In this document: in pieces, positions 1 through 64,000 of the stretch
Position numbering within the stretch: the stretch's first letter is position 1
Layout: every line of letters starts with the position of its first letter
NCBI RefSeq assembly: GCF_017876575.1
Contig: NZ_JAGIOE010000001.1
Span: 3,948,443-4,012,442, forward strand
DNA length: 64,000 bases
Direction of reading: 5' to 3'
From: Paeniglutamicibacter psychrophenolicus
GTDB taxonomy: Bacteria; Actinomycetota; Actinomycetes; Actinomycetales; Micrococcaceae
The notes under the pieces: model-generated
The model's database searches: none
Seen by the model: only the letters and a program-made list of their open reading frames with translations
What the model was told of the DNA's origin: nothing
Position numbers and translations under genes: made by a program

Positions 1-400
1 CGCGGGTGGAGATCACCGGCACTTCGAGGCGCAGCGGCAACGGGGCGATGGCCAGTTCCGGATATGTCTCGCTGATGGGCAGCATGGCGCTGCGCAGCAC
101 CTTGCCCAGGGCCACGGCCAACAGGCTGGAGGCCGCGTACGGCCGGTCGTTGATGTAGTAGTCAAGGACCCCGTTGTCGCCGCGGAAGCGCTTGCTGCGG
201 ACCAAACCAATGGCGTCGACCTCCAGCAGCAGCGCCGCGGTGGTCCGCTGCGGTGAGTACTCCGGGTAGAACACGTGGGCATTGCCGACCGGCAGCTCAA
301 AGGTCTGCAGGCGCCCGGGGTGCTTGCGCAGCAGGTGGGAGAGGGCCGTGGCATCGATTTGGGAGCCGGTCTCCGGCTCGAGAGTGATGGTGATCAGCAA
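1..400 (-). CDS. hen1: 3'-terminal RNA ribose 2'-O-methyltransferase Hen1, N-terminal part (cut by window edge)
   Basis: The gene runs off the left edge, so only the first 133 codons are visible. I read it from a TTG at 398-400 preceded by AAGGAGAG; no ATG in this frame gives the conserved start. The translation begins MLLTITLEPETG and carries LLRKHPGRLQTFEL, GNAHVFYPE, AALLLEVDAIGLVR and INDRPYAASSLLAVALGKV, the conserved blocks of the bacterial Hen1 N-terminal domain. Hen1 methylates the 2'-OH at an RNA break before Pnkp seals it, so that the repaired RNA resists renewed cleavage by the ribotoxin. The methyltransferase domain and any pnkp gene would lie outside the window. It follows higBA on the same strand with 136 nt between. 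The family call is firm; only the exact start codon is in doubt. Confidence 0.88.
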   Translation of the reverse strand, partial: MLITITLEPETGSQIDATALSHLLRKHPGRLQTFELPVGNAHVFYPEYSPQRTTAALLLEVDAIGLVRSKRFRGDNGVLDYYINDRPYAASSLLAVALGKVLRSAMLPISETYPELAIAPLPLRLEVPVISTR

Positions 401-536
401 CGTCTCTCCTTCAAGTGCTCCTGGCAATCAAACGCTTACTAGGCCTTTTGAAGAACACTACGCTAGGGCTCACGTTGCGGCGTGCTCAGAAACAGAGTGC
501 CGCCGCATTCGACGATGCATTACTTCACTCTTCTGG

Positions 537-818
537 TTAGGCAGCGTTGAGCGGCTTCACGTCGTGTGTCTTGCCGTCGAGTTCCCGGGCGAGGTCGTAA
601 TTCGTCTGCATGGCAAGCCATCCCCGGGCAGTCCCAACTCCGGCCAATTCCAGCCGCACAGCCAAGTTCGGGCTGATGCCGGCTCGCCCGTTGACGACCC
701 GGCTCAGAGTCACGCGCGAAACACCCAGCCTGAGCGCAGCCTCCACGACAGTGAGACCTAGCTCGGCGAGCACATCTTCACGAATGATGTCACCGGGGTG
801 TGGAGGGGCCTTCATCAT
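537..818 (-). CDS. higA: HigA-type antitoxin, XRE-family HTH
   Basis: A 93-aa protein starting MMKAPPHPGDIIREDVLAELG, the signature of the HigA/VapI antitoxins (HPGxxIxExLxxxGL). A helix-turn-helix follows at about residues 22-50 (TVVEAALRLGVSRVTLSRVVNG), then RAGISPNLAVRLELAG and a short tail. HigA binds HigB to neutralise it and represses its own operon. The gene starts at ATG 818, 12 nt after the higB stop, in the usual order of toxin first. Length and motif order are normal for the family and nothing looks broken. Confidence 0.9.
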   Translation of the reverse strand: MMKAPPHPGDIIREDVLAELGLTVVEAALRLGVSRVTLSRVVNGRAGISPNLAVRLELAGVGTARGWLAMQTNYDLARELDGKTHDVKPLNAA

Positions 819-830
819 GGTGCAATTCCT

Positions 831-1109
831 TCAGTGGTAGTCCTGGTAGTCAACGAGTTCAACATCTTGCCCGATAAATCGAAACGTCTCGCGCCAGTTT
901 CCGTTGACCCATATCGATGGGTACCCGGCAAGGTCACCCTTCAGTTCATGCGTGCGAAAGGCGGGGATGGCAAGGTCAGCCGGTCTTTGCGCAATGTCGA
1001 GCGCTCCCAAGATTCTGGTGAGCTTCGCGGCATGGGCTGGTTGAACGCCCCGCTTTGAATTCTCGCGATAGAGCGCTTCCAACCCCTTGTGCCGGAAACT
1101 GACGATCAT
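831..1109 (-). CDS. higB: HigB-type toxin, RelE/ParE superfamily mRNA interferase
   Basis: A 92-aa protein (MIVSFRHKGLEALY...) with the HigB motifs: an N-terminal strand and helix, GVQPAHAAKLTRILGALDIAQRPADL, a strand with LKGDLAGYPSIWVNGNWRETF, and the end VELVDYQDYH. These toxins are ribosome-dependent mRNA endonucleases. WRxxF and the terminal YH are the usual conserved residues. I chose ATG 1109; a TTG lies one codon upstream. Its promoter region carries the inverted repeat at 1119-1142. The toxin looks full length and is probably functional. Confidence 0.9.
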   Translation of the reverse strand: MIVSFRHKGLEALYRENSKRGVQPAHAAKLTRILGALDIAQRPADLAIPAFRTHELKGDLAGYPSIWVNGNWRETFRFIGQDVELVDYQDYH

Positions 1110-1117
1110 CAACTTAC

Positions 1118-1143
1118 TGTATCGCGTATCGTCTCACGATACA
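1118..1143. promoter_or_regulatory. Candidate HigA operator, inverted repeat
   Basis: GTATCGT (1126-1132) and ACGATAC (1136-1142) form a perfect 7-bp inverted repeat around CTC, and a third half-site, TGTATCG, lies just beside it at 1118-1124 in direct orientation. The site lies 9 nt upstream of the higB start codon. HigA proteins bind such palindromes to repress their own operon, so this is the likely autoregulatory site; binding is inferred. Confidence 0.6.
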
Positions 1144-1230
1144 ATGTTGGGTTGCGCGGATCCGAAGGAAGCTGCAGGGGTCATCGCCACAGACGTTTCA
1201 AGCAGAGGCGGGGGCTCCAAAGCGCACAAA

Positions 1231-1291
1231 TGAACTGGTTCCCGAAAGTATGGATCTGAATTATTCAGTCCAACTTTCGGGGAGCAGTTCA
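1231..1291. repeat. 61-bp imperfect palindrome, IS-end-like
   Basis: The left arm begins TGAACTG, then CCCGAAAGT (1241-1249). The right arm is ACTTTCGGG (1273-1281), then CAGTTCA (1285-1291). CTGAATTATTCAG sits in the middle (1256-1268), offset by one base because of an extra A in the left arm. The arms resemble terminal inverted repeats of IS3-type elements (TGAACTG..CCCGAAAGT), but no transposase lies between them. It may be an abutted IR pair, a MITE-like remnant or simply a hairpin. It sits in the 332-nt gap between higB and rpsO, which otherwise holds only the rpsO terminator. Confidence 0.6.
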
Positions 1292-1404
1292 TATGCCGTC
1301 GAGGCGGTGGAACACGGCTGGTCCGGGAGCGTCCTGATAAACCGCGTCCAGCCGATGATTCCGTGGCCCCGAGTTGCCGCGCCGCCAGATGCTTCGCGAC
1401 CATC

Positions 1405-1428
1405 GGCATAAGGGCATAAGGGCATAAA
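1405..1428. repeat. Three tandem 8-bp repeats (GGCATAAG)
   Basis: GGCATAAG, GGCATAAG and GGCATAAA follow each other directly just past the rpsO terminator. This short tandem array could vary in length by slippage. No function is evident. Confidence 0.7.
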
Positions 1429-1429
1429 A

Positions 1430-1463
1430 ATTCCCCGGCACCCTGTGAAGGGAACCGGGGAAT
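1430..1463 (-). terminator. Rho-independent terminator of rpsO
   Basis: ATTCCCCGG (1430-1438) pairs perfectly with CCGGGGAAT (1455-1463). In the minus-strand transcript the stem is followed by TTTTTATG. It starts 12 nt after the rpsO stop codon. Confidence 0.85.
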
Positions 1464-1474
1464 CTCAATCAAAC

Positions 1475-1744
1475 CTAGCGACGCAGGCCGAGGCGCTCGA
1501 TCAGCGTACGGTAGCGCTCGATGTCGGTGCCCTTGAGGTACGCAAGCATGCGACGACGACGACCAACCAGGGCCATCAGGCCGCGGCGGGTGTGGTGGTC
1601 ATGCTTGTGCATCTTCAGGTGCTCCGTCAGATCCAGGATGCGACGTGACATCACGGCAATCTGGACCTCCGGCGAACCGGTATCGCCTTCGCTGGTGGCG
1701 TAGGCCTTCATGATTTCCTGCTTGATAGCGGCGTCTAATGCCAC
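1475..1744 (-). CDS. rpsO: 30S ribosomal protein S15
   Basis: An 89-aa protein, (V)[35 protein letters not shown]..., full length for S15. It binds 16S rRNA early in 30S assembly and in many bacteria represses its own translation. [27 protein letters not shown] and [13 protein letters not shown] are the conserved rRNA-binding segments. The frame is open further upstream, but the family start is at the GTG at 1742-1744, with AGGAG seven bases before it. A clear terminator follows. In actinobacteria this gene usually sits downstream of ribF/truB; here other genes lie between. Confidence 0.96.
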
Positions 1745-2095
1745 AATAACTCCTAGAGTTGTACCGCGTTTCAAAAACACCGTCACCGGCAGGTGCACTC
1801 GCAACCGCGGACTGCAGCGGGCACCGCAGAAAAGTCTACCAAGAACTTGGCCCTTCGCGGCACGCCCCGAGACGCAACGCACATGCACCGCGGTCTACAG
1901 GTACCTGTTCACACCACGCAATTGCGTGCGCTGATACGGGCGTTTCCTGTCGACGTGCCTGGCTTCTCTGGCCATAGGACTCTTGGATGCCTAGGGTGAA
2001 GGCATGGAGGCAAGGCCAAGTGGTCCAGAAGCCGACGATCGGGCCGCATCCGAGCCCAAGAGTTGGAGCGTGGTTCCTGCGCGGGAAATTGCCTT
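1745..2095. other. Intergenic region between divergent rpsO and TDT transporter
   Basis: About 350 nt with no gene I can support. It must hold the rpsO leader and promoter and the promoter of the transporter gene. Short open frames on both strands here lack coding character. I saw no clear -35/-10 pair and no RNA gene. Confidence 0.5.
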
Positions 2096-3256
2096 ATGCC
2101 TACCTTCCGTTGGCCGGGTGCCGTAGCCTTGCTGGCCCCCGACGAATTCAGCGAAGGACAGCTCAACCCAGCCAATGCCCCGATCCCCGGTGTTGAAAAA
2201 CCATCGGGAGGTTTGATCGCCAACCTTCCGCCGGCTTCCTTTTCCTTCGTGATGGCCACCGGAATAGTCTCGACCGGCTTGGATCTCTACGGGGCACCGT
2301 TGCCGGCATTGGTGCTGTTCATCATTGCCGTGCTCGCCGGCATCGTGCTCGCCGCAGCGACCACACTGCGATTGATCGGGACATTCGGCAGGGTGGCGCG
2401 CGATATCCGCAGTCCCGGTCGCGCCTTCGGATTCTTCACGATCGTCGCCGCAGCCAACGTGCTTGGCGCAAGATTTGAGATGTACGGCTGGATCACGACG
2501 GCCTTGGCCATGGCCGTCGTGGGTGCCGTCGTGTGGGTCGTGCTCAACTACACGCTGCCAACGGAGTTGCTTGTCGCGGAGCGCAAGATCCCCATCATCG
2601 CGGAAATCAACGGAAGCTGGTTCCTGTGGGTGGTGGGAACCCAGTCCGTTGCCGTGGCAGCAGCCATGGTGGCCCGCTTGGGCGGATCGGAGCTGCTGGC
2701 CGCCGCCGCTGTCGGGCTGTGGGGAGTCGGCGTGATGCTATACCTGATCGTCGCCACCCTCGTCACGATACGGTTGCTCACCCACCCCGTGGACCCGGCA
2801 TCCCTGAGCCCCACCTACTGGATCTACATGGGTGCCACGGCCATCTCGGTGCTGGCAGGTTCCCGGATCCTGCAGCTGCCCGAACGGATGCCCATCATGG
2901 AAACCGCGGCGCCGGCCGTTGCCGGAATCAGCTTCATCCTGTGGGCCCTGGGCCTGTGGTGGATCCCGCTGTTGCTGCTCTTCGGGATCTGGCGGCACGT
3001 GCTGCGGCACCGGCCGTTGCGCTATGAAATCAGTCTGTGGAGCATTGTCTTCCCGCTGGGCATGTATGCCAGCGCCAGCATGCTCTTTGGCACTGTCGAG
3101 GACCTGGACTTCATGGTGGAGATTGGCCGAATCATCATTTGGGTGGCGCTGCTCGCCTGGCTGGCATCCTCCCTCGCCATGGCCCATGCGGCAATCACTT
3201 GGCTACTCCGCCGCCGGAACCTCCGTGGAACGCAATCGGGACCGTCCACGCCCTGA
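2096..3256 (+). CDS. TDT/SLAC1-type (TehA/Mae1 family) transporter
   Basis: A polytopic membrane protein of about 386 aa. The conserved opening LPPASFSFVMATGIVSTGL and at least nine further hydrophobic segments fit the voltage-dependent anion channel family (TehA, Mae1, SLAC1), annotated as tellurite-resistance or C4-dicarboxylate transporters. Further family-like stretches are NGSWFLWVVGTQSVAV and SPTYWIYMGATAISVLAGS. Substrate cannot be told from sequence. It ends 46 nt from the convergent narI stop. Because it adjoins nitrate respiration genes, anion transport such as nitrite is possible but unproven. ATG 2096 was chosen; an alternative lies at 2063, and neither has a strong ribosome binding site. 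Confidence 0.8.
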   Translation: MPTFRWPGAVALLAPDEFSEGQLNPANAPIPGVEKPSGGLIANLPPASFSFVMATGIVSTGLDLYGAPLPALVLFIIAVLAGIVLAAATTLRLIGTFGRVARDIRSPGRAFGFFTIVAAANVLGARFEMYGWITTALAMAVVGAVVWVVLNYTLPTELLVAERKIPIIAEINGSWFLWVVGTQSVAVAAAMVARLGGSELLAAAAVGLWGVGVMLYLIVATLVTIRLLTHPVDPASLSPTYWIYMGATAISVLAGSRILQLPERMPIMETAAPAVAGISFILWALGLWWIPLLLLFGIWRHVLRHRPLRYEISLWSIVFPLGMYASASMLFGTVEDLDFMVEIGRIIIWVALLAWLASSLAMAHAAITWLLRRRNLRGTQSGPSTP

Positions 3257-3301
3257 AATCGCCGCTCCGATTCCGGAAACACGGCATGGTCCGCGCACCG
3301 C

Positions 3302-4051
3302 TCACTTGGGGCGGCGCGGGATCGTATCGATCTTGTCCCAGCCGCGCCGGTGCGCGCGCGACCCCTCGTGGGCGTCACGGCTTCGATACAGCACATAGGG
3401 GCGGAAGAAGTAGCCCACCGGCGCGGTGAACACGTGCACCAGGCGGGTGAAGGGCCACAGCGCGAACAGCGCAATGGCGGCAATCGCGTGGAACTGGAAG
3501 CTCAGCGGGGCGCCAACCATCAACTCCGGCTGCGGGTTGAAGTAGAAGATGCTGCGGAACCAGACCGACACCCCTTCCCGGTAGTTGTAGTGCCCCACCA
3601 CCCCGGAGGCGGTGTTCACCAGTCCGCCCAGGATCACGATTCCGAGCACCAGGTACATGATCTTGTCCATCACGGTGGTTGCCCCCATCACCGCCTTGGT
3701 GAAGCGGCGCCGGTAAAGCAGTCCAATGAATCCCACAATGGTGAAGACCCCGGCAACGGCACCCACCGAGATCGCCATGAAGTGGTATGCCCCATCCGAA
3801 ATGCCCGCGGCATCCGTCCAGCTCTTGGGGATGCCAAGTCCCATGACATGGCCGAGGAAGACGGCCAGGATGCCAAAGTGGAACATCGGGTTGGCCCAGC
3901 GCAGGATGCTGCTCTCGTACATCTGGCTCGAGCGCGAGGTCCATCCGAATTTGTCATAGCGGTAGCGCCAGATATGCCCCAGGACAAAGACCGTCAGGCA
4001 GATGTAGGGGAAAATCAGCCACAGGAATACTTCCCATCCGTTGTCCATCAT
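3302..4051 (-). CDS. narI: Respiratory nitrate reductase gamma subunit (cytochrome b)
   Basis: A 249-aa membrane protein, MMDNGWEVFLWLIFPYICLT..., that anchors NarGH and takes electrons from menaquinol through two b hemes. The paired ligand histidines are visible in NPMFHFGILAVFLGHVMGL and in FQFHAIAAIALFALWPFTRLVH, with about five membrane helices. The start is the ATG at 4049-4051, which overlaps the narJ stop in an ATGA. Much of the longer open frame upstream is only narJ read out of frame. It is the last gene of narGHJI and has a basic tail (RDAHEGSRAHRRGWDK). Confidence 0.95.
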   Translation of the reverse strand: MMDNGWEVFLWLIFPYICLTVFVLGHIWRYRYDKFGWTSRSSQMYESSILRWANPMFHFGILAVFLGHVMGLGIPKSWTDAAGISDGAYHFMAISVGAVAGVFTIVGFIGLLYRRRFTKAVMGATTVMDKIMYLVLGIVILGGLVNTASGVVGHYNYREGVSVWFRSIFYFNPQPELMVGAPLSFQFHAIAAIALFALWPFTRLVHVFTAPVGYFFRPYVLYRSRDAHEGSRAHRRGWDKIDTIPRRPK

Positions 4052-4704
4052 GCGCCTCCCTGAATCGGTGCCAAGTCCGGCATTCCATAGGTGTCCAGTC
4101 CAACCTGTTCGTCCGCGGGCCCCTCGGCAATCAGCCGCGCCACGATTTCGTGGTCCTTGCCCTTTAGCAGCGGGAGGGTGGAACAGACCGATTCGACCGC
4201 ACCGGACCATGGCGAGCCGGTTTCGCGCAGGTGAAGGCGCAGCAGCTCCAGGCCGGCCCGGTTGTCCAGAATGATCTTCAGGCCTGCCTTGGCATCGGTG
4301 AGCGCGCCGAATTCCAGGACCACGCACAGGTGGTCCGGCAGCTGCTCCGGGGCCAGCTCCAGGCCGGCCCGGGCGTAGACCTGCTTGATGCGAAGCAGCG
4401 CCAACCCCCGCTTCCTGGTCTCGCCGTTGGAGAAATAGGTCAGGAACAGGCAGCCGCGCCGACGGGTGTCGAAGGTGTCGACGTATTGGCTCTGGGTGTC
4501 CGCCACCCCGGGCCGGCGCAGGTATTGGATCGTTTCGAGCAAACCCGTACCGATCCTGGCAGGCAGGGACGCGGCGACCTCCTCGAGCAGGTCCAGGCGC
4601 GAGAACAGCAGCTCGTCGGGATAGTCCAGCAGGATGGAGGCGCACTGCCAGGCCGCGGTGACTTCCTCCGGGGTGTACTTCAGGGCCGGCACCTTGGGCG
4701 TCAC
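4048..4704 (-). CDS. narJ: Nitrate reductase molybdenum cofactor assembly chaperone
   Basis: A 218-aa cytoplasmic chaperone needed to insert Mo-bisMGD and the FS0 cluster into NarG before membrane docking. Family features: AAWQCASILLDYPDE near the N terminus, SQYVDTFDTRRRGCLFLTYFSNGETRKRG in the middle, and ELAPEQLPDHLCVVLEF. The start is a GTG (4702-4704) overlapping the narH stop as GTGA, and its own stop overlaps narI. It is not part of the mature enzyme. Length is normal for NarJ. Confidence 0.95.
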   Translation of the reverse strand: MTPKVPALKYTPEEVTAAWQCASILLDYPDELLFSRLDLLEEVAASLPARIGTGLLETIQYLRRPGVADTQSQYVDTFDTRRRGCLFLTYFSNGETRKRGLALLRIKQVYARAGLELAPEQLPDHLCVVLEFGALTDAKAGLKIILDNRAGLELLRLHLRETGSPWSGAVESVCSTLPLLKGKDHEIVARLIAEGPADEQVGLDTYGMPDLAPIQGGA

Positions 4705-6332
4705 GGGGTGCCTCCCGGTGCCGGCGGCGTGCCGGGGAACAACCCGGTGGGCGTGCCCTGGCCGTTCCAGTTCAGCAGGTTGATGCGCACCCCTGCGGGA
4801 CGGCCCGGGACATCCGGTCCCTGGCCGGCCGGGTCGGACCCAAAGGAATCATCCATGCCACCCATGCCGCCCATGCCCGGTCCTCCCTCGACATTCAGCG
4901 AGCAGTCCGTGGCGATGTTCTCCAACTTGTGGGCGTCCTCGTAGTGGGCCGCCGGGATCACGTAGCGCTCCTCGTACTTGGCGATGGCCAGCAGCCGGTA
5001 CATGTCCCGGATCTGCTGCCCGGTCATCCCCACCGATTCGGCGATGGACTCGTCAGGTTCCCATCCCATGTTGATGTCGCGCATGTAGGAGCGCATGGCC
5101 GCAAGCTTGTGCAGCACCCGGTCCACCGGCACCGTGTCCCCCGCGGTGAAGAGCCCGGCCAGGTACTCGATCGGGATCCGCAGCTTGTCGATGGCGGCAA
5201 ACAGGTTGTCCTGGTGCTCCGGATCTTCCCCGGTCGCCCCGACCGCATCCACGACCGGGGACAGCGGTGGGATGTACCAAACCATCGGCATCGTGCGGTA
5301 CTCGGGGTGCAGCGGCAGTGCCACCTTGTATTCGTTGATCAGGGCCCAGATCGGCGAGCGCTGGGCCGCTTCCACCCAATCGTCCGGAATGCCGGCCAGC
5401 CTCGCTTCGCGAATGACCTCCGGATCCCGGGGATCCAGGAACACGTTGCGCTGGGCCTCGTAGAGGCCGTGCTCGTCGGTCGTGGACGCCGCCTCCAACA
5501 CCTTGTCGGCGTCGTAGAGCATCAGACCGAGGTAGCGCAGGCGGCCCACGCAGGTCTCCGAGCAGATGGTGGGTTGGCCGATCTCGATGCGCGGGTAGCA
5601 GAAGGTGCACTTCTCGACCTTGCCGGTCTTGTGGTTGAAATACATCTTCTTGTACGGGCAACCGCCCACGCACTGGCGCCAGCCGCGGCAGCGGTCCTGG
5701 TCCACCAGCACGATCCCGTCTTCCTCGCGCTTGTAGATGGCCCCCGTGGGGCAGGAAGCCACACAGGAGGGGTTCAGGCAGTGCTCGCAGATGCGCGGCA
5801 GGTAGAACATGAAGGTCTGTTCGTATTCGAACTTGATCTTGTCCCCGACCTGCTTCAGGATCGGGTCGTTGTGCGTGTTCTGCGTCGACCCGGCCAGGTC
5901 GTCGTCCCAGTTCGAGGACCAGGTGATCTTGGTGTCCTGCCCGGTCAGCAGCGACTTGGGCCGTGCCACCGGCATGTGCTTCTGGGCCGGGGCGGTGGTC
6001 AGGTTGTCGTAGTCGTAGGTCCACGGCTCGTAGTAGTCCTTGATACCCGGCAGGTTGGGGGCCGCGAAGATGGTCATGAGGTTCTTCAGCCGTCCCCCGG
6101 CCTTGAGCTTGATCCGCCCGCGCTTGGTCAGCGTCCAGCCGCCCTTCCACTTGTCCTGGTCCTCGTAGGTGCGCGGGTATCCCTGCCCGGGCCGGGTTTC
6201 CACGTTGTTGAACCAGACGTGCTCGGCTCCGGACCTGTTGGTCCAGACCTGCTTGCAGGTGACCGAACAGGTGTGGCAACCGATGCACTTGTCCAGGTTC
6301 ATCACCATGGCCATCTGTGACATGACACGCAT
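4701..6332 (-). CDS. narH: Respiratory nitrate reductase beta subunit (Fe-S)
   Basis: A 543-aa electron-transfer subunit, MRVMSQMAMVMNLDKCIGCHTCSVTCK.... Four cysteine groups are present: CIGCHTCSVTC, CEHCLNPSCVASC, CRGWRQCVGGCPYKKMYF and CTFCYPR...CSETC. The Trp in CRGWRQC marks the [3Fe-4S] cluster typical of NarH. It passes electrons from the NarI hemes to NarG. The C terminus carries a Gly/Met-rich stretch (GGPGMGGMGGMDDSFGS). The start ATG shares one base with the narG stop. The frame stays open upstream of 6332 but there it is narG antiphase sequence. Confidence 0.96.
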   Translation of the reverse strand: MRVMSQMAMVMNLDKCIGCHTCSVTCKQVWTNRSGAEHVWFNNVETRPGQGYPRTYEDQDKWKGGWTLTKRGRIKLKAGGRLKNLMTIFAAPNLPGIKDYYEPWTYDYDNLTTAPAQKHMPVARPKSLLTGQDTKITWSSNWDDDLAGSTQNTHNDPILKQVGDKIKFEYEQTFMFYLPRICEHCLNPSCVASCPTGAIYKREEDGIVLVDQDRCRGWRQCVGGCPYKKMYFNHKTGKVEKCTFCYPRIEIGQPTICSETCVGRLRYLGLMLYDADKVLEAASTTDEHGLYEAQRNVFLDPRDPEVIREARLAGIPDDWVEAAQRSPIWALINEYKVALPLHPEYRTMPMVWYIPPLSPVVDAVGATGEDPEHQDNLFAAIDKLRIPIEYLAGLFTAGDTVPVDRVLHKLAAMRSYMRDINMGWEPDESIAESVGMTGQQIRDMYRLLAIAKYEERYVIPAAHYEDAHKLENIATDCSLNVEGGPGMGGMGGMDDSFGSDPAGQGPDVPGRPAGVRINLLNWNGQGTPTGLFPGTPPAPGGTP

Positions 6333-9300
6333 CAATACTCCACCTTCTGGCTGCGGCGGCGGATCACGGTGACCTCGTCGCGTTGGTTTCCCGTGGGCCC
6401 CATGTAGTTGAAGGCGTAGGTCTGCTGGGCGTAGCCGCCAATCATGTGCGTGGGCTTGATCATCAGCCGGGTCAACGAGTTGTGGTTGCCGCCCCGTTGG
6501 CCGCTGGTCTCCGATAGCGGCATGTCGATCAGCCGGTCCTGGGAGTGGTACATGTAGACGGTTCCCTCGGGCATCCGGTGCGAGACGATGGCCCGGGCGG
6601 TGACGGTGCCGTTGCGGTTGACCGCCTCGATCCATTCGTTGTCCTGCACCCCGATCTTTGCCGCATCGATCGGGCTCATCCAGATCCCCGGCCCGCCCCG
6701 GAACAGCGAGAGCATCAGCAGGTTGTCCTGGTATTCGGAGTGGATGGACCATTTGTTGTGCGGGGTCAGGTACCGCACGGTGACGCCCGCCGACGACGTG
6801 GAGCCGATCTCCGGTTCATCGAACAGCGCGGTCATGTCCAGGGGAGGGCGGAAGGTGGGCAGCGACTCGCCCAGTTCGGTCATCCAGTCGTGGTCCAGGT
6901 AGAAGTGCATCCGCCCGGTGAGCGTGTGCCAGGGCTTGAGCCGCTCGACGTTGATGGTGAACGGGGAGTACCGCCGTCCCCCGGATTCGGAGCCCGACCA
7001 TTCCGGCGAGGTGATCACCGGCACCGGCCCGCGCTGGGTGTCGGCAAAGGTGATGCGCTTGCCCTCGTGTTCCGAGGCCAGGTCGTGCAGCCTGGTGCCG
7101 GTGCGCTTCTCCAGCGTCTTGAAGCCCTCGGTCGCCAGGCGCCCGTTGGTGGTGCCGGAGAGCATCAGGATCATCTCGCAGGCCTGGAAGTCCTTGAGGA
7201 TGTCCGGGCGCCCGTGGGCCACACCTCCGCGCACGACACCGTTCTTCTTCTTCAGTTCCTCGATCTCGGGGCCCAGCTCAAAGGTGATGCCCTTGGTGGT
7301 GGCACCCAGGGTGTCCAACAGGGGCCCGACCGATCGCATCTTCTCGCCGATCGCGGTGTAGTCCCGCTCGACCTCGATGATCTTGGGCATGGTGACGCCC
7401 GGCTCGGGCTCGCATTCGCCATATTTCCAGTCCCTGACCTTCCCGTGCGGAACCGCCATCGCGTCGGGGGTGTCGTGGGTCAGCGGTGCGGCAACCACGT
7501 CGGTCTGCGTGCCCAGGTGGCGTTCGGCCAGCTTGCTGAAGACCCGGGAGATCTCCTGCCACGCATCCCAGTCGGTGCGCGCGAGCCAGGGCGGAGAAAT
7601 GGCGGGGTTGAAGGAGTTCACGAACGGGTGCATGTCCGTGGTGGACAGATCGTATTTCTCATACCAGGTCGCCGCCGGCAGCACGATATCCGAGTGCAGG
7701 GTCGAACTGGTCATCCGGAAATCAAGCGTGGTCAGCAAGTCAAGCTTGCCGATCGGTGCCTCCTGGTGCCATTTCACGTCCTTGGGCCGGAAACGCTCGG
7801 CCGTTTCCTTCGCAGTGATGGTGTGCGAGGCCCCCAAAAGGTGGTTGAGGAAGTACTCGTTGCCCTTGGCCGAGGAACCGATCAGGTTCGAGCGCCACAG
7901 CGAAAGCACCCGGGGAAAATTCTCCGGGGCGTCGGGGTCCTCCGCGGCGAAGGACAGGCGCCCGGCCTTGAGCTCCTCGACCACGTAGTCCGCAGCGGTT
8001 TGCCCCTTTTCCCGGGCCTGGGCGCCGATGACCAGCGGGTTGCGGTCAAAGGTGGGATAGGAAGGCATCCAGCCCAGGCGTGCGGACTGGGCGATGACGT
8101 CGGCGGTCGTCTTGCCGGCCAGCTGGCCCTTGCCGGTACGGGCGGTGAGCGCGTCCGCGCCGAACTGGTCGTAGCGGAATTGGTCGGTGTGCAGGTACCA
8201 ATAAGCGGTCTGCACCATGTTCCGCGCCGGACGCATCCAATCCAGGGCGTTGGCCAGCTGCGTGTATCCGGTCAGCGGACGGACCTTTTCCTGGCCCACG
8301 TAGTGGGCCCAGCCCCCGCCGTTGACTCCTTGGCATCCGGTGACCGTGGTCATGGTCAAGAAGGTGCGGTAGATGGTGTCCGAGTGGAACCAGTGGTTGG
8401 TTCCGGCACCCATCAGGATCATGGACCGGCCCTTGGAGTCCTCCGCATTTTGCGCGAACTCGCGGCCGATCCGCTCGGCCGCAGCCGCCGGGACCCCGGT
8501 GATCTTTTCCTGCCAGGCCGGGGTGTACGGGGAGTCGGCGTCGTCGTAGCCGGTGGGCCACTGCCCCGGAAGCCCGGGGCGTCCCACCCCGTATTGGGCC
8601 AGCAGCAAGTCAAAGACGGTGGTCACCAGCCGGCCGGCGACCCGGCGTGCCGGAACCCCGCGGCGGATGACCCCGATGTTGCCCTGCCCGGCGTCGAAGC
8701 GCGGCATGTCCACACTCACGTTTTCATCGGCGTTGTCGAGCAGCGTGAGCCTCGGGTCGATGTCCCCCAAGTCCAGGTTCCACTTGCCCACGCCCGTTTC
8801 GCCGTAGCGATGGCCCAGGGTGCCCGGGGGCACCACCAGGGAATCGGTCGCCGCATCCACGAGCACCGCCTTGAAGGCCGCGTTTTCCTCTTCATGGGCG
8901 ATTTCCGTGGTCAGGTCCTCTGCGGTGAGGAACTTTCCGGCGGTGAAGGTGCGCGCCCCGTCCGCGTCTTGCGCTTCGTCCAGGATGACCAGGAACGGCA
9001 GGTCGGTATATTTCTTCACGTACCCGGTGAAGTAGGGGGTCTGCCGCTCGACATGGAATTCCTTGAGGATCACATGCCCCATGGCCATCGCCAGGGCGCC
9101 GTCGGTGCCCGGCTCGGCGGCCAGCCATTCATCGGCAAACTTGGTGCTGTCGGCAAAGTCGGGAGACACCACGACCACTTTTTGCCCCCGGTAACGCGCC
9201 TCTGTCATCCAGTGGGCGTCGGGGGTCCGGGTCACCGGAACATTGGAGCCCCACATCATGAGGTATCCGGCATCCCACCAGTCCCCCGATTCGGGCACAT

Positions 9301-10036
9301 CGGTCTGGTCGCCGAAAACCTGCGGGGAGGCGATTGGCATGTCGGCGTACCAGTCGTAGAAGCTCAGCATCGAGCCGCCGATCAGGTTCACGAACCGGGC
9401 CCCGGAAGCGTGGGAGACCATCGACATGGCCGGGATCGGCGAGAAACCTGCCACCCGGTCCGGCCCCCACTTGCGGATGGTGTGCACATGCGCGGCGGCG
9501 ACGATCTCGACCGCCTCGTCCCAGCTGGCACGCACCAGTCCACCCTTGCCGCGGGCCTGCTTGTACCTCTGCGCGCGTTCCGGGTCCTCGGTGACATCCG
9601 CCCAGGCCAGCACCGGGTCCACCAGGCGCGACTTGGCTTCCCGGTACATCTCCAGCAACACCCCGCGGATGTATGGATAACGCGTGCGGGTCGGCGAGTA
9701 GGTGTACCAGGAGAAGGAAGCACCGCGCGGACAGCCGCGCGGCTCGTATTCCGGCTTGTCGGGCCCGGTGGTTGGGTAATCGACGGCCTGGGTTTCCCAG
9801 GTGATGATGCCGTCCTTGACGTACACGTTCCACGAGCAGGAGCCGGTGCAGTTCACCCCATGGGTCGAGCGGACCACCTTGTCGTGGCTCCAGCGATCCC
9901 GGTAGAACGCGTCCCCGCTACGCCCGCCGACTTTGAGCAGGGTGCGTCCGTCGGGGGACACCGCCTCCTTGCTGGTAAAAAACCTTCGGGTTTTGATCAA
10001 GGCATCTGTCAAGCCGGAATTCATACTGGTGCCCAT
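6332..10036 (-). CDS. narG: Respiratory nitrate reductase alpha subunit (Mo-bisMGD)
   Basis: A 1234-aa catalytic subunit that reduces nitrate to nitrite on the cytoplasmic face. HGVNCTGSCSW (His59, Cys63, Cys67) and the Cys in YEPRGCPRGASF bind the FS0 cluster. SFYDWYADMPIASPQVFG contains the Asp expected to ligate molybdenum, followed by DQTDVPESGDWWDA. No twin-arginine signal is seen, as expected for NarG. I chose ATG 10034-10036, with AAGGA six bases upstream, rather than the upstream in-frame start at 10075. First gene of narGHJI; no narK, narX or narL adjoins it. Confidence 0.97.
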   Translation of the reverse strand: MGTSMNSGLTDALIKTRRFFTSKEAVSPDGRTLLKVGGRSGDAFYRDRWSHDKVVRSTHGVNCTGSCSWNVYVKDGIITWETQAVDYPTTGPDKPEYEPRGCPRGASFSWYTYSPTRTRYPYIRGVLLEMYREAKSRLVDPVLAWADVTEDPERAQRYKQARGKGGLVRASWDEAVEIVAAAHVHTIRKWGPDRVAGFSPIPAMSMVSHASGARFVNLIGGSMLSFYDWYADMPIASPQVFGDQTDVPESGDWWDAGYLMMWGSNVPVTRTPDAHWMTEARYRGQKVVVVSPDFADSTKFADEWLAAEPGTDGALAMAMGHVILKEFHVERQTPYFTGYVKKYTDLPFLVILDEAQDADGARTFTAGKFLTAEDLTTEIAHEEENAAFKAVLVDAATDSLVVPPGTLGHRYGETGVGKWNLDLGDIDPRLTLLDNADENVSVDMPRFDAGQGNIGVIRRGVPARRVAGRLVTTVFDLLLAQYGVGRPGLPGQWPTGYDDADSPYTPAWQEKITGVPAAAAERIGREFAQNAEDSKGRSMILMGAGTNHWFHSDTIYRTFLTMTTVTGCQGVNGGGWAHYVGQEKVRPLTGYTQLANALDWMRPARNMVQTAYWYLHTDQFRYDQFGADALTARTGKGQLAGKTTADVIAQSARLGWMPSYPTFDRNPLVIGAQAREKGQTAADYVVEELKAGRLSFAAEDPDAPENFPRVLSLWRSNLIGSSAKGNEYFLNHLLGASHTITAKETAERFRPKDVKWHQEAPIGKLDLLTTLDFRMTSSTLHSDIVLPAATWYEKYDLSTTDMHPFVNSFNPAISPPWLARTDWDAWQEISRVFSKLAERHLGTQTDVVAAPLTHDTPDAMAVPHGKVRDWKYGECEPEPGVTMPKIIEVERDYTAIGEKMRSVGPLLDTLGATTKGITFELGPEIEELKKKNGVVRGGVAHGRPDILKDFQACEMILMLSGTTNGRLATEGFKTLEKRTGTRLHDLASEHEGKRITFADTQRGPVPVITSPEWSGSESGGRRYSPFTINVERLKPWHTLTGRMHFYLDHDWMTELGESLPTFRPPLDMTALFDEPEIGSTSSAGVTVRYLTPHNKWSIHSEYQDNLLMLSLFRGGPGIWMSPIDAAKIGVQDNEWIEAVNRNGTVTARAIVSHRMPEGTVYMYHSQDRLIDMPLSETSGQRGGNHNSLTRLMIKPTHMIGGYAQQTYAFNYMGPTGNQRDEVTVIRRRSQKVEY

Positions 10037-10773
10037 GATGATCCTTCTCCCCCGGTGCAAGAACGCCGGAATCAATCAATGCATATGCCCGAACCCAAAT
10101 GGCAATTACCGGTGTGACCGGGCCCAGAACCTCGAAGTCCCCTCACGGTAACACGGAAGGATTGAGACCACCATCACACCCCCTGCCGATGCCCGGGGCA
10201 TCCGCTTGCGGATCCGGCGGCGAAACGCTCCGCCGCACGGGAAACCGGCGGCGTCATGCAGGCCAGGTCTCCGGGGCTGCGTGACGCGGTGATCCCCACC
10301 CGTGCCAAGCCCCCGGCGGTGCACCCTCGCTCGCCACGCATAAAGGCCCAGACCACCAACATCTCGGCTCACCGAGAGACACTCCCGCTGGATCGAAACC
10401 GAACCGAATTCAAGGAATCCGAAGCGCCACAGGCACCGGTGTTTCTGGAGAAGGATCGAGCGTCGCCTATTCGGTACCTGTCGGCTGGGGCCCGCGCCGA
10501 GCAGCGCACTTTAGGAAGATCACGATCGCGGCGAGCACGACAAAGAGTCCACCTGCCCACCCGGTGACCTGTTCCCGGTAGGGCTGATGCTGGCCAAACA
10601 AAGGGGGAATCGACAGGATGAGAACGGCCTCTGCCGGGGCCATTGCCCCGAAGGCAACCAAGAATGTCTTACTCGTTTAAGCTCCTGACAAGCAGCTTGC
10701 AACGACGATGTTCGGAATACCACCGATCGTAGCGTACGCGGCGCTGCACTGGCCTGAGCCAACCCACGGGATT
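10037..10773. other. 737-nt region upstream of narG without a confident gene
   Basis: It holds the narG promoter and leader. No convincing FNR box (TTGAT-N4-ATCAA) was seen in the proximal part. The only suggestive frame is on the minus strand near 10467-10661: two hydrophobic stretches (TFLVAFGAMAPAEAVLIL and GGLFVVLAAIVIFLKC), but no ATG/GTG start with a ribosome site. It may be a small membrane protein started by TTG or the tail of a lost transporter. Other frames lack coding character. Confidence 0.5.
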
Positions 10774-11589
10774 CTAGCTGCGCAGCCTCGCCCGCCACGC
10801 ATGGGTCAGGTACGGCAACCCGAACGGCTCCCCCGGCGTGTGGCCCAGGTGGTCGTAGAGGTACCAGGACAGGTTGTGCTCAACCCTCGCCCGGGTCGCC
10901 GCCCCGGCACGCAGGTAATAGCTGCGGGACTTGGCCAGCTCGATGACCTGTTCGGCGCTCAGCGATTGCTCCCAGATCCAGGAACCGGACTCGGGGGCAT
11001 GGAATTCCGGGCCCACCGGCGGGACGAAGTCCGGCCGGTGCACATCCCCGGCATGCATGATCCGGGCCAGGCGGTGCACCCAGGGCACCGAGACATCGAG
11101 CTGGTTCCACACCAGGGACAATTTCCCGCCTGGTTTCAGCACGCGGGCAGCCTCGGTGCTGGCAACATTGGGGTCCACCCAGTGCCAGGCCTGGGCGTAG
11201 GTGATGACGTCCGCGCTGGATTCCTCCAGCCCGGTCTCTTCCCCGGTCCCCTCCTGCGCCCTGACCTCGGGCAGGCGTTCGCGCAGCACCGCGAGCATGT
11301 CGAGTGAGGGCTCGACCGCCGTGACGTTCAGCCCGCGGGCCAAGAGTTGTGCGGTGAATATCCCGGTTCCTGCTCCCACGTCCACGGCGTCGCGTGTGGT
11401 CGCGGGGACCATGAAGGCAAGTGCTGCATCAGGGTAGTTGGGACGCACGGCGTCATAGTGGGCGCCGCCGACCTTGAACGCCGTGGCCAGTTCGCGGCGG
11501 CGTTTGGCGTCCATGGTGAAGGCGCGGGCGGGCAAACCGGGAACCGGCCGAGGGGCCTGCTCGCCGGTTTTCGGGGTCGAATCAGGCAT
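10774..11589 (-). CDS. Class I SAM-dependent methyltransferase
   Basis: A 271-aa protein with the Rossmann SAM-binding loop DVGAGTGIFTAQLL after AVRPNYPDAALAF. Motif II follows as VTAVEPSLDML, then ITYAQAWHWVDP and RVLKPGGKLSLVWNQLDV. This is the arrangement of the UbiE/methyltransf_11 group. The substrate is unknown. Its ATG lies inside the last codons of ribF (8-nt overlap), so it is translated from the ribF transcript. The first 25 residues are Pro-rich and poorly conserved, and a second Met (MDAKRRRELATAF) could be an alternative start. Confidence 0.85.
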   Translation of the reverse strand: MPDSTPKTGEQAPRPVPGLPARAFTMDAKRRRELATAFKVGGAHYDAVRPNYPDAALAFMVPATTRDAVDVGAGTGIFTAQLLARGLNVTAVEPSLDMLAVLRERLPEVRAQEGTGEETGLEESSADVITYAQAWHWVDPNVASTEAARVLKPGGKLSLVWNQLDVSVPWVHRLARIMHAGDVHRPDFVPPVGPEFHAPESGSWIWEQSLSAEQVIELAKSRSYYLRAGAATRARVEHNLSWYLYDHLGHTPGEPFGLPYLTHAWRARLRS

Positions 11590-12529
11590 CTAGCAAGACG
11601 GTCCGGGTGCGTGCGACGTCCTCACGCATCTGTTCGATGAGCGCCTCGATGCCGCGGTAGGCCACCATCGGGCGCAGGTGCTCGACGAACTCCACGATGA
11701 TCTGCTGGCCGTAGAGGTCGAAGTCCTCCACGCCCTCGGCGGGACGGTCGATCACGTGTGCCTCGACCTGGCGGCTGACGCCCTCGAAGGTCGGGTTGGA
11801 GCCCACGGAGATTGCTGCGGGCCAGCGCACCTGCGCCTCGTCCACCAGCCAGCCGGCGTACACGCCGTCGGCCGGGATGATGCCGGAGGCAGCGGGGTCG
11901 AGGTTTGCGGTGGGGAAGCCCAGCTCGCGGCCGCGTGCGGCCCCGTGCACTACCTCGCCGCGCATGCGGTGCGGGCGTCCCAGGATCTGGGCGGCGGTGG
12001 CCACCTCGCCGCGGTTCAGCGCCTCGCGCACCCAGGTCGAGGACCAGCGGCGGTGCTCCCCCACGTCCTCGACGCCAATGACGTCAAAACCGTATTGCTT
12101 GCCCAGGGCGACCATCACGTTGAAGTCCCCGGAATTCTCGCGTCCGAAGCGCACGTCGTGGCCCACGACCACGGTGCAGGCGTTCAGCGCGCCCACGATG
12201 ACCTTCGCAACGAATTCCTCGGCGCTGGCCCGGGCGAAGTCCAGGGTGTAGCGGATCATCAGCAACCCGTCGAGGCCCTCCTCGGCGAGCGTCTCGATGC
12301 GGTCCTCGATCCCCATGATCAGTTCCGGGGCAGCGTCGGGGCGGTGCACCTGTGCCGGGTGCGGGTCGAAGGAAATGGCCACGGCCTTGGCGTGGCGTTC
12401 CCTGGCCGTGGCAACCACGGCGGCAAGCACCTCCCGGTGACCGCGGTGGACCCCGTCGAAGTTGCCAATGGTCACTACCGACGGGCCGATGCCGGGGGGT
12501 ACGGCTTCGAGGCCTTTCCAATAGTGCAC
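11582..12529 (-). CDS. ribF: Bifunctional riboflavin kinase / FAD synthetase
   Basis: A 315-aa enzyme that makes FMN from riboflavin and then FAD. The N-terminal nucleotidyltransferase domain shows VVTIGNFDGVHRGHREVL (HxGH-type motif), ISFDPHPAQV and VVVGHDVRFGRENSGD. The C-terminal kinase domain shows MRGEVVHGAARGRELGFPTANLDP and VEAHVIDRP...DLYGQ. The start is GTG 12527-12529 with AAGGAG five bases before it; the frame is open much further upstream but without family similarity. Its 3' end overlaps the methyltransferase gene. It would normally sit next to truB; the insertion at 13.4-17.2 kb and other genes now lie between. Confidence 0.95.
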   Translation of the reverse strand: MHYWKGLEAVPPGIGPSVVTIGNFDGVHRGHREVLAAVVATARERHAKAVAISFDPHPAQVHRPDAAPELIMGIEDRIETLAEEGLDGLLMIRYTLDFARASAEEFVAKVIVGALNACTVVVGHDVRFGRENSGDFNVMVALGKQYGFDVIGVEDVGEHRRWSSTWVREALNRGEVATAAQILGRPHRMRGEVVHGAARGRELGFPTANLDPAASGIIPADGVYAGWLVDEAQVRWPAAISVGSNPTFEGVSRQVEAHVIDRPAEGVEDFDLYGQQIIVEFVEHLRPMVAYRGIEALIEQMREDVARTRTVLLDA

Positions 12530-12706
12530 GTTGCTCCTTCGCTGGTGATCCGGGCGGCCGATTCGAGCACGGCCATAACCATTATGGACGACAAATACTC
12601 CAAGTGCCGATTCTTGTCCGCAGTGCGGCCCATCGAGGTGGTGTGCGCCATAGGATGGGGCCCAGGGCCCCGAATCCACCGGTCCCCCAATCACAAGGAG
12701 CTCTCG

Positions 12707-13318
12707 ATGGCCGACCTGAACGAACTGCTCAACATGATCCCGCTGGACCAGCTCGGGGCGAAGCTGGGGGTCGATGCCGACACGGCACGTGCCACCGCCG
12801 CCACCGCCCTTCCCTCGCTGCTGGCGGGCCTGCAAAACAACGCGGCCTCCCCCGACGGCGCCGACGCCCTGTCCGCGGCCATCGCACAGCACGACGCGAC
12901 GTTCCTGGACGGCGGGGTCGACATCGACGCGGTGGACACCGATGACGGGCAAAAGATCGTGCAGCATGCCCTGGGCGAGAACCAGTCGGCCCTTGCCTCC
13001 CAGCTCAGCGGCGCGGCCGGCGGCGGGGTGGACCTCGGCGCGCTGGTGCAAAAGGCGTTGCCGATCCTGGCCCCGCTGGTCATGGCGTTCCTGGCCAAGA
13101 AGGCCACCTCCTCCGCCGGCGGCCTGGGCGGACTGCTCGGCGGCTTGCTTGGCGGTCAGGGTGTCTCCGGAAGCCAGGCTCCCGGCGGGCTGGACCTCGG
13201 CGGCATCCTGGGCGGGCTCTTCGGCGGCGGGGACAACGCCGGCCAGCAGCAGGCGGGCCAGGGTGCCGGAGGTTTGGATCTGGGCGGCATCCTCGGCGGG
13301 CTCTTCGGCAAGAAGTAG
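12707..13318 (+). CDS. DUF937-domain protein
   Basis: A 203-aa protein with the DUF937 pattern: MADLNELLNMIPLDQLGAKLGVD, then ALPSLLAGLQNNA, LDGGVDIDAVDTDDGQKIVQHALG and QKALPILAPLVMAFLAKK. The C terminus holds two near-identical Gly-rich copies of GGLDLGGILGGLFG. No function is established for this family. The ATG follows AAGGAG. It is transcribed away from ribF (177-nt gap) and toward the vWA gene, whose start is 93 nt further on. Confidence 0.85.
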   Translation: MADLNELLNMIPLDQLGAKLGVDADTARATAATALPSLLAGLQNNAASPDGADALSAAIAQHDATFLDGGVDIDAVDTDDGQKIVQHALGENQSALASQLSGAAGGGVDLGALVQKALPILAPLVMAFLAKKATSSAGGLGGLLGGLLGGQGVSGSQAPGGLDLGGILGGLFGGGDNAGQQQAGQGAGGLDLGGILGGLFGKK

Positions 13319-13411
13319 GCTCGCCGCCTTCACGATTCCGCGAGTCAACCCACCAAGAAGCGCTCCCTTTGTCGCTTACATCATCGTGCCTGAAGAAGGT
13401 TGGGAAATGCC

Positions 13412-15748
13412 ATGACTGATCAAGACCTGCGTAACCGTCTCGCGGAATTACTACTACAAGGGCTGGAGGTTGGGACTGGAAAACACGAAGAAGGCGTGGT
13501 GGATGAGGTCTTCCGCGCCTTTGGGCTCAATTGGAACGACATAGATGCTGCCGTGTCACCCAAGAAACTTAATCGCGCGGAGGTCCTGCAAAAGTCGGCT
13601 GCCGCGCAGTTGGCAAAGGCTGCCCCGTCAGCAGAAGATCTGCTCAACGCTGTGGTCCGATGCGGCGGACGATTCGTGTCAATGCTAGACGAGGTCTTTA
13701 CCCGGCTTGCGCAGCACAGCACGTCGACCTCCGGCACCTCGGACACGTTCCGGTTGAAGCGAAGCGGTGTCGACGAATCGAGCCTGACAATCAGTCCTGG
13801 CTTCCTGGAACGCGTGCACCACCTCATGGAAGTGCTCCAGCACATTCCCGTGGGTGTGATGGACGAGCAAGCGCTCAAGTCATTTACGCGCTGGGACAAT
13901 GGCGTGTCATACGGACGCTGGCCCATAAACGACGACCACGATGACAGGCTCGTCAATGCAGTACTGGATCTGGCGTGGGTTGGCCCACTCGTCCGACAGC
14001 GTGCGGAAGCCGATCCGGGTTGGACACCTGCCCTCATCCTTTGGAATCAAGCCCACGAAGCTGCCGCACTTCTTACCAATGCGGCAGAAGGACTTGTGCG
14101 ATCGCACGCTGCACATCTGGACATGCTTGCTGGCTTGGATATTGCGGAAGCAGCCAGGGAAGTCTTCGGCGACGGTGTTGCCGACAGGCAAGAAAACTAT
14201 CTTCTGGAAGAAATTGAGCGCTTCCGTGCGGAACGCACATTCTGGATTACGGCGTGTCCCGGCCTTGTGCTGACCATCGACCAGGTTTCAACAATCGGAT
14301 TGGGGGACGATCTCGAAGTTTCAAAGCGCCCTGCGGAACATTACTACTATGGCTCGGGAGTCAGCGACCTCGCAGGCTTTGTGGCGATGCGGAAACTGCA
14401 GATATGGGCGGAGAATCAACGTCCTGAAACCGAGCAGCGGATCTTCCAAGATCCGGCCGCACTGGAAGACTGGTTATCTTGGGTGGCCTCGTCATGCCAG
14501 GAGGCCACCGCCTGGCTGGAAAATGACGTCCTCGAAGCAACCTCTGAAATCGACTTTTCCAAACGGATCGAAGCCATTGAGGAGTTCTTGAATCTGCCTC
14601 TGTGGAAACAGCGCGATTTGCTCTACGAAGTTTGGCTCCTATGTGCCACTCTCGATGCCTGCGAAGACGCTGCCTGGGAAGTGGAGCTGAGCTTGCTGCC
14701 CTCGGTAGATGGCGCATGGGTCCTATCGGTCGGGCCTGCCAATTCACCGGTTGCCAGGATACATATGGGTACCGACAAAACAGTGATTCTCGATGTTTGG
14801 CGCGAACCCATGCGCACTGCGGATTCGGGGATTCTCACACCAGACCTTGCAATATCCACACCACCACCCTACGTCCGAGATCTCTTCGTTGTGGAAGCGA
14901 AGGACCGCATAAAGATGACGGTTGGAAAGCCTCTTGAAGCAGATGCGTCGCTGGATCAAACGAAGCTCGGCCGCAAGACGGCACTGGGTGTTGCCCAACG
15001 ATATGCGATTGGCCTGCATCCCATCGCAACGTGGATCTGCAACCACTGCGATTTTCGCCAAGACTCCGACCCCTGCCACAACCATGGCGATGCCTGGACG
15101 AGCATCCATCTCGCAGACCAATTTCGCCCGGGCCACGTGCCCGAAGGCTTCAAGCAGTCGCTCAGGATTGCTTTGTCGCCTGCCCCGGGTACGATGGCTG
15201 GGCCCGCGACCGAGCCATCTCAGATACCCGGACTCGTGCTGGTGGTCGATGTCACCGGAAGCATGCACTCTCGGATCGACTCGGCGTTCTCGACGTTTGG
15301 CAACGTGGAAGCATTTCCTTTCAAGGAATTCCGAGTCGTCCTGTTCAGTGACCATGGGCAGAACGAACCGTTCCTGGTTCGCAAGCTGGGTCCCTTTCCC
15401 GCGATGACGCAGCTGGCCGACAGCATTGGTGTCCAGCCCCGCGGGTCCGGCGGGGACATTGATGAAGCGCTGGAGGATGCGATGCAACGGTGCAAAGAGA
15501 TTGTTGAAGACATCGGACCGCAGACCGTTCTCGTACTTACCGACGCTCCACCTCATTCGGCCGTGGCCTGCCCCTACCAGATTGATTTCTCCGCCGAAGT
15601 CCAGGCCCTGCTCGCTTTCGGTTGCCGGATATTGGTCGCCAATGACTGGCTGGACCCCAACAATCGCACATGGTCTGGGTTTGTCGATCATCCTGATTTC
15701 CGTCTGGCTCCACTGGCGGACCTGGTTGCCGGGTGGAAGCGCCAGTAG
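13412..15748 (+). CDS. Large protein with PD-(D/E)xK nuclease-like site, Cys/His cluster and C-terminal vWA domain
   Basis: A 778-aa protein with no named family that I recognise. Residues 1-400 are mostly helical and contain few clues. At 404-500, LLYEVWLLCATLDACE is followed by a beta-rich stretch, then TPDLAI (Asp478) and FVVEAKDR (Glu495, Lys497): the spacing of a PD-(D/E)xK active site, in the McrC/DUF2357-like order. CNHC (543, 546) and CHNH (555-558) could bind zinc. From 607 comes a vWA domain: VVDVTGS (MIDAS Asp613, Thr615, Ser617), GGDIDEALEDA (Asp682) and VLTDAPPH (Asp711), most like the vwkA/alpha-kinase type. No signal peptide. Start: ATG 13412, preceded by GGGA; a TTG lies four codons upstream. 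Base composition is visibly less GC-rich than the flanks, suggesting transfer. The nuclease assignment rests on motif spacing only. Confidence 0.7.
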   Translation: MTDQDLRNRLAELLLQGLEVGTGKHEEGVVDEVFRAFGLNWNDIDAAVSPKKLNRAEVLQKSAAAQLAKAAPSAEDLLNAVVRCGGRFVSMLDEVFTRLAQHSTSTSGTSDTFRLKRSGVDESSLTISPGFLERVHHLMEVLQHIPVGVMDEQALKSFTRWDNGVSYGRWPINDDHDDRLVNAVLDLAWVGPLVRQRAEADPGWTPALILWNQAHEAAALLTNAAEGLVRSHAAHLDMLAGLDIAEAAREVFGDGVADRQENYLLEEIERFRAERTFWITACPGLVLTIDQVSTIGLGDDLEVSKRPAEHYYYGSGVSDLAGFVAMRKLQIWAENQRPETEQRIFQDPAALEDWLSWVASSCQEATAWLENDVLEATSEIDFSKRIEAIEEFLNLPLWKQRDLLYEVWLLCATLDACEDAAWEVELSLLPSVDGAWVLSVGPANSPVARIHMGTDKTVILDVWREPMRTADSGILTPDLAISTPPPYVRDLFVVEAKDRIKMTVGKPLEADASLDQTKLGRKTALGVAQRYAIGLHPIATWICNHCDFRQDSDPCHNHGDAWTSIHLADQFRPGHVPEGFKQSLRIALSPAPGTMAGPATEPSQIPGLVLVVDVTGSMHSRIDSAFSTFGNVEAFPFKEFRVVLFSDHGQNEPFLVRKLGPFPAMTQLADSIGVQPRGSGGDIDEALEDAMQRCKEIVEDIGPQTVLVLTDAPPHSAVACPYQIDFSAEVQALLAFGCRILVANDWLDPNNRTWSGFVDHPDFRLAPLADLVAGWKRQ

Positions 15749-15770
15749 CGGCCACAGGGCTTCCACCCGG
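15729..15770. terminator. 12-bp hairpin spanning the end of the vWA gene
   Basis: CCGGGTGGAAGC (15729-15740) and GCTTCCACCCGG (15759-15770) are a perfect inverted repeat with an 18-nt loop that contains the vWA stop codon. There is no T-run after it on either strand. It lies between two convergent genes and probably ends or insulates transcription. Confidence 0.55.
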
Positions 15771-15825
15771 AAGACTCGGCATGGCCGACGGAAGCCGCGC
15801 GGTCCCGGCTTCCGGCCTGATCGGC

Positions 15826-17190
15826 CTACAGCTTGAGCGCGTCGAGCAGCATCGTGTTTGCGTCCCGCGTTCCTGTTACGTCATCCAGCTGTTTACGGCG
15901 TGCCCTGTCTGCGCTTGGCCGCCCGGGATCGCACGACCAGTAGTGGGTGTGCGGCTTGAGCAGCAACTTGTAGATGGTGGCCCTCCATCCACCGAGCGAA
16001 AGGCGGACCGGGATGTCACGAACGCCCGGGCCGAATTCGGAGGCGATCGGTCCGCCGACCGGATCGCCCAAGGAAGCGAACCGCACGGGAAAGTAGAGGT
16101 TCGTCCAGCGGGTCGGCCCGAACGATGCATCATGCTTTCCCACCTTCAAGGTGGAGAATTGCTCGTTGATTTGGTACTTGATGTCAACAAACGTCGTAGA
16201 TCGCTCGGCCAAGGGCGGACATTGGGGATACTCCCCCTCGCGCTGACGCTGTTTGAGCTTTACCGAACGGGTATCGAGAAGCAGGGAGGCATGGGCCAGG
16301 GGTGACCCTAGCGTGACGAAGTCCGTCACCAGCCAGGGAACGCCCAGTGCACGGTTTTCACACCACAGTCGGTGTTGCCTCTGCTGAAAATCCGCAAGGT
16401 CCTTGGCTCCGCTTGAGCCGTCGAGTGCCGTTGCGCACTTGTCGAACGCTTTCGCTTCGGTTTGCTTGACTCGGAAGTTGGAATCGTTCAGGAGTGCGGG
16501 GTTGGGGTGGCGTAGTTCGTCCCATGCCAAACGGATCAGGTCGATTCCAATCACACTACCCAAGCTGTGGCCCACAAGAACGACCCGGTCGTAGTCTCCA
16601 TCCTCATGAAGTTTCTTGAGCAATGTCAGCCCATCGGCGCGGATTCTGTTTCTTGCAGCCACGTTCCGAGGGTGAGGAGTCAGATAGCGTGCAGCATCCG
16701 CCAATGAACCGGTGATGAACCAACCTGAACCCAACACTCCGAGCAGCAGCGCACCGGAAATGCCAACAAGCCAATAGAGCTCTGTCGCCGCCAAAGCTTC
16801 GGACCCCACCAGTCTGGCGATCAGCACACCAACGATACTCGCGAGCAGGGCCCCTGCTATCTGGATCATGCCGACCACACCGCGCAACGTCTTGTCCAGC
16901 CGCCAGAAAAATTGCCGAGTGATCAGGCGGGCGGCCCATCGGAGAGTCTCAAGGATCTTCCCCGATTCAAAGTGATGAGCCCAGTACAGCTCGTAGCAAT
17001 CGGTGATAGGGCGATTGCTGTTGCTTGGCAACGTATAACGTCGCAATTCAAGTGAGTCGGACAGCCGATCCGGCTTGTTGTAATACTTCTTTTCCCCCAG
17101 TCCGGCAACGAAACTCCGGAGTGTATCCATCGGCCGCTGCTCACCTATTCCGTGAATCAGAACGATGGCCTGTCGCTTTTTGCTGTCCAT
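15826..17190 (-). CDS. Membrane-anchored alpha/beta hydrolase (lipase-like)
   Basis: A 454-aa protein starting MDSKKRQAIVLIHGIGEQRPMDTL. HGIGEQ forms the usual oxyanion strand-turn, and VVLVGHSLGSVIGIDLI carries the nucleophile elbow (Ser209). DFVTLGSPLAHA follows, as in PGAP1-like and class 3-like lipases; the His in KPHTHYW may complete the triad. Two membrane helices interrupt the fold at about 104-126 and 137-162, so the enzyme is probably membrane bound. The substrate is unknown; lipid or ester hydrolysis is likely. Start: ATG 17188-17190 with GGGAG nine bases before it; a GTG lies six codons upstream. It is convergent with the vWA gene and shares its lower GC, so the two may have arrived together. 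Confidence 0.75.
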   Translation of the reverse strand: MDSKKRQAIVLIHGIGEQRPMDTLRSFVAGLGEKKYYNKPDRLSDSLELRRYTLPSNSNRPITDCYELYWAHHFESGKILETLRWAARLITRQFFWRLDKTLRGVVGMIQIAGALLASIVGVLIARLVGSEALAATELYWLVGISGALLLGVLGSGWFITGSLADAARYLTPHPRNVAARNRIRADGLTLLKKLHEDGDYDRVVLVGHSLGSVIGIDLIRLAWDELRHPNPALLNDSNFRVKQTEAKAFDKCATALDGSSGAKDLADFQQRQHRLWCENRALGVPWLVTDFVTLGSPLAHASLLLDTRSVKLKQRQREGEYPQCPPLAERSTTFVDIKYQINEQFSTLKVGKHDASFGPTRWTNLYFPVRFASLGDPVGGPIASEFGPGVRDIPVRLSLGGWRATIYKLLLKPHTHYWSCDPGRPSADRARRKQLDDVTGTRDANTMLLDALKL

Positions 17191-17664
17191 TTGAGCATTC
17201 TCCCACACGCAAATTCAGGCCTGGGGAATTGCCTGGCTCCTCGAACCGAATGCTGCGCTCGCCCAACCAGGAGCATCGTGCCAGTGATGTAACTCCGACC
17301 GCGGTCGACGGGTTGTTCGGTGTTGTTTCATGATTCGTGCCGACGAAGACCCTAACCTGTGAAGGAGCCACCCGAGTCCGTATATCGGAGTTCCCGGCGT
17401 CTTCACAGCGCAGTGTCCCGGTGGCCGGTACCGTTCCGACCCGACAGGAATATCTGGACCACCGCGCCCTGTCATTGGGGACCATCCCGTAGTCCCTTCA
17501 AACTACGGCAGGTCGGGGCTGGTGATTCGCTGGGTCGGCCCCATTCTCCGGCAATGCCGGGCTCGACAACGAGATAGCCGTGCAATGGTATCCGGCCACA
17601 AACAATCCCGGTGGCCCGGCGACCTACGCGTACAGAACGGCCTGCTTGGCACGTGCGCCCGAGC
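17191..17664. other. 474-nt region upstream of the hydrolase gene, no gene
   Basis: No coding sequence is supported. A small perfect hairpin, CCGTAGT (17487-17493) with ACTACGG (17502-17508), lies in the middle. The region must hold the hydrolase promoter and marks the right border of the lower-GC segment. No integrase, IR or att-like repeat was recognised. Confidence 0.5.
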
Positions 17665-18156
17665 CTATGCGCCTGGAACCTCTGGCATCTTGTGCCTGGC
17701 CAGCCACCACAGGCCGATCAGCGGCAGCACCAGCGGCACGTAGCCGTAGCCGGAACCGAAGTGCGACCACACCGCCGGATGGGCAAAGAGCGCGGGCAGC
17801 ACGAAGCTGAGCGTGCCCACCACCAGCACGCCGACCAGCTCGAAGAGCACCGCGTACCAGGAGAGCCTCCAGCTGCCGGGCTTCTTGGAGGCCAGCGCGA
17901 GGGTCGCGACGATGTACACGGCACCCGCCAGCGCGCTGAGCAGGTAGGCCAGCGGAGCCGCACCAAAATCCAGCAGGATCTGGTAGACGGCACGGACCGT
18001 GGCCGAGAGCGCCAGCACCCCGTACACGGCGATGATGATCCGGCCCAGGCCCGAGGATCGCCCGCCGTTGGAGCGCACCGGCTTGTTGCTGTCCTTGCGG
18101 TTCGCCGCATCCACGATGCGCGAACGCTTCACCGGATTTTTTCCTTGCTCGCTCAT
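17665..18156 (-). CDS. Small integral membrane protein, function unknown
   Basis: A 163-aa protein, MSEQGKNPVKRSRIVDAANRK..., with a polar basic N terminus of about 45 residues and then four hydrophobic segments (IIIAVYGVLALSATVRAVY; LAYLLSALAGAVYIVATLAL; VLFELVGVLVVGTLSFVLPAL; VPLVLPLIGLWWLA). The ATG at 18154-18156 overlaps the stop of the upstream membrane gene as ATGA, so the two are co-translated. I recognise it only as a conserved actinobacterial membrane protein found near truB. No catalytic motif is visible. Confidence 0.75.
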   Translation of the reverse strand: MSEQGKNPVKRSRIVDAANRKDSNKPVRSNGGRSSGLGRIIIAVYGVLALSATVRAVYQILLDFGAAPLAYLLSALAGAVYIVATLALASKKPGSWRLSWYAVLFELVGVLVVGTLSFVLPALFAHPAVWSHFGSGYGYVPLVLPLIGLWWLARHKMPEVPGA

Positions 18157-18527
18157 GCCGGCAACACCCCGTCCCAAATCTGTTCCATCCTGTACAACAT
18201 GACAAAGACTATGGCCCCGGAGACCGCCAGCACGGTGTTGGACCACCGCGACTTGTCGGTCACCGCCCAGACGAAGGCCAGCACCGGGATCAGCAGCGCC
18301 GTGAGCAGGTAGCCCCAGAACTCCCATGGCTCCCCGTTGACCGTCTGTCCCCCGGCCTGCCGAATCGCCGCGGCGATCCCGTAGACCACCAGGAACACCT
18401 CCAGCAGCGCGACCGCCACCAACGCGAAGTCATCCGGGTAGGTGCGGATGATGGTGGCCAGCACGCCCAGCAGCACGGCCACGGCGCACAGGATGGCACC
18501 GGCAATGAAGAATCCGTCAACGATCAC
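18153..18527 (-). CDS. Small integral membrane protein, function unknown
   Basis: A 124-aa protein made almost entirely of four hydrophobic helices (MIVDGFFIAGAILCAVAVLL..., LVAVALLEVFLVVYGIAAAI, WGYLLTALLIPVLAFVWAV, NTVLAVSGAIVFVMLY). It is first of a two-gene unit with the protein downstream (ATGA overlap). Lying just after truB (53-nt gap, same strand), it may be expressed from the truB promoter. No function can be assigned. Confidence 0.75.
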   Translation of the reverse strand: MIVDGFFIAGAILCAVAVLLGVLATIIRTYPDDFALVAVALLEVFLVVYGIAAAIRQAGGQTVNGEPWEFWGYLLTALLIPVLAFVWAVTDKSRWSNTVLAVSGAIVFVMLYRMEQIWDGVLPA

Positions 18528-18580
18528 GGCGGAAGTTACCCCTTAAAAGTCATTCGTTCACACACGGGTGCGCTGCCAAG

Positions 18581-19492
18581 CTAGGAAGCGGTGGCGAACA
18601 CGAGCTCGGGCTTGGCTTCCTTGCCCTTGTTCTTCAGCAGCGCCACCAGGGTCCCGTCGGGGGCGAAGGCCGCCGTCATTTCCTCGGTCTCGTTCGCGCT
18701 GATCCGGCGGCCGAACGAGAGCTCGGAGCGTTCGTGCTCGCTCAAGTCCCGGCGGGTGAACAGCGCGTCGGCTGCCAGTTCCAGCGGCAGGTACTCGAAG
18801 TCCTTGGCCAGCTGCTCCAGCGTCCGGGCCCGATCCAGCGTGTAGGGCCCGACCTCGGTGCGGCGCAGAGCGGTCAGGTGACCGCCCACTGCCAGGTCCT
18901 CGCCCAGGTCGCGGGCCAGTGCCCGGATGTAGGTGCCCGAGGAGCACTCGACGGTCACGTCGATGTCCTGGACCTTGCCGCCGCGTTCGCGGCGGATGTC
19001 GTGCACCTCGAAGCGGTGGATGGTCACCGGGCGGGAGGCAAGCTTCACGTCTTCCCCGGCGCGCACGCGGGCGTAGGCACGTTCGCCATTGACCTTGATG
19101 GCGCTCACGGAGGAGGGCACCTGCTCGATCGGGCCGGTGAGCTTGGCAATGGAGGCGCGGATCTGTTCCTCGGTGAGCGCGGCGGCGATCCGGGTCTGCA
19201 CGATCTCGCCCTCGGCGTCGTCGGTGATCGTCGATTCACCCAGGCGGATGGTGGCGGTGTAGGTCTTGTTGGCGCCCACGATGTAGGTCAGCAGGCGGGT
19301 GGCCTTGTTGATGCCCAGCACCAGCACGCCGGTGGCCATCGGGTCCAAGGTGCCCGCGTGCCCGACCTTGCGGGTCCCCGCCAGCCGGCGCGTGCGCCCG
19401 ACCACGTCATGGCTCGTCCAACCCTGCGGTTTGTCGACGATGACCAGGCCTGAGCCGATGGCTTGGGTGGGGTTCTCCGGGGCAGTTTTCAC
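18581..19492 (-). CDS. truB: tRNA pseudouridine(55) synthase
   Basis: A 303-aa enzyme that makes pseudouridine 55 in the T-loop of tRNAs. SGLVIVDKPQGWTSHDVV, then KVGHAGTLDPMATGVLVLG with the catalytic Asp50, followed by RLLTYIVGANKTYTATIRLG and GTYIRALARDLGEDLAVGGHL. The C-terminal part (RTLEQLAKDFEYLPLELAADALF) is typical of actinobacterial TruB. I chose GTG 19490-19492 with GGAGGGC before it; the frame extends to 19573 with a low-complexity basic leader (GKKPPANRP), an alternative start. Confidence 0.94.
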   Translation of the reverse strand: MKTAPENPTQAIGSGLVIVDKPQGWTSHDVVGRTRRLAGTRKVGHAGTLDPMATGVLVLGINKATRLLTYIVGANKTYTATIRLGESTITDDAEGEIVQTRIAAALTEEQIRASIAKLTGPIEQVPSSVSAIKVNGERAYARVRAGEDVKLASRPVTIHRFEVHDIRRERGGKVQDIDVTVECSSGTYIRALARDLGEDLAVGGHLTALRRTEVGPYTLDRARTLEQLAKDFEYLPLELAADALFTRRDLSEHERSELSFGRRISANETEEMTAAFAPDGTLVALLKNKGKEAKPELVFATAS

Positions 19493-19626
19493 GCCCTCCA
19501 GTATAGGCCGGTTCGCTGGGGGCTTTTTCCCCCCGGTTCTTCCGCGGGCCTCGGATTTCCGGCCGGCAGGCACGAGCGGTCAGCCGTTGCGTTCCCGGCC
19601 CCATATGGCGATCACTCGAGATGCCA

Positions 19627-19656
19627 TTGACTTGCCTTGGGCCCGGCTCCTACGGT
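19627..19656 (+). promoter_or_regulatory. Possible promoter of the MFS gene
   Basis: TTGACT (19627-19632) and TACGGT (19651-19656) are separated by 18 nt and lie 38 nt before the chosen start codon. The match to a sigma70-type promoter is reasonable at -35 and poor at -10. Confidence 0.3.
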
Positions 19657-19694
19657 CGGGGCAAGGGATGCCAAGGCCAAAGGGGATGAAGATC

Positions 19695-21146
19695 ATGAGC
19701 AGGCATGAACGAATCGTGCTTTTGGTGGCCATCCTGTCTTCCTTCGTTGCCTTCCTTGACGGCTCGATCGTCAACGTGGCGCTGCCTGCCATCGCCCGGG
19801 AACTGGGCGGTGGCATCACCACCCAGCAGTGGGTGCTTGACGGCTACCTGCTCACGCTCGGGTCCCTGATCATGGTCGCCGGAAGCCTGTCGGACATCTT
19901 CGGGCGGGTGCGGATCCTGCGCACCGGGCTCATCCTTTTCGGCATCGCCTCGCTCTTGTGCACCGTGGCACCGACCGGAGCCGTGCTGATCGGTGCCCGC
20001 CTGCTGCAGGGCGCCGCAGCGGCCCTGCTGGTCCCCAGTTCCCTGGCGCTGATCACCTCCACCTTCCCAAAGGGACCCCGGGCGGGCGCCATCGGAACCT
20101 GGACCGGGTGGACCGGCACCGCGTTCGTTGCAGGTCCCCTGCTTGGCGGCCTGCTCGTGGACACCGTCTCCTGGCGGCTGGTCTTTGCCATCAATGTCCT
20201 TCCCATCGCCGCCACCCTGGTCTTGTTGGCGAGGCTGCACGACCCGGTGCGGACCGAAGCCCGGACGCCGATCGATTTTCCCGGTGCCCTGCTGGTGGCC
20301 TTCGGGCTCGCCGGGACGGTCTTTGCCCTGATCTTCCAGGCCGGGCCCGGCTGGGCGCACCCCATGGTCTACCTGCCCTTCGCGCTGGGATTGCTGTGCC
20401 TGGCCGCGTTCATTTGGCGCGAGGCGCGGGCGAGGCATCCCATGATGCCGCTGCACCTGTTCCGCGAACGGAACTTCGGCATCGGGAACCTGGCCACCGC
20501 GGCGTTCTATGCCGGCATCTCGCTGGGAACCTTCATCATCCCGGTCTTCCTGCAGGAGGCCGCAGGCTTCACCGCCTTTGCCGCCGGGCTGGCAACGATC
20601 CCGCTGACGCTCATGTCCCTGGCGCTGTCGGCGCTCTTCGGGACGCTGGCTGGCAAGTACGGCCCGCGGCTGTTCATGTCCGTGGGGCCGGTGCTCGCAG
20701 GAACGGGCTTCGCGCTGATGCTTTTCGCCTCGGACCCGCTGGACTACTGGTGGCAGATCCTGCCGGGCGTCGTGGTCTTCGGGCTGGGCCTGGCGGTGAC
20801 GGTTGCCCCGCTGACCGCCGCGATCCTCGGTGCCATCGACCCGGCGCAGAGCGGCATCGGGTCGGCCATCAACAACGCGGTGTCCCGGGTCGCCGGGCTG
20901 CTCGCGATTGCCGCGGTGGGGCTGGTCACCGGACCGGTGCTGGACACCGCCGCCTTCCACCGGGTGGTGATGGTGACCGCCGTGCTCATGCTGGTCTCCG
21001 GCGTCGTCTCGGCCCTGGGCATCAGCAACAAGCTGCACGCCGGCGCACCGCCCGTCCCGCCCGAGGCCACCGCCGCGTGCCACGACCGCATCGTCTCCCA
21101 CGGGTTGGACGGGGACGGCCAAGAGCGCGGGCTCCAGCCCACCTGA
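19695..21146 (+). CDS. MFS drug exporter, DHA2 (EmrB/QacA) type
   Basis: A 483-aa membrane protein with the DHA2 signature: FLDGSIVNVALPAIARELGG in helix 1, QQWVLDGYLLTLGSLIMVAG, then SDIFGRVRILRTGL in the first cytoplasmic loop and GPLLGGLLVDTVSWRLVFAINV (motif C and following). About 14 hydrophobic segments are present. Such proteins export drugs or metabolites using the proton gradient; the substrate is unknown. ATG 19695 is preceded by AAGGGG; another ATG lies nine bases upstream. It diverges from truB. The C terminus after LGISNKLHAG is hydrophilic and unlikely to be structured. Confidence 0.88.
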   Translation: MSRHERIVLLVAILSSFVAFLDGSIVNVALPAIARELGGGITTQQWVLDGYLLTLGSLIMVAGSLSDIFGRVRILRTGLILFGIASLLCTVAPTGAVLIGARLLQGAAAALLVPSSLALITSTFPKGPRAGAIGTWTGWTGTAFVAGPLLGGLLVDTVSWRLVFAINVLPIAATLVLLARLHDPVRTEARTPIDFPGALLVAFGLAGTVFALIFQAGPGWAHPMVYLPFALGLLCLAAFIWREARARHPMMPLHLFRERNFGIGNLATAAFYAGISLGTFIIPVFLQEAAGFTAFAAGLATIPLTLMSLALSALFGTLAGKYGPRLFMSVGPVLAGTGFALMLFASDPLDYWWQILPGVVVFGLGLAVTVAPLTAAILGAIDPAQSGIGSAINNAVSRVAGLLAIAAVGLVTGPVLDTAAFHRVVMVTAVLMLVSGVVSALGISNKLHAGAPPVPPEATAACHDRIVSHGLDGDGQERGLQPT

Positions 21147-21569
21147 TATTGCCGTTGGATCGGTGCCCGACTCCAACTCGGCGCATGTCCTGCACCAAGG
21201 CCTCCATGACAAATCAAATACTGGAGTCATCGCTTCCCATGCCAATAACGTGTGGGGCATGCTTTCCATTGACTTCCCTACATGCGCGCCATAGCCTTCT
21301 GACTATCTGGCCACGGCCGGATCACTCGTGTCGGGCAAGGCGCAACTGGGGGCGCCGACGCCCTCGTCACCGTTTTCACGGCATCCACTCGTTAGTTTCT
21401 TCATCGGCGTCACTCGCCTGCCATTGATGTTTTCTTGCACCACCAATTTCCGGCAGCGGCCATCGGGTCGTTGCCTTGGGCCATGTCGCGTGATGAGACG
21501 AGTCAGTTCAACAGTTCACGTGCCGCTTGCATGCGGCGCTTCCAGTTCTCTTGACTAGGACACTCAACC
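21147..21569. other. 423-nt intergenic region before the ScyD-like gene
   Basis: No gene is supported. It is somewhat richer in AT than its flanks and presumably carries the promoter of the secreted protein gene. No terminator hairpin with a T-run was found after the MFS gene. Confidence 0.5.
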
Positions 21570-22667
21570 ATGAAGTTTCGCGTATTTGCGGCAGTAGTCG
21601 CAGCCTCGGCCATGACGGTGACGCTTTCCGTCGCACCTGCCCAGTCAGCCACCGCTCCGCCGTCCCCGGACATCACCAACGTCAAGCAGCTTGCAACGGG
21701 TCTTGGGGGACCGTTGAAGGTTGCCTTCGGGCCACACGGCAACGTCCTGGTGGCCGAGGCAATGACCGGAATGGTCTCCTCCATTTCGCCTTCCGGCAAC
21801 AAGACCGTGCTGGTCTCGGCGCCGGGACATGAAATCGCCGGTGTTTCCTACGGCAACAACACCACCTATTACTTCCAGAACGCGGGTTCCGAGGGCGGGG
21901 AGCCGCCTGCTCCGGGGCTCACCCCGGCGGTGCTGAAGACCATCGACCACAACGGCAAGGTCCGCACCATTACCGACATGGCGGAGTACGAAAGGACGCA
22001 CAACTCCGACGGCAATACCGTCTACGGGGTTCGCGACGCCTCGGCCAGCTGCCTGGCCCAGGCACCGGACCTGCAGTCCATGGGCGAGGAATTCTCCCAC
22101 CCGTACTCCAGCGTGCCGGCCCGCAACGGCCTGTACGTCGGTGATGCGGGCGCCAACGCGATCCTGCACGTGAACAACCAAGGCAAGGTCTCCCTGGTCA
22201 AGGCACTTCCCGCCGAGCCCATCACGATCACCGCGGCGGTCCAGGCGATCGCCGCCGAGATGGGCATGACGGTTCCCGATTGCATGCTCGGGCACACCTA
22301 CTGGGCCCAGCCTGTTCCCACCGACATCACCATCAAGGGCAACTGGCTGTACTACACGGTCCTGCCGGGGGTACCGGGTGAATCCCTGTCCGTGGGCAAG
22401 GTCTACAAGATGAACCTGCTGACCAAGAAGACCCAGGTCGTTGCCACCGGGCTCAATGCCCCCACCGGCGTCGCACTGGACCACATGGGCAACGTCTACG
22501 TGGCCGAGCTCTTCGGCGGCGGCGTCGCCAAGATCGTCAACGGCCACGCCACGACGGTCCTGCCCGCGGGCCTGGCAGCAGACATCGCGATCCAGAACAA
22601 CAAGATGATCGTCAGCACCATGGTCCTGACACCCTCCGGATCGGTGGTGACCGCCACCATCAAGTAG
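21570..22667 (+). CDS. Secreted ScyD/ScyE-family beta-propeller protein
   Basis: A 365-aa exported protein. The signal peptide runs from MKFRVFAAVVAASAMTVTLS to about AQSA (residue 27). The mature part has NHL/propeller-type repeats: LGGPLKVAFGPHGNVLVAEA, GLYVGDAGANAILHVNNQGK, LNAPTGVALDHMGNVYVAELFGGGVAKIVNG. This matches the ScyD/ScyE family, named after cyanobacterial scytonemin cluster proteins but widespread in actinobacteria, where the role is unknown. It stands alone and ends in a strong bidirectional terminator shared with rbfA. Confidence 0.85.
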   Translation: MKFRVFAAVVAASAMTVTLSVAPAQSATAPPSPDITNVKQLATGLGGPLKVAFGPHGNVLVAEAMTGMVSSISPSGNKTVLVSAPGHEIAGVSYGNNTTYYFQNAGSEGGEPPAPGLTPAVLKTIDHNGKVRTITDMAEYERTHNSDGNTVYGVRDASASCLAQAPDLQSMGEEFSHPYSSVPARNGLYVGDAGANAILHVNNQGKVSLVKALPAEPITITAAVQAIAAEMGMTVPDCMLGHTYWAQPVPTDITIKGNWLYYTVLPGVPGESLSVGKVYKMNLLTKKTQVVATGLNAPTGVALDHMGNVYVAELFGGGVAKIVNGHATTVLPAGLAADIAIQNNKMIVSTMVLTPSGSVVTATIK

Positions 22668-22699
22668 CACCACGGCCGCAGCCTTGCTCGCCGAACGCA

Positions 22700-22749
22700 G
22701 AAACCCCGCAACAGGCCCCTGGTTTTCCAGGATCCCGTTGCGGGGTTTC
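22700..22749. terminator. Bidirectional terminator between the ScyD-like gene and rbfA
   Basis: GAAACCCCGCAAC (22700-22712) pairs with GTTGCGGGGTTTC (22737-22749), a perfect 13-bp stem with a 24-nt loop. T-rich sequence follows in both directions. Confidence 0.85.
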
Positions 22750-22783
22750 TTGCTGCCCGGGGAACCGGGCGCAAGGGCAACGA

Positions 22784-23221
22784 CTAGGCGTCGTCCTCTT
22801 CTTCTTCGTCACGCTTGTACGGGTCGGCGTCGCCGGCGAAGGTCTTGCCTTCGGCCAGCGCGGCAACCTCGGCGTCCTTGGCCTTGGCAACCCGAAGCAG
22901 CGCCTCGAGGTTCGAGGCGTTGACCGGGATTTCGTCTGCGACGAATTCCAGGGTCGGGGTCAGGCGAACTGTCACGTTCTTGCCGACCTCCTTGCGCAGG
23001 ACGCCCTTGGACTTCGCCAGGGCGGCTGCTGCATCGGCCTTGGCTTCGTCGTCGCCAAAGACCGTGTAGTAGATGGTGGCGTGCTGCAGGTCGTTGGTCA
23101 CCCGTGCGTCGGTGACCGTGATGGCCTCCACGCGGGGATCCTTCACGGCCTTGCCCAGTGCCTGGGCTACAACCACCTTGATGCGTTGGGCTAGCTTTGC
23201 GGCGCGAGCCGAATCAGCCAT
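22784..23221 (-). CDS. rbfA: 30S ribosome-binding factor A
   Basis: A 145-aa protein that assists late maturation of the 16S rRNA 5' end. It shows DSARAAKLAQRIKVVVAQAL at the start, VKDPRVEAITVTDARVTNDLQHATIYYTVFG in the KH-like core, and LRKEVGKNVTVRLTPTLEFVAD. The tail is acidic (DEEEEDDA), common in actinobacterial RbfA. The start ATG 23219-23221 follows GGAGTGATC. It lies downstream of infB on the same strand, with a strong hairpin in the gap. Confidence 0.95.
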   Translation of the reverse strand: MADSARAAKLAQRIKVVVAQALGKAVKDPRVEAITVTDARVTNDLQHATIYYTVFGDDEAKADAAAALAKSKGVLRKEVGKNVTVRLTPTLEFVADEIPVNASNLEALLRVAKAKDAEVAALAEGKTFAGDADPYKRDEEEEDDA

Positions 23222-23278
23222 GATCACTCCTTCTGTTGACACGTTTGCGGAACTACGAGGTAATGCGGTTGACGGCAA

Positions 23279-23305
23279 GGGCCGCAGCCTTTTGGGCTGC
23301 GGCCC
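23279..23305 (-). terminator. GC hairpin between infB and rbfA
   Basis: GGGCCGCAGCC (23279-23289) pairs perfectly with GGCTGCGGCCC (23295-23305) across a 5-nt loop. There is no T-run in the infB direction, so it may be a partial terminator, a processing site or an attenuator. Confidence 0.6.
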
Positions 23306-23334
23306 CCACCGTCAGGGTCTATGCCTTTTAGGGC

Positions 23335-26205
23335 TTAGACGCGGGGCTTTTCACGCATCTCGTAGGTTTCGATCGTGTCGCCGTCCTTGACGTCGTTGAA
23401 CGAGCCCAGGCCGATACCACACTCGAAGCCCTCGCGGACCTCCGTGGCGTCGTCCTTGAACCGCTTGAGCGAGTCCACCGTCAGGCCCTCGCCGATGACC
23501 TTGCCATCGCGCAGGACGCGTGCCTTGGTGTTTCGGCGGATGGTGCCCGAGCGAACGATCGAGCCGGCAATGTTGCCGAACTTCGATGAACGGAAGACCT
23601 CGCGGACCTCCGCGGTGCCCAGCTGGGCTTCCTCGTACTCCGGCTTGAGCATGCCCTTGAGAGCCAGCTCGATGTCATCGATTGCACCGTAGATGACCGA
23701 GTAGAAGCGCATGTCGACGCCTTCCTTGTCGGCCATTTCGGCAACGCGCTCAGCAGGCTTGACGTTGAAGCCAATGATGATCGCGTTGTCAACGGTTGCA
23801 AGGTTGACGTCGTTCTGGGTGATTGCGCCCACGCCGCGGTGGATGACGCGCAGCTGCACGCCTTCTCCCACGTCGATCTTGAGCAGCGAATCTTCCAGGG
23901 CTTCCACGGCACCGGAAACGTCACCCTTGAGGATGAGGTTGAGGGTGTCGATCTTGCCGTCGGCAACGGCCTGGTCGAAGTCTTCCAGGGTGATGCGCTT
24001 GCGACGCTTGGCCAGGGCCGCGTTGCGGTCCGCGGCTTCGCGCTTCTCGGCGATCTGGCGAGCGGTGCGCTCGTCGTCGGTCACCAGGAAGGTGTCGCCT
24101 GCACGCGGCACCGAGGACAGGCCAAGGACCTGGACCGGGCGCGACGGGAGTGCAACGTCGAGGTTCTCGCCGTTCTCGTCGAACATGGCACGCACACGAC
24201 CGTGTGCGGTACCGGCAACGATGGTGTCGCCGACGGCCAGGGTACCGGACTGGACCAGCACGGTTGCCACGGCGCCGCGACCCTTGTCGAGGTTCGCTTC
24301 GATGGCAATGCCTCGGGCGTCCTTGTCCGGGTTGGCACGCATGTCCAACGCGGCATCGGCGGTCAACAGCACTGCGTCAAGCAGCTCGTCGATACCGAGC
24401 TTCCGCAGTGCAGAGACCTCGATGAACATGGTGTCGCCACCGTATTCCTCCGGAACCAGGCCGTATTCGGCCAGCTGGCCCTTGACCTTGTCAGGGTTCG
24501 CGGCTTCCTTGTCGATCTTGTTCACTGCCACGACAACCGGAACACCGGCGGCCTTGGCGTGGTTGAGCGCCTCAACGGTCTGCGGCATGACGCCGTCATC
24601 CGCTGCAACAACCAACACGGCGATGTCGGTGACCTTGGCACCACGTGCACGCATGGCGGTGAACGCCTCGTGGCCCGGGGTGTCAATGAAGGTGATCGCA
24701 CGATCGATTTCCTCGTGCATGTGGTGGATCTGGTACGCACCGATGTGCTGGGTGATGCCGCCGGCTTCGCCCTCGATGACGTTCGACTTGCGGATCGCGT
24801 CGAGCAAGCGGGTCTTACCATGGTCAACGTGACCCATGATGGTGACCACCGGCGGACGTGCCTCAAGCATCTCGTCGGTCTCGGCCTCGAGTTCGGCGTC
24901 GAAGTCGATCGAGAACGAGGCGAGCAGTTCGCGCTCTTCGTCTTCGGGGGACACGACGGTGACGACGTAGCCGAGCTCGGCACCCAAGACGTCAAAGGTT
25001 GCCTCATCCAGGGACTGGGTGGCGGTGGCCATTTCTCCCAGGTGGAAGAGCACCGTGACAAGAGCTGCCGGGTTTGCGTTGATCTTGTCGGCGAAGTCGG
25101 TGATCGACGAGCCACGACGGAGGCGGACCTCGGTCGTGCCGTTGCCGCGGGGCACACTGACGCCGCCGAGGCTCGGAGCGCTCATCTGCTCAAGTTCCTG
25201 GCGCTTTGCGCGCTTGGACTTGCGCTGCTTGCCGCGGCCTGCGCCGCCCTTGCCGAAGGCACCCTGGGTTCCACCGCGACCGCGGTTCGGACCGCCGCCG
25301 CCCTTGTAACCGCCGCCGCCGCCGGCTGCTCCCGGAGCTCCGCCGGCGCCTGGTGCGCCACCCGGACGTGCCGGGCCGCCACGGCCCGGACCACCCGGAC
25401 GTGCACCGGCCGGAGCCGGACGTTCGGTGCGGTTGGGCATCATGCCGGGAGTAGCGCGAGCGCCTCCCGGGGTGCGCGGACCTGCGCCTGCGGGGCGCGG
25501 TCCACCGGCACCGGCCGGACGGGGGCCGCCTGCACCGGCTGCCGGGCGGGGACCGCCGGCGCCTGCTGCGGGACGGGGACCACCGGCACCGGCCGGGGGA
25601 CGCGGGCCGCCCGGGCGGGGACCGCCGGGACGGGGACCGCCTGCGCCGGGGCCGCCGGAGCGCATGCCCTGCTGGGATGCGAACGGGTTGTTGCCCGGAC
25701 GCGGGCCACCTGGCTTGGCACCCGGACGCGGGGCCGAAGCCGGGCGGTCCGAACGCTCGGTGCGCTCGGGGCGCGCGTTCTCACCGGCGGGGCGCATGCC
25801 CTGCTGGGAAGAGAACGGGTTGTTGCCCGGACGCGGTGCGCCGGGCTTGGCACCCGGACGCGGTGCGGCCGAGGCCGACGGTGCTGCTGCTTCGGCGGCC
25901 GGGGCCGGTGCTGCCGGGGCGGCTGGCGCCTCGGTTGCGGCCGGAGCTGCTGCCGGAGCCGGTGCCGGAACGGTGCCGGCCGGCTTCGGTGCGGCTGCGC
26001 CCGGGGTCACCGGGGCGGCCGGGGCTGCCTTGGGTGCTGCCGGGGCAGCGTTCGGGAACGCGGTGCGCAGCTTGCGCACGACCGGTGCCTCGATGGTTGA
26101 GGATGCGGAACGGACGAATTCGCCCATTTCCTGCAGTTTTGCAACTGCATCCTTTGAAGTGATTCCGAGCTCTTTGGCGAGCTCGTGTACGCGGACCTTA
26201 GCCAC
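23335..26205 (-). CDS. infB: Translation initiation factor IF-2
   Basis: A 956-aa GTPase that brings fMet-tRNA to the 30S P site. The N terminus [29 protein letters not shown] is the IF2-N domain. Residues 55 to about 330 are Ala/Pro/Gly-rich low complexity, and a unit of about 22 residues around [20 protein letters not shown] is repeated. The G domain starts near 455: [12 protein letters not shown] (G1), [12 protein letters not shown] (G3), NKIDK (G4). The C-terminal beta-barrel domains end in EKPRV. Start: GTG 26203-26205, with GGAG before it. The long linker is typical of actinobacteria. Confidence 0.97.
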
Positions 26206-26370
26206 ATTTCTCCTGTCTGAAGGTCCGCACCACTTCTTCTTACAAAGTTTTTGGCACGAACCAACGTTTGCTGTCTAGCCCAGCATCCAAAACGGATGCC
26301 ACAGGCGCTGCGACGCATAAGCGATTTGTCATCGTTAGGCGCTCATCGCTTGGAACTCATCGGGTTTCCA

Positions 26371-26700
26371 TCAGATTTCTGACCCGCTTTCAGGTTGGAC
26401 GTTTGTGAAGGCCGGTTTCCCAGGTTGGGTCCTGTCCTTGGCCCGCCGTTCCGCCACAAGTGAGGAGACATCCACGTTGGTCCGAAAGGACCGAGCGAAT
26501 GCCCCTCGTTGTACGGCACGTTGGGCACATTCCGGGTTGGGGTGCAGCCAAGCACCCCGCCCGGCGAGACGACGGGTCGGATCGGGCACCGGGACGGACT
26601 TGCCGTCCTTCGCCCTCAAGACCCAGCGCGTCAGCTGGTTCTGGTCCACCACGGTGCGGCAACCGATGCACGTGCGCTGCGGCTGTTGCTGCAATGACAC
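26371..26700 (-). CDS. ylxR: YlxR-family (DUF448) RNA-binding protein
   Basis: A 109-aa protein between nusA and infB, the standard place of ylxR. RTCIGCRTVV is the family opening; GRGAWLHPNPECAQRA and RGAFARSFRT follow. YlxR is a nucleoid/RNA-binding regulatory protein in other bacteria. The start is GTG 26698-26700, with GGAG about ten bases upstream. The C-terminal 20 residues are polar and variable. Confidence 0.88.
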   Translation of the reverse strand: MSLQQQPQRTCIGCRTVVDQNQLTRWVLRAKDGKSVPVPDPTRRLAGRGAWLHPNPECAQRAVQRGAFARSFRTNVDVSSLVAERRAKDRTQPGKPAFTNVQPESGSEI

Positions 26701-26821
26701 GTTGGTTCTTCTCCCGCATTCGATTTACCACTATGCATAGTGGACCACAGACAAGTCTAGCGCGTTTCGGCATTTCGTGGAGCGTGCCGTGGGACACGTA
26801 AACCTCGCTTCGAAGCCGATG

Positions 26822-26908
26822 GCCCGCAGGCCCTGCCGGGCAAGCAAAAGACCGTCGGCCCCCGGCCGGCCGGCTCCCCCGCTGGGGGGTGCCAACCGGC
26901 CTGCGGGC
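26822..26908 (-). terminator. Long GC-rich hairpin region between nusA and ylxR
   Basis: GCCCGCAGGCC (26822-26832) can pair with GGCCTGCGGGC (26898-26908). Inside lies a smaller CCCCC/GGGGG stem, and TTTTGC follows in the transcript direction. It lies 25 nt after the nusA stop and may be a leaky terminator or attenuator within the operon. Confidence 0.5.
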
Positions 26909-26933
26909 GCGACGGCCTGATGGCTGGATGCTG

Positions 26934-27908
26934 TTACTCGGCCGGGACTGCGTCCGAGACGATGTCGATGCGCCAGCCGGTGAGCTTGGCCGCCAGGCGG
27001 GCGTTCTGCCCTTCCTTGCCGATGGCCAGCGAAAGCTGGTAGTCGGGAACCACGACGCGGGCCGAGCGGGTGGCCGGATCGGTGATGGTCACCGAGACGA
27101 CCTTCGACGGGGACAGCGCCGAGGCGATGAACTTGGCCGGATCGTCGTTGTAGTCGACGATGTCGATCTTCTCGTCGTTCAGCTCGGTCATCACGGCGCG
27201 CACGCGCGAACCCATTTCACCGATGCAGGCGCCCTTGGCGTTCAGGCCCGGGACGTTGCCCTGCACGGCGATCTTGGTGCGGTGGCCGGCTTCGCGGGCC
27301 AGTGCCATGATTTCCACGGCACCGTCGGCGATCTCCGGGACCTCGAGCTCGAAGAGCCGGCGGACCAGGTTCGGGTGCGAACGCGACAGGGTGACTGCCG
27401 GGCCCTTGGGGCCGCGGTTGACATCGACCACGTAGCAGCGGATGCGGTTGCCGTGGGTGTACTTCTCCCCCGGCACCTGCTCGGGCGGCGGCAGCAAGGC
27501 CTCCACGACACCCAGGTTGACCTGGACCATGATCGGGTTGTTGCCCTGCTGGATCTGCCCGGAGACGATCTCGCCGATCTTGTTCTTGAACTCGCCCACC
27601 ACGTTGTCGTCCTCGGCGTCGCGCAGGCGCTGCAGGATGATCTGGCGTGCGGTCGAGGCGGCAATGCGGCCGAAGCCGGTGGGGGTGTCGTCGAACTCGC
27701 CCACGACGGTGCCGTCTTCCTCGGTCTCGGTGGCGAAGATCGTCACGTGGCCGTTGCGGCGGTCGACCTCGGCGCGTGCCTGCGGCATCGCACCCGGGGA
27801 CTTCTGGTACGCAATGAGCAGGGCCTGCTCAATGGTGGGGATCAGCACGTCGATCGGGATTTCGCGCTCTTTTTCAAGCATGCGCAGCGCGCTCATATCA
27901 ATGTCCAA
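26934..27908 (-). CDS. nusA: Transcription termination/antitermination protein NusA
   Basis: A 324-aa protein that binds RNA polymerase and nascent [39 protein letters not shown] is the N-terminal RNAP-binding domain. The S1 domain follows ([22 protein letters not shown]), then two KH domains ([18 protein letters not shown] and [30 protein letters not shown]). It ends right after KH2, as in other actinobacteria. I chose TTG 27906-27908 because GGAGG lies six bases upstream; the later ATG at 27896 has no site. The start codon is two bases from the rimP stop, so the two are coupled. Confidence 0.95.
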
Positions 27909-27909
27909 C

Positions 27910-28488
27910 TCAGGCCTCCGCGTTTTCGTCGTCTTCTGGATCAAGCTCTAGTTCTTGCAGTGCCGCGGCCTCGGCCCGGGTGAACTCCACCTCGACGTTG
28001 CCGCGGCGGATGGACGAGAAGCCAATGCTGCGGGTCTCGCCCTGCTTGGGCTTCATGCCCTTCTTGACCTCGATCTCCGGGACGATGGTGATGCCCTCTT
28101 CGTCCACGGCGGTCAGCCTGCCCAGCAGGTTGTCCTCGCCGATGACGTTGACCTTCACCATGCGCCCGACGTTGCGGCTCCAGTGGCGCGGCAGGGTCAG
28201 CGGACGCGAGGTTCCGGGGGAAGATACTTCAAGTTCGTACGGATCCGCGGTGTCGTGCGGGTCCTTGTCCAATGCCTCGGAGATCGAGCGGGAAACCTCT
28301 GCCACCGCGTCGAGTTCGATGCCGTTGGTGCCGTCGACGAGGTCGACCACCACGTGCACGATGCGCTGGTCCCCGGCGCGGCGCACCTGGACTTCTTCGA
28401 GCACCAACTGGTGGGAGGCAACGGTGGGCTCCAGTAGTTCGGTGAGGCGGGCCGCCTCGAGCTGGATGTCTGCCGGCTTGCCGGTCAT
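27910..28488 (-). CDS. rimP: Ribosome maturation factor RimP
   Basis: A 192-aa protein needed for 30S maturation. [46 protein letters not shown] and [30 protein letters not shown] are the family's two conserved stretches. The C-terminal extension is acidic ([12 protein letters not shown]). First gene of the minus-strand rimP-nusA-ylxR-infB-rbfA run. Its promoter must lie in the 119 nt shared with the divergent DUF4439 gene. Confidence 0.95.
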
Positions 28489-28607
28489 GAAAGTCCTCCC
28501 ACATTATTCGATGTTGTGAATCCTAGGGTAGCGACTTTTGGCCCCATCCGTCTGCCCGATTCCCGGTTGCCGCCCCGCGGCCCGGGTCCATGGGATGATC
28601 GGTGGTG

Positions 28608-29852
28608 ATGGATCAGCACCCAATGGACCCCAGGCACCCCGTTTCCCCCGCACCCCGCAGGCCCCGCACCAGGGTCCGCGTGCTGGCCGCGTCGGCGGTT
28701 GTTGCCGTGGCCGCGGCCACCCTCGGCACCGGGGTCTACCTGAACCGGGAATCCCCTACATGGCAACGGATTCTTGGCACCGAACCGGTCATCGAGGTGC
28801 CCCCGAAGGCCACCGACGAACTGCCCGTGCTGCTCGATTCCGTCGACTACATGCTCGAGCACCCTGCCACCTCCACGGGCGCCAAAACCACCGCCGCGCT
28901 GCAGGGTGCCAGGTCCATGCTGGCGGGGCATGTCGAATTACTCACACCCGGTGCATTGGCGGCCGCTGCGGCCTCGGCCAGCGCCGCCTCGGGCACCGGG
29001 GCCCAGTCCTCCGCCGCCCCGCCCTCCGCGGTTCCCGCGTTGACGCCGGCCGAGTTTTCCTCGCGCCTGGCCGCTGCCGGCAACGGCCTGCTGCACGAGG
29101 CACTGACCGCCCCGGAGCAGGAGGCGCGCAGGCTCTCCGGTGCCGGCTTCGAGCTGGTGCTGCAGGCCCGCACCGTGCTCTCCGCCGCCGGGGCCCCGCA
29201 GGCGGCCATCGACGCGCTGCCCACCCCGGCCACGGAACTGGCTGCACAGGCGGCGGCTCCCTCCTCGACTGTCTCCCCCGCTTCGGCTTCTTCCTCGGCC
29301 GCGCCCGCCGCCGGGCCCACCGTGGACATGGTCGCCGCGGCGAAGATGCCCGAGTTCACGTTCTCGGCCTGCCCGGCCACGGTGCCGGCCGACAGCAAGG
29401 GCACCGGATCGACGGATTCGGGGCAGCTGCTGGGCGAGGTCATCGATGCGGCCTACCGGATGGGGTACGCCTACGACGTTGCCGGCGCACGGACCAGTGC
29501 CGGGCTTCGCACCGCGGCCTGGAACAGGTCCGAGGTCCTGGTGGAATTCGCCGAAGCCCTCGAAAAACAACTTGATGCCGCGCACGACTGCGAACCCTTG
29601 CGGCAGCCTGCCTACCAGCTGCCGGCCGATGCCGTCGCCAATCCCATGGATGCGGCCCGCAGCGGAGAGGCCCAGTTGGCATTGCTGTTGCGGGACGCCG
29701 CCGCCGGCCAGGCCGGGGAACCCCGGGCCTACCTGTTCAACGCCGCCTGGGCCCAGGGCCTGCGGGCCCGGCAGGTCACCGGCACGGTTCCGGACTTCAC
29801 CGCCGTGGCCGGGGCACCTAAGCCCGCGGACGAAAGCCCTTCTGCCGGATAG
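28608..29852 (+). CDS. DUF4439-domain protein with N-terminal membrane anchor
   Basis: A 414-aa protein. After a basic, Pro-rich N terminus comes one hydrophobic segment (VRVLAASAVVAVAAATLGTGVYL), so it is membrane anchored or secreted. The middle is Ala/Ser/Pro-rich. The C-terminal part (LLGEVIDAAYRMGYAYDVAGA... YLFNAAWAQGLRARQ) fits the ferritin-like DUF4439 domain, usually found next to rimP in this group. No function is known. Start uncertain among GTG 28602, GTG 28605 and ATG 28608; none has a good ribosome site. Confidence 0.75.
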   Translation: MDQHPMDPRHPVSPAPRRPRTRVRVLAASAVVAVAAATLGTGVYLNRESPTWQRILGTEPVIEVPPKATDELPVLLDSVDYMLEHPATSTGAKTTAALQGARSMLAGHVELLTPGALAAAAASASAASGTGAQSSAAPPSAVPALTPAEFSSRLAAAGNGLLHEALTAPEQEARRLSGAGFELVLQARTVLSAAGAPQAAIDALPTPATELAAQAAAPSSTVSPASASSSAAPAAGPTVDMVAAAKMPEFTFSACPATVPADSKGTGSTDSGQLLGEVIDAAYRMGYAYDVAGARTSAGLRTAAWNRSEVLVEFAEALEKQLDAAHDCEPLRQPAYQLPADAVANPMDAARSGEAQLALLLRDAAAGQAGEPRAYLFNAAWAQGLRARQVTGTVPDFTAVAGAPKPADESPSAG

Positions 29853-30180
29853 CCGCCGGGTCGGCAACCATCCGGAACGCCGCCACCCAGGCCAGAGCCG
29901 ATTCCGGCTCCAGGGACCCTACGTATTGCCTACGCGTCATGGCCTATCTGGCTTTTTCCCTGCGCCGACCACCCACGAAAACGGGCTCGCAGCTTCCGTG
30001 GCTAGCAACGTCCCGAATTCCCACTGGCAGGAAGGTTCCCCCGCGAAAGCTCGTGAGGACCACGAACCTGCATTCGACTCGTTCACTGACCCCAAATCGT
30101 CTGTGCTCGGGGCTATGGTCACCGTAGGAGCTGCCGGGGGAAATGGGAGCTCCGATTCGCAACCGTCATTAGGGGGAACC
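29853..30180. other. 328-nt intergenic region before the Ltp-like gene
   Basis: No gene is supported. A short hairpin GAGCCG/CGGCTC lies near 29897-29912 shortly after the DUF4439 gene. The distal part is richer in AT and presumably holds the Ltp-gene promoter. Confidence 0.45.
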
Positions 30181-31155
30181 ATGTCTGTTCGTTTCAATCC
30201 GCCACCGCTCTGGCTGCAGTACCTTCCGGCCGATTTCAAGCCCACGCCGTCGTGGGTTCCGGAAACGGCTTGGGGTGCTCCGCCCGCCGGTTGGCCCCTG
30301 TGGGTGGACAATGGCACCGGCCACCCGGCCATGCCGCCGGCCGAGTTTTCGACAAATCCGTATCTTTACCTGTCGGTGATGCCCGGAGCGCCCTCGCCCA
30401 GCGCGGTTCCTTCGCCTGCATCCGGTTCCTCGGACTTCGGTCCTTCCATCAGCGGATTTTCGGCTCCCCCTCCGCAGAAACCGAAGAAGCCGCTGAGCCG
30501 GGGAAAGAAGATTGGCATCGGTGTCGTCGGCGTCGTCGTCCTTTCATTCATCGTGGGCTCCTGTGGTGGCAGCGGCGACCCGTCGTCCTCTGCACCTGAA
30601 ACCACGGCAGCTGCCGTTGCGTCGCCGAGCGCCACCCAGGCCGCTGAGGTCGACGCGGTGTCCCCCGAGGCTGAGGCCAGTGCCAAGGCCGAGGCCAGCG
30701 CAAAGGCGGAAGCGGAAGCCAGCGCCAAGGCGGAGGAAGATGCGAAGGCAGCGGCCAAGGCAGAAGCCGAGGCCAGCGCTAAAGCCGAGGCGGAAGCAAG
30801 CGCCAAGGCCAAGGAAGAAGCGAAGGCCGAGGCCGCAGCCAGCGCCAAGGCCGAGGCGGAAGCTGGAACCGTGAGTCAGCAAAACGCTCTTCGGGCCGCC
30901 GAAAACTATCTCGACTACACAGCTTTTTCGCGCAAGGGGCTGATCTCGCAATTGAAGTTCGAGGACTACTCGACCAAGGACGCCACCTGGGCAGTGGAAC
31001 GTGTGAAAGTGAATTGGAACGAGCAGGCTGCGAAGGCCGCCGAAAACTACCTCGACTACACGGCGTTCTCCCGAAACGGGCTGATTGAACAGCTGATTTT
31101 CGAGGGCTACACGCGGAAGCAGGCAGAGCACGGGGTGAGCAAGACCGGTCTGTAG
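30181..31155 (+). CDS. Ltp-type surface protein with two C-terminal Ltp repeats
   Basis: A 324-aa protein. Residues 1-105 are Pro/Trp-rich and cytoplasmic-looking; one membrane helix follows at 111-127 (IGIGVVGVVVLSFIVGS, ending in Cys). Residues about 165-234 are a highly repetitive Ala/Lys/Glu stretch (ASAKAEAEASAKAE...), probably an extended helix. The C terminus has two copies of the host-cell-surface Ltp repeat: ALRAAENYLDYTAFSRKGLI and AAKAAENYLDYTAFSRNGLI, each about 43 residues. The Ltp lipoprotein of Streptococcus phage TP-J34 blocks DNA injection by other phages; in actinobacteria the role is unknown. The ATG follows AGGGGGAACC. Confidence 0.82.
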   Translation: MSVRFNPPPLWLQYLPADFKPTPSWVPETAWGAPPAGWPLWVDNGTGHPAMPPAEFSTNPYLYLSVMPGAPSPSAVPSPASGSSDFGPSISGFSAPPPQKPKKPLSRGKKIGIGVVGVVVLSFIVGSCGGSGDPSSSAPETTAAAVASPSATQAAEVDAVSPEAEASAKAEASAKAEAEASAKAEEDAKAAAKAEAEASAKAEAEASAKAKEEAKAEAAASAKAEAEAGTVSQQNALRAAENYLDYTAFSRKGLISQLKFEDYSTKDATWAVERVKVNWNEQAAKAAENYLDYTAFSRNGLIEQLIFEGYTRKQAEHGVSKTGL

Positions 31156-31574
31156 AGATCCTCGGCCGGTCGATTGGCATATCAGTCAATGACCTGGTCC
31201 CGAAGGCTTTCGGGCTTCACTGGAAGATCCCTCGCCCGTGGCACCAGTCCCGCCGAACACGGCATGACCGGTGCAACGGGCGGTTTCAGGGCCGGGGTTC
31301 CCAGCGGTACGTATGCCGGTCGAGGCGAGCATTCGGTGCCCGGCCTGGCCGCCGGAAACGGTACGTCACAGCCGAGCCGCAGGCCCCCGGCGCCCACCAC
31401 GGGCGGGCACTGCGGCCGTGGTGGGCGCGGCCCGCCGAGCCTTTCGGCCAGCATCCCGAGTGCAAGGACACGGGCACACGAATCCGCCGAGTGAGGCGTG
31501 TCACATCTGCATGAAGTCTGTCGGGGGCAATACGTTGGCCTTGTCCCACTCGCACAGCCATCAAGGAGATCCCT
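31156..31574. other. 419-nt intergenic region before ggt
   Basis: No coding sequence is supported; frames on both strands are Pro/Arg-rich shadows. It separates the Ltp-like gene from ggt and must hold the ggt promoter. Confidence 0.45.
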
Positions 31575-33398
31575 GTGTCAAACAGATTCATCCATGCCTC
31601 GACCTGCGCCGCCGCCCTCACCCTCATCGCCGGCGCGATCACCGCCGCCCCGGCCGCCGCCGAACCGCGGCAAACCGACAAACAGGCCACCGCCACCGGA
31701 ACCGGCGGGGCCGTGAGCACCGTCGATCCGGAGGCCTCGGCTGCGGCGATCGCCGTGCTGCGCAAGGGCGGCAATGCGGTGGACGCCGCCGTCGCCGCGG
31801 CAGCCACCCTCGGCGTCACCGAACCCTACAGCGCCGGCATCGGCGGGGGCGGCTACTTCGTGTACTACGACGCCGCCTCCGGAAAGGTCAGCACCCTGGA
31901 CGGACGGGAAACCGCTCCGGCGACCATGCCGCACGACGCGTTCATCGATCCCTCCACCGGGAGCCCCTATCCCTTCACCCCCGAGCTGGTGACCAGCGGC
32001 GTCTCGGTGGGTGTGCCCGGCACGGCGGCGACCTGGCAGAAGGCGCTGGAGAACTGGGGATCACTCAGCCTCGGACAGGCCCTGCAGCCGGCCATCAAGG
32101 CAGCCACCCGCGGCTTCGTCGTGGATGAGACCTTCCGCGAACAGACCCTGGACAACCAGGAGCGCTTCGCCGCGTTCGACTCTACCGCCGAGCTATTCCT
32201 CCCCGGGGGCGATGCCCCGCAGGTGGGCAGCATCCTGAAGAACCCGGATTTGGCCCGCACCTACCGGCTGCTGGCCCGCGACGGGGTCCAGGCCTTCTAC
32301 CAGGGGGCGCTGGCCCACGACATTGCCTTCGCCGTCCAGGCCCCGCCGATTGCCGAGGACACCGAGCTTCCGGTGCCGGTCGGCCACCTTTCCACCGCGG
32401 ACCTGGCCGACTACGAGGTCATCTCCCAGGCCCCCACCAAGGTGGACTACCGCGGGCTGGAGGTCTATGGCATGGCTCCCTCCAGCAGCGGCGGAACCAC
32501 CATCGGCGAGGCCCTGAACATCCTGGGCAACTACGACCTCTCCGCCATGGAGGGCCCGGGCGCCATGCACCACTACCTCGAGGCCAGCGCGCTGTCCTTT
32601 GCCGACCGGGGAAAGTACGTGGGAGACCCGGCATTCGTGGACGTGCCCACCGGCACCCTGACCGATGCCCTGTTCGGTGCCGAACGCGCCTGCGCACTTG
32701 ATCCCGAACAGGCAGCCGCCAAGCCCGTGGCCCCGGGCGATATCGCCGACTACGACGGGCTCTGCCCGGCGACCACCGCCGCGCCGGCCGAGGAAACCGA
32801 CACCGAAAACTACTCCACCACCCACCTGGCCGTGGCCGACGCCAAGGGCAACGTGGTGTCCTACACCCTGACCATTGAGCAGACCGGCGGTTCGGGCATC
32901 GTCGTTCCGGGGCGCGGGTTCCTGCTGAACAACGAGCTGACCGACTTCTCCACCGTCTACAACCCGACCGACCCCAACCGGATCGATCCGGGCAAGCGCC
33001 CGAGGTCCTCGATGTCCCCGACCATCGTGCTCTCCGAGGGCAAGCCGCTGCTGGCCCTGGGCTCGCCGGGCGGTTCGACCATCATCACCACCGTGCTGCA
33101 GACCCTGGTCAACCGCGTGGACCTGGGCATGAGCCTGCCCGAGGCCATTGCCGCACCGCGCGCCTCGCAGCGCAACACGGCCAAGGTCACGGCCGAACCG
33201 GAATTCATTGAATCCCAGGGCGCCGCGCTGGAGGCCCTCGGCCACGAATTGGTGCCCGCCGGCGATTCGTTCACGCCGCAGGCGGAGATCGGTGCGCTCG
33301 AGGCCATCGAGTTTGCCCCGGACGGGACGATGACCGCGGCCGCCGAACCGACGCGCCGCGGCGGCGGCTCTGCCATGGTGCTCAAGCCGGCGCGCTAG
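31575..33398 (+). CDS. ggt: Gamma-glutamyltransferase, secreted
   Basis: A 607-aa Ntn-type enzyme that hydrolyses or transfers the gamma-glutamyl group of glutathione and related compounds outside the cell. Signal peptide: FIHASTCAAALTLIAGAITAAPAAA. Large subunit: AAIAVLRKGGNAVDAAVAAAATLGVTEP and GIGGGGYFVYYD. Autocleavage before Thr415 in NYSTTHLAVAD makes the small subunit, which has SSMSPTIVL and LGSPGGSTIITTVLQT. All key residues are present. The start is GTG 31575 with AAGGAG nearby. It stands alone and is followed by a bidirectional terminator. Confidence 0.94.
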   Translation: MSNRFIHASTCAAALTLIAGAITAAPAAAEPRQTDKQATATGTGGAVSTVDPEASAAAIAVLRKGGNAVDAAVAAAATLGVTEPYSAGIGGGGYFVYYDAASGKVSTLDGRETAPATMPHDAFIDPSTGSPYPFTPELVTSGVSVGVPGTAATWQKALENWGSLSLGQALQPAIKAATRGFVVDETFREQTLDNQERFAAFDSTAELFLPGGDAPQVGSILKNPDLARTYRLLARDGVQAFYQGALAHDIAFAVQAPPIAEDTELPVPVGHLSTADLADYEVISQAPTKVDYRGLEVYGMAPSSSGGTTIGEALNILGNYDLSAMEGPGAMHHYLEASALSFADRGKYVGDPAFVDVPTGTLTDALFGAERACALDPEQAAAKPVAPGDIADYDGLCPATTAAPAEETDTENYSTTHLAVADAKGNVVSYTLTIEQTGGSGIVVPGRGFLLNNELTDFSTVYNPTDPNRIDPGKRPRSSMSPTIVLSEGKPLLALGSPGGSTIITTVLQTLVNRVDLGMSLPEAIAAPRASQRNTAKVTAEPEFIESQGAALEALGHELVPAGDSFTPQAEIGALEAIEFAPDGTMTAAAEPTRRGGGSAMVLKPAR

Positions 33399-33427
33399 AT
33401 CCCGGCAAGGCCCCGTCCAAAAAAGGA

Positions 33428-33479
33428 ACGGCTCCCCGAACATCGAACCGGTACGCCGGAAAGATGTTTGGGGAGCCGT
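33428..33479. terminator. Bidirectional terminator between ggt and the TSUP gene
   Basis: ACGGCTCCCC (33428-33437) pairs with GGGGAGCCGT (33470-33479), a perfect 10-bp stem extended by CAT/ATG. An A-run precedes it, which reads as a T-run on the minus strand. Confidence 0.8.
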
Positions 33480-33504
33480 ACTTGTGTTGGGGGTGGAATC
33501 CGGC

Positions 33505-34320
33505 CTACGTGGCCGGGAACAGCACGTCGTAGCCGAGCTTGAGGATCAACGCGCCCACCACGGACAGGAACACGACCCGGATGAACTTGCTGCCCTTGGT
33601 CACGGCCATGCGCGCGCCCAGGTAGCCGCCGCACATGTTGGCCACGCCCAGGACCAGCCCGAGCCCCCAGAGCAGGTGCCCGGTGGGCAGGAAGAACGCC
33701 AGCGCTCCCAGGTTGGTGGCCATGTTCACGATCTTGGCCTTGGCGCTGGCGGCCAGGAAGTTGTAGCCCATGAACGCGACCATCGCGATGATCAGGAACG
33801 ACCCGGTGCCCGGGCCGATCAGCCCGTCGTAGCCGCCGATGACCAGCCCGATCACCCCGGCCACCGCGTAGTGCCGGCCCCCGGTGTAGCGCAGCTGCGT
33901 CAGTTCCCCTGCGGTTGGCTTGAACAGCGTGAACAGGCCGACGGCGATCAGCGCGGCAATGATTACCGGCTTGATCACCTCCGGGGGCAGCAGCGTGGCC
34001 AGGATCGCCCCGCCAAAGGACCCGGCCAGGGCAACCGTCGCCATCGGGATGGCCGTGCGCAGATCCGGGGCGGCGCGGCGGTAGTAGGTGATGGCACTGG
34101 TGGTGGTGCCGAAGATGGAACCCATCTTGTTGGTGGCCAGTGCCTGCACCGGGGAGATGCCCGGCACCAGCAGCAGGGCGGGGAGCTGCAGCAGTCCCCC
34201 GCCGCCCACCACAGCGTCGACCCAGCCGGCGGCAAAGCCGGCCAGCACGATCAGCGCGATGGTTCCGGCCGTGAGTCCTTCCAGGCCGGAACCATCAAGC
34301 AGCGCCGCCGCGTCGAACAT
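33505..34320 (-). CDS. TSUP (TauE/SafE) family transporter
   Basis: A 271-aa membrane protein with the duplicated TSUP motif: AGFAAGWVDAVVGGGGLLQLPALLLV in the first half and GGYDGLIGPGTGSFLIIAMV in the second. About eight hydrophobic segments are present. These proteins move sulfite or other sulfur compounds and small organic anions; the substrate here is unknown. It starts two bases after the proS stop on the same strand, so it is probably read from the proS transcript. Confidence 0.88.
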   Translation of the reverse strand: MFDAAALLDGSGLEGLTAGTIALIVLAGFAAGWVDAVVGGGGLLQLPALLLVPGISPVQALATNKMGSIFGTTTSAITYYRRAAPDLRTAIPMATVALAGSFGGAILATLLPPEVIKPVIIAALIAVGLFTLFKPTAGELTQLRYTGGRHYAVAGVIGLVIGGYDGLIGPGTGSFLIIAMVAFMGYNFLAASAKAKIVNMATNLGALAFFLPTGHLLWGLGLVLGVANMCGGYLGARMAVTKGSKFIRVVFLSVVGALILKLGYDVLFPAT

Positions 34321-34322
34321 GT

Positions 34323-36122
34323 CTAGCCCTTGACGAGCGCGATGAGCTCGGACACCACGGTGTCCACTGCCACGTCGGTGCGCTCTCCCGTGGCGCGGTC
34401 CTTGACCTCGACGAGCCCGTCGGCCAGGCCGCGGCCGATGACCACGATGGTCGGCACGCCGATGAGCTCGGCGTCGGAGAACTTCACGCCGGCCGAAACC
34501 TTGGGCCGGTCGTCGTAGATGACCTCGACGCCGGCTGCATGCAGCTCGTCGGCGATCTTCTGCGCGGCCTCGAAGAGCTCGGCCTGCTTGCCGGTGACCA
34601 CCAGGTGCACGTCGGCCGGGGCCACGTTGCGCGGCCAGACCAGGCCGTTCTCGTCGTGGTTGGACTCGGCCAGGGCGGCGACCGCGCGAGTGACGCCCAC
34701 GCCGTAGGAGCCCATGGTGACGATCTTGAGCTTGCCGTTCTGGTCAAGCACCTTCAGGTCCAGGGCCTCGGCGTACTTGCGTCCGAGCTGGAAAATGTGT
34801 CCCATCTCGATGCCGCGGGCGGTTTCCAGCGGGCCGGATCCGTCCGGTGCCGGGTCCCCTGCGTGGACCTCGACGCATTCGATGGTGCCGTCCCAGGCGA
34901 AGTCGCGCCCGGCCACCAGGCCGAAGACGTGCTTGCCCGATTCATTGGCGCCGGTGACCCAGGAGGTGCCCGAGACCACGCGCGGGTCGACCAGGAACAG
35001 GATCTTGGAGGAACCCTCCAAGCCCAGCACTGCATTCTCCAGGCCCAGGGCCGGGCCGATGTAGCCCTTGATCAGGGTCGGGTGCTTCTTCAGGTCGTCC
35101 TCGGTCGCTGCCTCGAGCTCGACCTCGCCACCGGTTTCCAGGTGGGAAGAGATGTTGGCCTCGACGCGCTTGAGGTCCACGTTGCGGTCCCCGGGCAGGC
35201 CGATGGCCACCAGCTGGCGTTCGCCGGTGGGCAGCTTGGCCGCAAGCACCACGTTCTTCAGGGTGTCGGCAGCGGTCCAGGCGCCGTTGGCGCGCGGGGC
35301 GACCTCGTTGGCGCAGGCCACCAGCGTCTCGATGGTCGGGGTGTCGGGGGTGTCCTTGACGTCGAAGGCCGGGGCATCGGTGAAGTCGATGTCCTCGGGC
35401 ACGATCGTGGTCACCGCCTCCACGTTCGCCGCGTAGCCGCCGGCCGAGCGCACGAAGGTGTCCTCGCCGACCGGGGTCGGGTGCAGGAATTCCTCGGACT
35501 TGGACCCGCCCATGGCGCCGGCGGTCGCGAAGACCGGCAGGATTTCCAGGCCCAGTCGCGCGAAGATCTTGATGTAGGCCGCGCGGTGGGCCTGGTAGGC
35601 CTCTTCGAGGCCCTCGTCGTCGATGTTGAAGGAGTAGGAGTCCTTCATGATGAATTCGCGGCCGCGCAGCAGGCCCGCGCGCGGACGTGCCTCGTCGCGG
35701 TACTTGTTCTGGATCTGGTACAGGTAGGCCGGCAGGTCCTTGTAGGAGTTGTACAGGTCCTTGACCAGGAGGGTGAACATTTCCTCGTGGGTGGGGGCCA
35801 ACAGGTAGTCGGCTCCCTTGCGGTCCTGCAGGCGGAACAGGCCCTCGCCGTACTCGGTCCAGCGGCCGGTGGTCTCGTAGGGTTCGCGCGGCAGCAGGGC
35901 CGGGAAGTGGACTTCCTGGGCGCCGATGGCGTTCATTTCCTCGCGGATGATGGCTTCCACCTTGCCCAGCACGCGCAGGCCCAGCGGCAGCCAGGTGTAG
36001 ATCCCGGGTGCGGCACGGCGGATGTATCCGGCGCGGATCAGCAGCTTGTGGCTGGCGACCTCGGCATCGACCGGGTCTTCGCGCAGCGTGCGCAGGAACA
36101 GTGTGGAGAGCTTGAGGACCAC
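34323..36122 (-). CDS. proS: Prolyl-tRNA synthetase (bacterial type)
   Basis: A 599-aa class II synthetase. Motif 1 region: [27 protein letters not shown]. Motif 2: [25 protein letters not shown]. The editing (INS) domain lies between motifs 2 and 3 (about 225-400), making this the bacterial long form. Motif 3: [17 protein letters not shown]. The anticodon-binding domain closes the protein. I chose GTG 36120-36122 with GGAAAG before it; the frame is open for about 66 codons more but without similarity. The 295 nt upstream showed no T-box or other leader motif. Confidence 0.95.
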
Positions 36123-36417
36123 GCTAACTTTCCATTTCCGCGGCCTGTTTCCAGACCACAACATAGTGGTGGGAGTGCAAATCTTTGGTGCACCGGCAGG
36201 CCGTGGCGGCCGACTCGGGGCCGGCCGCGCTTCGGCAAGGCGGGCCATGTCCTGCGCGCACGGCAAGCCGCGGGCGAAGCATGGCGCCACAAGGCACTTG
36301 TCCCATCTTACGTGGCCCACCCGGTGCGCCTTGGCATCGAAGTCCGCGCGGCCCGGTGCATGTGCCCACTTCCCCGGCGGCCGCCGTCCGCCGGTGGCGC
36401 GTTCTGCGGGCGGGCGC

Positions 36418-37275
36418 TTATTTGCCTTCCATATGCAGCAGCGCGAGGTCGATGTATTTCTCGGCTTCCTTCACCGCCTTGCCAAGGTCCTTGGCATTGG
36501 AGATGTTGACCGTGACGTTGCTTTGTCCCTTGTACCCGGTCACCGTGAGGGTCTGCATGTTTTGTCCCATCATTTCCACACTGGTGACGGTGGCAATGGT
36601 GGTGGTCGCCGAGGTGTTGGCCTTGGCTGGTTCCACGACCGCCGAGACTTCCTGGCCCTGCATCGAGAGGGTGAATTCGCGGCACTTGGTGCTGCTCTTA
36701 TCGACCTGGGCCAACGCCTGCTCGATGACGTCGGCGGAGTCGTAGGAACCGAGGTTCACGCTGGTCGACAGGTCATTGGCGTCGGCAGGAAAAACGACGG
36801 CAGCCATGTTGACCCGGTCCATCATCTCGCTCACGCCGGCCAAGGCAAATGCTCCGCACTCGGCCGGGTCGACTTCCATTCCCGAAAGGATGTCCTCGAT
36901 CATCGGCGCGCTGGCCCGCAGTTCGGCATCCTCAAGGATCTTGGTGCCGCCCTGGCCGCCCGCCTCGCGGATGGCCTTGGCTACCTTGCCCAGTTCCTTC
37001 GCCGTGAGTTGCCCGCCGGCGGCAGCCTTCGGTTCTTCTGAACCTTGGGAAGCCTTGGTGGTTTCGGCGCTTTCGCTGCTGCTTGGTGCAGTGGGCTCGG
37101 CCGAGGCCGGCTCCGTGGCTTCCGGTTCATCGAATGGTGCGGGTGAGCTCGCCAACGCTTCGGCGACGTCGGTTTGGCTGGGCTGCGCGGCCTCTTCGGG
37201 AGCCGTTGTTCCCCCGCACCCGGAGACGGCAAGCATTGCGGCGATGGGCAAGGCCCACCATGTTGTTTTCTTCAT
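36418..37275 (-). CDS. Lipoprotein, first of three paralogues
   Basis: A 285-aa lipoprotein. [22 protein letters not shown] ends in a clear lipobox with the Cys at residue 20. An Ala/Ser/Glu/Pro-rich linker runs to about 85. The folded part has [25 protein letters not shown] and [22 protein letters not shown], the latter shared with the two neighbouring lipoproteins. The order in all three is: a Cys near the middle, a predicted helix, a second Cys before (F/Y)(T/S) and a GQ pair. The ATG follows GGGGGAG. No function known. Confidence 0.78.
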
Positions 37276-37410
37276 TTTCTCCCCCGAGACGTGTACATGG
37301 AACACGGTGCCGGCCACCTGGTTTGCGGCCATGGGCAACACAATACCCATTAAAGCCAGTCAAAAGAGGAATTCTTCGGCAAAGGTTTCCCCGGGGGTTG
37401 GGCCCGGTGC

Positions 37411-38097
37411 CTAGGAGGTCTTTTCTTCCACGAGCTTGAGCACCGTGTCGGCGAGTTCCTCGGCCTGGGCTATGTCTTGCCGGGTGTCGGTTCCGCCCAT
37501 GACGGCCACCGTGATGACGTTTTGCCCCTCCAGCGCGTTGACCGAAACCGTCGAGATCGTTGTGTCTCCGGCGCTGGTGCTGGTCTGGATGGCGGAGGTC
37601 TTCGACGCGGCGGTCTTGGCCGCCAGCGGCTTGACGCCCATCGTGGTTTCCTGTCCCTGCAACGAGAAGGAGAAATTGGCGCAGTCCTTGAGGATCTCCT
37701 CGGCCTGGGCCATGTTGGTAGCCGCATCGGCCGGGTCGCCGTAGGAGGCCAGGCCCACCTGGATTCCTTGGAGCGGTGTGGATCCGGGCAGCGACACCGA
37801 AACCACGTTCATCTTTTCCAGTTCCTCGGCGATGTCGCCACCGACGAATTCCGTGCAGGATTCCGGGGTGACCTTCATGGCCTTGCGTGCTTTTTCGGCC
37901 AGCGGAATCTGGGTCTTTAGCGATTCCTTGTCGATGATGATCGCCTTGTCGTTGTCCCCTGCGACCACGTTGGCGATGTCGGAGAGCGCCCGGGCGTCCA
38001 GTTGCCCGGCCGCCGCGGCGGTGGAGCCGGCATCGGCGCAGCCGGTAAGCAGCAGGGCGGCGGCGAGCGGGAACAACAACAGGGCGCGTTTTTTCAC
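37411..38097 (-). CDS. Lipoprotein, second of three paralogues
   Basis: A 228-aa lipoprotein: MKKRALLLFPLAAALLLTGCAD, Cys at 20. It has almost no linker. SCTEFVGGDIAEELEKMNVVSVSLPG and CANFSFSLQGQETTMGVKPLA match the corresponding parts of the flanking lipoproteins. The start is GTG 38095-38097. It is separated from the next gene by 135 nt, so each copy may have its own promoter. Function unknown. Confidence 0.78.
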   Translation of the reverse strand: MKKRALLLFPLAAALLLTGCADAGSTAAAAGQLDARALSDIANVVAGDNDKAIIIDKESLKTQIPLAEKARKAMKVTPESCTEFVGGDIAEELEKMNVVSVSLPGSTPLQGIQVGLASYGDPADAATNMAQAEEILKDCANFSFSLQGQETTMGVKPLAAKTAASKTSAIQTSTSAGDTTISTVSVNALEGQNVITVAVMGGTDTRQDIAQAEELADTVLKLVEEKTS

Positions 38098-38261
38098 GAA
38101 AAATCCTCATCAAATGCGGGGCAATGCCGGCGGCAACGGGATGCGGATGCTCCGTCGGCCAAACCCCAAGCTTAGGAGTAGGGGGTGACGGTTGGGGAAC
38201 CCGCACCGGGGTCCGGGCGCGCCGCCATGGGCGGTTGCTGCGGCAAACGCGTCGCAAGTCC

Positions 38262-39077
38262 CTACGGGGCCGCAGCCGCCGCGGGCTCGATGCCGCGCAT
38301 GATTCCGAGCATCGATTCGACGTCGGCCAGCGCCAGGGCGGTGGTTTCCTCCACGGTCCCCTTCACGGTCCTGGTGGCGGTCAGCATCGTGTGCCCGTCA
38401 ATGGCCCGCACCGAGACCCTCCGGGTCTTGGCCTTCCCGTTGACGCTTTCGAGCATGGTTGCCGAGGTGTACGGGGCCGAGCTGGTGGCTTCCAAGCGCG
38501 AAAGCGTGGAGGTGATCTTCTGGCCGTCCGCCGAGACGGTGTACTTGCCGCAGGACTCGTCCAGATGCTGCTGCGCTGCCACGTCGGCCACCAGGGCGTC
38601 GCGGTCCCGGTAGGAGGCCACCGTCAGGTCCCCGCCGGCCTCGGGCGGAAGCACGGCGGCCGCCATCGCGGCCTGGTCCAGTTGCTCCTTGAGGCTGCCG
38701 ATGCCGTAGAGCCCGCACTTGGCCGGGACCACGGTGATGCCCTCGAGCCATTTCTCGGCCGCCGGCAACTGACCGCGCAGGGCGTCCTGGTCGTTGACCT
38801 TGGTCCCCGCGGTGGCATCGGCCCACTGCTGCACGGCACCCTTCAGCGCCGCGGCATCGAGGTACGCCAGCTCCGTGGTGGCGCTTGGCTCCCCGGTGGT
38901 GGACCCCGGGGTGCTTCCGGGGCCCGGGACCGTCACCGGTCCCTGGTGCGTCGGGGTCTGGGTGGCGGGGTCCGGCGCGTTGCTGCAGCCGGCCACCGCC
39001 AGCAGCAGGCAGGCGGTGGCCAGGGCGGTGATGGCCCTGGAGCGGGATTCGTTGGTCCGTGGTGGTGGGGACGTCAC
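38262..39077 (-). CDS. Lipoprotein, third of three paralogues
   Basis: A 271-aa lipoprotein. The signal is SRAITALATACLLLAVAGCSN with the Cys near residue 28, followed by a Pro/Thr linker. KCGLYGIGSLKEQLDQAAMAAAVLPPEAGG and CGKYTVSADGQKITSTLSRLEA correspond to the conserved blocks of the two downstream lipoproteins. The start is set at GTG 39075-39077, with GGAAAG upstream; the frame is open to 39284 without a signal-like sequence there. Function unknown. Confidence 0.75.
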   Translation of the reverse strand: MTSPPPRTNESRSRAITALATACLLLAVAGCSNAPDPATQTPTHQGPVTVPGPGSTPGSTTGEPSATTELAYLDAAALKGAVQQWADATAGTKVNDQDALRGQLPAAEKWLEGITVVPAKCGLYGIGSLKEQLDQAAMAAAVLPPEAGGDLTVASYRDRDALVADVAAQQHLDESCGKYTVSADGQKITSTLSRLEATSSAPYTSATMLESVNGKAKTRRVSVRAIDGHTMLTATRTVKGTVEETTALALADVESMLGIMRGIEPAAAAAP

Positions 39078-39153
39078 GTCTGGCTTTCCGGTCGGCTGCC
39101 CACGGTTTGGGGCGCTGTGTCGGTGGTCGGTGGATGCCGGGGGTGCCGGCGGG

Positions 39154-40062
39154 TCAGAAGAGGATGGTGGCGAATTCGCCGACCTCTTCAAACCCGACCT
39201 TGCGGTACGTCGCAATGGCCGGGGCGTTGTAGTCGTTGACGTAGAGACTGGTGGTGGGGGCCAGACGCAGGGCATAGTCGGCAACTGCCGCCATGTAGCC
39301 GGCCGCCATGGACTTGCCGCGGTGCTCCGGGTTCATCCAGACGCCCTGGATCTGCGTGGCCCGCGTGGTGACGGTGCCCAGCTCGGCCTTGAAACGAACC
39401 GCCCCGCCCTCGTCGAGGTCGATGAGCGAATGCCCGGAATGGATCAGCGAGCGGACCCGGGAGCGGTAGAAAGACCCGCCGTTGGCCAACGGGGAGTAGC
39501 CGAGCTCCTCCTCGAACATCTTGGCGCAGGCGGGCAGGACCAGCTCGTACTCCCCCGCATGGCTGGCGCGCAGCGTCCGGTTCGGTTCGATCGCCGGGGT
39601 GCCCGTCAGGGTCATCAGCGGCTGGCTGGGCCGGACGCTGAAGGCCTGTTGCGGGCCCTCGGCCAGCACCTTCCACATCCCCATGACCGCGTCGGCGGGG
39701 CCGAAGCAGGAGGCGAAGGTGCGGTTCAACGACCTGACGGCCAGCCCGAATTCCTCGGCGTCGTCGGCGGTGATGTTGATCGGGACGATGTTGGCCCCGA
39801 TCCAGCAGGCCGAGACCAGCAGGCCCCCCTCGAAGCGTCCGATGACCAGCGAGCCGCCCAGGCCCGGGCGGGCCGATCCGGTGACCGAAAGCTGCGCATC
39901 CATGAAGATGTTCGCGACCGGGTCGGCCGAAACGAGGGCACGGAGAGAGGCGGTGTCCGCGTCGTCAAGGACGCGGATACCTGGTGCCAGCGGCTCTCCT
40001 GCCCCCGGGTTACGTCTAGCCGACGGTAACCACGGGGCCACTTTGGACAGGATTTTCTCCAT
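39154..40062 (-). CDS. GNAT-family acetyltransferase with DUF4081 domain
   Basis: A 302-aa protein. The N-terminal half ([19 protein letters not shown]... [21 protein letters not shown]) is the DUF4081 domain. The C-terminal half is a GNAT fold with [28 protein letters not shown] (acetyl-CoA loop) and [33 protein letters not shown] at the end. It commonly follows ispG in this group; the acceptor substrate is unknown. The start at ATG 40060-40062 makes it overlap the end of ispG by 47 nt. A GTG at 40041 would shorten this overlap. Confidence 0.88.
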
Positions 40063-41227
40063 CCGCGTTCCCCATTTCCTCGGCGATGCGCATCGCCTCT
40101 TCAATCAGTGTCTCAACAATCTGGTCTTCGGGCACGGTCTTGATGATTTTGCCCTTCACAAAGATCTGGCCCTTGCCGTTGCCGGAGGCCACACCGAGGT
40201 CCGCCTCGCGGGCCTCGCCCGGCCCGTTGACGACGCAACCCATGACGGCCACGCGCAGCGGTACCTCGAGTCCCTCGAGCCCGGCGGTGACCTGGTCGGC
40301 CAGCGTGTAGACATCCACCTGGGCGCGGCCGCAGGAGGGGCAGGAGACGATTTCGAGCTTGCGCGGGCGCAGGTTCAGCGACTGCAGGATCTGCGCACCG
40401 ACCTTGACCTCCTCGACCGGCGGGGCGGAGAGCGAGACGCGGATGGTGTCGCCGATGCCCTTGGACAGCAGGGCGCCGAAGGCCGTGGCCGACTTGATGG
40501 TGCCCTGGAAGGCCGGTCCGGCCTCGGTGACGCCCAGGTGCAGCGGCCAGTCGCCGCGTTCGGCCAGCAGCTCGTAGGCGCGGACCATGATGACCGGGTC
40601 GTTGTGCTTGACGGAGATCTTGAAGTCGTGGAAGTCGTGTTCCTCGAAGAGCGAGGCTTCCCAGACCGCGGACTCGACCAGCGCCTCGGGGGTTGCCTTG
40701 CCGTACTTCTCCATCAGGCGCGGATCCAGCGAGCCGGCGTTGACGCCGATGCGGATGGAGGTGCCGGCGGCCTTGGCGGCGGCGGCGATCTGCTTGACCT
40801 GGTCGTCGAACTTTCGGATGTTGCCCGGGTTCACGCGGACCGCGGCACAGCCGGCGTCGATCGCGGCGAAGACGTACTTCGGCTGGAAGTGGATGTCGGC
40901 GATCACCGGGATCTGCGACTTCTTCGCGATGATCGGCAACGCCAGGGCGTCGTCGGCCGAGGGGCAGGCAACGCGCACGATGTCACAGCCGGTGGCGGTG
41001 AGTTCGGCGATCTGCTGCAGCGTGGCGTTGATGTCGGTGGTGGGAGTCGTGGTCATCGACTGGATGGAAATGGGGCTGTCCGAGCCTACGCCGACGGAGC
41101 CCACCTTGATTTGGCGGGTCTTGCGTCGCGGGGCAAGGATCGGTGGCGGTGCCGATGGCATGCCGAGGCTGACCGGGATCGAGGTCAAGATTTCCTCCGT
41201 GATGTTGAGTGTGGAAGGTTTTTCCAT
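40016..41227 (-). CDS. ispG: 4-hydroxy-3-methylbut-2-en-1-yl diphosphate synthase
   Basis: A 403-aa [4Fe-4S] enzyme of the MEP isoprenoid pathway that reduces MEcPP to [42 protein letters not shown] after DIVRVACPS, and RVNPGNI are conserved. The cluster ligands are in [12 protein letters not shown] and [15 protein letters not shown]. The ATG at 41225-41227 follows GGGGGGATA. Here the gene is separated from rseP and dxr, also of this neighbourhood, by about 8 kb of accessory genes. Confidence 0.96.
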
Positions 41228-41329
41228 TATCCCCCCTGCGTGCCCGCTTGCGGGGCCCAAATCTCGCAGGGCGAAGCCCCCAACGCGGGCACGGCGCCAA
41301 ACGGCCGTGATCACGCGGGGTTTGGAGGA

Positions 41330-41629
41330 TCAGGCGTGGTGAGCGAGCTCACCGGTCACGGGGCTCCATTCGGTGATCCGCAGCACCGCAATGGCGCCAT
41401 GGATCGCGAAGGGGTCGTTGGCCAGGGTCTCGGCCAGTGCGGCCTGGGTCGGGGAGGAAATCAGCAACAGGGCGCCGGAACCATCGACGTAGGGGCCGGA
41501 GGCGACCAGGGCGAGGCCGTCTCCGTTGGCGCCGAGACCGGCAAGGAATTCACGGTGCTTGGGGCGATGCTCATCGCGCGTGGCGTCGGAACCGGCGGCG
41601 TACACGTATTCAACTGCGAAAACACTCAT
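41330..41629 (-). CDS. YciI-family protein
   Basis: A 99-aa protein: MSVFAVEYVYAAGSDATRDEHRPKHREFLAGL, then ALVASGPYVDGSGALLLISSPTQAALAETLANDPF. The His of RPKHREF and the Asp of the NDPF block are the conserved pair of the YciI fold. Members are small ferredoxin-like proteins of mostly unknown function. It starts at ATG 41627-41629 and lies 102 nt upstream of ispG on the same strand. Confidence 0.85.
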   Translation of the reverse strand: MSVFAVEYVYAAGSDATRDEHRPKHREFLAGLGANGDGLALVASGPYVDGSGALLLISSPTQAALAETLANDPFAIHGAIAVLRITEWSPVTGELAHHA

Positions 41630-41845
41630 GGGCACCAGCGTATACGGAACCCTGCCACTTCCCGGCACCGAGGCATTGAGCCCGGCGGGCCCCTTCCGGG
41701 CCCTTGCCCCGCCCCGTAGGGCCTCGGGCCGCATGTCGGCACGGGGTTCCCCACTGCCTCGTCGTCCCGGGCCGAAACCCCTGGCTTCGGGCCACCCGCT
41801 GGTTGGCTGCTGGCCGCACGGCGGTGTATCTTGGGGTCCATAAAC

Positions 41846-41900
41846 ACCGGCCCCTCTGACTGCCACCGACTTTTACGTCACCGTCAGCCCAAGGGCCGGT
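41846..41900. terminator. Compound hairpin upstream of the DUF1801 gene
   Basis: ACCGGCCC (41846-41853) pairs with GGGCCGGT (41893-41900), with an inner CTGAC/GTCAG stem (41856-41860, 41883-41887). TTTTCGTCTT follows on the plus strand. It may be an intrinsic terminator or attenuator; no upstream plus-strand gene is apparent. Confidence 0.5.
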
Positions 41901-42062
41901 TTTCGTCTTAACAATCCAGGGGATTCGCCGCTTGCTGCCTGCCGTTTCACCGTGAGCCGGAGGCAAATCCGAATCGGTCAGGATTCGAGAAGTACCTCCG
42001 GGGCTTCCTCCGTAGGATGGGTTCCAGGAACACCCACGCAACCACCACGGAGGAATAGAACC

Positions 42063-42536
42063 ATGTCCGACACGGAATCAACCACTGCCGACGGAAGCTT
42101 CTCCACCCAGGAACGCGCGGCTATGAAGTCCCGCGCCAAGGAACTGAAGACCGAGGCCAAGCGGGCCAGTGCCGCCCAGAAGGCAGCAGCGGATGCCGCC
42201 GATGTGTCGGCCAAGATCGCCGCGATGCCCGAGGGCGACAGGCAGATGGCCGAGCGCCTCCACTCGATCGTCGCCGAGGTGGCCCCGGACCTGGCCCCGA
42301 AGCTCTACTACGGCCAGCCGGGGTATGCCCGTGACGGGAAGGTCGTGTGCTTCTTCCGCAGCGGGCAGATGGACAAGCTGCGCTACTCCACGTTCGGCCT
42401 CAGTCCCCATGCCGCACTCGACACCAGCGACGGGCTGTGGCCGACGTCCTACGCACTGCATAACGCCACCGAGAAGGCCTGGGACCAGGTGGCCGAACTC
42501 ATCGGTCGCGCGGCTACCGCGCCCTCCGACTCCTAA
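42063..42536 (+). CDS. DUF1801-domain protein
   Basis: A 157-aa protein. Residues 1-55 are a charged Ala/Lys/Glu helix. The C-terminal part (LHSIVAEVAPDLAPKLYYGQPGYARDGKVVCFFRSGQMDKLRYSTFGL) fits the DUF1801/YdhG fold. Function is not established. The ATG follows GGAGG. It is first of a plus-strand row with VOC and GyrI-like genes (gaps of 9 and 44 nt), most likely one operon. Confidence 0.8.
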   Translation: MSDTESTTADGSFSTQERAAMKSRAKELKTEAKRASAAQKAAADAADVSAKIAAMPEGDRQMAERLHSIVAEVAPDLAPKLYYGQPGYARDGKVVCFFRSGQMDKLRYSTFGLSPHAALDTSDGLWPTSYALHNATEKAWDQVAELIGRAATAPSDS

Positions 42537-42545
42537 GGATCATCC

Positions 42546-43322
42546 ATGCCCTTCTCATTGAATTCCCTCTCCGTTTCCTGCCTGGACGTGCCCGCGGCCG
42601 CCGACTTCTACCGAAACGTCTTCTCGACCCCGGCCACGGCTGACGGCGAATCCATCGCCATTGACCTGCACGGGACCGGACGCCTCGAGCTCGTCCCGGC
42701 ACAGCCCGCCGAATCGGCTCCCGGCCCGAGCACCGCCTACCAACGTTCCGTGCTGACCTACATCCTTCCCGGGCCCAGCGATGTCCGGGCCGTGATGGAT
42801 TCCGCCGCTGCCCACGGCGCCGACATCTTCAAGCCCGCCCGGAAGGCACTCTTCGGCTCGTTCTCCGGGTCGTTCATGGCACCGGACGGGACCGTCTGGA
42901 AACTGGCAGCCGCCGGAAAGGACACCGCTTCCCCGGAAGGTGTCGCGCGGCCCACCGAGACCACGGTGATCCTCGGCGTCAGGGAGCCCAAGGCCTCGAA
43001 GGCGTTCTACGCCGCGCTCGGGATGAGCGTGGACCGGGACTATGGCAACAAGTACATCGACTTCGTGCCCGCGGACGGCGCCTCCCGGCTCTGCCTGATG
43101 CAGGAGCCGGTGCTCGCCAAGGACGTGGGCGCCGGGGACCCGCACGTCGGCAGCTCCACGGTCACGCTCACGCACCATGCCGCATCGCCCGCCGAAGCGG
43201 AGCGGATCGTTTCGGCCGCCGTCGCCGGCGGCGGCACGCAAACCGGCCACCAGGATCCGGGCCTGGCCATGATCGCTGACCCCGATGGCCACCGCTGGCT
43301 CATCTCTGCCCCGCGTCCCTGA
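42546..43322 (+). CDS. VOC (glyoxalase/bleomycin-resistance) family protein
   Basis: A 258-aa protein made of two VOC modules of about 125 residues: the first begins LNSLSVSCLDVPAAADFYRNVF, the second VILGVREPKASKAFYAALGMSVDRDYGNKYIDF, and it ends DPGLAMIADPDGHRWLISAPRP. VOC proteins bind metals or small molecules. The usual metal-ligand pattern is incomplete, so a catalytic role is unsure. It follows the DUF1801 gene by nine bases. Confidence 0.82.
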   Translation: MPFSLNSLSVSCLDVPAAADFYRNVFSTPATADGESIAIDLHGTGRLELVPAQPAESAPGPSTAYQRSVLTYILPGPSDVRAVMDSAAAHGADIFKPARKALFGSFSGSFMAPDGTVWKLAAAGKDTASPEGVARPTETTVILGVREPKASKAFYAALGMSVDRDYGNKYIDFVPADGASRLCLMQEPVLAKDVGAGDPHVGSSTVTLTHHAASPAEAERIVSAAVAGGGTQTGHQDPGLAMIADPDGHRWLISAPRP

Positions 43323-43366
43323 GCCAAGGGAAGCTCCCGCCTCGCCTTCCGAACACAAGGATCCAT

Positions 43367-43987
43367 GTGGCAGCGAAAATAGACTTCAAGAACACGCTTG
43401 AGGGCTACCGGGCGAAACACGGTGAATTCCGGGTCCTGGACATTCCCGAGATGCAGTACCTGATGGTTGACGGGCTCGGCGACCCGAACAGCTCCCCGGC
43501 CTTTGCCGAGGCACTCGAGGCCCTGTACCCGGTGGCGTACAAGCTGAAGTTTGCCAGCAAGCTGGAGCTTGACCGAGACTACGTCGTCCCTCCCCTGGAG
43601 GGCCTGTGGTGGGCCGGGGACATGGACTCCTTCACGGTGTCCCGCGACAAGTCGCGGTGGGACTGGACGATGATGCTGATGGTGCCCGAATGGATCGAGC
43701 GGGACATTTTCGAGGCCGCCCTCGGGAAGGTGGGCTCGAAGAATCCACCGGTGCGCCCGGGCGATGTCCGTCTGGGGTCCCTGGCCGAGGGCCGTTGCGT
43801 GCAGATCCTGCACGTGGGCTCCTTCGACGATGAGGGGCCGGTCCTGGAACGGATGCACCACGAGTTCATCCCCCGCCACGGGCTCCGGCTCGAGGGCAAG
43901 CACCACGAGATCTACCTCAGTGATTTCCGCAGGACCGCCCCGGAGAAGCAGCGCACTATCCTTCGCCAACCCGTTGTCGCGGCGTAG
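43367..43987 (+). CDS. GyrI-like small-molecule-binding domain protein
   Basis: A 206-aa protein: FRVLDIPEMQYLMVDGLGDPNSSPAFAEALEALYPVAYKLKFASK is the typical start, with LEGLWWAG and GRCVQILHVGSFDDEGPVLERMHHEFI later. It lacks the DNA-binding part of MerR/AraC relatives, so it is a stand-alone binding protein, possibly hydrolysing or sequestering small compounds. The start is GTG 43367; an ATG two bases upstream is out of frame. Third gene of the DUF1801-VOC-GyrI row. Confidence 0.85.
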   Translation: MAAKIDFKNTLEGYRAKHGEFRVLDIPEMQYLMVDGLGDPNSSPAFAEALEALYPVAYKLKFASKLELDRDYVVPPLEGLWWAGDMDSFTVSRDKSRWDWTMMLMVPEWIERDIFEAALGKVGSKNPPVRPGDVRLGSLAEGRCVQILHVGSFDDEGPVLERMHHEFIPRHGLRLEGKHHEIYLSDFRRTAPEKQRTILRQPVVAA

Positions 43988-44130
43988 CCGGGCAGCAGCG
44001 CCCGCCCTCCGGTAGGCCCGTGGCGGGCGAATGCCTGAGTGGGTCCATCCGCAGCTGTTCGCACCCTGATTCGGGGCGCGAACGCCCGCGGATTCCCCAG
44101 TCGATTTCCGCGGTGCTCCCTGGCCGGTAA

Positions 44131-44448
44131 GCCTCCGCCGTTGCGGCCGAGAGCCTTTTCGCACCGGAAATCACCGCACGCCTGATCCAGGCCTTTGTAT
44201 CCCGCCCGCCGGTTCCTGCCGGGTTGCCCGAGGTCCTGCGGCCGTTGACCGGCAGGGAGCTGGAGGTCTTTTCCGCGCTGTCGCTGGGGTTGTCGAACGC
44301 GGAGATCGGGGCCCGGCTGTACTTGGGCGAAACCACCGTGAAGACCCACGTCACCAAGATCCTGGGCAAGCTCGGGCTGCGCGACAGGAACCAGGCGGTG
44401 GTACTGGCCTACGAGTGCGGGTACCGCTCCCCCTGCGGCGGATCTTGA
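44131..44448 (+). pseudogene. 5'-truncated LuxR/NarL-type response regulator
   Basis: The open frame encodes [17 protein letters not shown]..., the linker seen in NarL/FixJ regulators, then the full [66 protein letters not shown] at 44128-44130 closes the frame just upstream and no receiver domain precedes it, so the N-terminal 120 or so residues are lost. A TTG at 44224 could still give a 74-aa DNA-binding fragment. No histidine kinase adjoins it. Confidence 0.75.
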
Positions 44449-44598
44449 GACGCGGCGGAAAAGCGGCAGCCCATGAAGTTTGTGGAGCACTGTGTATCCG
44501 CGATCCAACGGGAACCCACCGCCGCAGCACCGTCCACCTCACAGCGTGGCGCCCATGCACCTATGCGTTCGTCTGGGTGAAGGGCAGGGTTCATGCCG

Positions 44599-45996
44599 TC
44601 ATCCGGCGTCCTCGGCAGCGATCGCCTGCGCGACGGCGGCAAGGGACACCGTCACGTCATCGTCGTCCGTGGCCCAGTTGCTCACCGAGATTCGCAGGAC
44701 GTCCCTGCCCGCCCAGCGAGAGCCTGACATCCAGGTCGTGCCGTCGGCAATGATCCGCGCCGTGATGCTCCGGGTCCGCTCGTCGGAGCCGAAGCTCACG
44801 CACACCTGGGTGAAGACAACGTCGTTGAGCACGTCAACGCCGGGCATACGCTCCAGTGCCTGGGCAAATGCCTGCGCGTGGGCAACCAGCTCGTCGACGA
44901 GTGCCGCGACACCGGAGCGTCCGAGTGAGCGCAACGCTGCCCACACGGGCACGCCACGAGCACGGCGGGAAAACTCAGGGACCTTTTCGAACGGGTCGCC
45001 GGGGCCGCGGTCGTCGTTCACCAAGTAGCTGGTGTGCACGCCGAAAACCGAGCGGACCACTTCGGGCCTTGACACGATGGCCACCCCGCAGTCGTAGGGG
45101 ACATTGAGCGTCTTGTGTGCATCAGTTGCCCACGAGTCGCAGTTCTCGAGCCCGGCGAGCCGATGGCGGTGCGTCGGGCTTGCGGCAGCCCACAGCCCGA
45201 AAGCGCCGTCAACATGCACCCAGGCCCCGTGCCCATGGGCAATGTCAGCAGCCTCGGCCATGGGGTCGCACGCCCCGGAATGCAGGTTTCCGGCCTGCAG
45301 GCAGACGATCGCCGGCCCGCTGGCAGCCTCCAGCGCCTTGGCAAGCGCGCCAGGGATCAGGCGTCCCTGCGCGTCGACCGCGACCTCGGCAGGCTTGCCG
45401 AGTCCGAGGTATTTGAGCGCGAGGTCAACGGAGGCATGGCGTTCTCCGCCGACAAGGACCCTCACCCTGGGTGCTCCCGCCAGACCGTCGGTGTCGAGAT
45501 CCCAGCCAGCTTCATTGAGCACATGCGCCCTGGCCGCGGCAAGCCCGACGAAATTTGCTCCTGTTGCACCGGTGGTGAATCCGACATCGGCCCCGGCCGG
45601 CAGCCCCAACAGCTCAAGCAGCCAGATTCCGGCGGCCTCTTCGGCTGCAGCGGTGGCCGGAGTGGCAAAGCGCATGGCCGCGTTTTGGTCCCAGGCACTG
45701 ACCAACCAGTCCGCAGCCAGTGCAGCAGGGAGAGTGCCACCAATGACCCAGCCAAAGAACCTGCCCGAGGGCATCGCCATCAACCCTGGCTCCGCGAGGC
45801 GTGCGAGTTCGTCGACGACGGAACCCGCGTCCATTGGTTGCTCCTGCAGGGGTGCCGAGAACTTGGCGAACAGCTCGTCGGCGTTTATCCGGGGACCGAC
45901 GGCACGTGCTGGGAGGGACTCGAGCCAGCCACTTGCGTGCGCATGCGCGCGGTCAAGGGCGGCGCGATACTCCCCGGCCTGTCCGTGGGTTTTCAT
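44599..45996 (-). CDS. PLP-dependent group II decarboxylase
   Basis: A 465-aa protein of the aromatic-L-amino-acid / glutamate decarboxylase group. FTTGATGANFVGLAAARAHVL forms the phosphate cup, GAWVHVDGAFGLWAAAS holds the Asp that contacts the PLP ring nitrogen, and DSWATDAHKTLNVPYDCG carries the Schiff-base Lys295. The substrate cannot be fixed from sequence. I chose ATG 45994-45996, with GGAGG ten bases before it; a further ATG at 46062 lacks a ribosome site. It is a single gene, unrelated to its neighbours. Confidence 0.87.
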   Translation of the reverse strand: MKTHGQAGEYRAALDRAHAHASGWLESLPARAVGPRINADELFAKFSAPLQEQPMDAGSVVDELARLAEPGLMAMPSGRFFGWVIGGTLPAALAADWLVSAWDQNAAMRFATPATAAAEEAAGIWLLELLGLPAGADVGFTTGATGANFVGLAAARAHVLNEAGWDLDTDGLAGAPRVRVLVGGERHASVDLALKYLGLGKPAEVAVDAQGRLIPGALAKALEAASGPAIVCLQAGNLHSGACDPMAEAADIAHGHGAWVHVDGAFGLWAAASPTHRHRLAGLENCDSWATDAHKTLNVPYDCGVAIVSRPEVVRSVFGVHTSYLVNDDRGPGDPFEKVPEFSRRARGVPVWAALRSLGRSGVAALVDELVAHAQAFAQALERMPGVDVLNDVVFTQVCVSFGSDERTRSITARIIADGTTWMSGSRWAGRDVLRISVSNWATDDDDVTVSLAAVAQAIAAEDAG

Positions 45997-46216
45997 GACC
46001 TCGATGCCTCCAAACTGCAGCACGGTTGGAGCTGCCGGAAAGGGTGTCTGCCGGTGGGACATTACGATACGCCGCCAACAACATCGCGGACAGGGTGCCA
46101 AGGCCATTGCGACCACGATGGCTACGCCGATCCACCATCCGCCGCCCGGGCAATACCGCCCAGGCCGAGGCGCAGAGCACTGCCGGCCAACGGTGGGCAA
46201 GGAAGTTTCCGGGCAC

Positions 46217-46666
46217 TTAGGCAGGATCCGACGCGTCGATCCGTTGGGCCAGGTTGTTCAGTCCGGCGAGGATCAACTTTCCGTAACCGTCGTTGTCCAG
46301 TGCGTCGGCGTGTGCCAGTCCCTGGTCCAGGTGCTCCCGGGCAAGTGCGGTCCTGCCCTGGCGGTGATACCCATCGGCGAGATTCAGCTGCAGCGATGGC
46401 TGCAGTCCCTGCGCCGAAGCAATGCCGAGCGGCGCAAGAGCGTCATCCGCCAGGAAGCCGTGTTCATCAAGTGCGGCCTGGTCCCAGGCGACTTCCTTGT
46501 CCAGCTGGCTCTGGGTGTCGGCCAGGTAGTGGGCCAGGATGCACCGATGGGCATGGTCAGCTGGAACTGTGGCATTCCAGCAGTCCATCAGGAGTTCTTG
46601 ACCGCGTTCACTGTCTCCACCGAGTGCCACGGAGATGGCAGCGGTGATTGTTGTCCAGTCGATCAT
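46217..46666 (-). CDS. TPR-like small helical protein
   Basis: A 149-aa all-helical protein: DWTTITAAISVALGGDSERGQELLMDCW, then HRCILAHYLADTQSQLDKEVAWDQAALD and LQLNLADGYHRQGRTALAREHLDQGLAHADAL, which look like tetratricopeptide helices. It follows the AraC-type gene by 21 nt on the same strand with AAGGAC before the ATG, so the two form a unit. No function is known. Confidence 0.75.
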   Translation of the reverse strand: MIDWTTITAAISVALGGDSERGQELLMDCWNATVPADHAHRCILAHYLADTQSQLDKEVAWDQAALDEHGFLADDALAPLGIASAQGLQPSLQLNLADGYHRQGRTALAREHLDQGLAHADALDNDGYGKLILAGLNNLAQRIDASDPA

Positions 46667-46687
46667 GCTCGGTCCTTCGCGCTTGAA

Positions 46688-47506
46688 TCATCTTGTTGAA
46701 TCCAACGCTACCGACCGGCCACTTGGCGGGTATTGGACGAATCGGACATTCGAGGCGACCGCGAACGCCTTGGTGGGAGGTTCGCCTGCCAATTGGCGGG
46801 TTTCCCGGTTGAGGTGGGACTGGTCGAAGTAGCCCGTTGCCACCGCCAGGTTGGACAGATCCGGGTTCCCGAGGCGCGGCACTCTTGCCGCGGCGCGGTG
46901 CAGTCGGGAGATCCGCATCAGTATCGAGGGCGGCAGACCGAAGTATGTCAGACACCGGCGGTGCAGCTGACGGACGGACAGCCCTGAGATGTCGGCCAGT
47001 TCGGCCACGCTGTGCTCGCCCGCCCGAATCCGGCCAGCAATCCGGGGAATCCACGGATCGACGGCCAGGTGTGACGCCCTGTCGTTGACCATTGCTGTCA
47101 AATGGTCGGCTGGCGTCCCGGGCAGAAGGCGGTTTTCAGAGATCGGTTCGGTTGGCCATCCCGGGAGTTCCTCGACCGCAATCCGGGCATCCAGGAAATT
47201 GTTCAGGGGCTCCCCCGCGATGGCTTGGCCCCAGTGCATGGCTATGCGAACGCCAACGACCTCCACGCCTGATCGTTCCGGTCTCCAGGGCCGCGATTGG
47301 GGGCCAAGCCACCATATGCGTCCCTCGATGAGGACAAGGCCGGTCAATCCGTCCGGAGGTACCGCGGGGACCGATCGATTGCCGGTCGTCAACGAATAAC
47401 GGGCCTCCACCAGGTTCGCGGCGAGAGATGGCCGGCCGTTTCCCGTGGGCGCCGACGCGATCATGACCGAGCCAAGATTCCGGGCCGCAGTTCTCTCCAT
47501 GCGCAT
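46688..47506 (-). CDS. AraC-family transcriptional regulator
   Basis: A 272-aa protein. The N-terminal part (to about 165) is a poorly conserved sensor domain. The C terminus has two helix-turn-helices: SVAELADISGLSVRQLHRRCLTYFGLPPSILMRISRL and LSNLAVATGYFDQSHLNRETRQLAGEPPTKAF. The GYFDQSHLNRE stretch is the AraC hallmark. Start uncertain among GTG 47509, ATG 47506 and ATG 47500. It starts right after the end of the antitoxin-like gene and is followed by the TPR-like gene. Confidence 0.85.
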   Translation of the reverse strand: MRMERTAARNLGSVMIASAPTGNGRPSLAANLVEARYSLTTGNRSVPAVPPDGLTGLVLIEGRIWWLGPQSRPWRPERSGVEVVGVRIAMHWGQAIAGEPLNNFLDARIAVEELPGWPTEPISENRLLPGTPADHLTAMVNDRASHLAVDPWIPRIAGRIRAGEHSVAELADISGLSVRQLHRRCLTYFGLPPSILMRISRLHRAAARVPRLGNPDLSNLAVATGYFDQSHLNRETRQLAGEPPTKAFAVASNVRFVQYPPSGRSVALDSTR

Positions 47507-47508
47507 CA

Positions 47509-47898
47509 CTATAGCGCCCGGATGTACACGCAGACGGGCCGGCGCTCAGCGACGCCCCGGCATGGGCATGGCGGCAAGAATTCGTCCGGTGTTCGCCAGT
47601 GTGGACTCGTGGTCCGTTGGCTCATGGCGGTCGATTTGGCTTTCAGGACAGAGCGCCACATCCAGCCGCCTTCGGCCAGCCGCTGCGCATGGATATCGGC
47701 GAGTCTGGCGCGAATCTGCCCTGAGCTGGGTGCTTGCGAAGGATCGGCGCACAGGTCGTCGTAAGCCGCAGCCGCGTCGGTCCCCAGCCAGGATTCAATG
47801 GCTTCATCTCGCTCGTAGGCACCGGACTCGACGCTTTGTTTGAGCGAATGGGCCATGGAAATGGGGCCGGTGATACCTTGCGGCTTCTTATTGCCCAT
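47509..47898 (-). CDS. Antitoxin-like protein with a non-homologous 3' extension
   Basis: The first 78 or so residues, MGNKKPQGITGPISMAHSL..., then ESGAYERDEAIESWLGTDAAAAYDDLCADPSQ and SGQIRARLADIHAQRL, resemble ParD/RHH-type antitoxins. The frame then runs on through MWRSVLKAKSTAMS, which looks like the first residues of a ParE/RelE toxin, into Arg/Pro-rich sequence without coding character. A toxin gene after the antitoxin has therefore been mostly deleted and its stub fused to the antitoxin frame. ATG 47896-47898 was chosen; the frame is open to 48006. The antitoxin call is moderate. Confidence 0.5.
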   Translation of the reverse strand: MGNKKPQGITGPISMAHSLKQSVESGAYERDEAIESWLGTDAAAAYDDLCADPSQAPSSGQIRARLADIHAQRLAEGGWMWRSVLKAKSTAMSQRTTSPHWRTPDEFLPPCPCRGVAERRPVCVYIRAL

Positions 47899-48305
47899 GG
47901 GAAAACCCACCCTTCGAATATGCTTCAAACATACTCCGGCAAGCGGGTCCCGGCAGAAGGCCCGGACCGATTCATTGACATAAGTAGGCGGAGGCCAAGC
48001 AACCACGCGCCTTGCCCACTACGTTCTCGTCAACAGGATCTACTGCCCCAGACTTGACCAGCGCTGGCCGAACCCGCCAGTAAAGTACGAAAATCAATAT
48101 CCGACGCTTCACAACGCCTGCCGGTGGTTCAATCGTGAGCCATCTCATCAGGGTGCGGCGGTTGCCACACCGATGAGCCTTTCGCTCCCGTTTGATGAGG
48201 CGGGATAGTCGGCGATCAAGGTGTCAATCATCAAAGCCTCCACATGCGATCGCACCAGGATCCCGGTATTGTCAGCCGAGGTTGGGTGCTGCAGACTGGG
48301 GAGCA
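47899..48305. other. 407-nt intergenic region in the toxin-antitoxin-rich segment
   Basis: No gene is supported. It holds divergent promoters for the antitoxin-like and HicA-like genes. TATG and CATA around CTTCAAA near 47918-47932 make a small inverted repeat. The sequence is visibly less GC-rich than the core genes on either side. Confidence 0.45.
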
Positions 48306-48575
48306 ATGTCGAACGAGTGGATTCCCAAGGCGTCGAGCGTTGCCAGGGAATTGAAACCAGAGGTGTACGCCGCTGTGCGCCAACTGATGGAAAAGGGCTG
48401 GCGTCTTCGGCGACAAGGCCACAAGTTCTATTTGTACTGACCCTGTCCTCCGCCTTTTCATAGCAAGATTCGTATCGATGGCACACCGAAGAGTCCAGCG
48501 CGGCATGCCCGGACCGTCCTCAGGGAAGCAGCCAAATGCCCCGATCATCTGATCGAACGAAGTCTAGATTCCTAG
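48306..48575 (+). pseudogene. HicA-like small protein interrupted by an in-frame TGA
   Basis: ATG 48306 opens MSNEWIPKASSVARELKPEV, then YAAVRQLMEKGWRLRRQGHKFYLY, followed by TGA (48438-48440). The same frame continues with PCPPPFHSKIRIDGTPKSPA, then RHARTVLREAAKCPDHLIE, to TAG at 48573-48575. The GW.LRRQGHKFYLY-[C]PC... I.GTP.. layout is that of a HicA-like double-stranded-RNA-binding fold, and family context predicts Cys where TGA stands (a TGC to TGA change). Both halves keep coding character, so the mutation is recent or the codon is read through. No hairpin suited to a bacterial SECIS follows. The HTH-protein gene starts 60 nt downstream. Confidence 0.65.
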
Positions 48576-48635
48576 CCGTTTCCATTTGACAACGGGCTCG
48601 AGTGGTTGCCTACTGGGAACTGAAGGAAAGCACAA

Positions 48636-49196
48636 ATGTCCAGCACTTACGAACTGCAGCTTGAGATAGTTGCTCCGGCAGAATCGCAGTTAGAGGCAGC
48701 GGAAAACGACGTCGAACTCGTATATTCCGCGCACGGCCCGACCCACTTCTTGACGATTTGGCAAGAAGCGGCGACACCGTTGAGTGCCGCGATGATCGCA
48801 GTTGCCCACTTGCGAAAATCCGGCATCAAGGTTCAACGCGCAGTCGAAGATCTTGTCAGCAGGCAAGATATCGCAGACCGCCTCAGCGTGTCACGGCAAG
48901 CCGTGGGCAACTGGATACGAGGGGAACGCCGAGGCAGCGAGGGTGAAGAGTTCCCATCTCCCTACAACCTCGTCGGCGGCGGAGTATGGCTATGGAAGGA
49001 CGTGAACGACTGGGCGCGCGGAATCGCTGCAACCGACAATGAAGTGGAACATCTGGCAGCAATCGACTATATGCTCATCAATCACTGGATCTACCATGAC
49101 GATCTGGGCGTCTTGAACCCAAGCTTCATGAAGGAAATTCAGGATCCCGACGCCGCCTCACAGGCTACCGACGGGATTCAATTTCATTCTCTTTGA
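48636..49196 (+). CDS. HTH protein, probable partner of the HicA-like gene
   Basis: A 186-aa protein. Residues 1-68 (YELQLEIVAPAESQLEAAEND and THFLTIWQEAATPLSAAMIAVAHLRKSGIKVQR) look like an alpha/beta, partly HicB-like domain. The helix-turn-helix follows: VEDLVSRQDIADRLSVSRQAVGNWIRGERRG. The rest (YNLVGGGVWLWKDVNDWARG...) is helical and of unknown role. A small RNase-like gene followed by a DNA-binding gene fits a toxin-antitoxin pair. AAGGAAAG precedes the ATG. Family assignment beyond HTH is inference. Confidence 0.6.
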   Translation: MSSTYELQLEIVAPAESQLEAAENDVELVYSAHGPTHFLTIWQEAATPLSAAMIAVAHLRKSGIKVQRAVEDLVSRQDIADRLSVSRQAVGNWIRGERRGSEGEEFPSPYNLVGGGVWLWKDVNDWARGIAATDNEVEHLAAIDYMLINHWIYHDDLGVLNPSFMKEIQDPDAASQATDGIQFHSL

Positions 49197-49347
49197 CGGC
49201 ACAAGAGAAATCTTGCGTCAGTGGACTCAAGCCGAGCGTCCGCTCCGTCCATCAAGTCCAGTGGCCCGGGCCATTGCTTCGCTGACCAGAAACGCAGATT
49301 CGTTCCGTAATCCCGTCTGCCCTTCGTGGATGTTTTCCCAACCAAAA

Positions 49348-49392
49348 CGGCCCCCGATCTCTCCCACCCTTTGGGGAGTGCATCAGGGGCCG
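49348..49392 (-). terminator. Terminator after rseP
   Basis: CGGCCCC (49348-49354) pairs with GGGGCCG (49386-49392), and CTCCC/GGGAG forms an inner stem. On the minus strand GTTTTGG follows. It lies 18 nt past the rseP stop. Confidence 0.7.
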
Positions 49393-49409
49393 CTTCAGGT
49401 CCGTCAAGG

Positions 49410-50789
49410 TCAGCCGAAAATGGACACAGGCTTCACGATATCGGCGTAGATCAGCACCGCACCCATGACCATCATGCCGACCGCGACCACGTAGGTCAGT
49501 GGCAGCATCTTGGCGATGTCCACCGGCCCCGGATCCGGGCGCTTGAAGAGCTTGGCGACGAACCGGCGCACCGATTCGAAGAGCGCACCGACCACGTGCC
49601 CGCCATCCAGCGGCAGCAGCGGGATCAGGTTGAAGACGAACAACGCGATGTTCAGCCCGCCGATCAACGAGAACATCGAAGCGACCTTGTCCGCCACCCC
49701 GATCTGGTCCATCGCGCTGATCTCCCCGGCGATGCGTCCCACGCCCACCACGGAGATCGGACCGTTGGGGTCGCGCGGTGCATCACTGAAGGCGGCCTTG
49801 CCGACCGCTGCAACACGCGCCGGCAAATCGAGCACCACGGCGGTGACGCCCTTGAGCTGGGTGCCCACCGCGGGCAGCACCGAGGAGATCGGCTGGGAAA
49901 TGTTTTCCACCTTCGAGCCCATGCCGATGAAGCCGACCTCGACGGTCTCGCGCTTGCCCGAGGCGTCGGTGACGACCTGGCCCTGGTCGTTGATCAGCGG
50001 ACGCTCGGTCTTGTAGGGGGTGATGGACGTGGAGTGCTCCACCCCGTCGCGCTCAAAGGTCAGCGGGACCGATTCGCCCGCATGGCCGCGGATGGCCTGG
50101 GTCAGCGGCACCCAGTCCGTGTTGCCGACCGGCTTGCCGTCGAAGGAGGTGATCGTGTCCCCGGGGCGCAGGCCCGCGGCGTAGGCCGGGCCGGGTGCGT
50201 CCGAGGGCAGGCAGCCGTTGTTGACCGAGGCGTCCCGGGTGGTTTCCTGCCCCAGGGGCACCACGCACTGGTAGACCTCGTCGACGGTGCTGGTCTGGGT
50301 GGGCATGCCGAAGCCGACGGTGACGATGCCGACCATCACGATGCCGATCAGCAGGTTCATCACCGGGCCGCCGAGCATGATGATGATGCGCTTGTAGACC
50401 GGAAGCTTGTAGAACAGCCGGTTCTCGTCCCCGGGCTGCAGCTGCTCGGCCGCCGCGTGCCGGGCCTCGTCGGCCATCTGCTGGAACATGCCGGTAGAGG
50501 ACTTGCGCAGGATCGGGGCGTCGGTGGCGCCCACGACGCCCTTGTTCTTCGCCGGCGGGTACATCCCGATCATGGAGATGTAGCCGCCCAGCGGGATGGC
50601 CTTGAAACCGTATTCGGTGTCCCCGCGTTTGAAGGACCACAGCGTCTTGCCGAAGCCGATCATGTACTGGGGCACGCGCACGCCGAAGCGCTTGGCCGGG
50701 ATCAGGTGCCCGACCTCGTGCAGGCCGATGGACACGCCGACGGCGACGACCATGACCAGCACGCCGAGGATGAAAAGAAGGATGCTCAC
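49410..50789 (-). CDS. rseP: Site-2 protease RseP/Rip1-type zinc metalloprotease
   Basis: A 459-aa intramembrane protease (M50). HEVGH at residues 24-28 in the first helix provides the zinc ligands, and [16 protein letters not shown] near the C terminus provides the third. One PDZ domain is visible ([22 protein letters not shown]). It cuts anti-sigma factors or other membrane proteins within the bilayer. The start is GTG 50787-50789, overlapping the dxr stop as GTGA. It is one gene in dxr-rseP-(ispG), here without ispG directly after it. Confidence 0.94.
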
Positions 50790-52036
50790 AGTGATTCCAA
50801 ACGTTTGGCGGCGGCTTTTCGTGCCCAGGTCTCGGCGGCCAGCACCGTCTGAAGGGTCGGTGCCCCGGCTTCGGGGGTGTAGGTCCCCAGGATCGCCTCG
50901 ATGGTCTCGACGATGTCGGTGAAGCGGATGGCCCCGGTGTGGAAGGCCTCCACGGCCTCCTCGTTCACCGCGTTGTACACGGCCATGTGCGTGGGCGAGG
51001 CTGCGGAGGCGGCCTTGGCCAGCCTGATCGCGCCGAAGGCCTCCTCGTCAAGCGGCTCGAAGGTCCAGGACGCGACGGTGGACCAGTCGCACGGGGTGGC
51101 CGAGCCCGGCACCCGGTGCGGCCAGCCGATGCCCAGGGCGATGGGCAGTGCCATGTCCGGCGGGGAGGCCTGGGCGATGGTGGAGCCGTCGATGAACTCG
51201 ACCATCGAGTGCACGATCGACTGCGGGTGCACCACGGCCTCGATGCGTTCCAGCGGCACGTCGAAGAGCAGGTGCGCCTCGATGACTTCCAGGGCCTTGT
51301 TGACCATGGTCGCGGAGTTGGTGGTGATCACCTTGCCCATGTCCCAGGTGGGGTGGGCGAGCGCCTGGGCGGGGGTGACCGAGCGCAGCGCCTCGGCGGA
51401 CCAGCCGCGGAAGGGGCCGCCGGAGGCGGTGACGATGAGCTTGTGGACCTCGTCCGGGGTGCCGGCGCGCAGCGCCTGGGCCAGCGCGGAGTGTTCGGAA
51501 TCCACCGGCACCAGCTGCCCCGGCGCGGCTGCGGCCTTGACCAGCTGCCCGCCGACGATCAGCGATTCCTTGTTGGCCAGGGCCAGCAGGTGCCCCGCAT
51601 TCAGCGCGGCCAGCGTGGGTGCCAGTCCGATGGACCCGGTGATGCCGTTGAGCACCACGTCGGCGTCGGGGAAGCGGGCGATCTCGGTGGCCGCGTGCTC
51701 GCCGGCGAAAAGCTGCGGGGCGTACCCGTGCACGCCCGCGGCTTCTGCAGCCTCGGCGATGGCCGCGGCCAGCGCGTCGATCCCAGGGTGTGCGCAGCCC
51801 ACCGCCGGGGCCCGGGTGGCCACGGCCTGGGTGGCCAGCAGCGCGAGGTTGTGCCCGCCCGAAAGCGCGGCGACGGCGAAGCGGTCGGGGGCCGAGGCGA
51901 TGACCTCAAGGCCCTGGGTTCCGATGGACCCGGTGGAGCCGATCAGCGTGATGCGTCGGATCGTTCCGGGGCTCGGGGCGGTGAATGCCGTGGCCTGGGT
52001 CTGGGTGGAAAACTGCGCGATGTTCACCTGACCCAT
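50786..52036 (-). CDS. dxr: 1-deoxy-D-xylulose-5-phosphate reductoisomerase
   Basis: A 416-aa enzyme of the MEP pathway making 2-C-methyl-D-erythritol 4-phosphate with [23 protein letters not shown] binds [30 protein letters not shown] (metal ligands) and [13 protein letters not shown] are conserved, as is [12 protein letters not shown]. The start ATG 52034-52036 gives a 20-residue leader before the fold; the frame is open further upstream. Overlap with rseP shows translational coupling. Confidence 0.95.
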
Positions 52037-52117
52037 TATGTCCGCTGTTGCTGTGGCTTCCCAATGGGCAGGTGGTTCCGGTGAACAGCACCACCGATGG
52101 GTTCTTAAGCAAGTGTG

Positions 52118-52153
52118 GCCCGTGTTTCCCTTCACCAGCCGGGAAACACGGGC
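52118..52153 (-). terminator. Terminator of tctCBA
   Basis: GCCCGTGTTTCCC (52118-52130) pairs perfectly with GGGAAACACGGGC (52141-52153), a 13-bp stem with a 10-nt loop, lying 25 nt past the tctA stop codon. Confidence 0.8.
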
Positions 52154-52177
52154 TACACCTAGCGGTGAAGCGTCTTG

Positions 52178-53827
52178 CTAACTGCGCGGTCGAGAACCGT
52201 TGCCGGTGGCATGGTGCTCTTCGGAAGGCACTTCGCTGCCTTCACCGTTCACTTTGGCCTCGGTTTGCCCGGCAACAATCTCGGTGTATTCGGGCGCCGC
52301 CAGGGCAGGCTCCACGAACTCATCGAAACCCGAAGCCGTCTTCGGGAACATGCGGCGAAGCACCATGGAGGCCAACGGCCAAAGCAGGACCACGGCAATG
52401 ATCAGGTAGGCGACCACGGCGACCGGCTCGCTGAACAGACCGGCCGGATCCCCGGCACTGAGCTGCAGCGACTTGCGCAATTGCGCCTCGGCCCGGGGGC
52501 CGAGGATCACCCCGATGATCAGCGGCAGCACCGGGATCCCGAAGCGCCGCATCGCGAAGCCCAGCACGCCCAGCACCAGCAGGATGACCAGGTCGAAGGC
52601 CTGCAGGTTGACCGCGTAGGCACCCAGCGTGGCAAAGAACAGGATGCCCGCGTAGAGGTAGGGACGCGGCAGCTGCAGCAGCTTCGCCCAGAGCGGGGCC
52701 ATGGGCAGGTTGATCAGCAGCAACAGCGCATTGCCGATGAACAGGCTGGCGATCAGCGCCCACACCATCACCGGCTCCTCCTCGAAGAGCAGCGGGCCCG
52801 GTTGGATGCCGAACTGCATCAGCGCCAGCAGCATGACCGCGGCAGTCGCGTTGGTCGGCAGGCCCAGGGCCAGCATGGGTGTCAACGTACCGGCAGCGGC
52901 GGCGTTGTTTGCAGCCTCGGGACCCGCGACGCCCTCGATGGCACCGTGCCCGAATTCCTCCGGGTGCTTGGAGAGCTTCTTCTCGGTGACGTAGGACAGG
53001 AACGTGGGGATCTCCGCGCCGCCAGCCGGCAGCGCACCGAACGGGAAGCCGAACGCTGTCCCGCGCAGCCACGGCTTCCAGGACCGCTTCCAGTCGGATT
53101 TGCCCATCCACGGGCGCCCCACCGGAATGGTGTGGCTGCGGGTCTTGCGCAGGTGCGCGGCGATCCACAGGGCCTCGCCGATGGCGAAGATTGCCACGGC
53201 AACAACCACGATGTCCAGTCCGTCTGCGAGCAGCGGTTGGCCGAAGACCAACCGGCCCTGGCCGCTGACCGGGTCCATGCCGACCAGGCCGATGGCCAGG
53301 CCCAGGCCCAGCGCGGCAAAGCCGCGCAGCTTGGAGGATCCCAGCACCGCGGTGACCGCGATCAGCGCCAACAGCATGATTGCCAGGTAGCTGGGGTTGC
53401 CCAGGGACACGGCGAACTTGACCACCCAGGGGGCGATGGTGGCAAGCAGCGCGGTGCCGATGGTCCCGGCGACAAACGAGCCGATGGCAGCGGTGGCCAG
53501 TGCCTGGGCTGCCCGTCCGGCCTTGGCCATTTTGTGGCCCTCGATCGCGGTGATGACCGTCGAGGACTCCCCCGGGGTGTTCAGCAGGATCGAGGTTGTC
53601 GAGCCGCCGTACATGCCGCCGTAGTAGATCCCGGCGAACATGATCATCGCGGCCGTGGGTTCCATCCCGTAGGTCACCGGCAGCAGCAGCGCAATGGCCA
53701 TGGCAGGTCCGATGCCCGGCAGCACGCCGACCGCAGTGCCCAGCAGCACGCCGATCACGGCGAAGAGCAGGTTGATGGGGGTAACCGCGGTGGAGAACCC
53801 CTGCATCAGCATGTTGAATGTATCCAC
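52178..53827 (-). CDS. tctA: Tripartite tricarboxylate transporter, large permease
   Basis: A 549-aa membrane protein of the TTT family. [58 protein letters not shown] is the family's signature region, repeated in weaker form in the second half ([21 protein letters not shown]). Around a dozen hydrophobic segments. With TctB and TctC it takes up citrate or related carboxylates using an ion gradient; the substrate here is unknown. The GTG start touches the tctB stop. The tail is polar and acidic. Confidence 0.93.
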
Positions 53828-54331
53828 TTACAGCACTCCCTTGAGCAGGCCGGCAGGAAGGTGGATGCCAAGCCCCAGATAGAAGCCGTAGAACGTGCCC
53901 ACGGCCAAGGCCACGGAAATCAGTCCGTCACGGATGTAGTTTCGGCTGCCCAGTGCCAAGACGCTGCCCCAGAAGAGGATGGTTCCGGAAATGACCCAGC
54001 CGAGCGTGTCGATGAAGATGATGTTGGTGATGAACACCAGGCCGAGGGGCACCACGACCTTCCAGTCGATGGGGGTCCCGATCTCGACGTCCTCGCCGTC
54101 CTCGGGCTCAGCGGCCCCGCCGCGCAGCACGTTGACGGCCAGCATGACGGCACAGACCAGGAGCAGCGCGGCGACAATATAGGGAACCGTCTTGGGTCCC
54201 AGCCCGTCGGACTGCCGGTAGGGCACCGCCAGGCCGACGGCATCGACAAGCACCAAGGCCCCGACCGCCCCGAGCAGGGCCGCGAAGCCCAGCTCGGAAC
54301 GGCCTTTGAGCCAAGTGGCTACTGGTTTCAT
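53828..54331 (-). CDS. tctB: Tripartite tricarboxylate transporter, small permease
   Basis: A 167-aa membrane protein with four hydrophobic segments (LGFAALLGAVGALVLVDAVGL; VPYIVAALLLVCAVMLAVNVL; VVVPLGLVFITNIIFIDTLGWVISGTILFW; LISVALAVGTFYGFYLGLGI). Tct small subunits are poorly conserved, so the call relies on size, topology and position between tctC and tctA. It overlaps the tctC stop as ATGA. EDGEDVEIGTP forms a charged loop. Confidence 0.88.
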   Translation of the reverse strand: MKPVATWLKGRSELGFAALLGAVGALVLVDAVGLAVPYRQSDGLGPKTVPYIVAALLLVCAVMLAVNVLRGGAAEPEDGEDVEIGTPIDWKVVVPLGLVFITNIIFIDTLGWVISGTILFWGSVLALGSRNYIRDGLISVALAVGTFYGFYLGLGIHLPAGLLKGVL

Positions 54332-55335
54332 GCCAGACCAAGTGCCTTCAGGACATCGGAAACCCGCTTGTCCTGATCGGTGAGGAAGGTGGAGAACTCA
54401 TCGCCGGTGATGAACGCATCGGTCCAGCCGTTGTCCGCCAGGGCCTTCTTCCATTCCTCGGTGCCGTGCATCTTTTCCAGCGTGGCGATCCAGCGGGCCT
54501 TGGCCTCGGCGCTGATCTCCGGCGGGGCCACCAGGCCGCGCCAGTTGCTGAACTCAAGGTCGATGTTCGATTCCTTCAGGGTGGGAGCGTCAACGCCCTC
54601 CAGACGCTCGGCACCGGAGGTTGCCAGCACGCGAACGTCCCCGGATTCGATCTGCTTCAGGAACTCGCCGGCGCCCGAAGCTGCGAAGCCAAGCTTGTTG
54701 CCCAGGATCGCGGGCAACAGGTCGCCGCCGCCATCGTAGGAAACGAAGTTCACCTTGGTCGGGTCGATGCCCACGGCCTGTGCAAGCTGCATCGGGAGCA
54801 GGTGGTCCGGGCCGCCCGGGGAGGAGCCTCCGCCGACCGCGACCTTGGACGGATCCTTCTTCCAGGCCGCGACCAGGTCGTCGATGGTCTTGTACGGGGA
54901 ATCCTTGGAAACCATGATGGCGCCCGGTTCCTGGATGAGGCGTGCAATCGGGGTGGTGTCGGTCAGCCGGGCGGCGGTGTCGTTGGTGTAGCTCGCACCG
55001 ACAACGCCCAGGCCCATCAGCATCCCCAGGTCGCCGTTGCCCTTTTCGTTGACGATGCGGGCCAGGCCCACGGTGCCGCCTGCGCCGGCAAGGTTGAAGA
55101 CCTCAACCGACTTGGCAATGTCGGTTTCCTCCATGACCTTCGCACCAACTCGGGCGGTGGTGTCGTAGCCGCCGCCGGGGCTGTTGGGGACCATGATGCG
55201 CAGGCCCGTGACCGGGCCGGATGCCGAGGCGCTGCCCGGGGACCCGGCGTCGGTGCTGGTCACCCCGCAACCGGTGGCGGCGAGCATCAGGCCGGCGGCG
55301 ACGGCTGCCAGGCGAAGGAACTTTGAAGGTGCCAT
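54328..55335 (-). CDS. tctC: Tripartite tricarboxylate transporter, substrate-binding lipoprotein
   Basis: A 335-aa lipoprotein; FLRLAAVAAGLMLAATGCGV gives a lipobox with Cys at 23. The mature part shows the TTT family order: GLRIMVPNSPGGGYDTTARVGAKVMEE, VEVFNLAGAGGTVGLARIVNEKGNGD, KVNFVSYDGGGDLLPAILGNKLGFAASGAGEF. These periplasmic-type receptors bind carboxylates in the loop after NSPGGGYD. It is the first gene of tctCBA and diverges from the sensor kinase gene. Confidence 0.93.
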   Translation of the reverse strand: MAPSKFLRLAAVAAGLMLAATGCGVTSTDAGSPGSASASGPVTGLRIMVPNSPGGGYDTTARVGAKVMEETDIAKSVEVFNLAGAGGTVGLARIVNEKGNGDLGMLMGLGVVGASYTNDTAARLTDTTPIARLIQEPGAIMVSKDSPYKTIDDLVAAWKKDPSKVAVGGGSSPGGPDHLLPMQLAQAVGIDPTKVNFVSYDGGGDLLPAILGNKLGFAASGAGEFLKQIESGDVRVLATSGAERLEGVDAPTLKESNIDLEFSNWRGLVAPPEISAEAKARWIATLEKMHGTEEWKKALADNGWTDAFITGDEFSTFLTDQDKRVSDVLKALGLA

Positions 55336-55405
55336 GGTGATTCCAATCCCAAATACGAATGAATGATGTGGACCACATTAGGATGCCTTGGCCGCGGACC
55401 AATTC

Positions 55406-55440
55406 TTGTGTTCGCAAAGAAAGTTGTGTTCATTGTGTTC
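55406..55440. promoter_or_regulatory. Three direct repeats TTGTGTTC between tctC and the two-component genes
   Basis: Identical 8-mers TTGTGTTC start at 55406, 55424 and 55433, 18 and 9 nt apart, in the divergent intergenic region (55336-55548). Repeats of this kind are typical binding sites for CitB/DcuR-type regulators, so the adjacent response regulator is the likely ligand. Promoter positions were not resolved. Confidence 0.6.
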
Positions 55441-55548
55441 ACGCTCACATTCGGTGACGGGGCATGCCTTCGGTAGAGTTCTCCCGGCCGGCACGTGACG
55501 GATCGGGCGATCGGCGCCCCGACCTGCCAGGCACGGAAAGGACCGCAG

Positions 55549-57168
55549 GTGTCCAGGCAAACCCTTGGCCCACGCTTTGGCCGCACCACGAAGCTGTCCC
55601 TTGCCGGGCAGTTCCTTGGCCTGCAATTGCTGATCCTGCTGGCAGTGCTGGCCGGGGTGCTGTCCATGTCACTGGCCCAGTCCACGCAGACCTTTGAACG
55701 CGTAGAGTCCCGGCGCTCGCTGTCCGCGGCCGAGAACCTTGCCGCGATCCCGGTGGTGCGGGCCCTGCTGCCGGAGGCCAGGCCCCGCTACGGGGCAACG
55801 CTTCCCGCCATCGCCGAATCGGTGCGGTCGGTCTCCGGAAGCGGCGAGTCCCTGCTGGCCAACGCCCAGGGCATCGTGGTGACATCTTCGGATCCCTCCC
55901 TGCTCGGGGAACCGTTCCCGGTGGGCGAGTCCACGGTGCTCCAGGGGCGGGCCTGGACCGGTGCGACGGTGAGAAGCGGCATCAAGATGCTCGAGGCCCA
56001 TGTCCCGGTGCTGGCCGACAACGGAAGGCTCGTGGGCTTCGCGGTGGTGGGCCGGACCTATCCATCGATATTCGAACGCCTCCTGGAGGCAACCCCCAAC
56101 CTCTTGGTCTACCTCGGGGTCTCCGTGGCCCTGGGAACCGTCGGGTCGCTGCTGCTCTCGCGCAGGGTCAAGCGCCAGACCCTGGGCCTGGAACCGGAGG
56201 AAATCACCGGACTGGTCGAGCACCGCGACGCGATCCTGCACGGCGTGAAGGAGGGCGTCGTGGCCATCGACCTGCGCGAGCGCATCACGCTGGCCAACGA
56301 CGCGGCACGCCAGCTGCTGGGCTGGCCCGATGACTGCGAGGGCCGCACGCTGACCGAACTGTCCATCGAACCTCCCCTGCGCGAGGTGCTGACCATGAAG
56401 CAGCGGGATGCCGACCGGCTGGTGCTGGTCGGCGAGCGCCTGGTGGTGCTCAACCGCCGGCCCATGGAATCCCACGGCCGGGTGGTCGGGTCGGTGACCA
56501 CGCTGCGGGACCGCACCGAGCTGACCACGCTGGAAAAGGAACTCGGAGCCACCCAAATGACGACCGAGACGCTGCGTGCCCAAACCCACGAGTTCGCCAA
56601 CCAGCTGCACACCATCTCCGGGCTGATCCAGCTGGAGGAATACGACGAGGTGGTGTCCTACGTGGACGGGGTCAGCTTCAGCCGCACCCGCCTGCTCGAT
56701 GACGTCACCACCCGGATCGCCGATCCCACGGTCGCCGCCCTGCTCATTGCCAAGTCCGCGCTGGCCTCCGAACGGGGCGTGGGCATCGACTTGGACCCCG
56801 GTTCACTCCTTGGCCGCGTCGACGAGGCCCTGTCCCGGGACCTGACCACGGTGGTCGGAAACCTGGTGGACAACGCCATCGATGCCGTGGCCGGCCGCCC
56901 CGACGCCCGGGTTCGCATGCGGCTGTCGGAGGACGGGAACACCGTCACGGTGAGGGTGCACGATTCCGGCGCGGGCGTCGAATCGTTGGACCTCGGCAAG
57001 ATCTTTGTCCAGGGCTTCAGCACCAAGACCTCTTCGTCCGCGGCGGGCCGCGGATTCGGTCTGGCCTTGACGCGCCTGGTCTGCCTGCGGCGCGGCGGCG
57101 ACGTCACCGTGGCCAATGACAAGGGAGCCGTTTTCACTGCACACCTTGGGAAGAAGGGACAGTCATGA
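55549..57168 (+). CDS. CitA/DcuS-type sensor histidine kinase
   Basis: A 539-aa membrane kinase. One helix near residue 25-45 (LGLQLLILLAVLAGVLSMSL), an extracellular PAS-like sensor domain (EARPRYGATLPAIAESVRSV and further), a second helix at about 187-205 (NLLVYLGVSVALGTVGSLLL), a cytoplasmic PAS domain (HRDAILHGVKEGVVAIDL), then LRAQTHEFANQLHTISGLIQL with His347 and the GHKL ATPase (NLVDNAIDAVAG; GRGFGLALTRLVCLRRGG). This is the citrate/C4-dicarboxylate sensor layout. Start: GTG 55549 with AAGGA; another GTG at 55495. It likely controls the divergent tct operon. Confidence 0.9.
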   Translation: MSRQTLGPRFGRTTKLSLAGQFLGLQLLILLAVLAGVLSMSLAQSTQTFERVESRRSLSAAENLAAIPVVRALLPEARPRYGATLPAIAESVRSVSGSGESLLANAQGIVVTSSDPSLLGEPFPVGESTVLQGRAWTGATVRSGIKMLEAHVPVLADNGRLVGFAVVGRTYPSIFERLLEATPNLLVYLGVSVALGTVGSLLLSRRVKRQTLGLEPEEITGLVEHRDAILHGVKEGVVAIDLRERITLANDAARQLLGWPDDCEGRTLTELSIEPPLREVLTMKQRDADRLVLVGERLVVLNRRPMESHGRVVGSVTTLRDRTELTTLEKELGATQMTTETLRAQTHEFANQLHTISGLIQLEEYDEVVSYVDGVSFSRTRLLDDVTTRIADPTVAALLIAKSALASERGVGIDLDPGSLLGRVDEALSRDLTTVVGNLVDNAIDAVAGRPDARVRMRLSEDGNTVTVRVHDSGAGVESLDLGKIFVQGFSTKTSSSAAGRGFGLALTRLVCLRRGGDVTVANDKGAVFTAHLGKKGQS

Positions 57169-57836
57169 TCAAGGTCCTGATCGTCGATGACGATTTCATG
57201 GTTGCCCGGATCCATTCCGGGTTCGTGGCCCAGATGCCCGGCTTCGAGGTCGCGGGGGTGGCACGCAACGGGGCCCAGGCCCTCGTCGAGGCGGCCCGCA
57301 TCACCCCCGACCTGGTGTTGCTGGACATCCATCTTCCCGACATCTCCGGGTTGGAGCTGCTGGGCCAGCTGCGCGCCGCGGTCCCGGATTTGGACGTGCT
57401 GGTGATCAGTGCCGCCCGCGAGGCCGACACCGTGCGCAGGGCACTGCGCGGGGGCATCGTGCACTACCTCATGAAGCCGTTCACGCAGGAGGACCTGCAT
57501 CAAAGGCTGGAGCACTACCGGCGCACCTACCGATCGCTGGAGTCCGTCGACACCGCCGAGCAGTCGGACGTGGATGCCGTCTTCGGCATGGCGGGCTCGG
57601 ACAAGCCGTTGCCCAAGGGGTGCGGGCCCGAGACCATGGACAGGGTGCAGTCCACCCTGCGTTCCTCCGAGGCCGATTTTTCGGCCCTCGAGGTCGGGGA
57701 GCTGCTGGGCCTGTCCAGGGTCAGCGCGCGGCGCTACCTGGAGTACCTCAACGAGATCGGTGCGGTGCACGTGAACCTGCGCTACGGTTCCGGGCGTCCC
57801 GAACGGCGCTACAGCTGGAAGGGACCGCGTGGCTGA
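57165..57836 (+). CDS. CitB/DcuR-type response regulator
   Basis: A 223-aa regulator. The receiver domain has VLIVDDDFMV at the start, the phosphoryl acceptor Asp54 in LVLLDIHLPD and the Lys in MKPFTQEDL. The C terminus (SALEVGELLGLSRVSARRYLEYLNEIGAVHVNLRYGSGRPERRY) is the winged HTH of the CitB/DcuR group. Its ATG overlaps the kinase stop codon as ATGA. Expected to bind the TTGTGTTC repeats upstream of tctC. Confidence 0.92.
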   Translation: MIKVLIVDDDFMVARIHSGFVAQMPGFEVAGVARNGAQALVEAARITPDLVLLDIHLPDISGLELLGQLRAAVPDLDVLVISAAREADTVRRALRGGIVHYLMKPFTQEDLHQRLEHYRRTYRSLESVDTAEQSDVDAVFGMAGSDKPLPKGCGPETMDRVQSTLRSSEADFSALEVGELLGLSRVSARRYLEYLNEIGAVHVNLRYGSGRPERRYSWKGPRG

Positions 57837-57842
57837 GCGGGC

Positions 57843-58391
57843 CTAGAGCCAGTCGTCCACGCCGAAGGACCCGTTGCGCAGCTTCTCGTGGGCCTCGCGG
57901 GTGAACATCAGGCACACCCGGGTCGCCTCGGCCACGGTGATGCCGTCCTGGTTCCTGCCCACGTGGGCGAAGGTCGCCACCCCGAGCCCGGGCCTGGAGT
58001 TGGAGGGGCGCAGATCAACGATGTGCGTCTGGGTGTAGAGGGTGTCCCCCGGGAACAGCGGGTGCGGGAAGCGCACGTCGGTCAGCCCCAGCTGGCCCAT
58101 CAGGGTGCCCTGGGTCAGCTGCGCCACCGACTGGCCGACCATGGTGGCCAGGGTGAACATCGAGTTCATGACCCGGCGGCCAAAGGGCTGCGTGGCCGCA
58201 TAGGCGGCGTCCAGGTGCAATGCCTGGGTGTTCATGGTCATGGTGGTGAACAGGACGTTGTCCGCCTCGGTCATGGTGCGCCCGGGCGAGTGCACATAGA
58301 CCGCGTCGGCATCCAGTTCCTCGAAGTACAGGCCACGCTGGTGGATTTCGTGTACGTCGCCCTGCTCGGCCATGGCCATCACGCATCCCAT
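57843..58391 (-). CDS. MaoC-like dehydratase-domain protein
   Basis: A 182-aa hot-dog-fold protein. HQRGLYFEELDADAVYVHSPGRTMTEADNVLFTTMT, then RRVMNSMFTLATMVGQSVAQLT and RFPHPLFPGDTLYTQTHIVD, are typical of MaoC-type hydratases that act on acyl-CoA esters. The start is unsettled among ATG 58391, ATG 58379 and ATG 58373. It lies downstream of the acyl-CoA dehydrogenase gene on the same strand (122-nt gap) and is probably part of the same acyl-CoA breakdown pathway. Confidence 0.85.
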   Translation of the reverse strand: MGCVMAMAEQGDVHEIHQRGLYFEELDADAVYVHSPGRTMTEADNVLFTTMTMNTQALHLDAAYAATQPFGRRVMNSMFTLATMVGQSVAQLTQGTLMGQLGLTDVRFPHPLFPGDTLYTQTHIVDLRPSNSRPGLGVATFAHVGRNQDGITVAEATRVCLMFTREAHEKLRNGSFGVDDWL

Positions 58392-58513
58392 CGGTTCATT
58401 GCGGTTCGCTTCGGCCGGCACCGCGCCGGTGCGCCGGCCGGCCGAGGCAACCCCTGGAGGACTCTTGTTCTCGTATCCTACAAACTTTTCACCCCGTGCG
58501 TCCGGGACCCGCC

Positions 58514-59677
58514 TTAGAGTCCCAGGGAGCGGGCGATCAACAGCAGCTGGACCTCGGTGGTGCCCTCGCCGATTTCCAGGATCTTCGAGTCCCGGTAGTG
58601 CCGGGCCACCAGTGATTCGTTCATGAACCCGTAGCCGCCGAAGATCTGCGTGGCGTCCCGGGCGTTGTCCATGGCCGCCTCCCCGGCCACCAGCTTGGCG
58701 ATCGCGGCCTCGGTCTTGAAGTCCTGGCCCGCGAGCATCTTGGCCGCCGCCGCATAGTAGGTGAGCCGCGAGGTGTGCACCCGGGCGGCCATGCGGGCGA
58801 TCTTGAAGGAGATGCCCTGGTTCGATCCGATGGACTTCCCGAAGGTCGTCCGGGTCTTGGCATAGGCGGTGGCCTCGTCCAGGCAGCCCTGGGCGGCCCC
58901 GGTGCCCAGCGCCGCAATGGCGATGCGTCCCTCATCGAGGATGGACAGGAAGTTCGCGTAGCCGCGCCCGCGCTCCCCCAGCAGGTTCTCCTCGGGGACC
59001 TGCGCGTCCTCGAACCTCAGCGGGTGGGTGTCCGAGGCGCGCCAGCCGACCTTGTCGTAGGCCTTCTCCACGGTGTAGCCGGGGGTGTCGCGCGGCACCA
59101 GGATGGTGGAGATTTCCTTGGCGGTGGTTCCGTCGGGCTTCTGCCGGGTCCCGGTGACTGCGGTGACGGTGACCAGGGTGGAGATGTCGGTGCCGGAGTT
59201 GGTGATGAATTCCTTGGATCCGTTGATCGTCCAGGTTCCATCCGCCAGGGCCGCTGTGGTAGCGGTGCCCCCGGCATCGGAACCGGCCCCGGATTCGGTC
59301 AGGCCGAACCCGGCCAGCTCGGTACCCGAGCACAGGGCCGGAAGCCAGCGTTCCTTCTGCGCCTGGGTCCCGAAGCGGTGGATCGGCATGGCCCCCAGGG
59401 AAACCCCTGCCTCCAGGGTGATCGCGACCGACTGGTCAACCCGCGCCAGTTCCTCGATGGCCAGGGACAGGGCGAAGTAGTCCCCGCCCATCCCGCCGTA
59501 CTCCTCGGAAAAGGGCAGCCCGAACAGTCCCATCTGGCCCATCTGGGCCATGACTTCATAGGGGAAGGAATGTGCCGCGTCGTGCTTGGCCGAGACCGGG
59601 GCGACGACCTCGGTGGCGAACTCGCGCACCGTCTTGGCCAGTTCCTTGTAGTCCTCGTTGAGTTCCAGGTTGATCAT
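58514..59677 (-). CDS. Acyl-CoA dehydrogenase
   Basis: A 387-aa flavoenzyme. The N-terminal helical domain includes MGQMGLFGLPFSEEYGGMGGDYFAL. The FAD contact GFGLTESGAGSDAGG is followed by NGSKEFITNSGTDISTLVTVTA. The C-terminal part includes TRTTFGKSIGSNQGISFKIA, ATQIFGGYGFMNES and RDSKILEIGEGTTEVQLLLIAR. The substrate cannot be fixed; a branched short-chain acyl-CoA is plausible given the MaoC neighbour. Start: ATG 59675-59677 after GGGGAAA. It diverges from the TetR gene, with an operator-like palindrome between. Confidence 0.93.
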   Translation of the reverse strand: MINLELNEDYKELAKTVREFATEVVAPVSAKHDAAHSFPYEVMAQMGQMGLFGLPFSEEYGGMGGDYFALSLAIEELARVDQSVAITLEAGVSLGAMPIHRFGTQAQKERWLPALCSGTELAGFGLTESGAGSDAGGTATTAALADGTWTINGSKEFITNSGTDISTLVTVTAVTGTRQKPDGTTAKEISTILVPRDTPGYTVEKAYDKVGWRASDTHPLRFEDAQVPEENLLGERGRGYANFLSILDEGRIAIAALGTGAAQGCLDEATAYAKTRTTFGKSIGSNQGISFKIARMAARVHTSRLTYYAAAAKMLAGQDFKTEAAIAKLVAGEAAMDNARDATQIFGGYGFMNESLVARHYRDSKILEIGEGTTEVQLLLIARSLGL

Positions 59678-59830
59678 TTTCCCCGGTGTCCCTTTCGCTG
59701 GTAGGCATGGATGCGGGATTGCCGGTTGTCGGTCCGAAGCCGCGTGTTGCGGGCGTCGGCCGGCCGGTCCCGCGGGCCCGTCCGGTCCGCGGTTGCGGGC
59801 CGCTTGGGCTTTGTCCGGCGACCACGTATT

Positions 59831-59846
59831 GTTAGTGATCATTAAC
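59831..59846. promoter_or_regulatory. Palindromic operator candidate for the TetR regulator
   Basis: GTTAGTGATCATTAAC is a 16-bp near-perfect palindrome around TGATCA, with one mismatched pair. It lies between the divergent acyl-CoA dehydrogenase and TetR genes. Regulators of this type bind such sites to control the neighbouring fatty acid or branched acid genes. Confidence 0.65.
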
Positions 59847-59956
59847 TGAGTTCGAGGCTAGTGGCGTACGGCACACTTGTCCAGTGTCCCAGGAGCACCA
59901 AGAACCGCCCGGCTTTCGCCGGCATGCGGGACCTTGGCAGGAAGGAGCGGTGAGGC

Positions 59957-60571
59957 GTGAAGGCAAACGGCAAGGACCTGGCTGCGACCGACCGCGACCG
60001 CGCCAAGGCACAACGACGCGAAGACCTTTTGGCCGAGGCCACCAGGCTCTTTGCCATCCACGGCTATGCCGGGGTGTCGCTCGAGGACCTCGGGGCGGCC
60101 TGCGGAATAAGCGGCCCGGCGGTCTACCGGCACTTTTCCGGAAAGCCGGCGGTCCTCATCGCCCTGCTGGTTGGCGTCAGCCAGGACATGCTCGACGGCG
60201 GCCAGAAGGTCACCGCGGCCGGGGGCGGAGCCGAGGAAATCCTCAGGCGGCTGATCGCCTTCCACACCGATTTTGCCCTGGCCCGACCCGACATCATCCA
60301 GGTCCAGGACCGCCACCTGGTGACCCTGCCGGCCGCGGAGCTGCAATTGGTGCGCAAGCTCCAGCGTGCCTACATCGCGCTGTGGACCGAACAACTGCAC
60401 CGGATCCACCCCGAGGAAACCAACGCCGTCGTCCGCTTCCGGGCCCACGCCGCCTTCGGTTTGCTGAACTCCACCGCGCATTCGGCGCACTCCCCGCGCA
60501 CCTCCAAGGCGGGGTTGCGCAAACTGCTGAACCAGATGGCGGCATCCGCCCTGTTCACCCGGGTAGGCTAG
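59957..60571 (+). CDS. TetR/AcrR-family regulator
   Basis: A 204-aa regulator. The N-terminal HTH is RREDLLAEATRLFAIHGYAGVSLEDLGAACGISGPAVYRHFSGKPAVLIALL, which is complete. The C-terminal ligand domain (IAFHTDFALARPDIIQVQDRHLVTLPAAE...) is variable. The start is GTG 59957, with GGAG ten bases before it. It is divergent from the acyl-CoA dehydrogenase gene and probably represses it and itself until an acyl-CoA is bound. Confidence 0.9.
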   Translation: MKANGKDLAATDRDRAKAQRREDLLAEATRLFAIHGYAGVSLEDLGAACGISGPAVYRHFSGKPAVLIALLVGVSQDMLDGGQKVTAAGGGAEEILRRLIAFHTDFALARPDIIQVQDRHLVTLPAAELQLVRKLQRAYIALWTEQLHRIHPEETNAVVRFRAHAAFGLLNSTAHSAHSPRTSKAGLRKLLNQMAASALFTRVG

Positions 60572-60602
60572 GACATAGACGACCATCACAACTAGAGAGG
60601 CA

Positions 60603-61073
60603 GTGACCGTGCATCTACGGCCTTTGCAGCCCGAAGACCTGGATCAGTTCTTCGTCCACCAGCAGGACCCCGAGGCCAACCTCATGGCAGCCTTCACGGC
60701 CCGGAACCCGGCTGACCGCGGGGTCTTCGACCACCACTGGGGTTCTATCATCAACGATCCCAAGGTAGTGGTGCGCACCATCGAGCACGACGGCGAGGTT
60801 GCCGGTTCGATCCTGGTGTTCGAACACGAAGACATCCCGGAGATCACTTTCTGGACCGCCAGCCGCTACTGGGGCCAGGGCATCACCACCTCCGCCGTGG
60901 ATGCGTTCCTGGCCGAGTACACCGCCCGGCCGTTGCGCGCCCGCGTCCCGCAGGACAACATCGGCTCCATCAAGGTCCTGGAACGACGTGGTTTCAAGGT
61001 CGTTGACGAGGCTGCCGACTTCTCCAACGCCCGCGCCGCGGTGGTCAAGGAATTCATCATGGAGCTTGCCTAG
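60603..61073 (+). CDS. GNAT-family N-acetyltransferase
   Basis: A 156-aa protein: VHLRPLQPEDLDQFFVHQQDPEANLMAAFTARNP, then ASRYWGQGITTSAVDAFLAEY (acetyl-CoA loop) and RVPQDNIGSIKVLERRGFKVVDE. This is the RimJ/RimL-like subtype; the acceptor is unknown. It begins 31 nt after the TetR gene on the same strand and ends before a strong terminator. The start is GTG 60603 with GAGAGG before it. Confidence 0.87.
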   Translation: MTVHLRPLQPEDLDQFFVHQQDPEANLMAAFTARNPADRGVFDHHWGSIINDPKVVVRTIEHDGEVAGSILVFEHEDIPEITFWTASRYWGQGITTSAVDAFLAEYTARPLRARVPQDNIGSIKVLERRGFKVVDEAADFSNARAAVVKEFIMELA

Positions 61074-61115
61074 GCTCCCCGCGCTTCATCCCAAGCCCCG
61101 CCCCGCGGGCAACGC

Positions 61116-61154
61116 AAAGGCCGGAAAACCAAGTCGCTTGGTTTCCCGGCCTTT
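61116..61154. terminator. Bidirectional terminator between GNAT and peptide ABC genes
   Basis: AAAGGCCGGAAAACCAAG (61116-61133) pairs with CTTGGTTTCCCGGCCTTT (61137-61154), an 18-bp stem with one mismatch and a 3-nt loop. It ends transcription from both sides. Confidence 0.88.
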
Positions 61155-61169
61155 GTCGTGTGCCGAATA

Positions 61170-62873
61170 TCAGCTGTCCGGGTTTTCCAGTTCCATCAGC
61201 AGGCGGCGTGCCTCCCGGCGCACCGCTTGTTCCCGGGGCTCCGGCACCGGGGCGGCGGCCAGCAGCCGGCGCGTGTAGTCATGCTGCGGGGCGTGCAGCA
61301 CGTCGGAGACCCGTCCCTGCTCGACCGACTTGCCGTCCTTCATGACCACCACGTTGTGCGCCAGCAGGTCCACCACGGCCAAGTCGTGGCTGACAAACAG
61401 GCAGGCGAACTCGTAGCGTTCCTGCAGTTCCTGGATCATTTCCAGCACCGCTGCCTGCACCGAGACATCCAGCGCACTGGTCGGTTCGTCGGCAATCAGC
61501 AGTTCCGGGTCGAGGGTCAGCGCGCGGGCGATGCAGATGCGCTGGCGCTGGCCGCCGGAAAGCTCATGCGGGTACCGGTTCATGACGGTGCGCGGCAGGT
61601 GCACCGCGTCGAGCAGTTCCTGGGCACGCTTGATCCGCTCGGCACGGTTCCCGACCTTGTGCACCACCATCGGCTCGGTGATGCAGTCGCCGATCGGGAA
61701 GCGCGGGTTCAGCGACGCGGCCGGATCCTGGAAGATCACCCCGATCTTGGCACGGATGGCACGGGCGGCCTTGGGCCGAAGCGAGGCCAGGTTGGTGCCC
61801 TGGACCGCCAGCACCCCGGAGGCCACCGGCAGCAGCCCCAGCACGGCCTTGGCCACGGTGGACTTGCCGGAGCCCGACTCCCCCACGATGCCCAGGATCT
61901 GGCCGCGGGCCAGCTCGAAGGACACATCGTCCACGGCCCGGAACTTGGAGCCGCGCATGTCGTATTCGAGCACCAGGTTCCTGGCCTCGAGGACCAGCTT
62001 GCGCTCCGGGTCCACCACATCGGCAGGTTCCGGTTCCCAGGTCCCGGTGACATCGACGGCCTCGAGCCGCGGGACCGAGGAGAGCAGTTTCTGCGTGTAC
62101 GGGTGCACCGGGTGGTTGAGCACCTGGTCCACGGTGCCGGTTTCCACCAGCGAGCCACGGAACATCACCGCGACGCGGTCGGCCAGGTCGGCCACCACGC
62201 CCATGTTGTGGGTGATCAGCAGGATGCCGGTGTTCAGCTTGTCCTTGAGCTCGCGCAGCAGATCCAGGATCTCGGCCTGCACCGTCACATCCAGCGCGGT
62301 GGTCGGCTCGTCGGCGATGATGACCTTCGGGTCGCAGGAGATCGCCATGGCGATCACGATGCGCTGGCGCTGGCCGCCGGAGAACTGGTGCGGGTACTGC
62401 TTGATGCGCTTGCGCGGGTCGGGTATCCCGACCATTTCCAGCAGCTCGATGGCGCGTGCCGTCGCCTCCTTGCCGTAGGCCAGCCCGTGCAGCTCGAGGG
62501 ACTCGGTGAGCTGGCGCTCGATGGTCAGCACCGGGTTCAGCGCGGTCATGGGCTCCTGGAAGACCATGGCGATGTCCGTGGCGCGCATCTTGCGCATCTT
62601 GCTCTCGGCAAGGCCGACCACGTTGACGCCGCCCACCATGGCCTTGCCGGTGATGTAGGCATTGGGCGGCAGCAGGCCGATGGCGGCGGTGGAGGTCACC
62701 GATTTCCCGGAACCCGATTCGCCCACCAGGGCCACGACCTCCCCCGGGTACACCTCCAGGGACAGGCCCTTGACCGCGTGCACGTCGGAGAACTCGGTCT
62801 CGAAGGAAACGGAAAGGTTCTGGAAGCTCAGGGCCGTTGCGGTTTCGCCGGCATGTGCCGTGGGGATGCTCAT
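61170..62873 (-). CDS. Peptide ABC transporter ATPase, DppD-DppF fusion
   Basis: A 567-aa protein with two complete ABC domains. First: GESGSGKS (Walker A), FSGGQRQR (signature), VIIADEPTTALDV (Walker B). Second, from about residue 300: GESGSGKS, LSGGQRQR, LLIADEPTSALDV. Each is followed by the oligopeptide-type C-terminal region (HPYTQKLLSSVP and HDYTRRLLAAAP). It powers uptake of di- or oligopeptides. The fusion of the two ATPases is common in actinobacteria. ATG 62871-62873 overlaps the dppC stop. Confidence 0.93.
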   Translation of the reverse strand: MSIPTAHAGETATALSFQNLSVSFETEFSDVHAVKGLSLEVYPGEVVALVGESGSGKSVTSTAAIGLLPPNAYITGKAMVGGVNVVGLAESKMRKMRATDIAMVFQEPMTALNPVLTIERQLTESLELHGLAYGKEATARAIELLEMVGIPDPRKRIKQYPHQFSGGQRQRIVIAMAISCDPKVIIADEPTTALDVTVQAEILDLLRELKDKLNTGILLITHNMGVVADLADRVAVMFRGSLVETGTVDQVLNHPVHPYTQKLLSSVPRLEAVDVTGTWEPEPADVVDPERKLVLEARNLVLEYDMRGSKFRAVDDVSFELARGQILGIVGESGSGKSTVAKAVLGLLPVASGVLAVQGTNLASLRPKAARAIRAKIGVIFQDPAASLNPRFPIGDCITEPMVVHKVGNRAERIKRAQELLDAVHLPRTVMNRYPHELSGGQRQRICIARALTLDPELLIADEPTSALDVSVQAAVLEMIQELQERYEFACLFVSHDLAVVDLLAHNVVVMKDGKSVEQGRVSDVLHAPQHDYTRRLLAAAPVPEPREQAVRREARRLLMELENPDS

Positions 62874-63958
62874 TCGGATACCTCTTCCTTCTTCGTGCGG
62901 CGCCGGGTCTTCTTGGTCTGGCGCGGGTCAAAGGCGTCGCGCAGCCCGTCGCCCAGGAAGTTCACGCTCAACGCGATGGCCACGATCAACATGCCCGGCC
63001 ACCAGAACAGCCAGGGGCGGTTGGTGAATGCGTTTTGGTACTGGCTGATGAGCAGGCCCAGGGAGGACTCGGGGGCCTTGACCCCGAAGCCCAGGAAGGA
63101 CAGCGAGGTTTCCAGCAGGATCGCCCCGGCGATCGCGAAGGTCGCGTTGACCACGATCACCCCGATCGTGTTGGGCAAAAGGTGCTTGAAGATCACCCGG
63201 GAGGTCTTCGAGCCCATGGCCTGGGCCGCGGCGACGTATTCGCGCTCGCGCAACGAGAGGATCTCGCCGCGCACCAGGCGTGCCAGTCCGGTCCAGGTCA
63301 GCATGCCCAGCACCAGGGCCAGGGCGAAGATGGAACCACCCAGCTTGGAGCCGGCCAGCTGGCCCAGCACTGCGGCAAGCACCAGCAGCGGGATGACGAT
63401 GAACAGGTCGGTCAACCGCATCAGGACCTCGTCGACCCAGCCGCGGAAGTATCCGGCTACGGCGCCGATGATCGCGCCGATGAAGGTTGACAGCGCGCCG
63501 ACGGTCACCGCGATGATGATGGATTTCTGCGTTCCGCGCATCACCAGGGCGAAGTAGTCCTTGCCGGTGTTGTCCTGCCCGAAGGGGTGGTCCCCGATGG
63601 CGAAGCCGGGCCCGCCGAGCCAGGCGGGCCACAGGCTCAGCGTGGGTGCCCCGCCGTTGACCACGATGGAGGACTTCAGGTAGCTCTGGCCCCACCAACC
63701 CGGTATGCCGGCAAATCCGATGGAGGTGAATGCCGTGAGCGTGATGACCACCAGCACCAGGGTGGAGATCATGGCTGCCTTGTGGTTCAGGAAACGCCGG
63801 CGGACCAGTTGGCCCTGGCTCTTGGATTGGCTGGACTTGCGGGCCAGTTCCGCGTCCTCGACCTCAACCAGTGAGACGAGCTCTTGCTCGCCGGGTTCGA
63901 TGTCAGATTTCATGCTCGATGGACCTCGTAGCTCCTCGTTGTCCTTGATCTCGCTCAT
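62870..63958 (-). CDS. Peptide ABC transporter permease, DppC type
   Basis: A 362-aa membrane protein. A long polar N terminus of about 55 residues precedes the first helix (MISTLVLVVITLTAFTSIGFAG). The transport loop EYVAAAQAMGSKTSRVIFKHLLPNTIGVIVV is the EAA motif that contacts the ATPase. The end (AISLSVNFLGDGLRDAFDPRQ in family terms, here IALSVNFLGDGLRDAFDPRQ) is the usual DppC C terminus. It overlaps dppB upstream by ATGA and the ATPase downstream by ATGA. Confidence 0.92.
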   Translation of the reverse strand: MSEIKDNEELRGPSSMKSDIEPGEQELVSLVEVEDAELARKSSQSKSQGQLVRRRFLNHKAAMISTLVLVVITLTAFTSIGFAGIPGWWGQSYLKSSIVVNGGAPTLSLWPAWLGGPGFAIGDHPFGQDNTGKDYFALVMRGTQKSIIIAVTVGALSTFIGAIIGAVAGYFRGWVDEVLMRLTDLFIVIPLLVLAAVLGQLAGSKLGGSIFALALVLGMLTWTGLARLVRGEILSLREREYVAAAQAMGSKTSRVIFKHLLPNTIGVIVVNATFAIAGAILLETSLSFLGFGVKAPESSLGLLISQYQNAFTNRPWLFWWPGMLIVAIALSVNFLGDGLRDAFDPRQTKKTRRRTKKEEVSE

Positions 63959-64000
63959 ACCCGGATCCTCGGGTCGAGCAACGCGTAGAAGATGTCGGCC
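63955..64000 (-). CDS. Peptide ABC transporter permease, DppB type (C-terminal end only)
   Basis: Only the last 14 codons are in the window: ADIFYALLDPRIRV and the stop. LDPRIR is the standard end of DppB/OppB permeases, and the stop overlaps the dppC start as ATGA. The rest lies beyond the right edge. Confidence 0.8.
   Translation of the reverse strand, partial: ADIFYALLDPRIRV

Follow-up and report, generated by a model that had tools for sequence, protein, structure and literature searches.

P0001, a protein encoded in the window (the whole 64-kb stretch of DNA analysed, from a soil-type bacterium), combines a PD-(D/E)xK-type nuclease core with a C-terminal vWA domain and, judging from its sequence, belongs to a family rather than being a one-off. 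We consider it fairly probable that this nuclease family, hitherto undescribed, is an accessory and horizontally mobile component of bacterial defence islands, the mechanism outlined below included. The analysis supports the existence of the family, the conservation of its motifs, the acquisition of P0001 by insertion and the enrichment of known defence genes around its relatives, and it lends some support to the fold; P0001 itself is presumed to be an active nuclease with a role in phage defence. Because the relatives often adjoin known anti-virus genes, P0001 is probably part of bacterial immunity. More tentatively, the family might be a phylum-spanning group of one-gene antiphage nucleases in which a PD-(D/E)xK engine is kept and the C-terminal recognition module is exchanged, changing the trigger; other bacterial immune proteins likewise exchange effector and sensor parts.

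Recovery of a divergent protein family

The P0001 frame is intact, with a single terminal stop, and its ATG at position 13412 is preceded by the stretch GAAGAAGG; the features of the gene and its surroundings are collected in Table 1. The original prediction had described a 778-residue protein bearing Asp478, Glu495 and Lys497, the cluster CNHC...CHNH, Asp613/Thr615/Ser617, Asp682 and Asp711, all of which occupy the positions given for them, and the presence and order of the nuclease site and the vWA domain in a single chain are borne out by the relatives. In Pfam, P0001 matched VWA_CoxE across residues 607-712 with a score (23.3 bits, E = 4.8e-5) below the curated cut-off of 26.4. Its one NCBIfam match was at chance level (E = 0.022), comparison with PDB sequences gave nothing meaningful (best E = 0.48), and no model of PADLOC-DB 2.0.0 was matched at E <= 5.

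Table 1 Features of the P0001 gene and of the insert that carries it (window positions).
Feature	Position	Strand	Basis
Insertion of 4350 bp, absent from congeners	13334..17683		empty-site comparison, GC
PD-(D/E)xK nuclease-vWA protein P0001, 778 aa	13412..15748	+	translation, HMM, hhalign, alignment
N-terminal module, predicted mostly helical, ~residues 1-380, poorly conserved	13412..14551	+	alignment, models
Helix motif LNLPLWKQRDLLYEVW, residues 393-408	14588..14635	+	residue conservation in 18-sequence alignment
Catalytic-type site TPD...VVEAK, residues 476-497 (Asp478, Glu495, Lys497)	14837..14902	+	18/18 conservation, hhalign
Cys/His cluster CNHC...CHNH, residues 541-559	15032..15088	+	cysteines specific to P0001
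C-terminal vWA domain, residues ~608-778, MIDAS Asp613/Ser617/Asp711	15233..15745	+	sub-cut-off Pfam, shared residues
Alpha/beta-hydrolase-like gene, GHSLGS and hydrophobic stretches	15826..17208	-	weak Pfam below cut-off, motif

As a query on its own, P0001 found no relative in GTDB genome contigs, plasmids, phages or viral contigs, nor in a phylum sample comprising 395 other genomes. A family sample gave matches at E <= 1 in 27 of its 394 other genomes, and the matches examined were either vWA-only proteins (L002, L003) or judged to be chance. In an order sample (396 genomes), matches at E <= 0.01 came from four other genomes, and one of these was a true relative; the remaining matches were a vWA-only protein (L055) and two judged to be chance (L056, L058). 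A plasmid match (E = 4) to a caspase-family gene of Stanieria was likewise attributed to chance, and the viral collection gave no match to a P0001 fragment or to A1-A3, query alignments that had been made degenerate artificially.

The first true relative is a 630-residue protein of Georgenia satyanarayanai (E = 0.004, residues 382-471), which bears SLPLWGRRHELYSAW, VQPDYQF and AVEVKQY and can be aligned with P0001. Used as a query, it led to rhizobial plasmid proteins (E = 1e-19 to 2e-17). A five-member alignment searched against the remaining genome contigs recovered 13 loci, i.e. Georgenia again and 12 others, from Flavobacterium, Pedobacter, Spartobacteria, Pseudohongiella, Pseudomonas koreensis, Rhizobium, Brevundimonas, Novosphingobium, Rhodoplanes, Mesorhizobium, Phyllobacterium and one unclassified bin. 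A further search added a protein encoded on a Lysinibacillus plasmid, where it is annotated as 'vWA domain-containing protein' (E = 7e-19).

When P0001 was left out and an HMM was built from 16 relatives, P0001 scored 41.5 bits (E = 4.2e-9 for a million sequences), whereas none of 200 shuffled versions of it exceeded 1.9 bits and the score of the reversed sequence was negative. Comparison of the P0001 nuclease region with the family by hhalign gave a probability of 97.6% (E = 4.6e-12) and paired TPD...VVEAK of P0001 with QPD...VVEVK of the family; the controls (the reversed sequence and truB) gave ~0.1%. Across the nuclease core, P0001 and its relatives are 22-30% identical.

The original prediction knew of no named family with such a domain order, and none came to light in the libraries or the literature searched. 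The family has no name in Pfam (P0001 and ten relatives) or in NCBIfam, and the ten relatives matched no model of PADLOC-DB 2.0.0 (2023) at E <= 1. In PHROGs, two of 13 members matched one unnamed family, phrog_1735 (E = 1e-5), and no name was found otherwise. The literature search, with most subscription journals outside its scope, returned no description of a nuclease-vWA family.

Conservation of the nuclease core and variation of the C-terminal module

Conservation was assessed in an alignment of 18 sequences, P0001 and 17 relatives, from which the CCGE531 copy (~95% identical to that of NGR234) and two truncated rhizobial copies were left out. All 18 sequences are identical at ten of the positions checked (P396, W398, R401, Y405, W408, P477, D478, E495, K497 and Y531), so that the PD-(D/E)xK active-site residues P477, D478, E495 and K497 are conserved family-wide. 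L395 is kept in 16 of the 18 members, and 17 of them have Glu at another acidic position, E465. The set of motifs is thus not a product of chance, given these 18/18 identities and the leave-one-out score of P0001 relative to its shuffles. The helix preceding the site had been described as being of the YExW type; its Tyr and Trp are indeed invariant, but Glu406 is common to P0001 and the Lysinibacillus protein only.

The C-terminal part varies. Ten of the 17 relatives carry a C-terminal vWA domain (DxSxS and a late Asp), and seven have a different tail. The vWA domain of P0001 had been called complete; D613, S617 and D711 are common to P0001 and all ten vWA-tailed relatives, Asp682 is not conserved, and position 615 is Thr in P0001 and Ser in the ten relatives. 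The Cys/His cluster is present in P0001 as described but was rejected as a family feature: none of the 17 relatives has Cys at columns 543, 546 or 555, the cysteines being confined to the window protein, and His545 of the cluster is common to six of the 17.

The seven relatives without vWA (L072, L076, L077, L078, L080, L059 and L061) share a conserved tail, L-W...D-L...D...E...W, which from its sequence we take to be strand-rich and to resemble DUF2135/YfaP; the six of the seven that were scanned gave no Pfam match to DUF2135/YfaP. With L077 as query, plasmid records yielded a Deinococcus VWD-domain protein (query residues 436-665, E = 1e-9) and an Arsenophonus invasin-type protein (query residues 535-662, E = 6e-18); this tail therefore occurs in other proteins as well. 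Since the C-terminal module is exchanged among the relatives, it is likely to be the recognition part.

Insertion, distribution and defence neighbours

The window copy of P0001 is chromosome-borne (on a 4.8-Mb contig). In the closest congener (G444, locus L036), collinear DNA of ~95-96% identity runs to window position 13333 and resumes at 17684, with 144 bp (L036 7235-7378) in place of the 4350-bp insert. Both the P0001 gene and the hydrolase gene are absent from the insert site in all 13 same-genus loci located via truB (a 14th congener, G613, was left out of this count), in line with the mobile acquisition that had been proposed. The low GC content noted earlier is also real: 0.585 in the insert vs. 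0.659 in the rest of the window, where none of 553 equally long windows is as low. At third codon positions, GC is 0.63 in the nuclease gene vs. 0.77-0.89 in infB, the narG-like gene and truB. No terminal or bracketing repeat of at least 14 nt was found at the insert ends, no tRNA within the 64-kb window, and no integrase was recognised by eye in the setting of the insert.

Some further observations concern the surrounding DNA. The empty-site stretch of the congener contains, by eye, an inverted repeat, GAGCCGGGTTTC/GAAACCCGGCTC, perhaps a terminator. Between the hydrolase gene and the right junction, ~475 bp of the insert (17209-17683) hold no convincing gene. Elsewhere in the window, a second stretch of low GC (48001-49000, 0.567) may be another small insert; it contains a 186-aa frame (48636-49196) with a DNA-binding-like segment by eye, adjoined by a frame (49410-50789) that resembles a site-2 protease.

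The nuclease gene and the alpha/beta-hydrolase-like gene are the only two genes recognised in the insert. A two-gene operon was ruled out because the two genes are convergent and the relatives of the hydrolase are unlinked: proteins 40% identical to it occur in two of 58 other genomes searched, both without a P0001 match, and lie at other loci in these two congeners. Whether the hydrolase is cargo of the insert or a partner of the nuclease is left undecided. By eye, a patatin-like gene overlaps the start of the Pedobacter relative (L074 7104-9011), and the Novosphingobium relative is immediately preceded by a DUF2235-like hydrolase (L078 7824-8906).

The family is rare and patchy in its distribution. 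The nuclease part was found in three of 297 genomes of the order, the window's own included (four of the seven matches covered the vWA part only and were not counted as members), and in one of 197 genomes of a class sample, again the window's own; ten other genomes have one family gene each. Six relatives are on plasmid records, and four of these plasmids are typed as conjugative. A pattern search of IMG/VR found no family member, and none of the four queries tried found a relative in phages.

Nine of the 19 loci of relatives (13 from the genome-contig scan and six plasmid loci, G988 being outside the count) contain defence genes, those of NGR234, CCGE531 and WSM419 sharing one related island. 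According to PADLOC, IetA and IetS lie near the Rhizobium leguminosarum TP16 copy; IetS, a Dsr1-like SIR2 protein and a short pAgo with its TIR partner near the CCGE531 copy; and LmuB close to that of Phyllobacterium. The genes of the CCGE531 locus recur at that of NGR234 with 95-99% identity. Also by PADLOC, the Spartobacteria copy is adjoined by SIR2 and HerA, the Flavobacterium copy by PDC-M62A/B and PDC-S26, and the Brevundimonas copy by PDC-S06. Annotation, not PADLOC, places nucleotidyltransferase, E2 and Mov34 genes in the vicinity of the Lysinibacillus copy and, in WSM419, SIR2 and TIR genes close to the truncated copy. The other ten loci, among them L077, of which the analysis covered a small part, are without a clear defence system. 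In the window, PADLOC was applied to P0001 and the hydrolase alone, with no match for either, and no defence neighbour is known for this copy.

A survey of the neighbours of homologues, which the original prediction had proposed, found known defence genes to be enriched. The first PADLOC scan covered twenty neighbour proteins picked by eye; the Pedobacter patatin-like protein, the Novosphingobium hydrolase and a 1209-aa Pseudomonas protein were unmatched, and several others matched weakly. In a control scan at E <= 1e-15, restricted to ORFs of at least 230 aa, 79 PADLOC models (the first 25 of these were listed) were matched for 68 ORFs in the central 16 kb of nine family loci vs. two for 78 control ORFs in nine regions elsewhere in the same genomes (L070, L076, L077 and L078 were left out). 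Counted by hand as distinct defence proteins, this corresponds to ~9/68 vs. 2/78 (Fisher p = 0.024; p = 0.045 with 8/68), linkage being ignored. Per protein, the enrichment near the relatives is therefore modest. Taken together, the invariant residues, the sporadic distribution, the occurrence on plasmids and in an insert, and the defence neighbours of the relatives fit an accessory immune nuclease.

Variation among these neighbourhoods also bears on a different reading, namely that the protein is an accessory subunit that supplies a nuclease to a co-travelling defence core (e.g. IetAS in rhizobia), with the vWA domain docking. Three rhizobial relatives have an S8 peptidase gene in their vicinity, two of them together with an IetA-like AAA gene, and vWA domains are commonly docking domains, a role that would suit such a subunit. 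However, the neighbouring systems vary by locus, and S8 and AAA queries were without a match in the remaining loci searched. Nor is the orientation constant, the genes being convergent in TP16 but on one strand in CCGE531 and Flavobacterium, and the window copy is without a recognised partner. We regard a dependent subunit as rather unlikely. Less probable still is a function in the maintenance of mobile elements, i.e. a plasmid or island nuclease that excludes or outcompetes other elements, with the defence genes as fellow passengers; the rhizobial and Lysinibacillus plasmids would suit it, as would the RepC/ParB-like genes seen by eye near the Mesorhizobium relative, whereas the insert that carries the window copy is chromosomal, small and holds just two recognised genes, and the phage and viral contig collections contained no relative with the queries tried.

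Proposed mechanism, fold and relation to known systems

In the reading we favour, P0001 consists of three parts in one chain: a mostly helical N-terminal module, the PD-(D/E)xK core, predicted to comprise a PxWxxRxxxYxxW helix followed by PD and ExK, and a C-terminal module. The terminal modules may recognise an infection cue or a partner protein, the vWA domain probably making contact through its metal-dependent MIDAS surface. Recognition would switch on metal-dependent DNA cleavage by Asp478, Glu495 and Lys497, and either the invading DNA would be destroyed or the infected cell killed.

Structural comparison was based on the relative L079, modelled with a 13-sequence alignment (pLDDT 81.8); the single-sequence model of P0001 itself was poor (pLDDT 38). 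The N-terminal module is helical for the most part in the L079 model and likewise in the low-confidence model of P0001. The top PDB matches of the L079 model in Foldseek were Cdn1 (9u49, probability 0.99, E = 6e-3) and Can2 (8bao, probability 0.96, E = 1.2e-2), with MspJI and BbvCI lower down, all four of which we take to be PD-(D/E)xK enzymes. The vWA domains of LapA (probability 0.97) and CMG2 (probability 0.91) were matched as well, and the matches also include unrelated folds, e.g. TibC (E = 0.03, probability 0.23). No PDB match reached E = 1e-3, and nothing in a viral structure library was under E = 0.02. That this fold support falls short of the usual E-value threshold would suit a catalytically dead or non-defence protein, either a PD-(D/E)xK-derived DNA-binding scaffold or a housekeeping repair factor, but the PD...ExK site is complete in 18/18 members, the distribution is patchy (3/297 genomes of the order) and congeners have an empty insertion site, and we consider such a protein very improbable.

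The architecture, a PD-(D/E)xK nuclease of defence islands joined to vWA, was not found described. The list of candidates for defence functions gains a nuclease family whose catalytic-type residues are clear, whose alignment can be recovered and in which a domain swap has occurred naturally; the family also provides a definite example with which to examine the role of vWA domains in bacterial immunity. Among known systems, components of IetAS, SIR2-HerA, short pAgo/TIR, Lamassu and CBASS-like systems are found near relatives of P0001, whereas neither P0001 nor the ten relatives fit a PADLOC model for any of these systems. Kinship with McrC, which had been suggested for comparison, was not borne out. 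In both, an aromatic-rich helix precedes the PD...(D/E)xK site (by eye), but the P0001 family has an additional vWA domain, no McrB partner was recognised by eye, the hhalign probability was 0.2% (seven of nine loci were used; L090, on the wrong strand, and L092, partial, were left out), and neither P0001 nor ten relatives matched PF10117. The Pfam model of PDDEXK_7/DUF2357 (PF04411) was also unmatched by P0001 and ten relatives, and that family was found in no genome searched.

The closest structural matches are the CRISPR ancillary nucleases Can2 and Cdn1. There, as presumably in the P0001 family, a regulatory domain is attached to the nuclease core, in the context of defence. Unlike these enzymes, the family has no recognised CARF domain, its profiles match no PDB sequence, and the partners of its nuclease are a helical module and vWA or another tail. 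Inspection by eye revealed neither a kinase nor a phosphatase among the neighbours of the family. The account of CoCoNuT/TerY-P (PMC11090510) places vWA proteins and PD-(D/E)xK nucleases within one defence system; there, a TerY-like vWA protein forms a triad with a phosphatase and a kinase, whereas in P0001 vWA and nuclease are united in one chain.
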